Shown here: piece by piece, positions 1 through 47,923 of the stretch
Numbering within the stretch: the stretch's first letter is position 1
How the letters are laid out: each line of letters opens with the position of its first letter
Origin: Anaerolineae bacterium
GTDB taxonomy: Bacteria; Chloroflexota; Anaerolineae; DUEN01
Assembly (NCBI GenBank): GCA_025060615.1
Contig: JANXBS010000026.1
Span: forward strand, 1 to 47,923
Length of the DNA stretch: 47,923 nt
Direction of reading: 5' to 3'
Notes under the pieces: generated by a model
Databases searched by the model: none
Told to the model about the DNA's origin: nothing
The model's input: the letters and a program-made list of their open reading frames with translations, nothing else
Program-made: the position numbers and the translations under genes

Positions 1-2
1 GG

Positions 3-1631
3 GCTCGGAGGGCACAAGCGCTAGTTCCTGAGCGGATGATCCGCGATTTTGTCAACTTCTGGACCGATACCCGCTACTGCCGTGAGCGCGACTACGGCCA
101 TTTCTTGCTTCGACATGGCCCGGAAGCGGTCATCGCTGGACTGCTGCTGAGAGACAAGGAATTGCTGCGCCTGGGCGCGCGCTATGCTCTGGCGCTGGCT
201 ATGTGTGAGCACTGGGATGATGGCTTCATCTGTCGCTTTCCAGGCAGCACCTTTGAGCACCGCTGTTTTGTGCGGTCGCTTTGCGTACATGAAATAGCTC
301 TGATCCTGGATCTGACAGGGGAGCTCTTCACCGACTTAGGTCGAGAGTTTTTGCTACGTCGCATTGCCGAGGAAGGAATAGGGGGCATTAACTACATCAC
401 CTGGAAGCACGAGTATATCTTCCACTGCAACCAACTGGCCTGGTTCACACCTGGACGCTTACTGGGCTATCTCATCCTCGAACGAGCCATGCCGCGGGTC
501 AGGCCTTACACCGAACTGGCATACCAGGACTTGTTGGAAAGCTTGGGTTATACTATTCTCCCCGACGGTGGTTATGTGGAAGGCCCATCGTACTTTCGTT
601 GTGTTGCGCGCGACAGCGGTCTTTCCCTGTATTACTACGCCCGTGCCCGCGGCCGTGAGTTCCGCTCAGTTATCCCTGAGATTATGCACTGTACCGCTGC
701 CTTTGCTGAAGCCCTGGCCTCTACCGATGAGAGCGCCGATGTCATCCCTATCTGCGATGCCACTCCACTAATGGAACAAGAGGGGTTAGCCGTTATGGCA
801 GCTCTTCTTCCCGATAGCCAGTGGGTCACCATGTACCATAAATCGCTGGCTCGCACCAGGGGTATGCCTGACACCATCCTGGCATGGCAGCTCTCTCGAG
901 AGATCCCACCGCAGGGTCCTGAGATGCGTCCCTTTACCTCCCTGCCTGAGATGGGGATCATGGCATCGGTGCGATGGCTGGACGGTGAGAAAGTCAAGTT
1001 GTTCATCATGGGCAACAAAGCCGGCGCCGGCCACACTCACGAGGACAAGGGGTCCTTTGTGCTCGAGTTTGCCGGCGAGACCTTTGCCCTTGATCCCGGC
1101 ACCTGCGACTACGCCAATCCCCTCGCCGAGTTGCTTACGCACTGCGAGCGGCACAACATGCTTGTCCCCACTGGCACGCTGGAGCGTCCGCACCCGCAGA
1201 ATCCCCTGCCAGTAGACGTCAAGCCGCAAGGGGAGGGGGACGAAACTCGTTTCCAGGCCCAAATTGACGCCACGCCCGGCTGGGAGCCCTATTTCAGGAA
1301 GTGGGTGCGCCGTTGGGATTCGCCCACCCCCGATGTGTTGGTCATCCGGGACGAGTATGAGCTGGGCCAGGGTGACGGGGTCGAGTTCTACTGGCAAACA
1401 CAACGAGAGGTGAGCATCGAGGGGAGCCTTATCACCCTCACCGGCCAACGTGGTATAGTGAGCATCGAGGTGCCGCCGGCCTGCGCTGTACGTGTGGACA
1501 AACTGCCGCTCTACGGTGGAGATCAGCAATATCGGATTGCCATTTCCCAGAAGGGAAGAGCGGGAGTCTTAGAAGTGAAAGTAAAGCTCCAAAAGCGCCT
1601 CACAAACAGCATGGAGGAGAAAAACCGATGA
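3..1631 (+). CDS. Heparinase II/III-like polysaccharide lyase (5' truncated by window edge)
   Basis: Family call: heparinase II/III-like protein, which cleaves uronic-acid-containing polysaccharides by beta-elimination. The N-terminal half is alpha-helical (toroid-like) and includes GGYVEGPSYF around residues 180-190. The C-terminal half has the family's beta-rich segment with AGAGHTHEDKGSF followed by a 'LDPGTCDY' stretch. The reading frame is open to the left edge with no stop, so the first visible ATG at position 36 (531 aa from there) may not be the true start; family members are usually longer. No signal peptide is visible, but the N-terminus may be missing. It ends by overlapping the next gene through ATGA, so the two are probably translationally coupled. 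The substrate cannot be read from the sequence. Confidence 0.8.
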   Translation, partial: ARRAQALVPERMIRDFVNFWTDTRYCRERDYGHFLLRHGPEAVIAGLLLRDKELLRLGARYALALAMCEHWDDGFICRFPGSTFEHRCFVRSLCVHEIALILDLTGELFTDLGREFLLRRIAEEGIGGINYITWKHEYIFHCNQLAWFTPGRLLGYLILERAMPRVRPYTELAYQDLLESLGYTILPDGGYVEGPSYFRCVARDSGLSLYYYARARGREFRSVIPEIMHCTAAFAEALASTDESADVIPICDATPLMEQEGLAVMAALLPDSQWVTMYHKSLARTRGMPDTILAWQLSREIPPQGPEMRPFTSLPEMGIMASVRWLDGEKVKLFIMGNKAGAGHTHEDKGSFVLEFAGETFALDPGTCDYANPLAELLTHCERHNMLVPTGTLERPHPQNPLPVDVKPQGEGDETRFQAQIDATPGWEPYFRKWVRRWDSPTPDVLVIRDEYELGQGDGVEFYWQTQREVSIEGSLITLTGQRGIVSIEVPPACAVRVDKLPLYGGDQQYRIAISQKGRAGVLEVKVKLQKRLTNSMEEKNR

Positions 1632-2683
1632 GGAGAGTGTCCCTGGGTATCATCGGCTGTGGCGTAATCGGCCAACATCATCTACGGGCTGCGCTTTCAT
1701 CGCCTCTTATTGATGTGGTAGCCATCGCTGACCTGCGTCAGGAGGCCCGTGAGGAGACAGCCGCCCGCTACAACATCAGCAAGGTCTATGCTGAAGGGAA
1801 GGAGCTCATCGAGGACCCTTGCGTGGAGGCGGTCGTCCTTGCCCTGCCCACCTGCGGCCGCACCGAACTGGCTCTTCACGCCTTTGCTCGAGGCAAACAT
1901 GTGCTCACTGAGAAGCCGGTGGCTATGAATGCCGATGAAGTACGGCGCATGATCGCTGCTCGCGGCGATCTCATCGCGGGTTGTTGTTCATCGCGCTATC
2001 GCTTTCTGCCCTCAGCCAAGGTGGTGACAGACTTCATCGCTACCGGCGCCCTGGGCGAACTGCGAGTCATCCGCGCGCGAGTTATAGACGCCGCAAGCGA
2101 GCCGCCCAAGACCCCTCCACCTCCCTGGCGTCTGAGCAAAGCTCTCAACGGTGGTGGTATCCTGATGAACTGGGGGTGCTACGATCTGGATTACCTGCTG
2201 GGCATCACCGGCTGGCAGCTTAGGCCGCGTCTCGTGCTGGGGCAAACCTGGACGGTGGCGCCCCATCTGGCTGCGCGGGCTGCGCCCGGTTCTGACGCCG
2301 AATCCCACGTGGCCGCGCTCATCCTCTGCGACGGAGGCGCTGTCATCACCTACGAGCGCGGCGAGTTCGTGGCAGCACAGAGCGAGAGCGCATGGCAGAT
2401 CATCGGAAGCCGGGGTTCACTGCGCCTGCATATGCTCCCTGGAGCCGGCAAGACGATCACCTACGATGCCACCACTAGCGAGCAAGGGGTAATTCCGCGG
2501 GTACTCTGGCAGGGTGAAGAGGATGCTGACCGGGTGCACACCGGTCCTGTGCAGGACTTCGCCGCTGCCATCCTGGAGGGACGCCCACCCATGACTACCC
2601 TTGAGCAAGCCTTGATGATCCAACAGATCACAGATGCAGTATATGCCTCCGCAGCGGCTGGCACGGCGATAGAAGTCGGGTAG
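1628..2683 (+). CDS. Gfo/Idh/MocA family NAD(P)-dependent oxidoreductase
   Basis: A 351-residue sugar or inositol dehydrogenase-like protein. The N-terminal Rossmann fold shows GIIGCGVIGQHH (GxGxxG, about residues 8-19). The family motif EKPVAMN lies near residue 96 and carries the Lys usually involved in catalysis. The C-terminal half is the alpha/beta substrate domain of this family, with GGGILMNWGCYDLDYLLG in the usual HxxD-like region, although the first position of that motif is Cys-Tyr rather than His. It starts inside the stop codon of the heparinase-like gene (ATGA), so it is co-expressed and probably oxidises or epimerises a released monosaccharide. The exact substrate is unknown. 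Confidence 0.9.
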   Translation: MRRVSLGIIGCGVIGQHHLRAALSSPLIDVVAIADLRQEAREETAARYNISKVYAEGKELIEDPCVEAVVLALPTCGRTELALHAFARGKHVLTEKPVAMNADEVRRMIAARGDLIAGCCSSRYRFLPSAKVVTDFIATGALGELRVIRARVIDAASEPPKTPPPPWRLSKALNGGGILMNWGCYDLDYLLGITGWQLRPRLVLGQTWTVAPHLAARAAPGSDAESHVAALILCDGGAVITYERGEFVAAQSESAWQIIGSRGSLRLHMLPGAGKTITYDATTSEQGVIPRVLWQGEEDADRVHTGPVQDFAAAILEGRPPMTTLEQALMIQQITDAVYASAAAGTAIEVG

Positions 2684-2730
2684 AAGAGGCATAGGCGTCA
2701 ACGTCCGGTCTGAAAGGACGAAGCACTGCA

Positions 2731-2752
2731 AGCTGAAGACCAGCTCCTTTTT
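2731..2752 (+). terminator. Possible weak hairpin with T-run
   Basis: A short inverted repeat (AGCTG / CAGCT, loop of 5) is followed by CC and five T's, between the dehydrogenase and the isomerase gene. The stem has only five pairs, so it could at best give partial termination. Confidence 0.25.
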
Positions 2753-2795
2753 GACCCTGGGCCGCTGGATTGACTTAATTAGGAGGATAAAAACG

Positions 2796-3614
2796 ATGAA
2801 ATACTCGTTCACCAGCTTTTCCTGCCCTGAATTGACGCTCCCCGAGGTGCTAGCCCTGGCCAAGCGCATAGGCTACGATGGCGTCGAGCTTCGCCTGGCG
2901 GAAGGGCATAAGCACGGAGTCGAGACCGATATCAGCTCTGTTAAACGTCGCGAGATTAAGGCTCAGGTCACAGCATCGGGTATCGCTCTCGCTTGTCTAG
3001 GTACCTCCTGCACCTATGCCGACCCGGCCAGGGCAGCTGATATGGTGGCCGAGACCCGCCGCGCCATCCAGTTAGCCGCTGATATCGGCTGCCCACGCCT
3101 GCGCGTCTTCGGGGGCGAGATCCCCACAGGGATTACCCGTGAACAGGCGATGGATTCGATTGTTGCATCTTTGCGTGCCGTAGCAGCTCAGGCTCTTGAG
3201 AGCGGTGTGATCATCTGCATGGAAACGCATGACGATTGGACGAACCCGGATCAGGTTGCGGAGATCATGCGCCGGGTCAACCAGCCATCCATCGCCGTCA
3301 CCTGGGACGTGATGCATCCAGTGCGTCAGAGCCACGTGACCATGGATCAGGCTTTTCAGGCTCTCCAACCGTGGATCAAGCATGTGCATTTCCATGATGG
3401 GGTCAACAGGCTGGATAAGTTTGAGCTGAAACCGATCGGCGAGGGCGATTTTGATCATCGACGCATGGTGGAGCTGCTTATGGCCGCAGGGTATGACGGC
3501 TTTCTGAGCGGGGAATGGATTGGCTGGGAACCCTACGAAATTCATTTACCCCGAGAGTTAGCCACTATGAAGCGATATGAGCGCGAGGTACAACAGAACA
3601 ATTGGATCAACTGA
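2796..3614 (+). CDS. Sugar phosphate isomerase/epimerase (AP endonuclease 2-like TIM barrel)
   Basis: A 272-residue xylose-isomerase-like TIM barrel protein. Likely metal ligands are visible as the Glu in ICMETHDDWT, the Asp/His in TWDVMHP, the histidines in HVHFHDGV and the Glu in SGEWIGWE near the C-terminus. The ATG at 2796 is chosen because AGGAGG stands 9 nt upstream; the frame also extends upstream to a TTG at 2751, but that has no ribosome site. It lies 112 nt after the Gfo/Idh/MocA gene, and the two families are commonly paired in sugar or inositol catabolism (dehydrogenation then isomerisation). The substrate is not determinable here. Confidence 0.88.
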   Translation: MKYSFTSFSCPELTLPEVLALAKRIGYDGVELRLAEGHKHGVETDISSVKRREIKAQVTASGIALACLGTSCTYADPARAADMVAETRRAIQLAADIGCPRLRVFGGEIPTGITREQAMDSIVASLRAVAAQALESGVIICMETHDDWTNPDQVAEIMRRVNQPSIAVTWDVMHPVRQSHVTMDQAFQALQPWIKHVHFHDGVNRLDKFELKPIGEGDFDHRRMVELLMAAGYDGFLSGEWIGWEPYEIHLPRELATMKRYEREVQQNNWIN

Positions 3615-3878
3615 GCTCCGCATGCGCATACCTTCAAGCAAAGTAAGCGACTGTATTGACAGCAATCCTGCATATCGTCAGGAATGAATTTGGCCGGCTC
3701 CCCAACGTTGCTGTTCCGATCCTAAACCAGCATCTAAGCCACTCCCAGAAACCTCGAACACGACCTATACTACCTTTGGATCCTACAGGTTGCATCTTGC
3801 CAACCCCCTCAATTAATACGAAAATCAAATCTTGCAAGCGCAATCACGGAGTTAATTGGCAAAATCAGAGGTGTTAGA
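3615..3878. other. Intergenic region, no gene seen
   Basis: About 264 nt between the isomerase and the hybrid kinase. It is richer in A+T than the flanking genes and contains a TTGACA at 3655 and a TATACT near 3767, but neither has a matching partner hexamer at a proper distance. A promoter for the kinase is expected here, but I cannot place one with confidence. No terminator-like hairpin with a T-run was found. Confidence 0.4.
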
Positions 3879-6116
3879 ATGGGAGAAAAAGCACATGAGC
3901 AGAAAAACCCTATAGCGGTAGAGTGGGACGCCTGGTTAAATGACACGCAAAAGAAAGCCGTCTGGCTGGGAATGGCAGGGATGTATGGGATGGGATTGGT
4001 CCTGGTTGGGAGCCCAGCTCAGTTCCGGAATCCATCAACATACCTCTGGCTAGCGCTGCTTGTATTTGCCTTGGCCGGCCTTGCGCTGTTAGCTAGCCGA
4101 TGGGCTTATCTGCTCGCAGGCTGGGTGCTGATACTTGGTGGCTTGGCAGCCATACTGTTAGCAGTCACTTGGGGAGGGCAGGCGTCAGCACTAGTGCTCC
4201 TGACCGTGGTAATCGCTTTGGCTAGCCTGGCGATCAGCCTTATCGCCGGCCTAGCCCTGGCGGCTGGTTGCACCCTTTTGCTTCTGCTCGCGCCAGGCTC
4301 CTTGGCTCAGCTACCCCTCGCGTGGCGCGTGTCGGTCATTCTGGGGGCCTGGGGTGTTTGTGCCCTGATCTGGCTGCTGTTAGACTCCCTCTTGACCACC
4401 GTAAGGTGGGCGTGGTCGAGCTATGAGGAAAGCCGCCGGGCTCTAGAACAGGCGCGCGATCAACGGGTGAAGCTGTGCGAGGCCATAGAGGACTTATCCG
4501 AGGCCAATCTCCAGCTTATGCGGTTGAATCGCCTGGCTCAAGGGCTGCGCCAAGCCGCAGAGGAGGAACGCCGCGCTAAGGAACAGTTTGTGGCAAATGT
4601 CAGTCATGAGCTGCGTACCCCGCTCAACATGATCATCGGTTTCTGCGAAATGATCATCAACTCGCCGCAGACTTATGGTGACCGCATCCCGTCAACACTA
4701 TTGGCCGATCTGGAAGTAGTGCTGCGCAACAGCCGGCATCTCTCAGATCTAATTGACGACGTACTTGACCTGAGCCAGATCGAGACTGGCCGCATGGCAC
4801 TCACCAAGGAACGAGTGTCCATTGGGGAGCTGATCAATGCCGCAGCCATTGCGGTACGGCCGTTGTTAATTTCCAAGGGGCTATATCTCGAAACCGAAGT
4901 GGCCGAAGACTTGCCGGCTGTCTTCTGCGACCGTACTCGTATACGCGAGGTGATACTGAACCTGCTCAGCAATGCTGGCCGCTTTACCGAAAAGGGCGGG
5001 GTGCGGGTGCGGGCTTGGCAAGAGGGGGATGATGTGATGGTCAGTGTGTCCGACACCGGACCAGGGATTGCAGAAAGGGACCTGACGCGGCTCTTCCGGC
5101 CTTTTGAGCAACTGGATGGTTCAATCAGACGACGGTATGGAGGCACCGGCCTGGGACTGAGTATCAGCAAGGGGTTTGTAGAGCTACACGGCGGCAAGAT
5201 GTGGGCCGAGAGCGAAGTTGGCCGCGGCACCACCTTTTACTTCCGCCTGCCTATAGATCCGCCGGTCCCGCTAGAAGCGAAGGCAACACGTTGGCTTAAC
5301 CCTTATCAGCCGTATGAGGAGCGGCCCCATCCCTCACGGGCTAAGTTGCCTCCTTTGCGGCCACGCTTGATAGTGCTGGAGCGTGGCAATGGCCTGCAGC
5401 GTCTGCTCAGCCGCTATCTGGACAAGGTGGAGATTATCGCGGTGAGAGACTTCGAGGAAGCGGTGCTGGAGTTAAATCGTACCCCTGCTCAGGCCCTGCT
5501 GATCAATGCAATGACGTTGGCCGATGCACTGGGGCAGGCTGCGAAGTTGGGGGCGTTGCCGTATGATATCCCTGTGCTCTTCTGCGCTGTGCCTGGCATG
5601 GAGCAAGCGGCCGACGCGCTAGGGGCTTCGGAATATCTGGTGAAGCCAGTGACACGCGAGGCCTTGCTAACAGCTCTAAAGCATGTAAATGGGAAGGCAA
5701 AAAAGGTGCTGGTGGTGGACGACGAACCAGATGCGCTGCAGCTCTTCAGCCGTATGCTTGCGGAGGCAGGACAAGGCTACCGCGTCCTCAGGGCAGAGAG
5801 TGCACAACAGGCGCTACAAATCCTGCGCCACGAGCGACCGGATGTGGTTCTGCTCGACCTGGTAATGCCTGAGATGGATGGCTTTGAGTTCCTGGCGGCT
5901 AAGGAAAAGGATCCAATCCTGAAGGGGATCCCTGTGATTCTCATCTCGGCCCGTGACCCGCTGGGCCAGCCCATCGTCAGCAGTGGGCTAGCCGTCACCT
6001 GTCGCAGCGGCCTGTCGGTCCAGCAACTTCTCTCTTCCATAGAAGTGCTTATTGGTACCCTGGCCCGGATGCCCTTAACTGCTGATCGAGCACGGCCAGC
6101 AACTGTTCCCGGCTGA
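3879..6116 (+). CDS. Membrane hybrid sensor histidine kinase with two receiver domains
   Basis: A 745-residue sensor kinase. Residues about 25-175 form roughly six hydrophobic membrane segments with no obvious extracellular sensor domain. A charged coiled-coil-like linker (about 185-230) leads into HisKA with phospho-acceptor His243 in SHELRTPL. The HATPase domain shows the N-box (ILNLLSNAGRFT), DTGPGIA and GGTGLGLSI. Two receiver modules follow. The first (about 500-610) keeps the Lys of YLVKPV, but the acceptor Asp position reads Asn (Asn543 in LLINAM). The second (about 615-725) has VLVVDDEPD and Asp660 in LLDLVMPEMDG, so phosphorelay should use that one. The 3' end overlaps the convergent gene by 68 nt. 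The signal sensed is unknown. Confidence 0.93.
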   Translation: MGEKAHEQKNPIAVEWDAWLNDTQKKAVWLGMAGMYGMGLVLVGSPAQFRNPSTYLWLALLVFALAGLALLASRWAYLLAGWVLILGGLAAILLAVTWGGQASALVLLTVVIALASLAISLIAGLALAAGCTLLLLLAPGSLAQLPLAWRVSVILGAWGVCALIWLLLDSLLTTVRWAWSSYEESRRALEQARDQRVKLCEAIEDLSEANLQLMRLNRLAQGLRQAAEEERRAKEQFVANVSHELRTPLNMIIGFCEMIINSPQTYGDRIPSTLLADLEVVLRNSRHLSDLIDDVLDLSQIETGRMALTKERVSIGELINAAAIAVRPLLISKGLYLETEVAEDLPAVFCDRTRIREVILNLLSNAGRFTEKGGVRVRAWQEGDDVMVSVSDTGPGIAERDLTRLFRPFEQLDGSIRRRYGGTGLGLSISKGFVELHGGKMWAESEVGRGTTFYFRLPIDPPVPLEAKATRWLNPYQPYEERPHPSRAKLPPLRPRLIVLERGNGLQRLLSRYLDKVEIIAVRDFEEAVLELNRTPAQALLINAMTLADALGQAAKLGALPYDIPVLFCAVPGMEQAADALGASEYLVKPVTREALLTALKHVNGKAKKVLVVDDEPDALQLFSRMLAEAGQGYRVLRAESAQQALQILRHERPDVVLLDLVMPEMDGFEFLAAKEKDPILKGIPVILISARDPLGQPIVSSGLAVTCRSGLSVQQLLSSIEVLIGTLARMPLTADRARPATVPG

Positions 6117-7314
6117 CCGGCTTGTGGATGAATGCGGCCGCGCCTAAGGCCATGGCTAGTTGCTCTTGGGGCAGAATGGTGCAGACGATGATCGGAATAT
6201 GGCGGGTGCGGGGATGCTCGCGCAGCCGGCCCAGCAGTTCCCAGCCATCAATGCCTGGCAGCATCACATCCAAGACGATAGCATGGGGCGCGCATTTCTC
6301 GGCCAGCGCAAGCGCCTGTTCTGGATCACGCGCGCCGATGAAGTGGTAAGAAGTGCCGGTGAGATAGCGCTCAAACAGGCGCAGGGTATCGGCATTGTCG
6401 TCAATCACCAACACCGGCACCTGCACCACTATCGGAAGTAACACGGACGCAGCTAAGCCTCCCGCATTTTCTCTTCCGGAAACGATCTCCAGCCGACCTC
6501 CAAAAAGCTCAAAAAGTCGCCGCGCCATCTCCAATTGCTCGGGTATCTGGTGATCGATGGGCTGTATTAGGCCCGTAGAAGTGCCCTGGATGTGGACTCG
6601 CAACGCGGCTGACTCCGGGGTGACCAGGATGTGGACTTGCCCGTCTGGCACGGAACGCGCTGCTGCGGTGAGAAGGCTTAGCAGCCCCTGGCGCACGGTA
6701 GAGAGCTGTCCGGCCAGTGGGGGCAGACCCTGTGGCACCTGGCACCGCACCTCGACACCCAAGTCGCGTAGCAAGGGATCAGCGATCCGCACGATAGTGC
6801 CGATTATCTCCTCAATAGCGCCTGTTTCGCTTGGGAGGGACTGCTGTAGCCATTGCAGCTCTTGCTCCTGCTCTCCTCCTTTCAGGCTCTCATTGGGTTG
6901 AGCTAGCTGTCTCGCAAAACGAGTCAGGTTCTGAGCCGCTGCCTCCAGCTTATATCGCGTCCACAGGTGATCGGCCAACGCTCTTTCGGCGATCCGTTCC
7001 TGCCGGCGCAGCTGGCGGATGCTCAGCCCCAGGTTGGCTGATACCGTATGTTGGCTAGATTGTTCGACATACCGATAGATGAGCACGTGATAGATGCGCC
7101 AAGCGCTGGCATAGGGTGGGACATCGTAGCCGGGTTTGAGCGCCTGGATGCCCTCGACCAGGATACGGCGCAGGCCGGCGTGAGGGTTGGCGTGGTTGGT
7201 GAGGCCGAAGAGATCAAGCAGGGGGCTGCGGCCCAGGGCGGCGGGATCGTAAAGGTGCTTTAAGGCCCTGCGCAGCTCTATCAGAAAACAATCTCTGGCT
7301 GTCAAATAGCTCAT
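6049..7314 (-). CDS. Multi-domain response regulator-like protein with C-terminal receiver
   Basis: A 421-residue protein from ATG 7314; a GTG at 7353 would add 13 residues, and neither start has a strong ribosome site. The N-terminal ~140 residues end in a helix-turn-helix-like segment (NLGLSIRQLRRQERIAERAL). The middle resembles a histidine kinase dimerisation/ATPase region, but I see no acceptor His, no clear N-box and no GxGLG lid, so it looks catalytically dead. The C-terminal receiver is intact, with VLVIDDNAD, Asp349 in VLDVMLPGIDGW and Lys in FIHKPVS. It faces the hybrid kinase tail-to-tail and is a plausible phosphorelay partner. Its output (DNA or protein binding) is not established. 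Confidence 0.82.
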   Translation of the reverse strand: MSYLTARDCFLIELRRALKHLYDPAALGRSPLLDLFGLTNHANPHAGLRRILVEGIQALKPGYDVPPYASAWRIYHVLIYRYVEQSSQHTVSANLGLSIRQLRRQERIAERALADHLWTRYKLEAAAQNLTRFARQLAQPNESLKGGEQEQELQWLQQSLPSETGAIEEIIGTIVRIADPLLRDLGVEVRCQVPQGLPPLAGQLSTVRQGLLSLLTAAARSVPDGQVHILVTPESAALRVHIQGTSTGLIQPIDHQIPEQLEMARRLFELFGGRLEIVSGRENAGGLAASVLLPIVVQVPVLVIDDNADTLRLFERYLTGTSYHFIGARDPEQALALAEKCAPHAIVLDVMLPGIDGWELLGRLREHPRTRHIPIIVCTILPQEQLAMALGAAAFIHKPVSREQLLAVLDQQLRASGPGYQ

Positions 7315-7551
7315 GTCCGCTTGGCGTCCGCCAAATGGCCGAAATCTCCCCACAGGCTGGTTAGTTCATAGTAAAATTTTAATAGAGGTAACCCCGAAAG
7401 GCAAACTTTCCCGCGTCACTCCTCATCACCGCAACACCAAAACTTCAACAGCAAGCCGAAAGGAGGTGTGTCACTAGCACTCAAACATATTCGCTTTTTA
7501 ATTTTGTCAGTTCAAAGGGCATTCTTCTATCCGAAACCAGGAGGGAGAGCC
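7315..7551. other. Intergenic leader of the sugar transporter genes
   Basis: About 237 nt between the divergent receiver protein and the binding-protein gene. A candidate plus-strand promoter is TTGTCA at about 7504 and CTATCC 17 nt later, placing transcription start close to the AGGAGGG ribosome site at about 7539. A second purine-rich AGGAGGTG at about 7461 precedes an alternative GTG-type start, but no signal-peptide logic supports it. No recognised riboswitch was seen. Confidence 0.35.
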
Positions 7552-9309
7552 ATGGCCAGAAAACTGAATCGTCGTGAGTTTTTACGGATATCCGCTGCCT
7601 CGGCGGGCGCGTTGGCGTTAGCAGCTTGTGCGCCTCAGGCAGCGCCGTCAGCACCGGCTCCCACAACACCCTTAGCAGCGCCTACTGAAGCTACAGCGAC
7701 TCCGGCAGCCTCTCCTGTTCCTGCCCAACGCTGTCAGATGGACTGGAATCCCACCTTTCCACCACCCTTTAAGGTATACGACCCCCCCGTCGAAGTCTCG
7801 GTCATCTGGAACCCTGGCCTGACCTTCCCTGAAGGGATGAGCTGGAACAACAACCCAATGTACAACCGCGTGGTCGAGTATACCGGCATCAAGTTCACCA
7901 TTCACTGGGAAGCGTACGGTGAATTACGTGATCAAAAGCTGGCCGCCGATCTGGCTGCAGGCACCTTGCCGGATGCTTTTCATGCTGCAGGCCTCTTTTT
8001 TGAAGAGCTGATTGACAATGACGCTATTGAGGATATCAAAGAGATCTGGGAGGCCACGGCTTCGCCGTTAACCAAAGAGAAGAAGATGTACCCAGATTAT
8101 AAGTGGTGGAAGCCAGTCTTGCGCAACGGCAAGCTCTATGGCATCCCCTTCACTTGGGGCCCAGCATATAATGTGGATAACCTGTGCTTCATCCGCCAGG
8201 ACTGGCTGGACCAGTTGGGGCTGAAGGCACCCGAAACGGTGGAGGAATGGGGGACAGTGGCCAAGGCGTTTCGCGATGCTGGCCTATGCCAATTTGGCAT
8301 TAGCGCATGTAAGCGCCTGGTTACTTGGTTCCAAAGCCTGGATCCCGTCTTCGGCGCCTTCGGCGTTATGCCCACTTGCTGGGTCAAGGCCGAAGATGGC
8401 ACTTTGAAGTACGATAGCATCTCTCCCGCAGTAAAGGATGCTCTGGCCGTTATCCGGCAGTGGTACGAAGAAGGCCTTATTGACCCCGACTTCTATACTT
8501 ACAACGAAGGAGATGCTGCAGGTCACATTGCAGCGTCTAAGGTGGGTATCTTCACCGCGCCCTGGTGGCATGGTGGAGCCCAGGTGAAGTTGGAGCAGGA
8601 AAATCCCGGCATGAAGCTGGCGCTCATCCCGTACCCTAAGGGGCCCCAGGGCAAACAAGGCCGCAGGGCTTCGGCCGAGGTGCAGAGTCAGGTGGTGTTC
8701 AAGAAGGGTCTGGATCCGATCAAGATCGAAGCATGCATCAATAACCTGAACTGGCACATCGAGATGCACGTCAACTGGCAGAAGTATCAGCAATACGGAG
8801 AATGGCGCAACAGCCATGCCTTCGTCGAGGGCCTGGAATGGGTATGGGATGAGAACTGCGAGCTGAAGGATGGGCCGGTGGTCATGCCGATGACCTACAC
8901 GTGGATGGATACCATTGACTTTGGATTCCCATATATGGTCTATCCCACTTATCAAGTCGAGCCGTTCAGGGATATCCAGGAGTGGATGAAAGAGGATCCA
9001 GCCAAGCTCAATAAAGCTCAGCGCTTTCTAATCAAGAACCCAATTGTCCTGCGTGAGGCTGAGTACTACACTAAGGTCTTTGATACCCTGAATGTGCAGA
9101 TCATCAACGAGTTCTTCGGTAATCCCACAGATGCTATGCAGAAACTGCTGCCCGACCTGAACACTCTGGAGTCAGAGGTCTTCACCAACATTGTGATCGG
9201 CAATGAGCCTCTCGATCGCTTTGACAGCTTCGTAGAAGAGTGGTGGGAAAAGGGCGGCGAACAAGTGACCGCTGACGTTAATGCTTGGTACAAGGCTACT
9301 TTTGGCTAA
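7552..9309 (+). CDS. Extracellular sugar-binding lipoprotein of an ABC importer (LplA/YtcQ-like)
   Basis: A 585-residue family 1-type solute-binding protein. The N-terminus has a Tat-like motif (NRREFLRIS) followed by a hydrophobic stretch and lipobox LAAC, then a Pro/Thr/Ala-rich linker, so it is probably exported folded and lipid-anchored. The ATG at 7552 is preferred because AGGAGGGAGAGCC precedes it and the Tat motif falls at the right place; a longer frame from 7468 would bury the signal. The mature part shows aromatic-rich segments expected of oligosaccharide binding. It is followed by two permease genes of the matching type. The ligand is unknown, but the downstream enzymes suggest a galactose-containing or uronic oligosaccharide. 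Confidence 0.92.
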   Translation: MARKLNRREFLRISAASAGALALAACAPQAAPSAPAPTTPLAAPTEATATPAASPVPAQRCQMDWNPTFPPPFKVYDPPVEVSVIWNPGLTFPEGMSWNNNPMYNRVVEYTGIKFTIHWEAYGELRDQKLAADLAAGTLPDAFHAAGLFFEELIDNDAIEDIKEIWEATASPLTKEKKMYPDYKWWKPVLRNGKLYGIPFTWGPAYNVDNLCFIRQDWLDQLGLKAPETVEEWGTVAKAFRDAGLCQFGISACKRLVTWFQSLDPVFGAFGVMPTCWVKAEDGTLKYDSISPAVKDALAVIRQWYEEGLIDPDFYTYNEGDAAGHIAASKVGIFTAPWWHGGAQVKLEQENPGMKLALIPYPKGPQGKQGRRASAEVQSQVVFKKGLDPIKIEACINNLNWHIEMHVNWQKYQQYGEWRNSHAFVEGLEWVWDENCELKDGPVVMPMTYTWMDTIDFGFPYMVYPTYQVEPFRDIQEWMKEDPAKLNKAQRFLIKNPIVLREAEYYTKVFDTLNVQIINEFFGNPTDAMQKLLPDLNTLESEVFTNIVIGNEPLDRFDSFVEEWWEKGGEQVTADVNAWYKATFG

Positions 9310-9347
9310 TTCTGACAGGCCTTCTATGAAAAAGTGCCTAAAGACTC

Positions 9348-9391
9348 ATCCCTGGGGTTTAGCTCTTCGAGCTGAACCCCAGGGATCTTTT
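9348..9391 (+). terminator. Strong hairpin after the binding-protein gene (terminator/attenuator)
   Basis: The arms at 9348-9365 and 9369-9386 pair over 18 positions with one G-U pair and a 3-nt loop, followed by C and four T's. It lies between the binding protein and its permeases, where such elements commonly limit read-through or stabilise the upstream mRNA so that the binding protein is made in excess. Confidence 0.8.
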
Positions 9392-9445
9392 CACTGGTGA
9401 TGTAAAGCTTGACCTCAAAATAAGACGCAAAGGAGAGCCCAAGGG

Positions 9446-10429
9446 ATGCAAGAAAATGTTCTCCGTATGCCTGCAGGTGCTGCTCCAAGGACGAGAGCTG
9501 AGCTCATAGAACGCAAGCCACCACTTAGGGTAGTGTTGAAACAGCACTGGACGCTATATGTTATGCTACTACCTGCGCTTGCGTTGTTGGCGCTTTTCCA
9601 TTTCTACCCGATTTGGGGTGTGTTAATCGCCTTTAAAGATTACAGCCCATTGAAAGGCCTGGCGGGATCACCTTGGGTTGGCCTGGACAACTTCCGACGC
9701 TTCTTCGATAGCCCCAATGCCTTGCTGATCATCCGTAACACTCTCTTCATTGCAGTAGGTAAGATCGTCTTCGGCCAACTAGTTGCCGTCTTGTTTTCAC
9801 TCATGCTCAATGAGGTACGTATTTACCTGTTCAAACGCGCGGTGCAGACAGCAACCACGCTGCCCCACTTTCTCTCCTGGGTGATCATCGGCGGAATTAT
9901 GGTGCAGATTCTTTCCACGTCGGGTCCAGTTAACCGTCTGTTAGGAATGGTTGGTATCCCTCCTATTCGCTTTCTTGGCAATCCTAGTATCTTCCCTTGG
10001 ACCCTGATTTTCTCCGAAGTGTGGAAGGAGTTTGGATTTGGAGCTGTGATTTATCTGGCCGCTTTAACCGCCATCAATCCGGAGCTGTATGAAGCTGCTG
10101 CCGTAGATGGGGCAGGGCGCTTCGCTCGTCTCATTCATATCACCTTGCCTGGTATACGTCCCACTATTATCCTTATGGCATGTCTAAGCTTAGGTGGCAT
10201 ATTAAACGCTGGCTTCGAGCAGGTGCTAGTGCTGTATAACCCAGTTGTCTATAAAACGGGGGATATCATTGACACCTTCGTCTTCCGGGTTGGCCTAGTG
10301 GGACAGGGAGGCCTACCCGACTACAGCCTAGGCACAGCAGTAGGCCTGTTCAAGTCGGGGATTGGCTTCTTTTTAATTATGCTTTCGTATTGGCTGGCAG
10401 ACAGATTCGCTAATTATCGTATCTTTTAA
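9446..10429 (+). CDS. ABC sugar transporter permease, LplB type
   Basis: A 327-residue inner-membrane permease with about six transmembrane helices after a short charged cytoplasmic N-terminus. The coupling (EAA) loop reads YEAAAVDGAGRF...ITLPGI near residues 213-232 and is the docking site for an ATPase subunit. The start follows AAGGAGAGCCCAAGGG. It is paired with the next gene, the usual heteromeric permease arrangement of the LplB/YtcP group. No ATPase gene is found anywhere in the window, so a shared MsmX/UgpC-like ATPase encoded elsewhere is expected. Confidence 0.93.
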   Translation: MQENVLRMPAGAAPRTRAELIERKPPLRVVLKQHWTLYVMLLPALALLALFHFYPIWGVLIAFKDYSPLKGLAGSPWVGLDNFRRFFDSPNALLIIRNTLFIAVGKIVFGQLVAVLFSLMLNEVRIYLFKRAVQTATTLPHFLSWVIIGGIMVQILSTSGPVNRLLGMVGIPPIRFLGNPSIFPWTLIFSEVWKEFGFGAVIYLAALTAINPELYEAAAVDGAGRFARLIHITLPGIRPTIILMACLSLGGILNAGFEQVLVLYNPVVYKTGDIIDTFVFRVGLVGQGGLPDYSLGTAVGLFKSGIGFFLIMLSYWLADRFANYRIF

Positions 10430-10452
10430 GATCAATACGGAGCGAAATACCT

Positions 10453-11349
10453 ATGGTTGGTGAGAATAGCTTCTCCGATCGAGCAGTAAATGTACTCCTC
10501 TACCTTATCCTTTTGGCTATGGGGTTGTCTTGTGTACTCCCATTTGTCCACGTCATCGCCCTGTCGCTGAGCAGTCATGCGGCTGTCTCGGCGAGCCGGG
10601 TTGGGTTATGGCCGATAGGGACGCACCTGGATAACTATCGCTATATCATGGCTGACGCCTTATTTATCAACTCGTTCGGGATCTCAATCCTTCGAGTGAT
10701 AGTCGGAGTTAGCATAGGGTTATTGATAGCAATCCTAACGGCCTATCCGCTCTCACGTGATCACATCTATATGCCAGGGCGCACGACCTTTAAAGTACTT
10801 CTGCTCTTTGGCATGATGTTTAGTGGTGGTTTGATCCCTTTCTTTCTAGCCTTACGTAGCCTAGGCCTGTTGAACAAGTTCTGGGTGCTCGTCATCCCGC
10901 CTGCGCTCAATATCTTCCACGTCATCCTTGTTATTAACTTCTTTCGAGGAATTCCCAGTGAACTTTGGGAAGCTGCTGTCCTGGATGGCGCCAGCCACTT
11001 CCAAGTGCTTTTCCGTATCTTCGTTCCTATCTCGAAACCGGTGCTGGCCACAGTGACCCTCTTTTCAGCTGTGCAGCACTGGAATTCCTGGTTTGATGGC
11101 ATTATCTTTCTCAAAGAAGCTTCTCAATGGCCTCTGCAGAGCTATCTATACTCCAGGGTCACCACCCGTATGCTGCAGTGGCAGACGGCGGTTTCTGCCG
11201 AGCGAGCCGGCCAGGCGTTCTTAGAGGCCACACCTGAAGGTCTGGCCACCGCCATGATCTTGATTGCCACCATCCCAATCGTGCTGGTCTATCCGCTGCT
11301 GCAGCGTTATTTCGTAACCGGCTTGACGTTGGGCTCACTCAAAGAGTAA
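10453..11349 (+). CDS. ABC sugar transporter permease, LplC/YtcP type
   Basis: A 298-residue second permease subunit with about six membrane helices. Its EAA loop reads LWEAAVLDGASHFQ...IFVPIS in the second half. The C-terminal end, RYFVTGLTLGSLKE, is characteristic of this permease subfamily. It begins 23 nt after the LplB-like gene and is surely co-transcribed. With the upstream lipoprotein it makes an importer for oligosaccharides. Confidence 0.93.
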   Translation: MVGENSFSDRAVNVLLYLILLAMGLSCVLPFVHVIALSLSSHAAVSASRVGLWPIGTHLDNYRYIMADALFINSFGISILRVIVGVSIGLLIAILTAYPLSRDHIYMPGRTTFKVLLLFGMMFSGGLIPFFLALRSLGLLNKFWVLVIPPALNIFHVILVINFFRGIPSELWEAAVLDGASHFQVLFRIFVPISKPVLATVTLFSAVQHWNSWFDGIIFLKEASQWPLQSYLYSRVTTRMLQWQTAVSAERAGQAFLEATPEGLATAMILIATIPIVLVYPLLQRYFVTGLTLGSLKE

Positions 11350-11411
11350 GCTTCACGGAGCACGGCCAGGTGTTATAGTCTGACATATCGGACGGAGCGT
11401 TATACCCGAAT

Positions 11412-13526
11412 ATGCCTACTACGACTTTTTCGGACATCTTCATAACCTGCGATCCGGCGCCGACTATCACCTACCGCTCCGGGCTGGTAGCCTATCAGGA
11501 ATCCCTGATCCGCGGCCAGTTCGTCGGACGCGGTTGGAATGGGTCCGGATATACCAATCCCGAGTGCGAACGCTTCGACCCGGCCAGGCACCCGGCACCT
11601 CAGGCCTTCTGGGTCGAGCTGGACGGGCAACTCCTCCACTCGCACTGGGAATGGAGAGGATTTGAGCAATCCAAGGATGATCGTGGTCTGGAAGCCATTG
11701 TAGAACTGCGCCACACCGTTCGCCCCGTGGTGGTCCGGGTCCACACACGGCTGGACGGCACGCCAATTCTGACACGCTGGCTCGAGATCTTCAACGTGTC
11801 CGATCAGCCCGCAGCCCTTTCTGTGGCCTATCCCTGGAGCGGCGTGCTGCAGACGACCGCGTATGACATTGACGAAGAGAGATCACCCTATTCGGTGGGC
11901 TACTTTATGGATTCCCACTGGGGCAACGAGGGGGCTTTCGACTGGCGCCCATTGCCGTATGCGGGCTATCGCATTGATGGGCGATATCGTAGAGATCGTC
12001 ACCGCCAGCCATTTTTCATTCTGAAAAATCACAGGACAGGTGAGCATTTTGTGGGCACGCTGGCGTGGTCGGGTGGGTTTGCCTTCGAGTTCGACCTGGA
12101 CGATGGCTACGAGCGCGGCACCTCGCGGCTCTGGTTCCGCGCTGGGCCAGACGCCCCTGCCCCCCTGCGCGTGATCGCCCCGGGCGAGACGGTGATCACC
12201 CCTGAGATGCATCTAGGGTTGTTAATCGGTGATTTTGACGCTTGCATTCATGCGCTTCACGATCACTTGCGCAAGAGCGTCCTTTACCCACGGCCTCAAG
12301 GGCGGGCCGGGCTGGTGGTCAGCGGGATTGGCCCTGAACAGGAAATCACCCCGGAACTGGTCTTCCACGAAATTGACACAGCGGCTTCCATAGGTGTTGA
12401 GGTTTTCCTGATCGATGCCAGTTGGTACACGCCCCCGCATGGCAACTGGTGGTCCACAGTGGGTGACTGGGAGGTGGATCGGAGGCGTTTTCCGCAAGGG
12501 CTGAAGCCGTTCCGGGAGTACGTCCACCAGAAGGGCATGCTGTTCGGCCTCTGGATGGATGCGGAGCGGATCGGCGCGGAGAGCAGGATCGCCAGGGAGC
12601 ACCCGGAGTGGCTAGCCCGTCGCTATGACGATCAGCCGGACCTCGGAGGGATGATTGACCTCACGCAGCCAGCGGTGGCGGAGTGGATGGAGCGCCAAAT
12701 CGAGCGGTTGATCACGGAGCACGAGCTAGATCTTTTCCGCCTGGATTATAACGTCGGAAATATCGGATCGGGTGGTTACAACGTGCGGGATGGATACATT
12801 GAGAATACCTACTGGCGCTACTATGAAGCCCTGTATAACATCTACAAGCGGCTGGTAGCTCGCCATCCAAACGTGATTTTCCAAAACTGCGCCAGCGGCG
12901 GAGCACGCGCGGACATTGGAATGATCCGCTACTTCGACCACACGTGGATCACGGATTGGCAGATCGCACCTCGATCGTTCTCCATTACCAATGGGATCAC
13001 TATGGCATTGCCGCCGGAACGGGTTGATCGTCTGGCGGGCATGGGCCAGTGGGGTCATCGGGCAGCCGATCTCGATTTCCAACTGCGCCTACTCCTCTTT
13101 GTGCATCCCACATTGGCGTGGTTTCACCTCAAGGGCGCCGAGCCGAACCCAGAACAGCTAGCCCGCGTTAGGCACATGGTTGATCTCTATAAGACCTTCG
13201 TGCGTCCTTTCCACGAGAGTAGCCGCATTTACCATCACACGCCGGTGGTCAAAGGCTTCGATCCGCACGGCTGGGGCGTGCTAGAGCTGGCATCTGAGGA
13301 CCGCAGTCGGGCCATCGCTGGGGTGTTTCGTCTGAGCGACCCCGCAGAGCCGGAGTACCTGTTGCGCCTGCGTGGGATCAACGTAGGCCAGCGTTATCGG
13401 GTCACCTTCGATAACACAGGTGAGACCTGTGTATTAGACGGGTTCGTGCTCTCTAAGGTCGGGATACCGGTGCGCCTGGAGACTGCGTTGACCTCAGAGC
13501 TATTGATCGTTGAGGCAATAGGCTAA
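11412..13526 (+). CDS. Alpha-galactosidase-like glycoside hydrolase, family GH36
   Basis: A 704-residue GH36-type enzyme with an N-terminal beta-supersandwich (about 1-290), a TIM barrel (about 310-620) and a C-terminal beta domain. Barrel landmarks are VFLIDASWYT, GLWMDAERIG, nucleophile Asp445 in FRLDYN, CASGGARAD and the predicted acid/base Asp515 in WITDW. The acid/base segment differs from the usual SDxxDP, so specificity may depart from plain alpha-galactosides. No signal peptide is seen, so it probably acts in the cytoplasm on imported sugars. It starts 63 nt after the permease gene, likely in one operon with the importer. Confidence 0.88.
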   Translation: MPTTTFSDIFITCDPAPTITYRSGLVAYQESLIRGQFVGRGWNGSGYTNPECERFDPARHPAPQAFWVELDGQLLHSHWEWRGFEQSKDDRGLEAIVELRHTVRPVVVRVHTRLDGTPILTRWLEIFNVSDQPAALSVAYPWSGVLQTTAYDIDEERSPYSVGYFMDSHWGNEGAFDWRPLPYAGYRIDGRYRRDRHRQPFFILKNHRTGEHFVGTLAWSGGFAFEFDLDDGYERGTSRLWFRAGPDAPAPLRVIAPGETVITPEMHLGLLIGDFDACIHALHDHLRKSVLYPRPQGRAGLVVSGIGPEQEITPELVFHEIDTAASIGVEVFLIDASWYTPPHGNWWSTVGDWEVDRRRFPQGLKPFREYVHQKGMLFGLWMDAERIGAESRIAREHPEWLARRYDDQPDLGGMIDLTQPAVAEWMERQIERLITEHELDLFRLDYNVGNIGSGGYNVRDGYIENTYWRYYEALYNIYKRLVARHPNVIFQNCASGGARADIGMIRYFDHTWITDWQIAPRSFSITNGITMALPPERVDRLAGMGQWGHRAADLDFQLRLLLFVHPTLAWFHLKGAEPNPEQLARVRHMVDLYKTFVRPFHESSRIYHHTPVVKGFDPHGWGVLELASEDRSRAIAGVFRLSDPAEPEYLLRLRGINVGQRYRVTFDNTGETCVLDGFVLSKVGIPVRLETALTSELLIVEAIG

Positions 13527-13595
13527 GACTATCTGACTTGGTCCTGGTCAACCCACCTGCGAACATCGGCTCCTGGAAATGCGCGACCTTGCAGT

Positions 13596-13694
13596 GTCAT
13601 TACGAGCGAAGCGAAGCAATCTCCAAGCCACATTGTAGGAGATTGCTTCGCCCTTATCGGGCTCGGAGCCGAAGGCCCCCTTTAGGGCAATGAC
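13596..13694. repeat. MITE-like inverted repeat element (GTCATTRC termini)
   Basis: A non-coding element of about 99 bp with both ends starting GTCATT(A/G)C when read inward. Inside lie inverted copies of GCGAAGCAATCTCC at 13611-13624 and, on the other strand, about 13638-13651. A second small palindrome (GGGCTCGGAGCC region) occupies the right arm. Repeats of the GTCATTGCGAGCGAAGC type are known in several bacterial phyla as short non-autonomous palindromic elements. It ends 33 nt before the truncated AOR gene. Confidence 0.8.
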
Positions 13695-13726
13695 TCCGCT
13701 GTTTGGTTGCGGCAGGAGGCGGCGCT

Positions 13727-14116
13727 ATGGATAAATCGTTCGGCTACACTGGCAACATTCTCTGGATTGACCTGACCCGTAGGACTTACGAGTTAGAGCA
13801 GCGAGATCATCTCTTCTGGCGGCGCTATGCCGGCGGTGGCCTGGTCGCCACGCGCTTGCTTCTGGAGCGGACGCCAGCTGGCATAGACCCTTTGGGGCCG
13901 GATAACCTGTTGATCTTCGCATCAAGCGTTGTGGCCGGACATCCCGCAGCCGGTCTGGCGCGTTTCACCACGGCCGCCAAGAGCCCGCTCACCGGCGGCA
14001 TCGGCGAAACGCGCACCGAGGGACCATGGGGCATCGCGCTCAAGGGCTGCGGCGCCGATGTCATCGTCTTCACGGGTCAGGCCGAGCGGCCAGTCATGGA
14101 CTGGAGTGGGTGCTGA
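13727..14116 (+). pseudogene. Truncated aldehyde:ferredoxin oxidoreductase, N-terminal domain only
   Basis: This 129-residue frame matches the start of the AOR N-terminal domain: GYTGNILWIDLTRR, YAGGGLVATRLLLE, AGIDPLGPDNLLIFA and TAAKSPLTGGIGE, which in full enzymes contacts the tungsten-pterin cofactor. Complete AORs have about 600 residues plus a cluster of Cys ligands for 4Fe-4S; all of that is missing here, and the frame stops after a PVMDWSGC stretch. The ATG at 13727 is chosen for AGGAGG 10 nt upstream rather than the TTG at 13703. The intact start with a good ribosome site means a short protein could still be made, but a tungsten enzyme cannot. A deletion remnant is the simplest reading. 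Confidence 0.75.
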
Positions 14117-14119
14117 CGC

Positions 14120-15394
14120 ATGGCATACCATCATAACGAATGGACCATCAACCCCGATGATATCCACATCCTGCGCGACCTCTTCAAGCGTCAGCGCGAG
14201 ATCGCACAGGACCCGGTGATGGAAGAGCGCCGGCGGCTGTGGACCGAGCATGCGTCCCTGCGCAGCCGCCGCCCTATGATACTAGCCGAGACCTCCGGAG
14301 TGTTGGACGAGATCGTACCAGTATCCTCCTTGCGCTGCCAGGAAGAGTGGGCGCGCACGATAGAACGTAGCCTGCGTGAGCTGATCTTCCGCTACGAGTC
14401 GGTGGGCGACGATTTCGTGATCGAGCCACGCATCCGCTATGGCTGGTTCGTCGAGATCGGCGACTTCGGCGTCCAGGTCGAGCGCCGCCGCGCAGAGAAC
14501 AACGGCCGGCTGGGCAGCTACAGGGTGGATCCGCCTATCAAAGACCTGGACCGTGACCTGGATCGCCTCCACTTCCGGTCGTTGCGGGTAGATCGGGAGA
14601 AAACTGCTGCATGGGCCGCCCTGCTCGAAGAGCAGTTTGGGGATATTCTGCCGGTGATCAACCGCGGCTGGTATTGGTGGACCACCGGCCTTACCATCGT
14701 CGCCATTGATCTGATCGGCCTTGAACAGTTGATGTTAGCCATGATAGAGAACCCCGCTGGCCTCCACCGCTTGATGGCCTTCCTGCGTGACGAAATGCTG
14801 CATTACCTGGATTGGTTTGAGCGCGAAGGGTTGCTCTCGCTCAACAACGAGGATGATTACATCGGCTCGGGGAGCATCGGTTATACCTCTGAGCTGCCGG
14901 CGCCAGACTGGCAACCAGGTCAGCCCGTCCGCCTGTGCGACATGTGGGGGCTAGCCGAGTCACAGGAGACGGTGGGCGTATCCCCGCGCATGTTCGAGGA
15001 GTTTGTCTTCCAGTATCAATACCCCATCATCACCCGTTTCGGTCTGAGCTACTACGGCTGCTGCGAGCCCCTCCATACGCGCATTAAGATCATCAAGCGG
15101 CTGCCCAACTTGCGCCGTGTCTCGGTATCGCCCTGGTGCAATCAAGAGATCATGGCCGATGAGCTGGGCAAGGATTACATCTTCTGCCGTAAGCCATCCC
15201 CTACGCTGATCAGCACAGCTGTGTGGGATGAGGAGGCCATCCGGGAGGACTTGCGCACAACGCTGAGGATTGCCAGAGGCTGCCCGCTGGAGTTGGTAAT
15301 GAAAGATGTGCACACTCTCTATGATCAACCCTGGCGGCTGGGGCGTTGGGTCCAGTTAGCACGCGAAGTGTGCGCCGAGTTCGGATATGGATGA
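14120..15394 (+). CDS. Uroporphyrinogen-decarboxylase superfamily protein (URO-D-like)
   Basis: A 424-residue protein of the URO-D / MtaA-like TIM barrel superfamily, judged from the overall pattern (DLIGLEQLMLAMIENPAGLHRLM, ISPRMFEEF-like VSPRMFEEFVFQY, then YYGCCEPLH). In corrinoid methyltransferases the last site is HxC; here Gly replaces the His, so zinc binding of that kind is doubtful. The residues of true HemE (RQAGR) are absent, so a haem role is unlikely. It starts 3 nt after the AOR fragment and overlaps the next URO-D-like gene by 8 nt, so these are co-translated. Its function within a glycan cluster is unknown. Confidence 0.8.
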   Translation: MAYHHNEWTINPDDIHILRDLFKRQREIAQDPVMEERRRLWTEHASLRSRRPMILAETSGVLDEIVPVSSLRCQEEWARTIERSLRELIFRYESVGDDFVIEPRIRYGWFVEIGDFGVQVERRRAENNGRLGSYRVDPPIKDLDRDLDRLHFRSLRVDREKTAAWAALLEEQFGDILPVINRGWYWWTTGLTIVAIDLIGLEQLMLAMIENPAGLHRLMAFLRDEMLHYLDWFEREGLLSLNNEDDYIGSGSIGYTSELPAPDWQPGQPVRLCDMWGLAESQETVGVSPRMFEEFVFQYQYPIITRFGLSYYGCCEPLHTRIKIIKRLPNLRRVSVSPWCNQEIMADELGKDYIFCRKPSPTLISTAVWDEEAIREDLRTTLRIARGCPLELVMKDVHTLYDQPWRLGRWVQLAREVCAEFGYG

Positions 15395-16457
15395 GGCCCG
15401 CATGAACGCCCGGATCGAACGCAACCGTCGTCGCCTGGCCGAGCTATTCGCTGGGCCATTTCAGGGACACGCGATCATTATGGACCCTGAGCCGCGCGCA
15501 AATGAATTGCAACGCTTTGGAGACTTCACGCTAGGCTTACGGCCCCTTAGCGAATGGTTGACGTACCTGCTCAGAGACTATGAGGATCGCCTGCGCTGGC
15601 ATGAGGCACTCGACGACGATAGCGTACCATATGTCAAGCTAAATACGGGCACACAGCTCTTTGCAACAGCGTTCGGCTGCAGTGTACACGTCTACGAGGA
15701 CTCGCCGCCCGTAGCCCTTCCCCTGGTAAGAACAGCAGAGGAAGCTGACCGTTTGAAGACCCCCAGCCTCGACGCGCCGCCGCTGGCGCGCGTTTTCGAG
15801 ATGGCCCAGATGGTGCGCGAGCGTGTCGGCACCGAAGTCCCGATCAGCGTGCCTGACATCCAAAGCGCGTTCGACATCGCAGCCATGATCTGGCGGAAGG
15901 AGGACTTCTACGTCGCCACTAAGACGGCGCCAGAGGCGGTGAAGCGGCTGGTCAAGAAGTGCCAGGCGCTCCTGACCTGCTTCCTCGACGCCTTTATCCG
16001 AGAGGTGGGCGAGGTCAATCTGTGCCATTGCCCCTATGCCTGGGCGCCGGCTGAGCTGGGGGTTTGGTTGTCAGAGGATGAGGCAGGCGCGCTGTCGGCC
16101 CACATGTTCGAGGAGTTCTGCTTGCCAAGTTTGCTCGAGCTATCTGATCGTTACGGCGGTCTATTCATACACTGCTGTGCTACAGCTGATCATCAGTACG
16201 GTAACTTCAAAAAGATCCCCAACTTGCGAGGATTAAACCGAGTATTTCAGTCGCCTGGCCCACGGCCGGCCATTGAGGCCTTCTCTGGCCAGACAGTGCT
16301 TATAGTGGCATGGACCCAAGAAGATAAAGTCCTGGAGATGCTCGACATGGCACTGCCCGACACTCGCTTCCTGTTCAACATGCCTGGGCAACCACTGGAC
16401 GAGGCCAAGGCCACGCTTCAGCGCCTGCGCAAGCGCTGCGCTATAATGACGGCCTAG
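15387..16457 (+). CDS. URO-D / methyltransferase-superfamily protein
   Basis: A 356-residue paralogue of the preceding gene. Superfamily markers are VPISVPDIQSAFDIAAMI, LCHCPYAWAPA, SAHMFEEFCLPSL and GLFIHCCATADH. The latter contains HxC (His-Cys-Cys) as in zinc-dependent MtaA-like methyltransferases, but I see no third Cys ligand near the C-terminus. The ATG at 15387 overlaps the upstream stop; an ATG at 15402 is an alternative. Methyl transfer (for example demethylation of methylated sugars or aromatics) is only a possibility. Confidence 0.8.
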   Translation: MDEARMNARIERNRRRLAELFAGPFQGHAIIMDPEPRANELQRFGDFTLGLRPLSEWLTYLLRDYEDRLRWHEALDDDSVPYVKLNTGTQLFATAFGCSVHVYEDSPPVALPLVRTAEEADRLKTPSLDAPPLARVFEMAQMVRERVGTEVPISVPDIQSAFDIAAMIWRKEDFYVATKTAPEAVKRLVKKCQALLTCFLDAFIREVGEVNLCHCPYAWAPAELGVWLSEDEAGALSAHMFEEFCLPSLLELSDRYGGLFIHCCATADHQYGNFKKIPNLRGLNRVFQSPGPRPAIEAFSGQTVLIVAWTQEDKVLEMLDMALPDTRFLFNMPGQPLDEAKATLQRLRKRCAIMTA

Positions 16458-16472
16458 AGCTCCCCACACGAC

Positions 16473-16490
16473 ATACAGGAGATACAGGAG
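16473..16490 (+). promoter_or_regulatory. Duplicated ribosome binding site (two tandem ATACAGGAG units)
   Basis: Two perfect 9-bp tandem copies, each with AGGAG, stand before the GH2 start at 16500. The second copy has a 9-nt spacer and should be the working site; the first is 18 nt away. It decides the start of the following gene. Confidence 0.7.
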
Positions 16491-16499
16491 ATACACACT

Positions 16500-19400
16500 A
16501 TGGCTGACACCCTCGCATCTCGCATCTCGCGACTTCTCAATGGCTGGTGGGACTTCCAACCTGTGGCTCATCCTGACCTCAGCATCCCCCTGGTGCCGGA
16601 TATAGTCCCAGCCATCGGCTGGGCAGAACACGCCTATCTGGTGCCTGGCTTCTTCACCGACCATTCCTATCCCGAGGCGTGGCGGGCCAGCCGCAGCGGC
16701 TGGATGCGCACGCGCTTTGGTATAGCCAATTTCCCACCCAACGCTCGCGCCTTCTTGACCATCAAAGCAGCCATCCCCAAGGCACACATCTTCATCAACG
16801 GCCGCAAGGTGGGGGAGCAGGATGACATGTTCATTGGCGATGAGCTCGATGTGACCCATGCTTTAAGGTCTGGTGAAAACGAGCTGGCAGTTTTCCTGAC
16901 CGAGCATCGGATGTTCCCCCATCCGGTTACAGGTGAATTGACCCTGGTGGACGTGCCGTGGGGGTGCTGCATCACACAAAGACAGGCCGGCATCTGGCAA
17001 GATGTAGTACTAGAATGGCGTCCAGTCGTCTACATCGCCGATATCACTATCGTCACCTCGGTTCGTGAAAAACGGATCACCATTACGTACGAAGTACGTA
17101 ATGCCGGTGATACCCCCTTCTCGGGCAGGATCTCTGGGACAGTGCTCGATGGTCAGCAACCTGTACTGAGTCTGTCAGCGCTTGAAGTCTTTGTGGATGC
17201 AGGTGAGATACAGCATGTGGCCATCACCGCCTCATGGGCCGACTACCGACCCTGGCAGCCGGAGGCCCCCTATCTATATCACCTTGTCTCGGAGTTACGG
17301 AATGGCGATCAGGTGCTGGACAGGCTGATCACGCGCTTCGGCTTTCGCGAAGTCTGGATTGAGGGGCACCGTATCCTTCTCAACGGTCGGCCACAGCGCT
17401 GGTACGGCGAGTGGTGTCACAGAGCTCACACCCATTGGCTGCGGCCGGAGTACGTGCGTCAGTGGTACCACCAACTTCGCGACGGCCACATGAACTACGT
17501 GCGCATGCATACCTTCCCACACCCCGACTATTTCCTGGACATCGCTGATGAAATGGGCATCCTGATTTGTCAGGAGACAGCGCTCCATGGGTCGTTTGAG
17601 GGCGCCCTTGACACGCCAGATCTCTGGATCAGGGCCGCTGAACATATCCGCCGTATGGTGCGCCGGGACAAGAATCACCCCTCCCTCGTGCTCTGGAGCG
17701 TGGGGAACGAAATGCGCTGGACGCTGCGCACCATCCCGAGCGCGGTCAAGGAGCTGCCGAGGCTGCGCCAACTGTTTCATGAGCTGGATCCTACCCGGCC
17801 GGCCTATCACGAGGGGGACAGCGCCCTCTGGAGTGAAAGACGGCAATCCATCATTTCACGGCATTATGGGGCCTCCTGTCATGGCTGGGGCTGGTGGAAG
17901 CGCAATCGGCCCCTGCATGTTGGCGAGTTAGGGCGCTGGCACTACGGCTCCCCATTTACAGCGCTCATCTGGGCGGGCGATGAGGTCTATGCTGACTACG
18001 AGGCGATGTGTCGCTCGATCGCTCGAGATGCTGCTCGGATCATCGAGCTGGGCCGGGCACATGAGGCCTCGTGCCTATTCGTCTGGAACACCTCCGGTCT
18101 GGACAACTTCCGGCCGGCCGAGGCCCGCACTTTTACCTGGCCCGATCCCAACACCTCTTACGCCAAGCCGCTGGCCCATCGGCCCTATGAGAGCGAGTAT
18201 GCCTGGTGGCAAGATGGCCCTGGCTACCGCCCAGGTCCTAGCTTTGAGCTCATCCGGCATGCACAACGCCCACTGGCCATCGTGATCTGGCAAGAGCGCA
18301 CCCAGTTCTATACCGACCGCCATGTCCCTCATAAAGCCTTTCTGGTCAATGACCTGCCGCAAGCGATTTCAGGGGTTCTACATGTGCGATTGGAACAGGA
18401 TGGCCGGGGCATCTGGGAGGCACAACAGAGATTGACCGTCCCGTCGGGTGAAACAGGGGTAGTGGCATGGGAGATCCCACTAGAGCAAGCCTGCGAAGGA
18501 GCGGCTACGATCGTTACAACCTTTGAGAGTCCTCAAGGCCGGGACGAAGTGCGCCGCCCCCTGTACTTGACAGACCCAGCGAGGCGTTCCGAGCGCCTTA
18601 CTCTGCCAGCTATCGGCGTATGGGGAGAGAGCCAAGCGATCCCCTGGCTGAGAGCACATGGAGTGGAGCCGATGCTCTTAACAGGCGAGGAGCTCCCCGA
18701 CCCGCATGTCGTCCCGATCTTAGTGGTCGGCGAGAGCAGCGTGCCCCCAGGCAGTTCCATTGTACAGCGCTTCCACGACTATGTTGCGGCTGGCGGTGGG
18801 CTTCTCGTGCTGGAACAGAGGCATTCCCTTTTCCCTGGCCTAGAACTGGCCAGTATGCCGACGGAGATGGCCCACGTGCGCGATCCCGGTCACCCTGTCC
18901 TGGCCGGCATCAGCGATGATGACCTGCGCTTCTTCGGCGACGATCCTTTCGGCATGCCCTCCTCCGATTCGTGGGTCACTCTTTACCCGTACATCAAACC
19001 GACAGACACCCATCTGATCAGGCCGCTAGTGGATTCCAGCGGTGGCGATTTTGGCACCGGTGGCTTGGCCTGGGCGCCGGTAATCGAGGCCCAGGTGGGT
19101 TTAGGTACAGTGATCGCCATTCAGTTGCGGCTGATGGACCGTCTGAATGAGCTGCCGGTGGGAGATCGGTTGCTGCGCAACGCCTTAAACTACCTGGCCA
19201 CTCTCAGCTCCTCTCAGCGCTTATCCGCCTCCCCTGTGAGCGAAGCTCGCGTGGCTGTTGATGCGACGTTATGGCCCGAATGGCCATCTGGTTTGGCTCA
19301 AGGCTACGTTGATGAGTTCGCCGGCCTAGAAGTCCCCTCGGTGAAAGTGGCAATCCTTAATGGACGGCAACTCCCAACCGTCCCGGTGGAGGCCTGGCGC

Positions 19401-20468
19401 AGCTTTCTAGAGGCCGGAGGTACAGCCATTGTCTGGGAATTGGCCCCTGAAGCCAGCGCTTATTGGCAAGCCGTCGCCGGCTGCGCTCTTGAGCTCTTCC
19501 AGCCCGAGCACAATGTGTATCAGCTTATCAAAACTCGGCCTCATCCGCTCACCATGGCCATCAGCAACGAAGACTTGTGTTGGCTGGAGAACTGGCCCTA
19601 CCGGGATAACCGCCGCAAGGAGGTCATCGTTGACCGGTTGATCGTCGTTGAGAACGGCACCAGCCTGCTGGAAAACGCGATCCGCTCTGGACTCGATGTC
19701 CTGTATGGGGATGACAAAGCCTCGGAGTTGGAGCGGATGCCGACAATGAGCGCATATTTCGACGCCCCGCCGCCGCGCGTGGGGAGTGGGCTAGTGCAGC
19801 TCAACGTGGGGAAAGGACAAATCCTCTTCTGCCAGGTGCGGTGGAGGCCTGAGAAACCCCAGTTTCGACGTCTCTTGGGCTTGTTGCTGTGGAACCTGGG
19901 CATCCGGACGGGCAGCGATATCCTGGCAGGTGAGCGCACCTCCACTGCCCATCGGCGCAGCGATGGCTACCCGAGGGTGATGCGTGTGGCCCGCGGCTTG
20001 GATGAAGTGACCCTGGCTGATCTAGTTGACCTGACGAATCGGCAGGTGGAATATTGTAGTGACAACGTGGTCTTCCGCTCCTGGCCTGGTTGGACGACCA
20101 TTGAAACCCCTGATGGGCGCTTGGCTGCTTCGGCTGTGGCGGGAGTGGGGGCAATTTATATCGGCTTGGAAGTTCACAGCTCGGAGCCACGTAAGCGACT
20201 TCAGACGATCGGCGAAACACCCCATCCTGATCTGCGCTCCTTCCTTCGCTTGAGAGGGGCCGGCCATGTGCGAGTTTGGGCCAATGGAGCTTTTCACGAC
20301 CAGGGGGATTTGGTTCAGGATCAAGCGGTTCGACTCCAAAGCTTTGATCTCGAGGCAGGCGCTAATTTAGTCTTGTTGGCCTGGGAGCCAGAGGCCGACG
20401 ATGCCGTCTTAGAGATGCGGTTTGAGGACGGAAAAGGGCAGCCTGAAGTGATGTTTCTCTTCCAATAA
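16500..20468 (+). CDS. Large multi-domain glycoside hydrolase, family GH2
   Basis: A 1322-residue enzyme. Domains in order: N-terminal jelly-roll sugar-binding domain (about 1-170, with IFINGRKVGEQ), Ig-like domain (about 175-285), TIM barrel (about 290-560), then about 750 residues of accessory domains. Acid/base Glu404 lies in LWSVGNEMRW and predicted nucleophile Glu476 in HVGELGRW. Two stretches after residue 680 resemble glutamine-amidotransferase-like (GATase1-fold) domains, for instance YVAAGGGLLVLEQ and FLEAGGTAIVWEL, followed by a C-terminal beta domain. No signal peptide. Beta-galactosidase- or beta-glucuronidase-like action is expected from the family, but the substrate is open. It belongs to the long same-strand gene run. 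Confidence 0.88.
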   Translation: MADTLASRISRLLNGWWDFQPVAHPDLSIPLVPDIVPAIGWAEHAYLVPGFFTDHSYPEAWRASRSGWMRTRFGIANFPPNARAFLTIKAAIPKAHIFINGRKVGEQDDMFIGDELDVTHALRSGENELAVFLTEHRMFPHPVTGELTLVDVPWGCCITQRQAGIWQDVVLEWRPVVYIADITIVTSVREKRITITYEVRNAGDTPFSGRISGTVLDGQQPVLSLSALEVFVDAGEIQHVAITASWADYRPWQPEAPYLYHLVSELRNGDQVLDRLITRFGFREVWIEGHRILLNGRPQRWYGEWCHRAHTHWLRPEYVRQWYHQLRDGHMNYVRMHTFPHPDYFLDIADEMGILICQETALHGSFEGALDTPDLWIRAAEHIRRMVRRDKNHPSLVLWSVGNEMRWTLRTIPSAVKELPRLRQLFHELDPTRPAYHEGDSALWSERRQSIISRHYGASCHGWGWWKRNRPLHVGELGRWHYGSPFTALIWAGDEVYADYEAMCRSIARDAARIIELGRAHEASCLFVWNTSGLDNFRPAEARTFTWPDPNTSYAKPLAHRPYESEYAWWQDGPGYRPGPSFELIRHAQRPLAIVIWQERTQFYTDRHVPHKAFLVNDLPQAISGVLHVRLEQDGRGIWEAQQRLTVPSGETGVVAWEIPLEQACEGAATIVTTFESPQGRDEVRRPLYLTDPARRSERLTLPAIGVWGESQAIPWLRAHGVEPMLLTGEELPDPHVVPILVVGESSVPPGSSIVQRFHDYVAAGGGLLVLEQRHSLFPGLELASMPTEMAHVRDPGHPVLAGISDDDLRFFGDDPFGMPSSDSWVTLYPYIKPTDTHLIRPLVDSSGGDFGTGGLAWAPVIEAQVGLGTVIAIQLRLMDRLNELPVGDRLLRNALNYLATLSSSQRLSASPVSEARVAVDATLWPEWPSGLAQGYVDEFAGLEVPSVKVAILNGRQLPTVPVEAWRSFLEAGGTAIVWELAPEASAYWQAVAGCALELFQPEHNVYQLIKTRPHPLTMAISNEDLCWLENWPYRDNRRKEVIVDRLIVVENGTSLLENAIRSGLDVLYGDDKASELERMPTMSAYFDAPPPRVGSGLVQLNVGKGQILFCQVRWRPEKPQFRRLLGLLLWNLGIRTGSDILAGERTSTAHRRSDGYPRVMRVARGLDEVTLADLVDLTNRQVEYCSDNVVFRSWPGWTTIETPDGRLAASAVAGVGAIYIGLEVHSSEPRKRLQTIGETPHPDLRSFLRLRGAGHVRVWANGAFHDQGDLVQDQAVRLQSFDLEAGANLVLLAWEPEADDAVLEMRFEDGKGQPEVMFLFQ

Positions 20469-20516
20469 CCTCTGTTTGGAAAAATGAAGCATCCCTTCAC
20501 GCCACAGGAGGAAAGC

Positions 20517-22571
20517 ATGTCCATAGACGTCAATCCAGAAGCTCGTGGAGAGACGATTTTCTACGTCTCTCCTGAAGGAAACGACGCATGGTCCGGACAT
20601 CTCCCCTCTCCAGATCCCAGTGGCGCCGATGGCCCTTTTGCCACCTTGCAACAGGCTCAGAGAGCCGTGCGCAAGATGAAATGGGAAAAGGGGCAGCTAC
20701 CCGGCCCGGTGACCGTATACGTGCGCAAGGGTATCTATTTCCTGAAGGAGCCCTTGGTCTTCACACCTGAAGACTCTGGAGTGGAGACGGCGCCTGTCGC
20801 CTACGTCGCCTATCCTGGCGAGCATCCCATACTCAGTGGCGGGCAGCCCATAACAAATTGGCAAAGGGCGACCACAGATGGGCGTCCTCTTTGGATGGCC
20901 GTCCTCCCTGAGGTGGCTGAGGGGAAGTGGTTCTTTCGCCAACTTTGGGTCAATGGACAGCGACGGCAACGGGCGCGGCATCCTAACTATGGTTATCTGC
21001 GGGTGGCAGAGTTGCTAGATCATCCGGAGCAATGGTTCGAGGGACAAAGCCGCTTTCGCTTCCATGAAGGGGACCTGAAGGCGTGGCCGACTGCCTCAGC
21101 GGCCGAGATCGTGGTGATGAACCGCTGGGTGGAATCCCGGCTTCCTATTGCCAGCATAGACGAGGCTGAACGGGTGGTCTGCTGTCACCGGCGCAGCGTC
21201 TTCCGCCTCGACCCTGATGATCCGTATTATGTTGAGCACGCTTTCGAGGTCTTGGACATGCCTGGCGAATGGTTTCTGGATAGGGAAAGCGGGAAGCTTT
21301 ACTACTGGCCCCTGCCCTATGAAGACCTTAATCAGGTACAGATCATTGCGCCGGTTTTGACCCAGGTGATGCGGATGGAGGGTGAGCCACGCAAAGATGG
21401 ATGGGTAGAATATCTCGTCTTCCGTGGCTTGTCCTTCGCTCATACTGAGTGGTATTTCCCACCCGAGCCTCAAGAGCAACAGTCTGAAAAGAGTATAGGA
21501 GGCTTTCCTCAGGCTGCCGTGGGTGTGCCAGGCGCGGTGTACGGTGAGGGCATACGCCATTGCGTTTTCGAGGATTGCACTATCGCTCATGTAGGCACTT
21601 ATGGCCTGGAGTTGGGCCGGGGTTGTCGAAACAATCGGATCCTTGGCTGTGAGATCACCGACTTAGGCGCCGGAGGGGTGAAGATCGGGGAGACGGTGAT
21701 CCGAGAAGATGCCGACGAGCAAACCTACGGCAACGAGATCTCCGATTGCCGCATTTACGACGGCGGACATGTCTTTCATAGCGCCGTAGGCATCTGGATA
21801 GGGCAAAGTTATGGGAACCGCCTAGTTCACAACGAAGTCGCTGATTTCTACTATACAGGCATCAGTATTGGTTGGACCTGGGGCTATGATCGCTCGCTAG
21901 CAGGCAGCAATCTGGTCGCGTTTAATCATGTCCACCATATTGGCATCCGCCGCAATGGAGAAGGGCCTATCTTGAGTGACATGGGCGGCATCTACACGCT
22001 GGGCATTCAAGAAGGGACGGTCATCCATCACAATCTGTGGCACGATATCGCTGGCATCCGTTATGGTGGCTGGGGGATCTATTTTGACGAGGGGAGTACA
22101 GGGATCACCGCCGAGAACAACCTTGTTTATAACACAACACACGGAGGCTTCCATCAACATTATGGGCGCGCAAATGTGGTCAGGAACAACGTCTTCGCTT
22201 ATGCACGAGATCACCAGTTACAGGCATCACGTGCTGAAACCCATCTGCGCTTCCAATTTGAGCGGAATATCGTTCTAGGTCGCAGCGAACAATGGCTGGC
22301 TGGCGAAGTGGATTTTAACTTTGTCTTCGACCACAACCTGTATTGGCGAGAAGATGAGGGCCCTATTAGGTTTGGACACTTGACCTGGGATGAGTGGCGA
22401 GCACGTGGCATGGATGAACACTCGATCCTGGCTGATCCGAAGTTCCGAGATCCCAAGCATGGGGATTTCTACTTACAGCCCGGCTCACCAGCAGAGCAGA
22501 TAGGTTTTCAACCCTTTGACCTGTCCAGCGTCGGCCCTCGTATCCAAAATCATCATAAGCCAGATCAGTGA
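20517..22571 (+). CDS. Right-handed parallel beta-helix protein (putative polysaccharide-active)
   Basis: A 684-residue protein. The start FYVSPEGNDAWSG...GPFATLQQAQRAV is typical of parallel beta-helix proteins related to pectate lyases and GH families, followed by repeated rungs rich in Asn/Gly (for example YGNRLVHNEVADFYYTGISIG, TAENNLVYNTTHGGFH, NVVRNNVFAYA). The ATG at 20517 is chosen because AGGAGGAAAGC precedes it; the upstream ATG at 20484 has no ribosome site. No signal peptide is visible, unusual for a lyase but in line with its neighbours. Catalytic residues cannot be assigned from sequence alone. Confidence 0.82.
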   Translation: MSIDVNPEARGETIFYVSPEGNDAWSGHLPSPDPSGADGPFATLQQAQRAVRKMKWEKGQLPGPVTVYVRKGIYFLKEPLVFTPEDSGVETAPVAYVAYPGEHPILSGGQPITNWQRATTDGRPLWMAVLPEVAEGKWFFRQLWVNGQRRQRARHPNYGYLRVAELLDHPEQWFEGQSRFRFHEGDLKAWPTASAAEIVVMNRWVESRLPIASIDEAERVVCCHRRSVFRLDPDDPYYVEHAFEVLDMPGEWFLDRESGKLYYWPLPYEDLNQVQIIAPVLTQVMRMEGEPRKDGWVEYLVFRGLSFAHTEWYFPPEPQEQQSEKSIGGFPQAAVGVPGAVYGEGIRHCVFEDCTIAHVGTYGLELGRGCRNNRILGCEITDLGAGGVKIGETVIREDADEQTYGNEISDCRIYDGGHVFHSAVGIWIGQSYGNRLVHNEVADFYYTGISIGWTWGYDRSLAGSNLVAFNHVHHIGIRRNGEGPILSDMGGIYTLGIQEGTVIHHNLWHDIAGIRYGGWGIYFDEGSTGITAENNLVYNTTHGGFHQHYGRANVVRNNVFAYARDHQLQASRAETHLRFQFERNIVLGRSEQWLAGEVDFNFVFDHNLYWREDEGPIRFGHLTWDEWRARGMDEHSILADPKFRDPKHGDFYLQPGSPAEQIGFQPFDLSSVGPRIQNHHKPDQ

Positions 22572-22602
22572 ATTGAGAGGTAAATATCTCGACCATCAGT
22601 GA

Positions 22603-25600
22603 ATGAGGTGGATCGTGACGTCCACAACCAAGCTTCGCGACCTGTTTGCTGAGATCGCTGCGGGCGATCTGACAGCTGAACCTCAACCCCGAATCATTCC
22701 TCGCATGGAATTGGTTGAGCCACAACCGCCGGAGCTGCCTCAGCGCTTTTTGCCGACAGAGACTCATGACCCGGCAGCTGCCTTCGAGCCACTGCCTCGG
22801 CTTGATACTCCTGAGAAGCTAGCCCAGGAGCTGGCAGCCTATCGCGAGCGCTACCGGCCCTTCCTGCAAGACTTGGCACCCAAGCCGGAGCCTACCCGCA
22901 TTCGCCTGCCCATCCGTGAATTTGACTGGCGCATCGCCACGCCCGATGACCTAGCTGATTTTGGCGCTGCGCTGGCTGGCCGTGGCAATTGGCAGCGGGT
23001 GCGCATCCCCCATTACGGCGGTCCCCTAGGTCGGGCTATGACCCTTTATCGGACGACCTTTCACATCACCACTGAGATGCTAGCGCGAGGCGCAATCTTC
23101 GTCCATTTCGAAGGGGTAGACTATAAGGCGCATGTCTTCGTAAACAGCGCGTATCTCGGCTCGCATGAGGGATTCTTTGCGCCGTTCGAGTTCGACTGCA
23201 CCGCAGTGGTGCATGAAGGGGAGAACATATTGTTGGTGCAGGTGCAGAACGATGCCATCTGTATGGGCAACGATTCCTGGGGAGAGGACGGACATCTCTA
23301 CGAAGGTGATAAGCTGTACGCTGCCACTGGCCCCGGTTATGACGATCCCGAGATCGGCTGGCATCACTGCCCGCCTGGCATGGGTATCTATCAGGAGGTC
23401 TATATCGAGGCCAGGCCGCCGCTCTTTATCTACGATATCTTCGTGCGGCCTTTGCTAGAACGGTCTGCAGCTGAGGCATGGGTCGAGGTGTACAACACCG
23501 GTCTCTTGCGTCAACCCGTCTCGATTGAACTCTCGCTGTTCGGCCAAAATTTCACAGAGACGGTTTTCGTCGGACAGGTTTATGAGCTCTCTGGCCCCGC
23601 CGGCCCCACTGTCAACGAATACCGGCTGCCATTCGAAGTACCTAACCCACGGGTCTGGGAACCTGAGACGCCGTGGCTTTACCAGCTTCAGGCCCGGCTG
23701 CTCGATCAAGAAGGCCGCATGCTCGATGTGCGGACGACGCAGTTCGGCATGCGCTCCTTCCGGATGGACGAGGCCTCAGAACCTAGGGGACGCTTCTACT
23801 TGAACGGCCGGCCGATCCGCCTGCGAGGGGCAAATACTATGGGCTTCGAGCAGCAAGATGTCATGCGGGGCGACCTGGACCAGCTCCGCGACGACATCCT
23901 CCTGGCTAAGATTTGCCACATCAACTTCCTGCGGCTCACTCAGCGGCCGGTGCAGCGAGAGGTCTACGAGATGTGTGACCGGCTGGGGATGATGACCCAG
24001 ACCGACCTGCCCCTCTTCGGCGTGCTACGTCGCAATCAGTTCGCAGAGGCCATCCGCCAGGCATGGGAGATGGAACGCTTAGTGCGCAGTCATCCCTGCA
24101 ACATCCTAGTCACCTACATTAACGAGCCGTTTCCGGCCGGTTGGGGCAAGCTGCATCGCCACCTGTCGCGGACTGAGCTGGAGAGCTTCTTTCTGGCCGC
24201 AGACCAAGCGGTGCATTTAGCCAACCCCGATCGCGTGATCAAGGCGGTGGACGGTGACTATGATCCGCCTGGGCCTGGCCTGCCCGATAATCACTGTTAT
24301 TGCGGCTGGTACAATGGTCACGGCCTGGACCTGGGCAAGCTTCACAAGGGCTACTGGCAGAAGGTCAAGCCCGGCTGGCTGTATGGCTGTGGGGAGTTCG
24401 GTGCTGAGGGGCTCGACCCGGCCGATCTCATGCGCCGACGCTACCCCCCTGTCTGGCTGCCGCAAACACCCAATGAAGAACGAGCATGGACACCGGATCG
24501 CATCCCCGGAGCCCAGACGGGCCGCTTCCATTACATGTGGTTCGACACCCAGCATAGCCTGACCGATTGGGTTGTGGCCAGCCAGACGCACCAGGCCTGG
24601 ATCACCCGCCTGATGACAGAGGCTTTTCGCCGCGACAACCGGATGGTCTCATTCGCTATTCATCTTTTCATTGATGCCTTCCCCTCAGGATGGATGAAGG
24701 CGATCGTGGACGCAGAACGGCAACCCAAGCCGGCATATTTTGCCTATCGTGAGGCATTGACGCCGCTGATGGCCAATTTGCGAACCGATCGCTACGCCTT
24801 TTGGAGTGGAGAGGAGATGGCTTTCGAGGCATGGATCTGCAATGATAGGGTGGAAACGCCCTCCGATGCCTGGATCCATTATCAGCTAGAAGTGAGCGGT
24901 CAAGTCCATTTTAGTCAGCGCACGCCTGCGATCATTCCATCGTGCAGCAGCGCGTTTCAAGGGTTCCTATGCCTGCCGGCACCAATCGTTGCTGAACGCA
25001 CCACGGTTACACTGCGGCTGGCGCTGGTGGGGGCCGACAGCCGGGTGCTACACGATACGGCGCTGGATGTGGAAGTATTCCCTATCCATGCCGCGGGACG
25101 GCCAGGCCGCGCCTGTGTCGTGGAAACGGCCGAGGGAGAGGCTGGCCGCCTAGCGCGAGCGCTAGGCGCAACCCAGATCCCGTTGGACGACACTGGCCCG
25201 GGTGATGTCATCCTGGTCGGTGATCCTAGGTGGGAAGTGAACGCTATAAGGGCAGCTATCAACCGAGGAGTCACCGCCGTCTACCTGGGTCTCCCACCTG
25301 GACGTTACGAGATCTTGGGCGAGACTATTGAGGTCCAGGCTTGTGGCATGAACGCGCGGCACTTCGCCTCGCGTGCCACGGGCCATCCTTTGGTGGCAGA
25401 CTTCAAGCCGACCGACTTCCGCTTCTGGTATGATGACGCAGCAGGATACGTGACACCGTTCCTGCCGACGGTGCTAATCGCTCCGGGCTGGAAGCCTATC
25501 CTAACCAGTGGGAACGGCGAGTGGCAGGGGGAATGGAGGCCAGCCCTAGCTGCGGCCGAGAAGGCTTATGGCGCCGGCCGCGTCCGCATCTGCCAGCTCG

Positions 25601-25668
25601 AGCTGGCCAACCGCGTGGCGGGCAACCCTGTCGCACGCATCTTTGCGACACGACTGTTATGGGAATAG
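22603..25668 (+). CDS. Glycoside hydrolase family 2 enzyme (second type)
   Basis: A 1021-residue GH2 enzyme with an atypical N-terminal extension of about 110 residues before the sugar-binding jelly roll (FVHFEGVDYKAHVFVN). The Ig-like domain and TIM barrel follow, with acid/base Glu508 in TYINEPFPAGW and predicted nucleophile Glu598 in GCGEFGAEGLD. The C-terminal part carries additional beta domains and a Rossmann-like GDVILVGDPRW segment. The start is uncertain: ATG at 22603, or GTG at 22615 with GAGGTGG just upstream. No signal peptide. Only catalytic motifs are shared with the 1322-residue GH2, so the two are not a recent duplication. Confidence 0.86.
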   Translation: MRWIVTSTTKLRDLFAEIAAGDLTAEPQPRIIPRMELVEPQPPELPQRFLPTETHDPAAAFEPLPRLDTPEKLAQELAAYRERYRPFLQDLAPKPEPTRIRLPIREFDWRIATPDDLADFGAALAGRGNWQRVRIPHYGGPLGRAMTLYRTTFHITTEMLARGAIFVHFEGVDYKAHVFVNSAYLGSHEGFFAPFEFDCTAVVHEGENILLVQVQNDAICMGNDSWGEDGHLYEGDKLYAATGPGYDDPEIGWHHCPPGMGIYQEVYIEARPPLFIYDIFVRPLLERSAAEAWVEVYNTGLLRQPVSIELSLFGQNFTETVFVGQVYELSGPAGPTVNEYRLPFEVPNPRVWEPETPWLYQLQARLLDQEGRMLDVRTTQFGMRSFRMDEASEPRGRFYLNGRPIRLRGANTMGFEQQDVMRGDLDQLRDDILLAKICHINFLRLTQRPVQREVYEMCDRLGMMTQTDLPLFGVLRRNQFAEAIRQAWEMERLVRSHPCNILVTYINEPFPAGWGKLHRHLSRTELESFFLAADQAVHLANPDRVIKAVDGDYDPPGPGLPDNHCYCGWYNGHGLDLGKLHKGYWQKVKPGWLYGCGEFGAEGLDPADLMRRRYPPVWLPQTPNEERAWTPDRIPGAQTGRFHYMWFDTQHSLTDWVVASQTHQAWITRLMTEAFRRDNRMVSFAIHLFIDAFPSGWMKAIVDAERQPKPAYFAYREALTPLMANLRTDRYAFWSGEEMAFEAWICNDRVETPSDAWIHYQLEVSGQVHFSQRTPAIIPSCSSAFQGFLCLPAPIVAERTTVTLRLALVGADSRVLHDTALDVEVFPIHAAGRPGRACVVETAEGEAGRLARALGATQIPLDDTGPGDVILVGDPRWEVNAIRAAINRGVTAVYLGLPPGRYEILGETIEVQACGMNARHFASRATGHPLVADFKPTDFRFWYDDAAGYVTPFLPTVLIAPGWKPILTSGNGEWQGEWRPALAAAEKAYGAGRVRICQLELANRVAGNPVARIFATRLLWE

Positions 25669-25711
25669 GGACACAGGGAGCACGAGCTGCAAAACCTAGG
25701 AGCAAGCCCTG

Positions 25712-27787
25712 ATGGTCCAAACATTCAACTATTATTCAGCGGATGGTAGCAAGACTTCGTTCGGTCTCCGTGAAGGGCATACGGCCTGGCTACAGCAGCT
25801 GTTGGGCCTGCCTTGTAGCGCAGCCGGCGAGGATCTCGGACCGCCGCGCGTGCGTGGCCTGGCCTTGCTCGACACCGATCTAGGCCGCTTTGAGGGGGAT
25901 GCATTGCGGCTAAAGTCAACCGTAGCGTTGGAAGAGGGTATAGCCTTTACCTGGACAACATCTGATGGCAGCCTGCGGCTAGAGAGCCAGTGGCATCTTT
26001 CCCCTCAAGAAGGCCTCTGGCGTCGAGCAGACTCGCTGCATAACGATGACGACAGGCCCATCGTCATCTATGGATTTTTGGCGCGCTTTCCCTTTGCGCC
26101 GGGTCGCTATGAGCTCTACAGCCAGGGGAGCGGCTGGTGTAACGAGAACCAGGGTATGTGGCAACCGCTGCACCACGGCACACTGATCCTCCGCAACGCT
26201 GGTGGCCGCACCACACAGGGTGGGACGCCCTACCTGTGTCTACGTGAGCAGGATGGCAATCGAGCTGTCGCGTTTCACCTCTTGCCGCGCGGGAATTGGA
26301 TGATCCGCGTGGCTGGAGAGAGCGTTGGCACGCAACCTCTCCTCTTTGCCATAGTCGAGTTGGGCCTGAGCACTGAATCGTTACAGCTGGAGCTACCGGC
26401 GGGCGGGACACTGAGGCTGCCCGAAGTCCTGATCCAGGCCGTGCCAGGCGGCGTACCCGAGTTAGCCGCGCCTGCGTTCCATCGGTATGTGCTGGCGCGC
26501 TACTTCGCCGGTGCTAGGCCGTACGCGCCGGTCGTATACAATACCTGGTTTGACACTTTCGAACACCTAGATACAGCCCGGTTGCGCCGGCAGCTTGCCG
26601 CCGCACAGGAAGTCGGCTGCGAGGTCTTCACCGTGGACGCGGGCTGGTATGGCGTAGGCGAAGGCCGTTGGTATAAGCAAGTCGGCGACTGGCGCGAGAA
26701 GCGCGGGGCAGCCTTCGACGGCCGTATGGCCGATTTTGCCGATGAGGTACGGGCCGCCGGCCTCGGCTTCGGCCTCTGGATGGAGCCGGAGCGCCATCAT
26801 CCATCTGTGCCCATCGTACAGGCTCACCCTGAGTGGTTCCTGCCAGGGGGTGATGGCTTCCTGTACCCTGATCTGACCCAACAGGCTGCCTACGAGTATG
26901 TCCTGGGCGAGATGACGCGCCTGATCGAGACATATCGCCTGGCCTGGATGAAGGTAGACTTCAACTTTGAGCTAGGCGATGATCGAACTGCCCTATCGGC
27001 TTACTACGAGCGCTGGTATGCGTTGTTGGACGAGCTGCGCGGCCGCTTCCCAGGTGTCTTCTTCGAGGGATGTGCCAGCGGCGGCATGCGCTCTGACCTG
27101 AACACTTTGGCCCATTTCGATGGCCACTTCCTGTCAGATACAGTTGAGCCGGTTGATGTCTTGCGCATCACGCAGGGGTCGCTGTTACGCCTGCCGCCAG
27201 GCCGGATGACCAAATGGGCATGTCTCCGCTCGGCCGGCCGAACAGTTGTCCCCTACAGTTCAACGCCGGAAGAAGCGTCCGAGACGATCCTCGCGCCATG
27301 GGATGCCGGTTGGACGATCTCCGTCTCAGCAGATGTGGATTTCGCAGCGCGCGTGGCGCTGACGGGCATGTTCGGGCTGAGTGGCGACCTGGCGGGGTTG
27401 CCTACTTGGGCGCGCGATCGCCTGCGCCATCACGTGGCTTTCTTCAAACGCTGGCGCAGCTTGATCGCCGGCGCGGTTGCGCATCTGCTGACCCCTATCC
27501 GACCGCGCGTTGACCGCCAGGGCTGGGCAGCGATTCAGCTCCAGGAGCCAGCCGGCGATCGCTCGCTGCTCTTCGTCTACCGCCTAGATGGCGCCGAGGG
27601 CCGACGGCATATACCGCTCCGTGGGTTGCAAACTGACCGGCGCTATGTGCTGACCGACGACGATCAACCCGACGCGCCATGCTTCAGCCAGACGGGCCAG
27701 GAACTGATGGCTGACGGGATAGCTGTCGAAATAGGTGCACCCTACAGGGCCAAAGTCTTTGTCATCGAGCCGGAGGTCGTACTTTGA
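25712..27787 (+). CDS. Alpha-galactosidase, family GH36
   Basis: A 691-residue GH36 enzyme closer to the standard family pattern than the one at 11412. Landmarks are YNTWFDTFEHLD, FTVDAGWYG, VGDWREK, GLWMEPERHH, nucleophile Asp416 in WMKVDFN, CASGGMRSD and acid/base Asp476 in FLSDTVEP. It hydrolyses terminal alpha-galactosides in family members. No signal peptide, so it is probably cytoplasmic. The gene overlaps the next by 4 nt (TTGA), and AGGTCG-type purines near its end serve the next start. Two distinct GH36 genes in one cluster suggest more than one alpha-galactosyl linkage in the target. Confidence 0.92.
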   Translation: MVQTFNYYSADGSKTSFGLREGHTAWLQQLLGLPCSAAGEDLGPPRVRGLALLDTDLGRFEGDALRLKSTVALEEGIAFTWTTSDGSLRLESQWHLSPQEGLWRRADSLHNDDDRPIVIYGFLARFPFAPGRYELYSQGSGWCNENQGMWQPLHHGTLILRNAGGRTTQGGTPYLCLREQDGNRAVAFHLLPRGNWMIRVAGESVGTQPLLFAIVELGLSTESLQLELPAGGTLRLPEVLIQAVPGGVPELAAPAFHRYVLARYFAGARPYAPVVYNTWFDTFEHLDTARLRRQLAAAQEVGCEVFTVDAGWYGVGEGRWYKQVGDWREKRGAAFDGRMADFADEVRAAGLGFGLWMEPERHHPSVPIVQAHPEWFLPGGDGFLYPDLTQQAAYEYVLGEMTRLIETYRLAWMKVDFNFELGDDRTALSAYYERWYALLDELRGRFPGVFFEGCASGGMRSDLNTLAHFDGHFLSDTVEPVDVLRITQGSLLRLPPGRMTKWACLRSAGRTVVPYSSTPEEASETILAPWDAGWTISVSADVDFAARVALTGMFGLSGDLAGLPTWARDRLRHHVAFFKRWRSLIAGAVAHLLTPIRPRVDRQGWAAIQLQEPAGDRSLLFVYRLDGAEGRRHIPLRGLQTDRRYVLTDDDQPDAPCFSQTGQELMADGIAVEIGAPYRAKVFVIEPEVVL

Positions 27788-28860
27788 ACAGCCTCGAACG
27801 CGTACGCCGCGCCATCTACTTCCAGGGCCCCGATCGCATCCCACACTACCTGCCCGATGGTGAACCGAACGACATCATCTGGCTATGGCCACCGCGGCCA
27901 TCCACCGGACTGGCGACTGAGTGGCGCGAATTTGAACCAGGCCGCTGGTATCGGATCGACGAGTGGGGCAGCCGCTGGGAGCGCTTTGGCCCTTCCGGAA
28001 ACGGCGAGGTAGTCAAACCTGCCTTGGCTGACTGGGCACAGCTAGATGCTATCTTGGCCCTCCTTGCTACTCCACCGCCGCTAGAACCGTTGGCCGAGAT
28101 CCGGCACCAGGTGGAACAAGATGCCGGCGAGCACTATTTCCTAGGCGTCCTACAATACCCTTCCCTCTTTGAGACTGCGCATGGCTTACGCGGGATGGTA
28201 AACCTGCTGGCCGACTTCTACGAGCACCCAGCCGAAGTCGGCCGGCTCCTCGACAGACTGGCCGAATCCCAGATGCTCTGCATAGACCTCTATGCCGACT
28301 GCGGGGTACACGGCGTGATGAGCTATGACGATTGGGGAATGCAAGAGCGACCGTTCATCAGCCCCAGGCTATGGCAGCATTTCTTCGCGCCTCGCTACAA
28401 ACAGGTATGGCAACACGCCCGTGCACGCGGCCTGGACGTCTGGCTTCACTCTTGCGGTTACATCCTTCCATTGCTCCCCATGATGATCGAGTGCGGCCTA
28501 AACGTTATCCAGATGGATCAACAGGAGAACATGGGCCTAGAGAACCTAGGCCGAGCCGTCGGCGGCCGGCTGGCCTTCTGGTGTCCAGTGGATATCCAGA
28601 ACACAATGGTGAAGGGAAGTGAAGCTGAGATCGAGGCCTATGTTCGTCGCATGATCTACCACCTGGGTCGCTACAACGGCGGATTCATCTCGATGGCGTA
28701 TAGCACGCCCCAAGACGTGGGCCACACTCCTGAGAAGATCGCAGCTATGTGCCGGGCATTTCGACGCTGGGGGGTATATCCTCTGCCTAGGGAAGTGATC
28801 GAGGAAGGGAGACAAACCTATGGCGCAAGTCACCCAAGGACCGATCCCTCCCAAGATTGA
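27784..28860 (+). CDS. URO-D / MtaA-like superfamily protein (TTG start)
   Basis: A 358-residue protein with the typical start SLERVRRAIYFQGPDRIP of URO-D-related proteins. The motif DVWLHSCGYI contains HxCG as in zinc-dependent corrinoid:coenzyme M methyltransferases; the third ligand, usually a Cys in a later glycine-rich loop, is replaced by GGFISMAYST. The start is TTG at 27784, inside the stop of the GH36 gene, with GGAGGT 9 nt upstream and no better alternative. It is the third URO-D-like gene in this catabolic run. A methyltransferase or lyase-like role is possible; none is proven. Confidence 0.85.
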   Translation: MNSLERVRRAIYFQGPDRIPHYLPDGEPNDIIWLWPPRPSTGLATEWREFEPGRWYRIDEWGSRWERFGPSGNGEVVKPALADWAQLDAILALLATPPPLEPLAEIRHQVEQDAGEHYFLGVLQYPSLFETAHGLRGMVNLLADFYEHPAEVGRLLDRLAESQMLCIDLYADCGVHGVMSYDDWGMQERPFISPRLWQHFFAPRYKQVWQHARARGLDVWLHSCGYILPLLPMMIECGLNVIQMDQQENMGLENLGRAVGGRLAFWCPVDIQNTMVKGSEAEIEAYVRRMIYHLGRYNGGFISMAYSTPQDVGHTPEKIAAMCRAFRRWGVYPLPREVIEEGRQTYGASHPRTDPSQD

Positions 28861-30949
28861 CCTGCGTGATATGCTGCGTCAATACCTGATCCGGCGCAGC
28901 CTGGCGTGCATGGCAAGGGCAGCCGCGCGACGCCGTGCCGCATTAGATAGCGGCGAACTGACGGCATACTGCGCCACGATTCGACAGACGGTACGGAGCT
29001 TCTACGGCGAGCTACCGGCTGGCCGCGGCAGTCGGCCTGTGCAAGCTACCGAGGTCAGCCGTTTCGAGAAGCGCGGCTATCGTCTAGAAAACGTCCTCTT
29101 CGAATCCTTCCCAGGTTGGCAGGTGAACGCAACCGTTTACGTACCACTCGACTTCCAGTCACCCTTCCCGGCGGTGGTGATCCCAGTAGGCCATTCCGGC
29201 AAGCAGTTCGAGAGCTATCAATTGCCTGCCCAACTTTTCGCCCGCTGTGGCTATTTGGCTGTCCTATTCGACCCCCCTGGCCAGACTGGCGAAAAACGAG
29301 AGGGGAACGACCATTTCCTGGATGGCGTGCGCTGTTATCTGGTGGGGGAAACCTCCAGCCGTTACTTCGTCGCCGACGCGCTGCGCTGTATTGACTACTT
29401 GGAGACGCGGTCCGATGTGGATCTGAGCCGGGGAGTCGCTATGACCGGCGTCTCCGGTGGTGGCACTACGGCTATCTTGGCCACCTTGCTTGATGACCGT
29501 ATTGCTGTGTTGGGACCTTCTTGTTGTGTTAGCCCTCTAGCCGAGCTTGACATCACGCAATGCTACGCTGGCTGTCCGGAAACGCACATGTGGCGGCGAT
29601 ATGCAGAGGGGATTGATGAGATTGATCTCCTCTGTGCTGCGTTCCCTACTCCAATCCTGCTCATGGCCGGCGCTGAGGATGAAGTATTCCATATTGCAGA
29701 TACGCAGCAGCTGGCGGAAGAAGTAGCAGCGTTCTATGCACAAGCCGACGCCGGAGAGCGGTTTGTCTTCTTTGTGGATCAGGCCGGGCACGGCTATACG
29801 CTAGCGCAGGCGCGCCAATTCGTCCGCTTCATGGACCGCTGGCTATTAGGCCAGCCAGAGCGCGCTTTACCCGACCTCCCCGATGACGCATTTGCCCTCG
29901 ATCCTTACGAAGAAATGCGTTGCTTCCCGAGCCAGGCCGTCAACATGCGCACATTAGCCTTCCATCGGGCAGCTGCACTAGAAGCCACGCGCGACCGGGA
30001 TCCCATACGTATTCGAGCCGCTGCAGCCGCCATCAATGGGGTCGGGCATCCCATCCCCCGGCCCCAGGCGACTGAAGGCCAACCGTTCCGGGTTTGGACT
30101 CATCACTGGCAACAGGTAATGCTGTATCCAGAAGAAGGGATCGAGCTGCCAGCTACCTTTCTTTACCCCTACGATGCCAGTCGACCGACCCCAGCGCTCC
30201 TTCACCTAGATGATAGGGGCCGCAATCGCTTGCTTTATCGCCACGGGTTGCTGGCGCGGGCGATCAGGTTTTTAGAGGAGGGTCAGGATCATTATGCGGC
30301 CTTAAGCGTAGACCTACGAGGCTGGGGAGACTCAGCCCCAGCGATTTACCCATACGAAATGGCCTCCTGGGGAGGCCTTGATCGTTACCTGGCCTACACT
30401 AGCGCCGCACTGGGCGATCCGGTGATGGCCATGCGCGTGCGTGATGCCCTCTCGGCGCTGATTTACCTGCGCACGCGACCCGAGATTAGGCCCGATCATA
30501 TCGTGCTTACGGGATGTGGCCTGGGAGGCGTAGTAGCGCTGCAAGCCGCTGTGATTGATGGAGAAGTATCGGGGATAGTCATCTGGGATAGCCTGGTCAG
30601 CTTTCGGGCTTTGCTAGAGGAGCCTGAATACTCTTGGCCGGCCGAGGCTTTTCTGCCCAATGCCCTTCTACATTATGACCTGCCAGAGCTAGCAACTTGC
30701 CTATCCTCCCCAGCGCAGCTTTTGAACCCGCGTAATGGCCGCGGGGCTGTGCTTTCGGCAGAGGCAGTACATGAGCTCAATGCGATGATTGGCTGTACTC
30801 TCTATGTCTTGGCGGCTGATGAGCAAACAGTGACACAAGAAATTACACAAATGCTAGCCAGGCAAGTTACCGTGAATTGCCTGGCAGGGGGTGCTCGAAC
30901 AGAAGCAAAATCAGAAAGCTACTCGGCTCAGCGGGAGCTTTCCCGATGA
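28820..30949 (+). CDS. Two-module alpha/beta hydrolase (acetyl-xylan-esterase-like)
   Basis: A 709-residue protein. The first module (about 90-345) is an alpha/beta hydrolase of the acetyl ester hydrolase type: nucleophile Ser212 in TGVSGGGTT, acid region MAGAEDEVF and His in DQAGHGYTL. The second module (about 430-690) repeats the fold but reads TGCGLGGVV, so Cys566 stands where Ser is expected, and I see no clear catalytic His near its end. The first half probably carries the activity; the second may be structural or specialised. The start overlaps the URO-D-like gene by 41 nt, with GGGAGAC upstream. It likely removes ester groups from glycans. Confidence 0.85.
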   Translation: MAQVTQGPIPPKIDLRDMLRQYLIRRSLACMARAAARRRAALDSGELTAYCATIRQTVRSFYGELPAGRGSRPVQATEVSRFEKRGYRLENVLFESFPGWQVNATVYVPLDFQSPFPAVVIPVGHSGKQFESYQLPAQLFARCGYLAVLFDPPGQTGEKREGNDHFLDGVRCYLVGETSSRYFVADALRCIDYLETRSDVDLSRGVAMTGVSGGGTTAILATLLDDRIAVLGPSCCVSPLAELDITQCYAGCPETHMWRRYAEGIDEIDLLCAAFPTPILLMAGAEDEVFHIADTQQLAEEVAAFYAQADAGERFVFFVDQAGHGYTLAQARQFVRFMDRWLLGQPERALPDLPDDAFALDPYEEMRCFPSQAVNMRTLAFHRAAALEATRDRDPIRIRAAAAAINGVGHPIPRPQATEGQPFRVWTHHWQQVMLYPEEGIELPATFLYPYDASRPTPALLHLDDRGRNRLLYRHGLLARAIRFLEEGQDHYAALSVDLRGWGDSAPAIYPYEMASWGGLDRYLAYTSAALGDPVMAMRVRDALSALIYLRTRPEIRPDHIVLTGCGLGGVVALQAAVIDGEVSGIVIWDSLVSFRALLEEPEYSWPAEAFLPNALLHYDLPELATCLSSPAQLLNPRNGRGAVLSAEAVHELNAMIGCTLYVLAADEQTVTQEITQMLARQVTVNCLAGGARTEAKSESYSAQRELSR

Positions 30950-30986
30950 GCCCCAGACGCAAAGTAGTCGCATGTGTCATCCGCCT

Positions 30987-31940
30987 TCAATGCCACATAG
31001 ACATCCGGGCGGCACAAAGTGCCGCCGGCACCTGCAATAACTCCCCCACATCTCGCTCATCCAGGAACTGCCAGAACGCATGTAGCGCCGGACGCCGCGG
31101 CAACGTCTCATTACGCACCAGATATAGCCATCGGGTCATCGAAAGGCCCTCTATCCGCAGTGCTTTTACCCCGCCCAAGGCTATGCAACGACGGGCGGCA
31201 ATACATGGCACAAACCCCAGGCCAATCCCCTCTTCCACGGCTATGATAATCGCTTCTGAGTTCTCCAACGTCAATACCGTCTCCAGCCGTCCCACCTCTA
31301 TTCCCACTTGCCCTAACTTCTCCTCCAAGGTCATGTATGTGCCTGAAGACGGCTCGCGCAAGATAAAGCGCTCTTGATAGAGTTCCTGCGGATAAACCGT
31401 CTCCCGCGCGGCCCAGGGATGCGAAGCAGGGACGATCAGCACAATCTCGTCCTGGAAGAAGCGACGGTAATACAAGCCGCTACGCTGAATTCGCTCATCA
31501 GTGACCCCTACGTCCACCTCACCAGTTAGAAGCGCCTCCATTACCTCCGTGCGCGGGCGTATGCGCATGGCGACCCGCACCAGCGGATAGCGCTCACGGT
31601 AGTGCGCGATCAGACGCGGTAGTACGTACTTGCCTGAGGTGGTGGCACAACCGATCGTCAGATGCCCGACCACCTCTCCTGAGAGTGCTAAGGCTGCTTC
31701 CTCTATCTGCTTTTGGACGCGCACGAGGTCTCGCACTAAAGGCAATAAGGCCTCTCCGATCGCGCTGAGCTTGATCCGCCTCCCTCGCCGCTCGAAAAGC
31801 TGGATTCCTAACCTCTTCTCCAGAGCGCTGATATGTTGGCTGATCGCTGGCTGGCTGAGGTTTAGCTGCCGCGCAGCCAAGGAGAAGTTCTCCACCTCCG
31901 CCGCAACAAGGAAAATCTGTAGACTTTCTGGGTTTAACAT
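30987..31940 (-). CDS. LysR-family transcriptional regulator
   Basis: A 317-residue regulator with the N-terminal winged helix-turn-helix (SLAARQLNLSQPAISQHISALEKRLG, about residues 20-45) and a periplasmic-binding-protein-like effector domain (GHLTIGCATTSGKYVLPRL onward). It ends 38 nt from the esterase gene (convergent) and is divergent from the FAD/Fe-S oxidoreductase, which is its likely target along with itself. An effector such as a 2-hydroxy acid can only be guessed from that neighbour. Confidence 0.95.
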   Translation of the reverse strand: MLNPESLQIFLVAAEVENFSLAARQLNLSQPAISQHISALEKRLGIQLFERRGRRIKLSAIGEALLPLVRDLVRVQKQIEEAALALSGEVVGHLTIGCATTSGKYVLPRLIAHYRERYPLVRVAMRIRPRTEVMEALLTGEVDVGVTDERIQRSGLYYRRFFQDEIVLIVPASHPWAARETVYPQELYQERFILREPSSGTYMTLEEKLGQVGIEVGRLETVLTLENSEAIIIAVEEGIGLGFVPCIAARRCIALGGVKALRIEGLSMTRWLYLVRNETLPRRPALHAFWQFLDERDVGELLQVPAALCAARMSMWH

Positions 31941-32171
31941 CCGTACTTCGTACCCCCTTCCAGAGAAAGGGCCAATGCTGACCTCTTTTGTCTAAAGATG
32001 AGCTGCACTCACTTTGAACATGAGCTAGGCAAATCACCGAATCCAATAATAACCTATCAAGAAACTTCATAAACAAACATGATTCGCATCATAACCTTTG
32101 ATAAATCCTCTTTGTACCATCTCGTGTAAAGCAGATCCTCAAGCGCTAAAAAACGTGAGGAGGCAAGGGTT
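31941..32171. promoter_or_regulatory. Divergent control region with candidate LysR-type operator
   Basis: 231 nt between the LysR gene and its divergent neighbour, notably A+T-rich. A perfect palindrome ATGAT-TCGC-ATCAT occupies 32079-32092, about 80 nt ahead of the oxidoreductase start, where LysR activators commonly bind. A shorter GTAC-GAA-GTAC palindrome lies just before the LysR start. I could not place promoter hexamers with confidence. Confidence 0.45.
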
Positions 32172-35100
32172 ATGGGACGGCTGAGCGCTGAACAAAAAGC
32201 CTATCTGGAACGGAAATTCGGCGAGCGAGTGAATTTTCGTCGTGTGGAACGGAAGCTCTACGGCCATGACATCGCCGCTATCCCCAGCTTGATCCGGCCG
32301 ATCCTCGGCAACACGATCCCGGACGCCGTCGTCCAGCCGCAGACCGAGGAGGAACTGGTCGAGCTGGTGCGCTGGGCAAGTGAGAATGGCGTCCCACTCA
32401 CGCCACGAGCCAAGGCCTCATCGGGCTACGGCGGCGTGCTGCCAGTGAAGCAGGGCGTGGTGGTGGACTTCTATCGGATGAACCGCATCATCCAAATAGA
32501 TCCCCACGCGCAGACGGCTACCGTCCAAGCCGGCGTAGTCTGGGAGAAGCTAGACCGAGCACTGCAAAAGCACGGGTTGACCTTGCGCCTATACCCTACC
32601 AGCTATCCGGCATCCACCGTCGGCGGCTGGCTGGCCCAAGGTGGCGCCGGTATCGGCTCCTACGAGGCCGGCTGGTTCCGTGACAACGTGGTGAGCGCGC
32701 GCGTCGTGCTGCCTAACGGGACGGTGAGGGAGTTCACTGGCGATGATTTGGACCTGATCTCTGATGCCGAGGGGATCACAGGCCTGATCAGCCAGGTCAC
32801 GGTGCGCGTGCAGCCCCTTGAAGAGCTAGAGGTGGTGTCCATCGGATGTCCCGACGCGTACGGCTTACAACGGTTGCTGCAATCCTTCGCGGACGAAAAG
32901 CTGCCGATCTGGTCGTTGGTCTTCATCAACCCGCGCATGGCGGAGCTGAAAAACCGCGCTCCACTGCTCGAACACCACGGCCATCCGGTGGAAGAACGCG
33001 TCCTACTGCCAGCGTCCTACATCGTCACCCTGGCCTTCCGCAAGAGGGATCACCAGACGATCATGGATCGGCTACCTGAGCTTCTCAAGCCGTGCGAGGC
33101 GGAGCTGCTCAGCGAGCGTATCGCCCAACACGAGTGGAAGCATCGCTTTAAGCTGATGGTGGTCAAACGCCTAGGGCCTAGCCTGGTGCCGGCCGAGGTT
33201 GTCATCCCCCTCGCCACCTTAGGCGATGTGATGACGGAGATCGAGCGCAAGGTGGATCAGCCCATCGTCAAGGAGGGCGTAGTCATCCGAGAGGGCAAAA
33301 ATGGCCAGCCCGAGGTGGTCATCTTGGGCTTCATTCCCAGCGACCAGCGCAAGTTCAGTTACAACTTCGTCTTCGGACTGGTGCTCACTATCATGAAGAT
33401 CGCTGAGCGGCATGGCGGCAGGCCATACGCCACCGGACTGTATTTCTCTCAAAAGGCAACGGAGGTGCTGGGGGCGGACCGAGTCCAACGGCTGCGCGCT
33501 TTCAAAGCCCAGGTGGATCCCAAGGGCATTCTAAACCCCGGCAAAGTCATCGGCAACGGCCTGCTGGGGACTGCGCTCAACCTAGCGAGCGCGGTCGAGC
33601 CGCTCATCCGTCCGCTTGGCAACTACGTGATCACCCAGATCGGCGAGCGTCCCACGCAGCCGGTGCGCGGCATTCCAGCAGATGTGGCATGGTACGCCTA
33701 CAGCTGTTCACAATGTGGGTACTGCATCGAAGAATGCGACCAATTTTATGGGCGAGGGTGGGAGAGCCAAAGCCCGCGCGGCAAGTGGTACTGGCTGCGC
33801 GAGTACATGGAGGGTCGTGAGCAGTGGGACCAGGCCATGGTGGACACATTCCTGGCCTGTACCACCTGTGAGTTGTGCAACCTGCGCTGTTCGGCGGCGC
33901 TTCCCATCGAGCCATCTTGGATGAAGCTGCGCGGCCTGCTCGTGCAAGAGCAGAAGAAGATGACCTTCCCGCCGTTCGAGATGATGGCGGCGGCATTGGT
34001 TAAGGAAGGCGACATCTGGGCCGGCTACCGTCGAGATCGCGCCGCCTGGTTCCCGTCGGATCTGCTGGAGAGGCATGGGCCAGCGCACAAGGCTAGGAAC
34101 GTCTATTTCGCCGGCTGCACCGCCAGCTACGTGGAGAACGACATCGGCATGGCCAGCGTCCGGCTGTTGGATGCCGCCGGTGTGGATTTCACCTACCTGG
34201 GCGAACGGGAAAGCTGCTGCGGCACGCCTATGCTGGTGGCGGGTAAATGGGATCTCTTTGCCGAGACGATGAAAAAGAACATCCAGGCGGTCAAGGATGC
34301 CGGCGCGGACACCGTGATCAGCTCCTGCCCTGCCTGCGATATGATGTGGCGGCACGTCTATCCCGAATGGGCCAAGAAATTGGGCATCGAGTACAATATC
34401 ACAGCCAAGCACTACAGCGAGGTGGTAGCTCAGAAGATCCAGGCGGGAGAGTTCCGCTTCCCTGAGAACGGCCGACCGCGGGTTCGGGTAACCTGGCACG
34501 ACTCGTGTCACATCGGCCGCGTGTCAGGCGTATACGAGCCGCCTCGTCAGCTCATCCAGGCCGTTCCCGGCGTCGAGTTCGTCGAGATGCCGTTCAACCG
34601 CGAGCAGGCACACTGCTGTGGCTCAGTATTGACACTGATCAAGGAGCCTCCAGTGGCCGCTGAGGTCGGCAAGATGCGCCTGGATGAGGCGGTGGAAGTT
34701 GGCGCTGAAAAGATCCTAGCCCTGTGTCCATGCTGTGAATTCCAATTTCGCGTCTCGGCCGAGAAGAAGCAAGTACCGGTAGAGGTAGTAGACCTAGCGC
34801 GCTTTGCGGCGTCGGCTCTGGGCTACGAGTTCCCGGACCCGAACCCGGAGGTGCAAAAGCAGTGGGCGGTGTTTGAGGCGATGATCGCTCTGATGACGCC
34901 GCAGGGCTTCGCCGACCTGATGAGCACCATGTGGCCGGAGCTGATCAATGCAATGCCTTTTGGCATGGGACGGATGATGCGGCTGATGGGACGGATCCCA
35001 GGCGCCTTAGAGGCGATGAAGCCCCTCTTCCCGATCCTCTTCCCCAGGCTGTTGCCGATGATGATGCCCAAGGTGATGCCGGTGATGCTCGATCGAGTGG

Positions 35101-35252
35101 CTCAGCGCATTCCGATGCCAGACTACATGCGGGAGCAGATGCCGGAGCTGATGCCTAAAGTCGTGGACAATCTGATGCCACATATGATCGGCGACGTGGT
35201 CCCGCTGGTAACCGAGCCGATGATAGACTACTTGAGGGGCAAAACGCAATGA
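32172..35252 (+). CDS. Fused FAD-linked oxidase and iron-sulfur (CCG) oxidoreductase
   Basis: A 1026-residue fusion. Residues about 55-195 are an FAD-binding (PCMH-type) domain and about 200-465 an FAD-oxidase C-terminal domain, as in GlcD and D-lactate dehydrogenases. Two 4Fe-4S motifs follow (Cys512/515/518/522 and Cys563/566/569/573), then two CCG domains (Cys682-683 and Cys815-816 with their partners), as in GlcF and GlpC. The protein should oxidise a 2-hydroxy acid and pass electrons to the membrane pool. Its last ~115 residues are rich in Met-Pro and are not part of these families. The start follows GAGGAGGCAAGGGTT. It is divergent from a LysR gene. The substrate (glycolate, lactate or other) is open. 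Confidence 0.9.
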   Translation: MGRLSAEQKAYLERKFGERVNFRRVERKLYGHDIAAIPSLIRPILGNTIPDAVVQPQTEEELVELVRWASENGVPLTPRAKASSGYGGVLPVKQGVVVDFYRMNRIIQIDPHAQTATVQAGVVWEKLDRALQKHGLTLRLYPTSYPASTVGGWLAQGGAGIGSYEAGWFRDNVVSARVVLPNGTVREFTGDDLDLISDAEGITGLISQVTVRVQPLEELEVVSIGCPDAYGLQRLLQSFADEKLPIWSLVFINPRMAELKNRAPLLEHHGHPVEERVLLPASYIVTLAFRKRDHQTIMDRLPELLKPCEAELLSERIAQHEWKHRFKLMVVKRLGPSLVPAEVVIPLATLGDVMTEIERKVDQPIVKEGVVIREGKNGQPEVVILGFIPSDQRKFSYNFVFGLVLTIMKIAERHGGRPYATGLYFSQKATEVLGADRVQRLRAFKAQVDPKGILNPGKVIGNGLLGTALNLASAVEPLIRPLGNYVITQIGERPTQPVRGIPADVAWYAYSCSQCGYCIEECDQFYGRGWESQSPRGKWYWLREYMEGREQWDQAMVDTFLACTTCELCNLRCSAALPIEPSWMKLRGLLVQEQKKMTFPPFEMMAAALVKEGDIWAGYRRDRAAWFPSDLLERHGPAHKARNVYFAGCTASYVENDIGMASVRLLDAAGVDFTYLGERESCCGTPMLVAGKWDLFAETMKKNIQAVKDAGADTVISSCPACDMMWRHVYPEWAKKLGIEYNITAKHYSEVVAQKIQAGEFRFPENGRPRVRVTWHDSCHIGRVSGVYEPPRQLIQAVPGVEFVEMPFNREQAHCCGSVLTLIKEPPVAAEVGKMRLDEAVEVGAEKILALCPCCEFQFRVSAEKKQVPVEVVDLARFAASALGYEFPDPNPEVQKQWAVFEAMIALMTPQGFADLMSTMWPELINAMPFGMGRMMRLMGRIPGALEAMKPLFPILFPRLLPMMMPKVMPVMLDRVAQRIPMPDYMREQMPELMPKVVDNLMPHMIGDVVPLVTEPMIDYLRGKTQ

Positions 35253-35259
35253 CCGATGC

Positions 35260-35294
35260 GAGTTGGGCACCGGTTTTGAATCGGTGCCCAGCTC
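35260..35294. terminator. Hairpin after the FAD/Fe-S gene, no T-run
   Basis: The arms at 35260-35272 and 35282-35294 pair over 13 positions (one G-U) with a 9-nt loop, just 8 nt after the stop codon. No T-run follows, so it may act in mRNA 3'-end stability or as a Rho-assisted stop rather than a classic terminator. Confidence 0.5.
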
Positions 35295-35589
35295 GTGATA
35301 CCGTCGCATCTGAACGTGGTTGAAAGAGCAGTGAGTCTGGAGGGGCTTGTCCCAAAGCTTTTAACCGGCCCTTGACCTGCCTTCCTAGCCCCACTGGAGA
35401 GGCCAGCCAAGCCGGAGAAAGGGCAGGTGAGGACTGCAATAGGCCTGGTGCGAGTCAACGCGTTCCGCGAGGGCAGACGACAGATTGCCTCCGCCAACAT
35501 CCAATGGCACAATTCCATCTAAGCTGGTTTCCCCTTATCTTAGACATTAGACAGTTTCTCGCAACATCCTTCGGAACGCGGAGAAAATC
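35295..35589. other. Intergenic region, no gene seen
   Basis: About 295 nt before the glycosyltransferase. Short open frames here have no ribosome site or family resemblance. No tRNA or riboswitch pattern was recognised, and no promoter could be placed convincingly. Confidence 0.4.
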
Positions 35590-36714
35590 GTGCGCATCGC
35601 CTTGGATATCACGCCACTGGATACAGGCCACCGCGCGCGCGGCATCGGCGTGTATGTGCAGGGCCTCCTCCAGGGACTGCTCACCCTGAAGACGGAACAT
35701 ACTTGGCTGCTGATCACCCACACTCCATCCCGACACGCCGGCCTGCCCCCGTCCTGGCGGGCTGTCTGGCTGCCGCGGCCGGCCCTGGGCAGGCTCACCG
35801 CCCTGGCGACCCATCAACTCTTGCTGCCGGCCCTCTTGCAACGCCTGCAAGCCGATCTTATCCATTTCCCCAGCCTATCGGCCCATGTGAGCGTCACCGG
35901 CCTGCCCTGGCGGGTTCCAGGCCCGTTTGTGGTCACCGTACACGACTTCACCCCATGGCACATCCCGGCCTTGCTGCATGGCAAACGCGTCAATCACTGG
36001 TGGTATGCTCGCCAGCGAGCATGGGCGCGCCGCGCCGCCCGGCTGATCTGCGTGAGCCAGGCCACCCGCGAAGACGCCGTACGCCTGCTGGGGATCTCGC
36101 CTGAACGCTGCCCTGTGATCTATGAGGGGGTGGATTCTCATCGTTTCCGCCCTTCAGACGAGCCGCGCCCCATCCCGCCTTTCATCCTATTCGTCGGCGG
36201 TGATCTTCCCAACAAAAACCGGGAGGGTGTGATGCAGGCGTTTGTTCAGCTTTGCCGTCAGACGGATCTGCCCCATCGGCTGGTGCTGGTGGGGTTCGAC
36301 GCGCGCAGCGATGCGGAATTGGCCATGCAGTATCCGGGCCTCGATCTGTCCCGCGTGCGACGTGTGCAACACCTCTCGTCTGAAGAGCTCGCGCGGCTCT
36401 TCCGTCAGGCTGATCTGTTCGTATTCCCCTCATGGCACGAGGGGTTTGGGCTGCCTGTGCTAGAGGCGATGGCCTCCGGGACGCCAGTAGTGACCTCTAC
36501 TACGTCGAGCCTTCCTGAGGTAGCTGGCGACGCCGCTCTTTTAGTGGATCCGGACGATGTGAGCGGCCTATGCCGGGCCATGGAGCACGTCTTACGCGAT
36601 CGCAGCCTGTGGTCACGGCTACAGGCGGCCGGCCTGGCCCGGGCCCAACAGTTCACATGGGAGAGGACAGCACAACTCACCCTTCAGGTGTACGAGGAAG
36701 CAGCTCGAGGATAA
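35590..36714 (+). CDS. Glycosyltransferase family 4 protein (GT-B fold)
   Basis: A 374-residue glycosyltransferase. The N-terminal Rossmann domain starts ALDITPLDTGHRARGIGVY. The C-terminal donor domain shows FILFVGGDLPNKN and HEGFGLPVLEAMASGTPVV with the family's EX7E-type motif. It transfers a sugar from a nucleotide donor to an unknown acceptor (cell-surface glycan or glycolipid). The start is GTG at 35590, preceded by GCGGAG. It stands alone, followed at once by a hairpin. Confidence 0.9.
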   Translation: MRIALDITPLDTGHRARGIGVYVQGLLQGLLTLKTEHTWLLITHTPSRHAGLPPSWRAVWLPRPALGRLTALATHQLLLPALLQRLQADLIHFPSLSAHVSVTGLPWRVPGPFVVTVHDFTPWHIPALLHGKRVNHWWYARQRAWARRAARLICVSQATREDAVRLLGISPERCPVIYEGVDSHRFRPSDEPRPIPPFILFVGGDLPNKNREGVMQAFVQLCRQTDLPHRLVLVGFDARSDAELAMQYPGLDLSRVRRVQHLSSEELARLFRQADLFVFPSWHEGFGLPVLEAMASGTPVVTSTTSSLPEVAGDAALLVDPDDVSGLCRAMEHVLRDRSLWSRLQAAGLARAQQFTWERTAQLTLQVYEEAARG

Positions 36715-36723
36715 AAAAGAGAA

Positions 36724-36761
36724 CGCCGGAAGGCACTCTCCCCCAAAAGTGCCCTCCGGCG
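36724..36761 (-). terminator. Hairpin terminator, best suited to the minus-strand transcript
   Basis: The arms at 36724-36737 and 36748-36761 pair in 13 of 14 positions. Read on the minus strand the stem is followed by TTCTCTTTTTTAT, a good U-tract, so it should end the transcript of the c-di-AMP receptor and B12-binding genes. On the plus strand only a poor T-run follows, but it could also help to end the glycosyltransferase mRNA. Confidence 0.75.
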
Positions 36762-36955
36762 TGGCAACCCTTTCAAGTTGCCTGTGAATATTAATATAAT
36801 GGAAATCTAACAAATTGGCGTGTAAGCCGCCTTACAGGTGGATTACAAATATTGTTTCCCCTTTCACTGATTACCTTCTAGTTTTTATACCCAACCCACA
36901 AGATATAATGAGGAGGTTTCTACCGCTCGGGATGGAAGAAGTTCTATTGAGCATC
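36762..36955. other. A+T-rich intergenic stretch
   Basis: About 194 nt between the terminator hairpin and the end of the B12-binding gene. It holds TATAAT-like words (36795 and 36904) without matching -35 hexamers and leads to no plus-strand gene. No function is assigned. Confidence 0.35.
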
Positions 36956-37321
36956 CTAATCCACCCCGGGCGTTTCCGAGCCATCGAACACGACGTCAAA
37001 GAATCCCAGCTTGCGAGCCCGCTCGGCGATGGGCGGAGTGCTACCGAAGGCGAACCGCACCCCGGCTGAGCGCAGCTCGTCAGCTGCCTCGGCGAATTCG
37101 CTGAGGAGCCGCTCACCCGTTTCCGGCCTCAGCCGATAGGATACGCCGATCAAGTCAGCGCGATGCTCACGGGCGGCAGCCAGCACCCGTTCGATAGGCA
37201 CCGCCGGCCCTAGAAAGATCGTCTCCCAGCCGACCTGCTCGGCCAGGCGCAAGAAGTTCACCACGCCAGCTACGTGGACGCACTCGCCGAGCGCAGCAGC
37301 GACAACGGTTTTACGTGTCAT
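36956..37321 (-). CDS. Small stand-alone cobalamin (B12)-binding-domain protein
   Basis: A 121-residue Rossmann-like protein resembling B12-binding domains: TVVAAALGECVHVAGVVNFLRL, then GWETIFLGPAVPIERV and ADLIGVSYRL. The His in HVAG matches the cobalt-ligating HxxG, but the DxH signature reads Cys-Val-His, so the Asp that normally supports the His is replaced. The ATG at 37321 is chosen because it fits the domain start and has GAGG upstream; a longer frame to 37483 overlaps the receptor gene. It lies 16 nt downstream of that gene, so one transcript. It lacks the helical cap domain of methyltransferase corrinoid proteins. A partner enzyme is not visible next to it. Confidence 0.75.
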   Translation of the reverse strand: MTRKTVVAAALGECVHVAGVVNFLRLAEQVGWETIFLGPAVPIERVLAAAREHRADLIGVSYRLRPETGERLLSEFAEAADELRSAGVRFAFGSTPPIAERARKLGFFDVVFDGSETPGVD

Positions 37322-37337
37322 CGGAGCCTCACCAGCT

Positions 37338-38030
37338 TTATATTTGAACAAACCGCGACGATTCCAGCACGAATACAGTGGCGCCATGCGCAGGGCCGCC
37401 CGTCTCGGACGGAACTGCTGCCTCATGAGGCCGACAGTGGGCCTGGATGAGGCCGAGCACTTCGTCCACCTTCCCCGCTTCAACCCCGGTGAGAAGCGTC
37501 ACGTTGCCCCGGCGCCAGAACGCGCCTGCGGTATTGATGCGTGTCACCCGATGGCCGGCTGCTAGCAAGGCCCGGCTTACCGACTCAGCGTCGTCGCTGT
37601 GCACGATGGCAAGGATCAGGTTCATCGCTTCGACTCCTCCTCTAGCCTCCTGGCAGGGAGTTGCCTCTTCCATAGCGGAGGGGCTATCACTGCCTGATAA
37701 GCGCGCAAAGCGTTTCACCGGAAAGCTGAACACCGTAGCCCCTCCGATGACCACCTCTAGCGGGGTCACCACCGACATGGGCATGTGTGTAGCTTCAGTG
37801 CCGAACAGCATGGGATTCACCCATCCTCGGCGAGTTTGACAAGTGGCCCGGATAGTGGATAGGACATCTTCTACACGTTGATCCTCAATCCCGGTCAGGA
37901 TTGTCACGTTGCCCCGAGCCAGGAAGCCTCCTGTGGTATGGATACGGGTCACGCGAAACCCTTGTGCGTTCAGCCGTTCACACAGGAGATCGGCGTCTTC
38001 GTCCTGAACAATGGCAAGCAGCAACTGCAT
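37338..38030 (-). CDS. Tandem c-di-AMP receptor protein (two fused DarA/PstA-like P-II domains)
   Basis: A 230-residue protein with two copies of the cyclic-di-AMP receptor domain. Copy 1 (about 1-110): LLLAIVQDEDADLL, FRVTRIHTTGGFLARGNVT, GIEDQRVEDVL, then GGATVFSFPVKRF. Copy 2 (from about residue 136): LILAIVHSDDAES, HRVTRINTAGAFWRRGNVT, GVEAGKVDEVL, then HGATVFVLESSRF. These match the 109-residue DarA/PstA proteins, which bind c-di-AMP as trimers. A linker of about 25 residues joins them. The start at 38030 has AGGGGG 6 nt upstream (an ATG at 38036 is too close). An internal ATG at 37625 has its own GAGGAGG, so copy 2 could also be made separately. A c-di-AMP riboswitch lies in the leader. 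Confidence 0.9.
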   Translation of the reverse strand: MQLLLAIVQDEDADLLCERLNAQGFRVTRIHTTGGFLARGNVTILTGIEDQRVEDVLSTIRATCQTRRGWVNPMLFGTEATHMPMSVVTPLEVVIGGATVFSFPVKRFARLSGSDSPSAMEEATPCQEARGGVEAMNLILAIVHSDDAESVSRALLAAGHRVTRINTAGAFWRRGNVTLLTGVEAGKVDEVLGLIQAHCRPHEAAVPSETGGPAHGATVFVLESSRFVQI

Positions 38031-38091
38031 AGTCATCCCCCCTGCTATTGAGCAAAGTTTTTTGTCCTGTCAAGGATCACATGAATAGCCG

Positions 38092-38117
38092 TAAGAAAGC
38101 AAGGGCCTCTCCCTTGC
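38092..38117 (-). terminator. Possible riboswitch-linked terminator hairpin
   Basis: On the minus strand, GCAAGGG and CCCTTGC (7 bp, 5-nt loop) are followed by TTTCTT, about 60 nt before the receptor start. Placed between the c-di-AMP aptamer and the gene, it may be the expression platform. The U-tract is modest. Confidence 0.5.
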
Positions 38118-38307
38118 GCTTCACAGGCAAACCAGTAAATATTCACTGGCCTGCGCCCTCGCTGACGAAGGCGATTGTCAGGCTTTACCTAGCTTCTTGG
38201 CCAACTTATTCGCTTGGCTGTTGGCGATGCAAGCGAATGGGAGAGACAGGAAGGGCAAAAGCGTGACACGCGGGATGCGCCGCCGGCCGCGGATGGCCAC
38301 GTGCGCT

Positions 38308-38442
38308 CCTGCCTCTTCCGACTGCCTGCGAGGTTAGCTGACGGGTTCGGGCCGGAAGATGAGCCCTACGCATGCAGCAAGACTGCCATGCGATTCACCC
38401 CAAGCATTGGTTCCCCCGCCTTCCCACGGAAGTTCGGCTTGC
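38308..38442 (-). ncRNA. Cyclic di-AMP riboswitch (ydaO/yuaA class) in the leader of the receptor gene
   Basis: Read on the minus strand, the conserved blocks of the ydaO/yuaA aptamer appear in order: AGCCGAAC (near 38439), GGCGGGGGAACC (38420-38409), GGGGTGAATC (38401-38392), TAGGG then CCCGAACCCGTCAGC followed by TAACCTCGCAGGC (38351-38324), and GGAAGAGG near the end. This is the arrangement I know from actinobacterial rpf leaders. Ligand binding by this class usually turns expression off. It starts right after a sigma70-like promoter and lies upstream of the tandem c-di-AMP receptor gene. A leader of about 280 nt separates aptamer and gene, with a 9-bp hairpin at 38208-38238 and a possible terminator at 38099-38117. 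Exact borders are estimates. Confidence 0.88.
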
Positions 38443-38448
38443 CAAGAG

Positions 38449-38477
38449 AGTATAGCGTATAAAGCTACAAAGGTCAA
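38449..38477 (-). promoter_or_regulatory. Sigma70-type promoter of the riboswitch transcript
   Basis: On the minus strand -35 TTGACC (38477-38472), a 17-nt spacer and -10 TATACT (38454-38449). The start is expected near 38442, exactly where the aptamer begins. Confidence 0.8.
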
Positions 38478-38506
38478 ACTCTGGCGGAAGAGAACCGGCT
38501 CTTCGG

Positions 38507-38860
38507 TTAGGGGCTTCGCTTTTCCAGCCCCAGCACACGCACGACTGGGACGACAAAGAGCAGGCCAGTGTGATGGCGCGTAAAATCGCCAATGACTTGT
38601 TCGGTCGCTGCAATCACCTTTTCGACCGTCGCCTCATCTGGGATCACGCTGAACAATACGCGGTGATGCGACTCCCGGCTGGCTAGGAGATCACGCAAAG
38701 AGGGGATCAGCGGCAAATCATCGCGCATGGCACCTCGCAGATGCCCTAGGCCAGTGCTCTCCAGGATTGTCACCCCGGGGACCCCCGTCTCCTCCCAGGC
38801 GTCCAGGACCGCTGAACACTGCTCTAGGCTGTCCAACACGAAAACCACGAGATAAGCCAT
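38507..38860 (-). CDS. P-II-like signal-transduction protein
   Basis: A 117-residue protein with a P-II/CutA-like ferredoxin fold pattern: YLVVFVLDSLEQCSAVLDAWEETGVPGVTILES at the start, a variable loop in the middle and HRVLFSVIPDEATVEKVIAATEQVIGDF, then GLLFVVPVVRVLG. The ATG at 38860 has AGGGG upstream; the longer open frame would run into the antiporter gene. It follows the antiporter by 23 nt, so it is probably its cytoplasmic regulator, a pairing known for P-II-like proteins and transporters. The uridylylated Tyr of GlnB is not evident. The ligand is unknown; an adenine nucleotide is an inference. Confidence 0.8.
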   Translation of the reverse strand: MAYLVVFVLDSLEQCSAVLDAWEETGVPGVTILESTGLGHLRGAMRDDLPLIPSLRDLLASRESHHRVLFSVIPDEATVEKVIAATEQVIGDFTRHHTGLLFVVPVVRVLGLEKRSP

Positions 38861-38883
38861 AAAAACCCCTTTGTTTCCAAGCT

Positions 38884-40104
38884 TCAGGATGTGGTCGCTG
38901 AGACCTCGCTGGGCTTCCACTTGCCCGCCGCCGGGTAAAGCGCGCGCAGCAGTAGCGGCGTCACCAACGTGGTGACCAGCACCATGAGCACCACCGTTGC
39001 GAACACCTCCGGCTTCACCAGGCCAGCTCCCATCGTCACCGAGGCAACGATGAGCCCGACTTCGCCGCGAGAGATCATGCCCACCCCCAGCCGCAGGGCC
39101 TCCCCGAAAGAAAACCCGCCGATCCACGCTCCAGAGCCACATCCGATGATCTTAGAAATGATAGCCGCGCCTATGATGACTAAGGCAAACGGCAGCCCTC
39201 TCAGCCCCAGCACTCGGGCATCCGTCTCCAGGCCGATGCTCACAAAGAACACTGGGACCAGCCAAGCATAAGCCAGCGTGTGCATGCGCGTCTCAATGAC
39301 CTGTCGGATCATCGTCCGACCAAACAGTAAGCCGGCCAGAAAGGCTCCGGTGATGGCAGCGACACCTCCTAGCGCCTCAGCCGCCCAGGCATATAGCAGC
39401 CCAACGACGATGGCTAGGGCCATCTCTCCTTCGCTGATGGGCAGCTGGGCGACAATCGCGCTTAGGCGCAAGAGGAGCTGCCCCCCCAAGGCAAGCGCCA
39501 GCACAAAGAACAGCAGCATCCTCATTAGTGTCCAGAAGATAGCCAGCACGCTGCCAGTCCCTCCGGTCAGCGCCATAGCAAATGAAAGGAGCAAAACCAC
39601 CAACACGTCATCCGCCACTGCTGCACCTAACAGGCCCATGCCCACCCTGCTGCGCAGCACTCCCAGCTCCATTAGGGTCTGGGCCGAAATGCTGACACTA
39701 GTGGCTGCCAACGCCAAGCCGAAGAAGAAGCCCTCCTTTAGGCTATAGCCGAAGGGCAGCCCGGCAATCACCGCCAGTACGATGGGGGTAATCACCCCCA
39801 TGATCCCCGCTAACATGGCCGGCCGGCCGGCATGTTTCATCGTGTCCAGGTCCACCTCCAGCCCGGCGATGAACATCAAAAACAGCACCCCCAAATGGGC
39901 CAAATCATGGATGGTTTCTCCCAGGTGTTCGCTGCTGAAGACAGACCAGTGCAGCATATCCAAGGCCGTGGGTCCTAGGAGAAGGCCAGCTAACAGCTCT
40001 CCCAATACGGCTGGCTGGCCCAGGCGCGCGCTCACATAGCCGGTTCCTTTAGCTGCCACGATAATGAGCGTTAAAGCCAATAAGAGCTGTAGGAATGGGT
40101 CCAT
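38884..40104 (-). CDS. CPA2-family cation:proton antiporter (membrane domain only)
   Basis: A 406-residue integral membrane protein with about 12-13 helices. Family markers are LGELLAGLLLGP, HLGVLFLMFIAGLEVDL, the ion-binding Asp pair in GAAVADDVLVV, and ISRGEVGLIVAS in the last third. It exchanges Na+ or K+ for protons across the inner membrane. KefB/KefC relatives carry a C-terminal RCK domain; here the protein ends soon after the membrane part, and a P-II-like gene follows instead, suggesting control in trans. It begins 17 nt after the aldolase gene in the same operon. Confidence 0.93.
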   Translation of the reverse strand: MDPFLQLLLALTLIIVAAKGTGYVSARLGQPAVLGELLAGLLLGPTALDMLHWSVFSSEHLGETIHDLAHLGVLFLMFIAGLEVDLDTMKHAGRPAMLAGIMGVITPIVLAVIAGLPFGYSLKEGFFFGLALAATSVSISAQTLMELGVLRSRVGMGLLGAAVADDVLVVLLLSFAMALTGGTGSVLAIFWTLMRMLLFFVLALALGGQLLLRLSAIVAQLPISEGEMALAIVVGLLYAWAAEALGGVAAITGAFLAGLLFGRTMIRQVIETRMHTLAYAWLVPVFFVSIGLETDARVLGLRGLPFALVIIGAAIISKIIGCGSGAWIGGFSFGEALRLGVGMISRGEVGLIVASVTMGAGLVKPEVFATVVLMVLVTTLVTPLLLRALYPAAGKWKPSEVSATTS

Positions 40105-40121
40105 AGGAGTCCGGCCTTTCT

Positions 40122-41009
40122 CTAGAGGCCTTTCAAGGCGCGGCGAAGCTCATCCACCTGCGTTGCGGAAAGCGGCTGAAGTGGTGGGCGCGGCGGCCCT
40201 GGATCAGGCCCTACCAGCGAGAGCGCAGCCTTGGTGGCTGCGACCACTTCGCCCTGAAGCACTGCGTGAACGATTCTATTGGCCATGGCCTGCTGGCGGG
40301 CCGCTTCAGCCCAATTCCCTTCTTGATATGCCCCCCACAGGCGCACATACACCTGCGGGATGAAGTTCACCGTGGCACCGACCAAACCGCAAGCGCCCAG
40401 GGCCAACGCCGGCAAGAAGAGCTCGTCATGGCCACAGAAGATCGCCAGCGCGTCGCCGTGCTCCAACGCCATCGTATGCAGATCGAACAGGTCATAGGAC
40501 GAGTGTTTCAGACCTACGATCGTCGGGATCTCCCGCCGAAGACGGCTCAATAAAGCGGGCGTAATGATGATGCCTGTGTTGCGTGGGATGTTATAGGCGA
40601 AGAGCGGCAAGTTGTCCGCTGCCATTGCTACGTTCTGGTAGTGGGCGACGATGGCGTCATCGTTTAGGTGCCAGTAGAAAGGCGGTAGGCAGGCAATGCC
40701 ATCGGCGCCGATCCGGGCAGCATGGGCAGCTAGCGCGGCCGCAAGGCGCGTGGACAGCGCGCCCACGTGAACGATCACCTTCACACGGCCGCGCGCGGCG
40801 TCCACTGCCGTTTCGGCCACCGCGCGGCGCTCATCTTCATCCAGTAACAGCCCCTCGCCGGTGCCACCACACACCCACAGGCCGTGGACGCCGCGCTCGA
40901 TGAGCCAGGCGATGAGGTCACGCAACCGCGCAAGGTCCACCGAGCCATCGGCTGAATAAGGGGTGACCAAAGCACAATACACGCCTCGAAAACGAAGGGA
41001 CCGCATCAT
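40122..41009 (-). CDS. DapA-family (dihydrodipicolinate synthase / N-acetylneuraminate lyase-like) aldolase
   Basis: A 295-residue class I aldolase TIM barrel. Motifs: VTPYSADGSVD at the start, GGTGEGLLLDEDER (pyruvate-binding loop), Tyr139 in FAYNIPRNTG and Schiff-base Lys168 in IVGLKHSS. It condenses or releases pyruvate with an aldehyde. The start is ATG 41009 or the adjacent ATG 41006; AGGTGAG precedes both. A longer frame reaches 41087 but would begin upstream of the predicted transcription start. It is the first gene of an operon with the antiporter and P-II-like genes. Whether it works in lysine synthesis or sugar-acid catabolism is not clear. Confidence 0.9.
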   Translation of the reverse strand: MMRSLRFRGVYCALVTPYSADGSVDLARLRDLIAWLIERGVHGLWVCGGTGEGLLLDEDERRAVAETAVDAARGRVKVIVHVGALSTRLAAALAAHAARIGADGIACLPPFYWHLNDDAIVAHYQNVAMAADNLPLFAYNIPRNTGIIITPALLSRLRREIPTIVGLKHSSYDLFDLHTMALEHGDALAIFCGHDELFLPALALGACGLVGATVNFIPQVYVRLWGAYQEGNWAEAARQQAMANRIVHAVLQGEVVAATKAALSLVGPDPGPPRPPLQPLSATQVDELRRALKGL

Positions 41010-41033
41010 CTCACCTGTTGATTGAGGCCTGAA

Positions 41034-41050
41034 GTTGCCCTCAGGGCAAC
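41034..41050. promoter_or_regulatory. Palindrome at the start of the aldolase-antiporter transcript (candidate operator)
   Basis: A perfect inverted repeat GTTGCCC-TCA-GGGCAAC lies just downstream of the predicted transcription start (~41052). A repressor there would block the operon; it could also be a 5' mRNA hairpin. Confidence 0.5.
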
Positions 41051-41058
41051 TGAAAGGG

Positions 41059-41087
41059 ATCATACAATCAGCCAGATGAGGTGTCAA
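41059..41087 (-). promoter_or_regulatory. Sigma70-type promoter of the aldolase-antiporter-P-II operon
   Basis: On the minus strand -35 TTGACA (41087-41082), 17-nt spacer, -10 TATGAT (41064-41059). This close match to consensus leaves a short leader of about 43 nt. Confidence 0.82.
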
Positions 41088-41204
41088 ACTGGTTTCCTAC
41101 CAAGGTTTTTCGAGTCGAATTGTTTCTTTGGTGACCATTCCCCTAAAGCCGACGATTCCGGCGATGGCTGGTCAACGGCTTGACGACAAAGGGAAAAACG
41201 CAGA

Positions 41205-41233
41205 TTGACAAAAGCAGCCCAGCCGTGTATACT
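41205..41233 (+). promoter_or_regulatory. Sigma70-type promoter of the pheS T-box transcript
   Basis: -35 TTGACA (41205-41210), 17-nt spacer, -10 TATACT (41228-41233). Transcription should begin near 41240, directly at the 5' side of the T-box leader. Confidence 0.88.
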
Positions 41234-41239
41234 CCACCT

Positions 41240-41557
41240 GTGATTAAGCGCCTGAAGTCCAGTTCACAAAGGCGATGACGGAGAGGAGTAGGCGAGCGGA
41301 AAGCCTACAGGGAGGTCAGGTCATAGACTGAGAGCCTGGCTGGGTGGAACGTCGCCGAAGTTCGCTCCTGAGCTGACGGGTGAACGCCCATCCATTTTGG
41401 ATAGGCTAGTAGTCCGCTCCGGAGGCCCACCGTTATCAGGGCACCCGATCGCCTGTCAGGGCTGTCGGGCGGAGAGGCCGGCAGGAGCCGGCAAGCAGGG
41501 TGGTACCGCGGAATGCGAAAGGTCGCACTCCGTCCCTGACGGGGTGCGGCTTTTTTT
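41240..41557 (+). ncRNA. T-box leader (tRNA-Phe-sensing riboswitch) upstream of pheS
   Basis: A leader of about 320 nt. The hallmark T-box sequence AGGGTGGTACCGCGG lies at 41497-41511 and pairs with the tRNA 3' end in the antiterminator. Stem I marks include GCGATGACGGAGAGGAGTAG at about 41272 (AG-rich motif). The specifier is best read as TTC at 41361-41363 within GAAGTTCGC, a phenylalanine codon, which agrees with the downstream gene. A terminator follows at 41524-41557. Uncharged tRNA-Phe should stabilise the antiterminator and allow pheS expression. The 5' end is set by the promoter; the specifier call is by position and identity only. Confidence 0.93.
41524..41557 (+). terminator. T-box intrinsic terminator
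   Basis: Stem CGCACTCCGT / ACGGGGTGCG (10 bp with one G-U, 5-nt loop) at 41524-41548, then GC and seven T's. It overlaps the region that competes with the T-box antiterminator. Confidence 0.92.
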
Positions 41558-41610
41558 ATTGAGCGGACCTCGCGAGCGTCTATTTGTGATACCTGCTAGG
41601 AGGGAGATGA

Positions 41611-42636
41611 ATGTTGGAGCAACTGCAGGCCCTGCAAGAGGAGGCGTTAACCGCCCTGGCGACAATCGAAGACCAGAGATCGCTGGACGCGTGGCGCGTG
41701 CGTTACCTAGGGCGGCGCGGTGCCCTGGCGACGATCATGGAAGGCATCGGCAAACTGCCGGCAGCGGAACGCCCGGCTGTGGGACAGATGGCCAATCAGG
41801 TTAAGCAGGCCCTGGAGGCCGCATACAGACAGCGACTGGCGGAGATCCGGACTGCCGAGATGCAAGCGCGGCTGGCAGCTGACGCGGTGGATGTGACGCT
41901 GCCCGGCCACCCCGTCGCGCTCGGCCGGCTGCATCCCACCTCCCAGACGTTGCGGCGCATCTATGAGATCTTCGCCGAAATGGGCTTCCAGGTGTACGAC
42001 GCCCGCGAGGTGGAGCTGGACGAGTACAACTTCGGCTTGCTCAACATGCCGCCTCACCATCCCGCGCGCGACATGTGGGATACCTTCTGGATCAGCGATC
42101 GCGTGCTGCTGCGCACACACACCAGTCCTGGCCAGATCCATGCCATGCGCGAGTTCTGCCCCGCGCCGATCCGGGTGATCTTGCCGGGGAAGTGCTATCG
42201 CTATGAACAGGTGACCGCGCGCGCCGATTTCATGTTCTACCAGGTGGAGGGATTGGCTGTTGGCCACCACATCACGCTGGCCGACCTCAAGGGCACAATG
42301 GAGACCTTCGCCCGCCGGTTCTACGGCGGCCAGCGGCGCGTGCGCTTCCGCGGCTCGTATTTCCCTTTCACTGAGCCTAGCGTCGAGGTGGATATGGACT
42401 GCATCCTCTGCGAGGGGAAGGGATGCCGCGTATGCAAATACACCGGCTGGCTGGAGATCGCCGGCGCGGGCATGGTGCATCCCACCGTGCTGCGCAACGG
42501 CGGCTACGATCCCGATGAGTTCACCGGCTTCGCCTTTGGCATGGGAGTAGAGCGTCCTACCATGCTCAAGTACGGGATTGATGACATCCGCTACTTTTAC
42601 TCAAACGATCTGAGATTCTTGAGCCAATTCTATTGA
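41611..42636 (+). CDS. pheS: Phenylalanine--tRNA ligase alpha subunit
   Basis: A 341-residue class II synthetase subunit. The N-terminal ~90 residues form the tRNA-binding coiled coil (LEQLQALQEEAL, WRVRYLGRRG). The catalytic domain shows motif 1 around EIFAEMGFQVYDAREVE, motif 2 (GKCYRYE) and motif 3 (GFAFGMGVERP). The Cys-rich insertion CILCEGKGCRVC resembles the one found in many bacterial PheS proteins. The ATG at 41611 follows AGGAGGGAG. It attaches Phe to tRNA-Phe together with PheT, and is controlled by the T-box leader. Its partner gene is separated from it by another gene. Confidence 0.97.
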   Translation: MLEQLQALQEEALTALATIEDQRSLDAWRVRYLGRRGALATIMEGIGKLPAAERPAVGQMANQVKQALEAAYRQRLAEIRTAEMQARLAADAVDVTLPGHPVALGRLHPTSQTLRRIYEIFAEMGFQVYDAREVELDEYNFGLLNMPPHHPARDMWDTFWISDRVLLRTHTSPGQIHAMREFCPAPIRVILPGKCYRYEQVTARADFMFYQVEGLAVGHHITLADLKGTMETFARRFYGGQRRVRFRGSYFPFTEPSVEVDMDCILCEGKGCRVCKYTGWLEIAGAGMVHPTVLRNGGYDPDEFTGFAFGMGVERPTMLKYGIDDIRYFYSNDLRFLSQFY

Positions 42637-42849
42637 CTTTTGTCTAGCGAGTAGCTCTGCGCTTTAACCGTGTTCTTTAGAGAGGTGCGGAGGGAACTTC
42701 CTCCGCAAAAAAGCTTCTTTTATTCCTGGCTCGGCTGGCCTCCCCTGTAGGCCAGGGAGGGCAGGTCAAAGGCTAGAAAAAAGCTTTTTCCCGGACCTCC
42801 TCGCTTCCGCAACTATGTTGAAGTGTCGTGATGCCAGAAGATTAATACG
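42637..42849. repeat. Hairpin-rich spacer after pheS with two copies of AAAAAAGCTTYTTT
   Basis: 213 nt without a gene. It has a stable hairpin (42686-42707, GCGGAGG/CCTCCGC), a second one (42735-42755, CTGGCCT/AGGCCAG) and two near-identical A6-GCTT-T-rich words at 42707-42721 and 42777-42789. None is a textbook terminator, although a T-rich run follows the first hairpin. It may reduce read-through from pheS or mark an insertion junction. Confidence 0.5.
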
Positions 42850-43839
42850 ATGAACTACGATGTAATCATAGTAGGAGCCAGCTTTGCTGGCCTCGCCGTT
42901 GCCACCCGCATTCGAGGACGCGTGCTGGTCATTGACGCAAAGCCTCTAGGATCTGAGCAGACCTCCGCCTGTGCGACCTTGGTGAAGTCGGTGGAGAGCC
43001 TTGGGGCCCAGGAGGCGATCTTGCAGGTTCATCCATATTGGGTGCTTCACCTAAGAGGCCATGCACGAACCTATCCGCTTGTCTATCCGTTTTGCACCGT
43101 ATCATACGAGAAACTCTGCCAGATCTTGTTTCATCGTTCCTCGAGCGAATTTCTGCTGGCGAAAGTTCAAGGGCTGAGGGATGGAAAGGTGCTAACTACA
43201 GAGGGCGAGTTCGTAGCCCCCTTCATCGTGGACGCGTCAGGATGGCGGGCGGTGTTGGCGAGCTCCTGTCAGCCCGGCTTTGTCCGACGGCAAGATTTGG
43301 TTGTAGGTATCGAGACAGAAGTTCCTTTTGCAGACTCGGGATTGCACTTCTGGCTGTTCCCACGTTACCCGGGCTACTTCTGGCACTTCCCTTGTGACGG
43401 AATGACGCGATTCGGCGTAATTACCTATCGGCCTCGGCGGAACCTCAAAGGGGATCTGGCAACGTTCATGAACGAGCAATTCGGCCTCGCACTCGGGTCC
43501 ATTCACGGGGGACAGCTCCCAACCAGACTGAGGAGGCCTGTTATAGGCCATCTGTTCGTCGTTGGCGATGCGGCAGGCCATTGTTTAGGCCTCACCGGCG
43601 AGGGAATTCGGCTGGCCTTTCGCTTCGGCCAGATCCTGGGCGATCTGATCCAGCTTTGTCTTGACGGCGCCATCAGCCAAGAGACCGCCCTTCGGGAGTA
43701 CGAAGAACAGGTCAAGAGGCATCAACGCACTTTTCAGGTCATGACCTTTTTACAGAAGGCTTTTCCCTATCTTCCGCTGTCCTTGGTTGACTGGATTGCC
43801 GGGGTTTTCGAAGGGGGACAACATGACACCGCCACGTGA
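42850..43839 (+). CDS. FAD-dependent oxidoreductase, geranylgeranyl-reductase-like
   Basis: A 329-residue flavoprotein. It begins with a Rossmann dinucleotide motif, YDVIIVGASFAGLAVA (GxSxxG variant), and has the second FAD motif LFVVGDAAGHCLGLTGEGIRLAF near residue 235. The family reduces isoprenoid chains or carries out related oxidations. It lies between pheS and pheT, with only 9 nt to pheT, and so is probably transcribed with them. It has no known link to tRNA charging. The DNA seems somewhat less G+C-rich at the 5' end than pheS and pheT, hinting at later insertion. Confidence 0.85.
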   Translation: MNYDVIIVGASFAGLAVATRIRGRVLVIDAKPLGSEQTSACATLVKSVESLGAQEAILQVHPYWVLHLRGHARTYPLVYPFCTVSYEKLCQILFHRSSSEFLLAKVQGLRDGKVLTTEGEFVAPFIVDASGWRAVLASSCQPGFVRRQDLVVGIETEVPFADSGLHFWLFPRYPGYFWHFPCDGMTRFGVITYRPRRNLKGDLATFMNEQFGLALGSIHGGQLPTRLRRPVIGHLFVVGDAAGHCLGLTGEGIRLAFRFGQILGDLIQLCLDGAISQETALREYEEQVKRHQRTFQVMTFLQKAFPYLPLSLVDWIAGVFEGGQHDTAT

Positions 43840-43848
43840 GGTGATGCC

Positions 43849-46353
43849 ATGAAAGTGCCACTCTCCTGGCTGAAAGACTACGTAGATATCACGATGCCGG
43901 TGGCAGAACTGGCCGAACGGCTGACGCTGGCTGGCCTGGAGGTCGAGGCCATCGAGCATATCGGCGCGAGCTGGGACCGTGAGAAAATCATCGTCGGCCA
44001 GATCCTTCGCGTCGAGCCCCACCCCGACGCAGACCGGCTGTCTCTGGCCACGGTGGACTACGGCGGATCCGAGCCGCTCACCGTCGTCACCGGTGCGCCT
44101 AACGTCAAACAATATGAAGGCAAGCCGCTTCCCGGCCCGCTCAAGGTCGCCTTCGCCTTGGCAGGAGCTGAGCTGATTGACGGCTACGCCCACGATGGCC
44201 GCAAGTTTAAGCTCAAGCCCACCAAAATCCGCGGCGTACGCTCGGAGGGGATGGTCTGCTCGGAAAAGGAGCTAGGCCTGTCCAATGAGCACGAGGGGAT
44301 CCTCTATCTGCCGGCCGACGCGCCCGTGGGCATGCCGCTAGCCGATTATCTAGGCGACACCGTGCTCACCTTTGACATTAAAGGCGGCTTCGCCTATCTG
44401 TACAGCGTGGTGGGCATCGCCCGCGAGGTGGCTGCCCTTACCGGCCAGCGCGCTCGGCTGGATGTGCTCACCCTCCTCGACCGCCATCCAGTCGAGCTGC
44501 GCCCGGACACCCCCTGGCTCGACCTGGAGATCGCCGATCCCGACCTGTGCGGCCGCTATTCGGCTGCCATGATCCGCGGCATCCGCATCGGCCCATCGCC
44601 CGCCTGGATGCAGCAACGGCTCCAGCGCGCCGGCATGCGCCCCATCAACAACGTGGTGGATATCACCAACTATGTGATGCTGGAGCTCGGGCAGCCGTTG
44701 CACGCTTTCGATTATGTCAAGCTTCGCCCGCGTCCAGGTGGCGATCGCCCAGCCATCATCGTCCGCCGCGCCCGCCCCGGAGAGCGGATGACGACGCTGG
44801 ACGGTGTAGAGCGCGCACTGGATCCGGAGATGCTGCTCATCGCCGACGGCAGCGGCCCGGTGGCCATCGCCGGCGTCATGGGTGGGCTGGAGTCGGAGGT
44901 GACGGAGCAGACTGTGGATGTGTTGCTGGAGTCAGCCAATTTTGACTTCATCAACAACCGACGCACTGCGAAGTCGCTCCAGCTCCTCAGCGAGGCTTCC
45001 CTCCGCTTCGGTCGGCGGGTTGACCCCGAGCTGACGGTGAAAGCGCTGGCACGCGCCTGTCAGTTGATGGAAGAGCTAGCCGGAGGCAAGGCAGAGCCGC
45101 TTTACGCCGATCTGTACCCTGGCCGACGAGAGCCCACCGTAATCCACCTGCGGCTGAGCGATGTGCCGCGCATCCTGGGTGCCGATGTGCCGCCGGCCGA
45201 GGTGGAACGCATCCTAAACGCTCTCGAGTTCCAGACCGCGCCCGCTGGCGACGGTGTGCTGCGCGTGACCGTGCCGAGCTATCGCCTGGACGTAACGCAA
45301 TCGGTGGACCTGATCGAGGAGGTTGGCCGTATCTGGGGCTACGATCGCCTGCCCTCCACCCTGATTCGCGACGAGCTGCCGCCCCAGCGAGACAACCTGC
45401 CGCTCCAGCTCGAAGAGCAGGTGCGCAATATCTTGGCTGGCGCCGGCCTCCAGGAGGTCATCACCTATTCCTTGACCACGCCGGCCGCTGAGGCCAGGCT
45501 GTATCCCGGTCAGCCGATGGACGAATCGGCCTACCTCGCCCTGGCCAATCCGATGACCAGCGAACGCACCCATCTGCGCCGCACCTTGAGCGCTAACCTA
45601 CTTGATGTGCTGCGGTCGCACCTGCGTTTCATCGAGCGTGCCGCCGTCTTCGAGATCGGCCGGGTGTACCTCAAGGTGGCCGGAGAGGAGCTGCCGGACG
45701 AAGAGCCGCGCGTAGGGATCGCCATGACGGGGCCGCGCGGCTTGGGCGGCTGGGGAGATCGGCGAGCGGAACCGCTGGATTTCTTCGACTTAAAAGGCGT
45801 AATCGAGACATTGCTGACGCGGCTGGGCGTTGAAGGGGCTGTATATCGGCCCATTGAGCACCCGACGTTCCAGCGTGGGCGTACGGCTGAGATCGTGCTC
45901 ATAGCGGAAGGCCAGGCCGACGAAGTCCAGCTCGGCGTCCTAGGCGAGGTGAATCCGGCCGTGAGGGAGGCCTTCGATCTGCCTGCGCAGCGCGTGGCGC
46001 TGGCCGAGCTACATCTGCGGCCACTGCTCGAGCGATTCGGGCGAGCTCGCCGGCTGCGGCCGATCTCGCCGTTCCCGGCGGTGAAAGAGGATCTGGCGAT
46101 CGTGGTAGACGAAGAAGTCCCCGCGGAAAAGGTGGAAGCGGTCATCCGGGAGGCTGGTGGAAAGCTCCTGCAAGAGGTGAGGCTCTTCGACGTATACACT
46201 GGCGCGCCGATCCCGGTCGGGCGGAAGTCGTTGGCGTATGCCTTAACCTATCAGGCTCCGGATCGCACGCTGACAGATGAGGAGGTAGCCCACGTACGGG
46301 AACGGATCATTCGCCATTTGGAGCAAGCTGTGGGGGCTCAATTGCGAAGGTGA
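43849..46353 (+). CDS. pheT: Phenylalanine--tRNA ligase beta subunit
   Basis: An 834-residue subunit with the full bacterial domain set: start MKVPLSWLKDYVDI, EMAP-like tRNA-binding domain (about 40-150), B3/B4 editing domain (about 210-385, AMIRGIRIGPSP and INNVVDITNYVMLELGQPLHAFD), B5 domain (about 400-475), catalytic-like core, and C-terminal anticodon-binding FDX-ACB domain (SPFPAVKEDLAIVVDEEVPA to the end). It works as a heterotetramer with PheS. It ends 6 nt from the stop of a convergent kinase gene. Confidence 0.97.
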   Translation: MKVPLSWLKDYVDITMPVAELAERLTLAGLEVEAIEHIGASWDREKIIVGQILRVEPHPDADRLSLATVDYGGSEPLTVVTGAPNVKQYEGKPLPGPLKVAFALAGAELIDGYAHDGRKFKLKPTKIRGVRSEGMVCSEKELGLSNEHEGILYLPADAPVGMPLADYLGDTVLTFDIKGGFAYLYSVVGIAREVAALTGQRARLDVLTLLDRHPVELRPDTPWLDLEIADPDLCGRYSAAMIRGIRIGPSPAWMQQRLQRAGMRPINNVVDITNYVMLELGQPLHAFDYVKLRPRPGGDRPAIIVRRARPGERMTTLDGVERALDPEMLLIADGSGPVAIAGVMGGLESEVTEQTVDVLLESANFDFINNRRTAKSLQLLSEASLRFGRRVDPELTVKALARACQLMEELAGGKAEPLYADLYPGRREPTVIHLRLSDVPRILGADVPPAEVERILNALEFQTAPAGDGVLRVTVPSYRLDVTQSVDLIEEVGRIWGYDRLPSTLIRDELPPQRDNLPLQLEEQVRNILAGAGLQEVITYSLTTPAAEARLYPGQPMDESAYLALANPMTSERTHLRRTLSANLLDVLRSHLRFIERAAVFEIGRVYLKVAGEELPDEEPRVGIAMTGPRGLGGWGDRRAEPLDFFDLKGVIETLLTRLGVEGAVYRPIEHPTFQRGRTAEIVLIAEGQADEVQLGVLGEVNPAVREAFDLPAQRVALAELHLRPLLERFGRARRLRPISPFPAVKEDLAIVVDEEVPAEKVEAVIREAGGKLLQEVRLFDVYTGAPIPVGRKSLAYALTYQAPDRTLTDEEVAHVRERIIRHLEQAVGAQLRR

Positions 46354-46359
46354 TGGGGT

Positions 46360-47922
46360 TTATGCCTCCTGATAAGGGGTCGGGACATTTCGATATGATG
46401 TCCCTTCTCCCTCGGAGGAGACCGGCGACTCCTGCACTGGCAGCACAAAGTGAAAGGTGGATCCCACCCCCACCTCACTCTCCGCCCAGATTGCGCCTCC
46501 GTGCGCCTGAACGATGTTGCGGGCGATCGCCAGCCCGATCCCTGTCCCGCCAAACCGACGAGTGCTGGATCCATCTACCTGGTAGAACCGCTCCCAGATG
46601 CGGTGAATCTGATCAGGAGGGATGCCGATCCCTTGATCGCTGATAGTCACCTCGATAGCCTGCTGGTGCGATCCTTCGCCTAGTTGGGAGATAAATTGAT
46701 ATGTGCATGGGCGAATGCGCACCGTGATGGTCCCCCCCTCTGGGCTGAATTTGATCGCGTTGCCCAGCAGGTTATCAAACACTTGGCCTAAGCGGTTGTA
46801 ATCGCCCCAGATCACCGGCAGGTCGTCGCTTGCTTCGAGGACGAATTGGAACTTCTCCTTCCGGCCCATCTTCTGAACAAGGATCTCAGCGTTGCGGATG
46901 CTGAACTGCGCTAACTCTACCAGATAAATTGGCTCGCGCACGAGGGGTATCATCGGCCCTTGCTGGAAACTGAGGATGTCGTTGACCAGCCGGATGAGGG
47001 CATCGACGCGATCGGACACGACCTGAAACGCCTGGCGCTGCTCGGCGCTGATCTCGCCCAACAAGCCCTCCAAGAACAGGTCGGTGTATCCCCGGATCAC
47101 AGCCAGAGGCGTCCGCAGCTCATGGGACACATTCTGGATGAACTCGTCCTTCAGCCGGTCCAGCTCCTTCAGCTCCCCATAGGCTTTTTCCAGCGCGGAC
47201 GCGTGCTGGCGCAGGTCCTCGATCAGCCGCATCGTCTCCAAGGCGACGCCGACCTGGTTGGCCAGCGTAGCCAGCAGCTCGATGTCCGGCTTGGGGTAAA
47301 AGTCATCCGGGTCGCGCCGGCCGAAGAGCCAGACGCCGAGGACCGTATCTCCCACCTCAACGGGGACGGCCAGCCGCACCCAATCCATCTCTTGCTCCTC
47401 CGGCGACACCTCTCCCAGCTCCGATTGGGGCGGACGATAGCGTTTCACCCCGGCCAGCCACTGACGGACCTGCTCAGAGGCGTCCACCTCGGGGTCCAAC
47501 GCCACGCCGTCGGCATAGAAGAGCGTGGCCTGGCCATCTTTCCAGAGGTAGAGGGCCGACTGGCGAATCAACAGGCTGGGACCGACCTCGCGGGTCAACA
47601 GACGGACTAAAGCGTCTCGGTTGAGCGCCCGGGGGATCTCGTTGGTGAAGGCGCGGAGGATGTCATCCGGGTTGTGATCGGTGCCATAGGCCAAGCGGTC
47701 CAGCAGGCGCTGGAAGGGCGCGCGCAGGAACAGGCCGCCGACCACGAAGAACATGGACACGGTGAGCGCAAACCCCAACGAGGCCGGCGTGAACGGGACC
47801 CGCTGGGCGCCCAACACGAACACGACGACGAAAGCGGTGAGATACACGACGAGGAAGCTGAACAGGCTCAGAGCTCGGTTAGCCCGGAACTCCAGATCGC
47901 CTAGCAGCCGCTTGTATGGGGC
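46360..47922 (-). CDS. GAF-containing sensor histidine kinase (5' end beyond window)
   Basis: At least 520 residues, and the frame is open to the right edge, so the true start lies outside; the GTG at 47847 is only a possible internal start. It begins with two or more hydrophobic segments (LTAFVVVFVLGA and the following helix), then a GAF-like domain (about residues 80-240), a short coiled coil (EKAYGELKELDRLKDEF), HisKA with the acceptor His in NVSHELRTPL, and a HATPase domain with DNLLGNAIKFSPEGG, ISDQGIGIP and GGTGIGLAIA. It resembles a membrane sensor kinase without a receiver. No response regulator is adjacent in the window. Confidence 0.9.
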   Translation of the reverse strand, partial: APYKRLLGDLEFRANRALSLFSFLVVYLTAFVVVFVLGAQRVPFTPASLGFALTVSMFFVVGGLFLRAPFQRLLDRLAYGTDHNPDDILRAFTNEIPRALNRDALVRLLTREVGPSLLIRQSALYLWKDGQATLFYADGVALDPEVDASEQVRQWLAGVKRYRPPQSELGEVSPEEQEMDWVRLAVPVEVGDTVLGVWLFGRRDPDDFYPKPDIELLATLANQVGVALETMRLIEDLRQHASALEKAYGELKELDRLKDEFIQNVSHELRTPLAVIRGYTDLFLEGLLGEISAEQRQAFQVVSDRVDALIRLVNDILSFQQGPMIPLVREPIYLVELAQFSIRNAEILVQKMGRKEKFQFVLEASDDLPVIWGDYNRLGQVFDNLLGNAIKFSPEGGTITVRIRPCTYQFISQLGEGSHQQAIEVTISDQGIGIPPDQIHRIWERFYQVDGSSTRRFGGTGIGLAIARNIVQAHGGAIWAESEVGVGSTFHFVLPVQESPVSSEGEGTSYRNVPTPYQEA

Positions 47923-47923
47923 A

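What the first reader, a model, noticed from the sequence alone, without database searches (positions are those of the whole stretch)
37338..38477. c-di-AMP read twice in one transcript: riboswitch in front of a double c-di-AMP receptor protein
A sigma70-type promoter, then a ydaO/yuaA-class aptamer, then a gene with two DarA/PstA-like c-di-AMP receptor domains. In known cases this riboswitch controls cell-wall hydrolases or K+/osmolyte transport. Here the product is itself a predicted receptor for the same signal. This would form an RNA-protein feedback loop: high c-di-AMP would lower synthesis of its own buffer or effector. I am not aware of this architecture being described.
Basis: partly seen in the sequence, partly recalled or inferred. 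Interest (0 to 1): 0.9.

Follow-up and report, generated by a model that had tools for sequence, protein, structure and literature searches.

The report
Riboswitch before its own signal's receptor
A bacterial gene for a receptor of the signal molecule c-di-AMP is preceded by an RNA switch that senses the same molecule; this pairing turns up at seven other places in the Chloroflexota, mostly in unrelated lineages, and related receptor genes often sit beside ion-pump genes, which hints at what this family of receptors of unknown function does.

Summary
Window 38308-38449 (-) is a c-di-AMP (ydaO/yuaA) riboswitch aptamer (RF00379, 100 bits), the only one in this 3.86-Mb Anaerolineae MAG. It starts 9 nt after a TTGACC-17-TATACT promoter and lies upstream of a 232-aa gene with two DarA/PstA c-di-AMP receptor domains.

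It is not a one-off. Among about 205 such riboswitches located in Chloroflexota genomes, eight lie directly upstream of DarA genes; under 0.1 is expected by chance. On a DarA tree the label needs six changes. Five of the seven sister leaders carry an intrinsic terminator between aptamer and gene; three control a DarA pair that mirrors the window's two domains. None of the 23 Bacillota genomes holding both showed it.

A riboswitch on a stand-alone DarA receptor is the new variant; I found no report of it.

Refinements: the double ORF family has a conserved internal ribosome-binding site before domain 2, so a separate short receptor is probably made too; neighbours are repeatedly cation antiporters or exchangers. 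Weak point: the window's own 271-nt leader has no clean terminator, so control of the receptor there is inferred.

The parts
38449..38477 (-). sigma-70-type promoter TTGACC-17-TATACT; -10 box ends 9 nt before aptamer P1
   Evidence: 10/12 match, 0 of 300 shuffles as good
38308..38449 (-). c-di-AMP riboswitch aptamer (RF00379, ydaO/yuaA class)
   Evidence: 100 bits, E 1.2e-22, full-length model; only copy in genome
38178..38300 (-). 40-codon GTG-start ORF in the leader (SD AGGAG), no relatives found; leader peptide or remnant
   Evidence: sequence; only its own copies and weak chance matches (best E 0.25) by tblastn in all fetched loci
38250..38320 (-). strong hairpin just after the aptamer, -36.8 kcal/mol, covers the SD of the short ORF; no U-tract
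   Evidence: z -2.6
38090..38117 (-). terminator-like hairpin GCAAGGGAGAGGCCCTTGC + TTTCTTACG; its 3' arm can pair with aptamer nt 38429-38413 (candidate antiterminator)
   Evidence: 2 found against 2.0 expected; chance of the pairing 0.02-0.05
37338..38036 (-). double DarA gene, 232 aa (domain 1 at 37701-38030, domain 2 at 37338-37625)
37623..37643 (-). internal Shine-Dalgarno AGAGGAGGAG and ATG (37625) that would start domain 2 alone
   Evidence: conserved in 15 of 17 double-DarA ORFs against 7.9% background
36956..37321 (-). truncated remnant (121 of 553 aa) of a B12-binding / MutE-like gene that follows double DarA in relatives
36716..36760 (-). strong terminator (GCCGGAGGGCACT...AGTGCCTTCCGGC, T-rich tail) closing the unit
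   Evidence: sequence
38507..38860 (-). PII-like protein, 117 aa, upstream of the riboswitch
   Evidence: PF00543, 28.9 bits, cut-off 25; homologue between CPA2 and DarA pair in G029 (L063)
38884..40104 (-). CPA2-type cation/proton antiporter, 406 aa, no RCK domain detected

Best explanation
The window holds a c-di-AMP-controlled transcription unit: promoter, RF00379 aptamer, leader, double-DarA gene, end of a decayed B12-type gene, terminator. The aptamer most likely works as an OFF switch, as in the studied members of its class, so the DarA receptor is made when c-di-AMP is low. DarA itself binds c-di-AMP, so the signal acts twice in the same direction: when c-di-AMP falls, more receptor is made and a larger share of it is ligand-free. 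I propose that the apo form is the active one and that its targets are cation antiporters/exchangers such as the CPA2 antiporter encoded just upstream, as GlnK acts on AmtB. The ORF probably yields two products, the D1-D2 fusion and D2 alone from an internal start, able to form mixed PII-type trimers. Shown: aptamer, receptor domains, recurrence of the riboswitch-DarA arrangement, terminators in sister leaders, internal SD, neighbour pattern. Inferred: OFF logic, control of the receptor in this window, ligand binding, apo-active form, target.
For: Aptamer and receptor assignments. Residues that contact c-di-AMP in PstA (T28, F36, N41, G47, T97, F99; PMC4475381) are kept in both domains. The riboswitch lies directly upstream, on the same strand, of DarA in G151, G397, G495, G509, G530, G551 and G572, as in the window; in G495, G572 and G530 of a DarA pair. 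Intrinsic terminators between aptamer and darA in 5 of 7. Six label changes on a 118-domain tree. Internal SD p 3e-15 uncorrected for kinship. Cation transport neighbours of double or paired DarA: CPA2 (window, L063), CPA1 (L147, L150, L155), Na/Ca exchanger (L057, L147), ArsB/CitMHS permease (L149), TrkH (L153), MgtE (L259, L260). Apo-DarA is harmful in B. subtilis lacking c-di-AMP (PMC7857571).
Against: In the window itself no terminator lies within 75 nt of the aptamer; the nearest terminator-like hairpin is about 190 nt downstream and of a kind found as often in shuffles. A 40-codon ORF precedes the receptor gene. None of the 13 close double-DarA homologues outside the window has the riboswitch upstream. 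Not every DarA neighbourhood contains an ion transporter (L055, L056, L146, L148, L154). Domain 2 lacks the B-loop and one glycine of the GGA kink, so its binding is uncertain. Whether the genome encodes a diadenylate cyclase was not tested.
Confidence: 0.62

Rival explanations
1. The riboswitch controls only the short leader ORF (or is left over from another target gene); transcription stops at 38117-38090 and the double DarA gene has a separate promoter.
For: 271-nt gap, short ORF with a good SD, terminator-like hairpin 60 nt before darA, TTGACA at about 38075 (sequence).
Against: Aptamer, promoter and darA are co-oriented with nothing recognisable between them; the short ORF has no relatives; seven other loci link the riboswitch to DarA, two of them also with a small ORF between (L258, L262); no promoter of 9/12 or better lies in the gap.
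Confidence: 0.2
2. DarA made from this unit is a c-di-AMP buffer: the riboswitch closes a negative feedback loop that sets the amount of free signal, with no protein target.
For: The arrangement allows it; no function of DarA is established (PMC7857571).
Against: Repeated placement of DarA genes beside cation antiporters and exchangers; a sink repressed by its own ligand would fall just when the ligand is in excess; PII relatives act on partner proteins.
Confidence: 0.12
3. The co-occurrence is chance or a relic: an intact but irrelevant riboswitch inserted into a CPA2/PII/DarA neighbourhood.
For: Double-DarA sister loci lack the riboswitch.
Against: 100-bit full-length aptamer with a well-placed promoter; eight loci against an expectation under 0.1; spread over six places of the DarA tree.
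Confidence: 0.06

Closest known systems
ktrAB (yuaA) and kimA (ydaO) of Bacillus subtilis
   Same: One c-di-AMP riboswitch and a c-di-AMP-binding product of the same transcript; signal acts on RNA and protein (PMC5573677, PMC10284832).
   Different: The product there is a transporter or its RCK subunit; here it is a stand-alone PII-like receptor of family PF06153.
DarA / PstA (PF06153, NF058593)
   Same: Both domains match the family; core c-di-AMP contacts kept.
   Different: Known DarA are single-domain, and none is reported under riboswitch control in the literature I could search; here two domains in one ORF, the second without B-loop and with an internal start.
RF00379 c-di-AMP riboswitch
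   Same: Full aptamer, promoter-proximal 5' leader.
   Different: New kind of regulated gene; the window's expression platform is not a recognisable adjacent terminator.
GlnK-AmtB and SbtB-SbtA (PII proteins acting on a transporter)
   Same: PII-fold regulator encoded beside a transporter.
   Different: Analogy only (own knowledge); interaction not tested, other ligand and transporter families.

Membership tests
RF00379 c-di-AMP riboswitch | covariance score over the gathering cut-off, full consensus structure | tested here: met
   100 bits against 38, model 1-134, almost no broken pairs
RF00379 c-di-AMP riboswitch | conserved core GCCGAA, GGGGGAACC, GGGGUGAAUC, UAGGG, CCCGUCAGCUAACCUCGCAGGC | tested here: met
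   alignment
RF00379 c-di-AMP riboswitch | binding of two c-di-AMP molecules and genetic OFF response | not testable with these tools
   needs in-line probing and a reporter
RF00379 c-di-AMP riboswitch | terminator or RBS-masking expression platform next to the aptamer | tested here: inconclusive
   window: candidate 190 nt away, antiterminator pairing p 0.02-0.05; met in 5 of 7 sister leaders
DarA/PstA cyclic di-AMP receptor (PF06153) | profile match, domain 1 | tested here: met
   PF06153 108.8 bits; NF058593 over cut-off
DarA/PstA cyclic di-AMP receptor (PF06153) | profile match, domain 2 | tested here: met
   61.9 bits, cut-off 27, but only profile 1-74
DarA/PstA cyclic di-AMP receptor (PF06153) | c-di-AMP contacts T28, GGFL 34-37, N41, G47, GGA 94-96, F99 | tested here: inconclusive
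   all present in domain 1; domain 2 has GAFW and HGA but keeps T28, F36, N41, G47, F99
DarA/PstA cyclic di-AMP receptor (PF06153) | homotrimer that binds three c-di-AMP | not testable with these tools
   monomer model only: pLDDT 70, best PDB matches PstA/DarA
classical PII (PF00543) | match over gathering score and Walker-like B-loop | tested here: not met
   double-DarA protein 24.1 bits against 25
KtrA-type dual control | riboswitch-controlled c-di-AMP-binding RCK_C transporter subunit | tested here: not met
   no RCK domain in the product; works like it, is not it

The most novel reading that the evidence does not exclude
In Chloroflexota, DarA-type receptors are dedicated c-di-AMP subunits of cation antiporters, made as a nested pair (fusion plus free short form) from one ORF, and repeatedly placed under a c-di-AMP riboswitch, so that one second messenger sets both the amount and the ligand state of a PII-type transport regulator. 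This would give DarA, a receptor without a known function, a first target class.
Probability: 0.35. Interest if true: 0.75.

Novelty: new variant of a known kind. Interest (0 to 1): 0.58.

Why it matters
DarA/PstA has several crystal structures but no known function (PMC7857571 states this for B. subtilis). A recurrent riboswitch-DarA unit shows that cells tie the amount of this receptor to its own ligand, and the operon partners name concrete candidates (CPA1/CPA2 antiporters, Na/Ca exchangers, MgtE) to test. It extends the KtrA/KimA principle of one messenger reading RNA and protein of the same gene to a stand-alone signalling protein, in a phylum where c-di-AMP has hardly been studied.

Tried and rejected
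Terminator scan of the window leader: no adjacent terminator; the long-range antiterminator pairing is only weakly above chance. Idea that the short ORF is the end of a cell-wall hydrolase: no Pfam match, no relatives. Idea that the two domains are an accidental fusion: rejected, since single-frame double DarA proteins occur in at least ten related genera. Same arrangement in Bacillota: 71 genomes searched, 23 with both elements, none adjacent. Synonymous-codon shuffles gave a weaker internal-SD signal than the position control, because the linker residues themselves are E/G/R-rich; I report the position control and note this. Nelson 2013 and Block 2010 are not held in the library, so their target lists could not be checked.

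Full report
Check of the observation. The RNA claim is right: one Rfam hit in the window, RF00379 at 38308-38449 on the minus strand, 100 bits, E 1.2e-22, full length. It is the only RF00379 in the 3.86-Mb genome. A TTGACC-17-TATACT promoter ends 9 nt before P1; no shuffle of the region gave as good a site. The protein claim is right: the 232-aa ORF 37338-38036 has two PF06153 domains and passes the NCBI DarA equivalog cut-off; phmmer and Foldseek both put PstA/DarA first. The genome has one further, single-domain DarA on another contig.

The two domains. Domain 1 keeps all c-di-AMP contacts listed in PMC4475381. Domain 2 keeps T28, F36, N41, G47 and F99 but has lost the 30-residue B-loop and one glycine of the GGA kink. 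Full-length-plus-short DarA pairs are common in the phylum as two neighbouring genes. In the window and in at least ten related genera (G028, G033, G065, G092, G111, G130, G179, G192, G202, G388) they are one open frame (more divergent two-domain frames in G136, G236, G308, G291, G117). In these frames a Shine-Dalgarno sequence precedes the methionine of domain 2: 15 of 17 reach -6.5 kcal/mol with the anti-SD, against 7.9% of other positions in the same ORFs. The rows are related, so the p value of 3e-15 is too optimistic; the linkers are however very diverged in length and sequence. A stricter control that shuffles synonymous codons gives a weaker signal. I read this as a nested gene: fusion plus free domain 2.

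Is the riboswitch-receptor arrangement more than one case? In 396 genomes of the class, 67 have RF00379. I fetched the surroundings of essentially all of these riboswitches and searched them with a DarA profile: two had DarA, the window and G151. In 301 genomes of the phylum, about 48 outside the class have RF00379; comparing coordinates with PF06153 in the same genomes gave six more: G397, G495, G509, G530, G551, G572. That is eight among about 205 riboswitches. With two to four DarA genes per 4 Mb, a same-strand DarA start within 400 nt of a random site is expected in well under 0.1 cases in total (back-of-envelope, inference). On a tree of 118 full-length DarA domains the riboswitch label needs six changes; G495/G572 are one clade, the window lies inside the double-DarA clade, G151 among ordinary Anaerolineae DarA, G397 in a clade with a Ktedonobacter-labelled MAG (a 109-column tree, many weak forks). 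In Bacillota, 71 genomes were searched; 23 genomes with both elements had none adjacent.

How the sister leaders look. All eight have a TTGA-type promoter 9-41 nt before P1 (weakest in L259, 8/12) and an RF00379 aptamer of 65-106 bits. L258 (G397), L261 (G530), L262 (G551), L263 (G509) and L264 (G151) have an intrinsic terminator right after the aptamer and then SD and darA, the usual layout of a transcriptional OFF switch (in L258 and L262 a small ORF comes between); L259 and L260 (G495, G572), very GC-rich, do not. G495 and G572 read riboswitch-DarA-DarA', G530 riboswitch-DarA'-DarA.

The window leader. Between aptamer and darA lie 271 nt: a strong hairpin that hides the SD of a 40-codon ORF, a further hairpin, and a terminator-like hairpin 38117-38099. 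In the minimum-energy fold the aptamer strand 38429-38413 pairs with the terminator's 3' arm, which is what an antiterminator would do, but pairing this strong is found in 2-5% of random controls. So control of darA is inferred here and is better supported in the sister loci.

Neighbourhood and function. Upstream of the riboswitch are a CPA2 antiporter without RCK domain and a PII-like protein; G029 has the same CPA2-PII-like-DarA-DarA' order in one operon. Other double-DarA genes lie beside CPA1 antiporters (L147, L150, L155), Na/Ca exchangers (L057 with a PII-like gene, L147), an ArsB/CitMHS permease with a protein bearing CBS domains (L149), and TrkH (L153); the riboswitch-DarA pairs of G495/G572 lie near MgtE and an iron-dependent repressor. 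Six or seven of 14 close homologues have such a gene within about 2.5 kb. A second theme is a B12-binding/MutE-like protein (L148, L149, L155) and octopine-type dehydrogenase (L149, L153); the window keeps only the first 121 residues of the former, with a deletion scar.

Mechanism. c-di-AMP riboswitches studied so far switch genes off at high c-di-AMP (PMC5573677). DarA would then be made at low c-di-AMP, and the little signal present would leave it mostly ligand-free. In B. subtilis the ligand-free DarA is the harmful form, and DarB acts as apo protein (PMC7857571). Both levels thus push the same way: low c-di-AMP gives much apo-DarA. A regulator of cation antiport would fit a signal that reports potassium. 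The alternative, a buffer loop, remains possible.

Comparison with the known. PMC5573677 says that c-di-AMP controls a process by binding a protein (KtrA) and the corresponding mRNA riboswitch; PMC10284832 says the same of KimA. The principle claimed as new is therefore known. What is new, as far as the held literature shows, is its use on the PII-like DarA receptor and its repeated appearance in Chloroflexota. The older target lists (Nelson 2013, Block 2010) could not be opened.

Verdict. Real, recurrent, a new variant of a known kind; interesting mainly because it makes the unknown function of DarA testable.

Noticed in passing
window 36956-37321 (-): Truncated remnant of a 553-aa B12-binding + MutE-like protein (77% identical over residues 4-120, then a jump to residues 187-204) that follows double DarA in G065, G111 and G130.
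   Followed up: partly
L005, L006, L009, L011, L018: In several Anaerolineae the c-di-AMP riboswitch directly precedes a nucleotidyltransferase (PF00483), in L005, L006 and L011 followed by what looks like a CDP-alcohol phosphatidyltransferase, resembling di-myo-inositol-phosphate osmolyte synthesis; possibly a riboswitch target not yet described.
   Followed up: partly
L021 145-1257 (-); L149 1171-2286 (-); L153: Octopine-type dehydrogenase genes are a direct riboswitch target (G009) and also neighbours of double DarA (G065, G202), tying an opine-like product to c-di-AMP.
   Followed up: partly
L063 4468-6700 (-): Operon CPA2 antiporter - PII-like - DarA - short DarA in G029, the window's gene order with two separate DarA genes and no riboswitch.
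   Followed up: yes
L149 5194-7391 (+): A 295-aa protein with a PII-like N-terminus (34% identical to the window's PII-like protein) and CBS domains encoded with an ArsB/CitMHS-type permease, divergent from double DarA.
   Followed up: no
L068 4347-5201 (+) (G032:C1:1632346-1633191): A DarA gene followed by three partial copies (profile 63-108) at a 174-nt period, as if the end of the gene had been tandemly duplicated.
   Followed up: no
L259, L260: Riboswitch-DarA-DarA' next to an MgtE magnesium transporter and a DtxR/FeoA-type iron-dependent repressor, order conserved in two genomes of one family.
   Followed up: partly
L258 2386-2643 (+): A cysteine-rich 85-aa ORF lies between riboswitch and DarA in G397; no Pfam match.
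   Followed up: no
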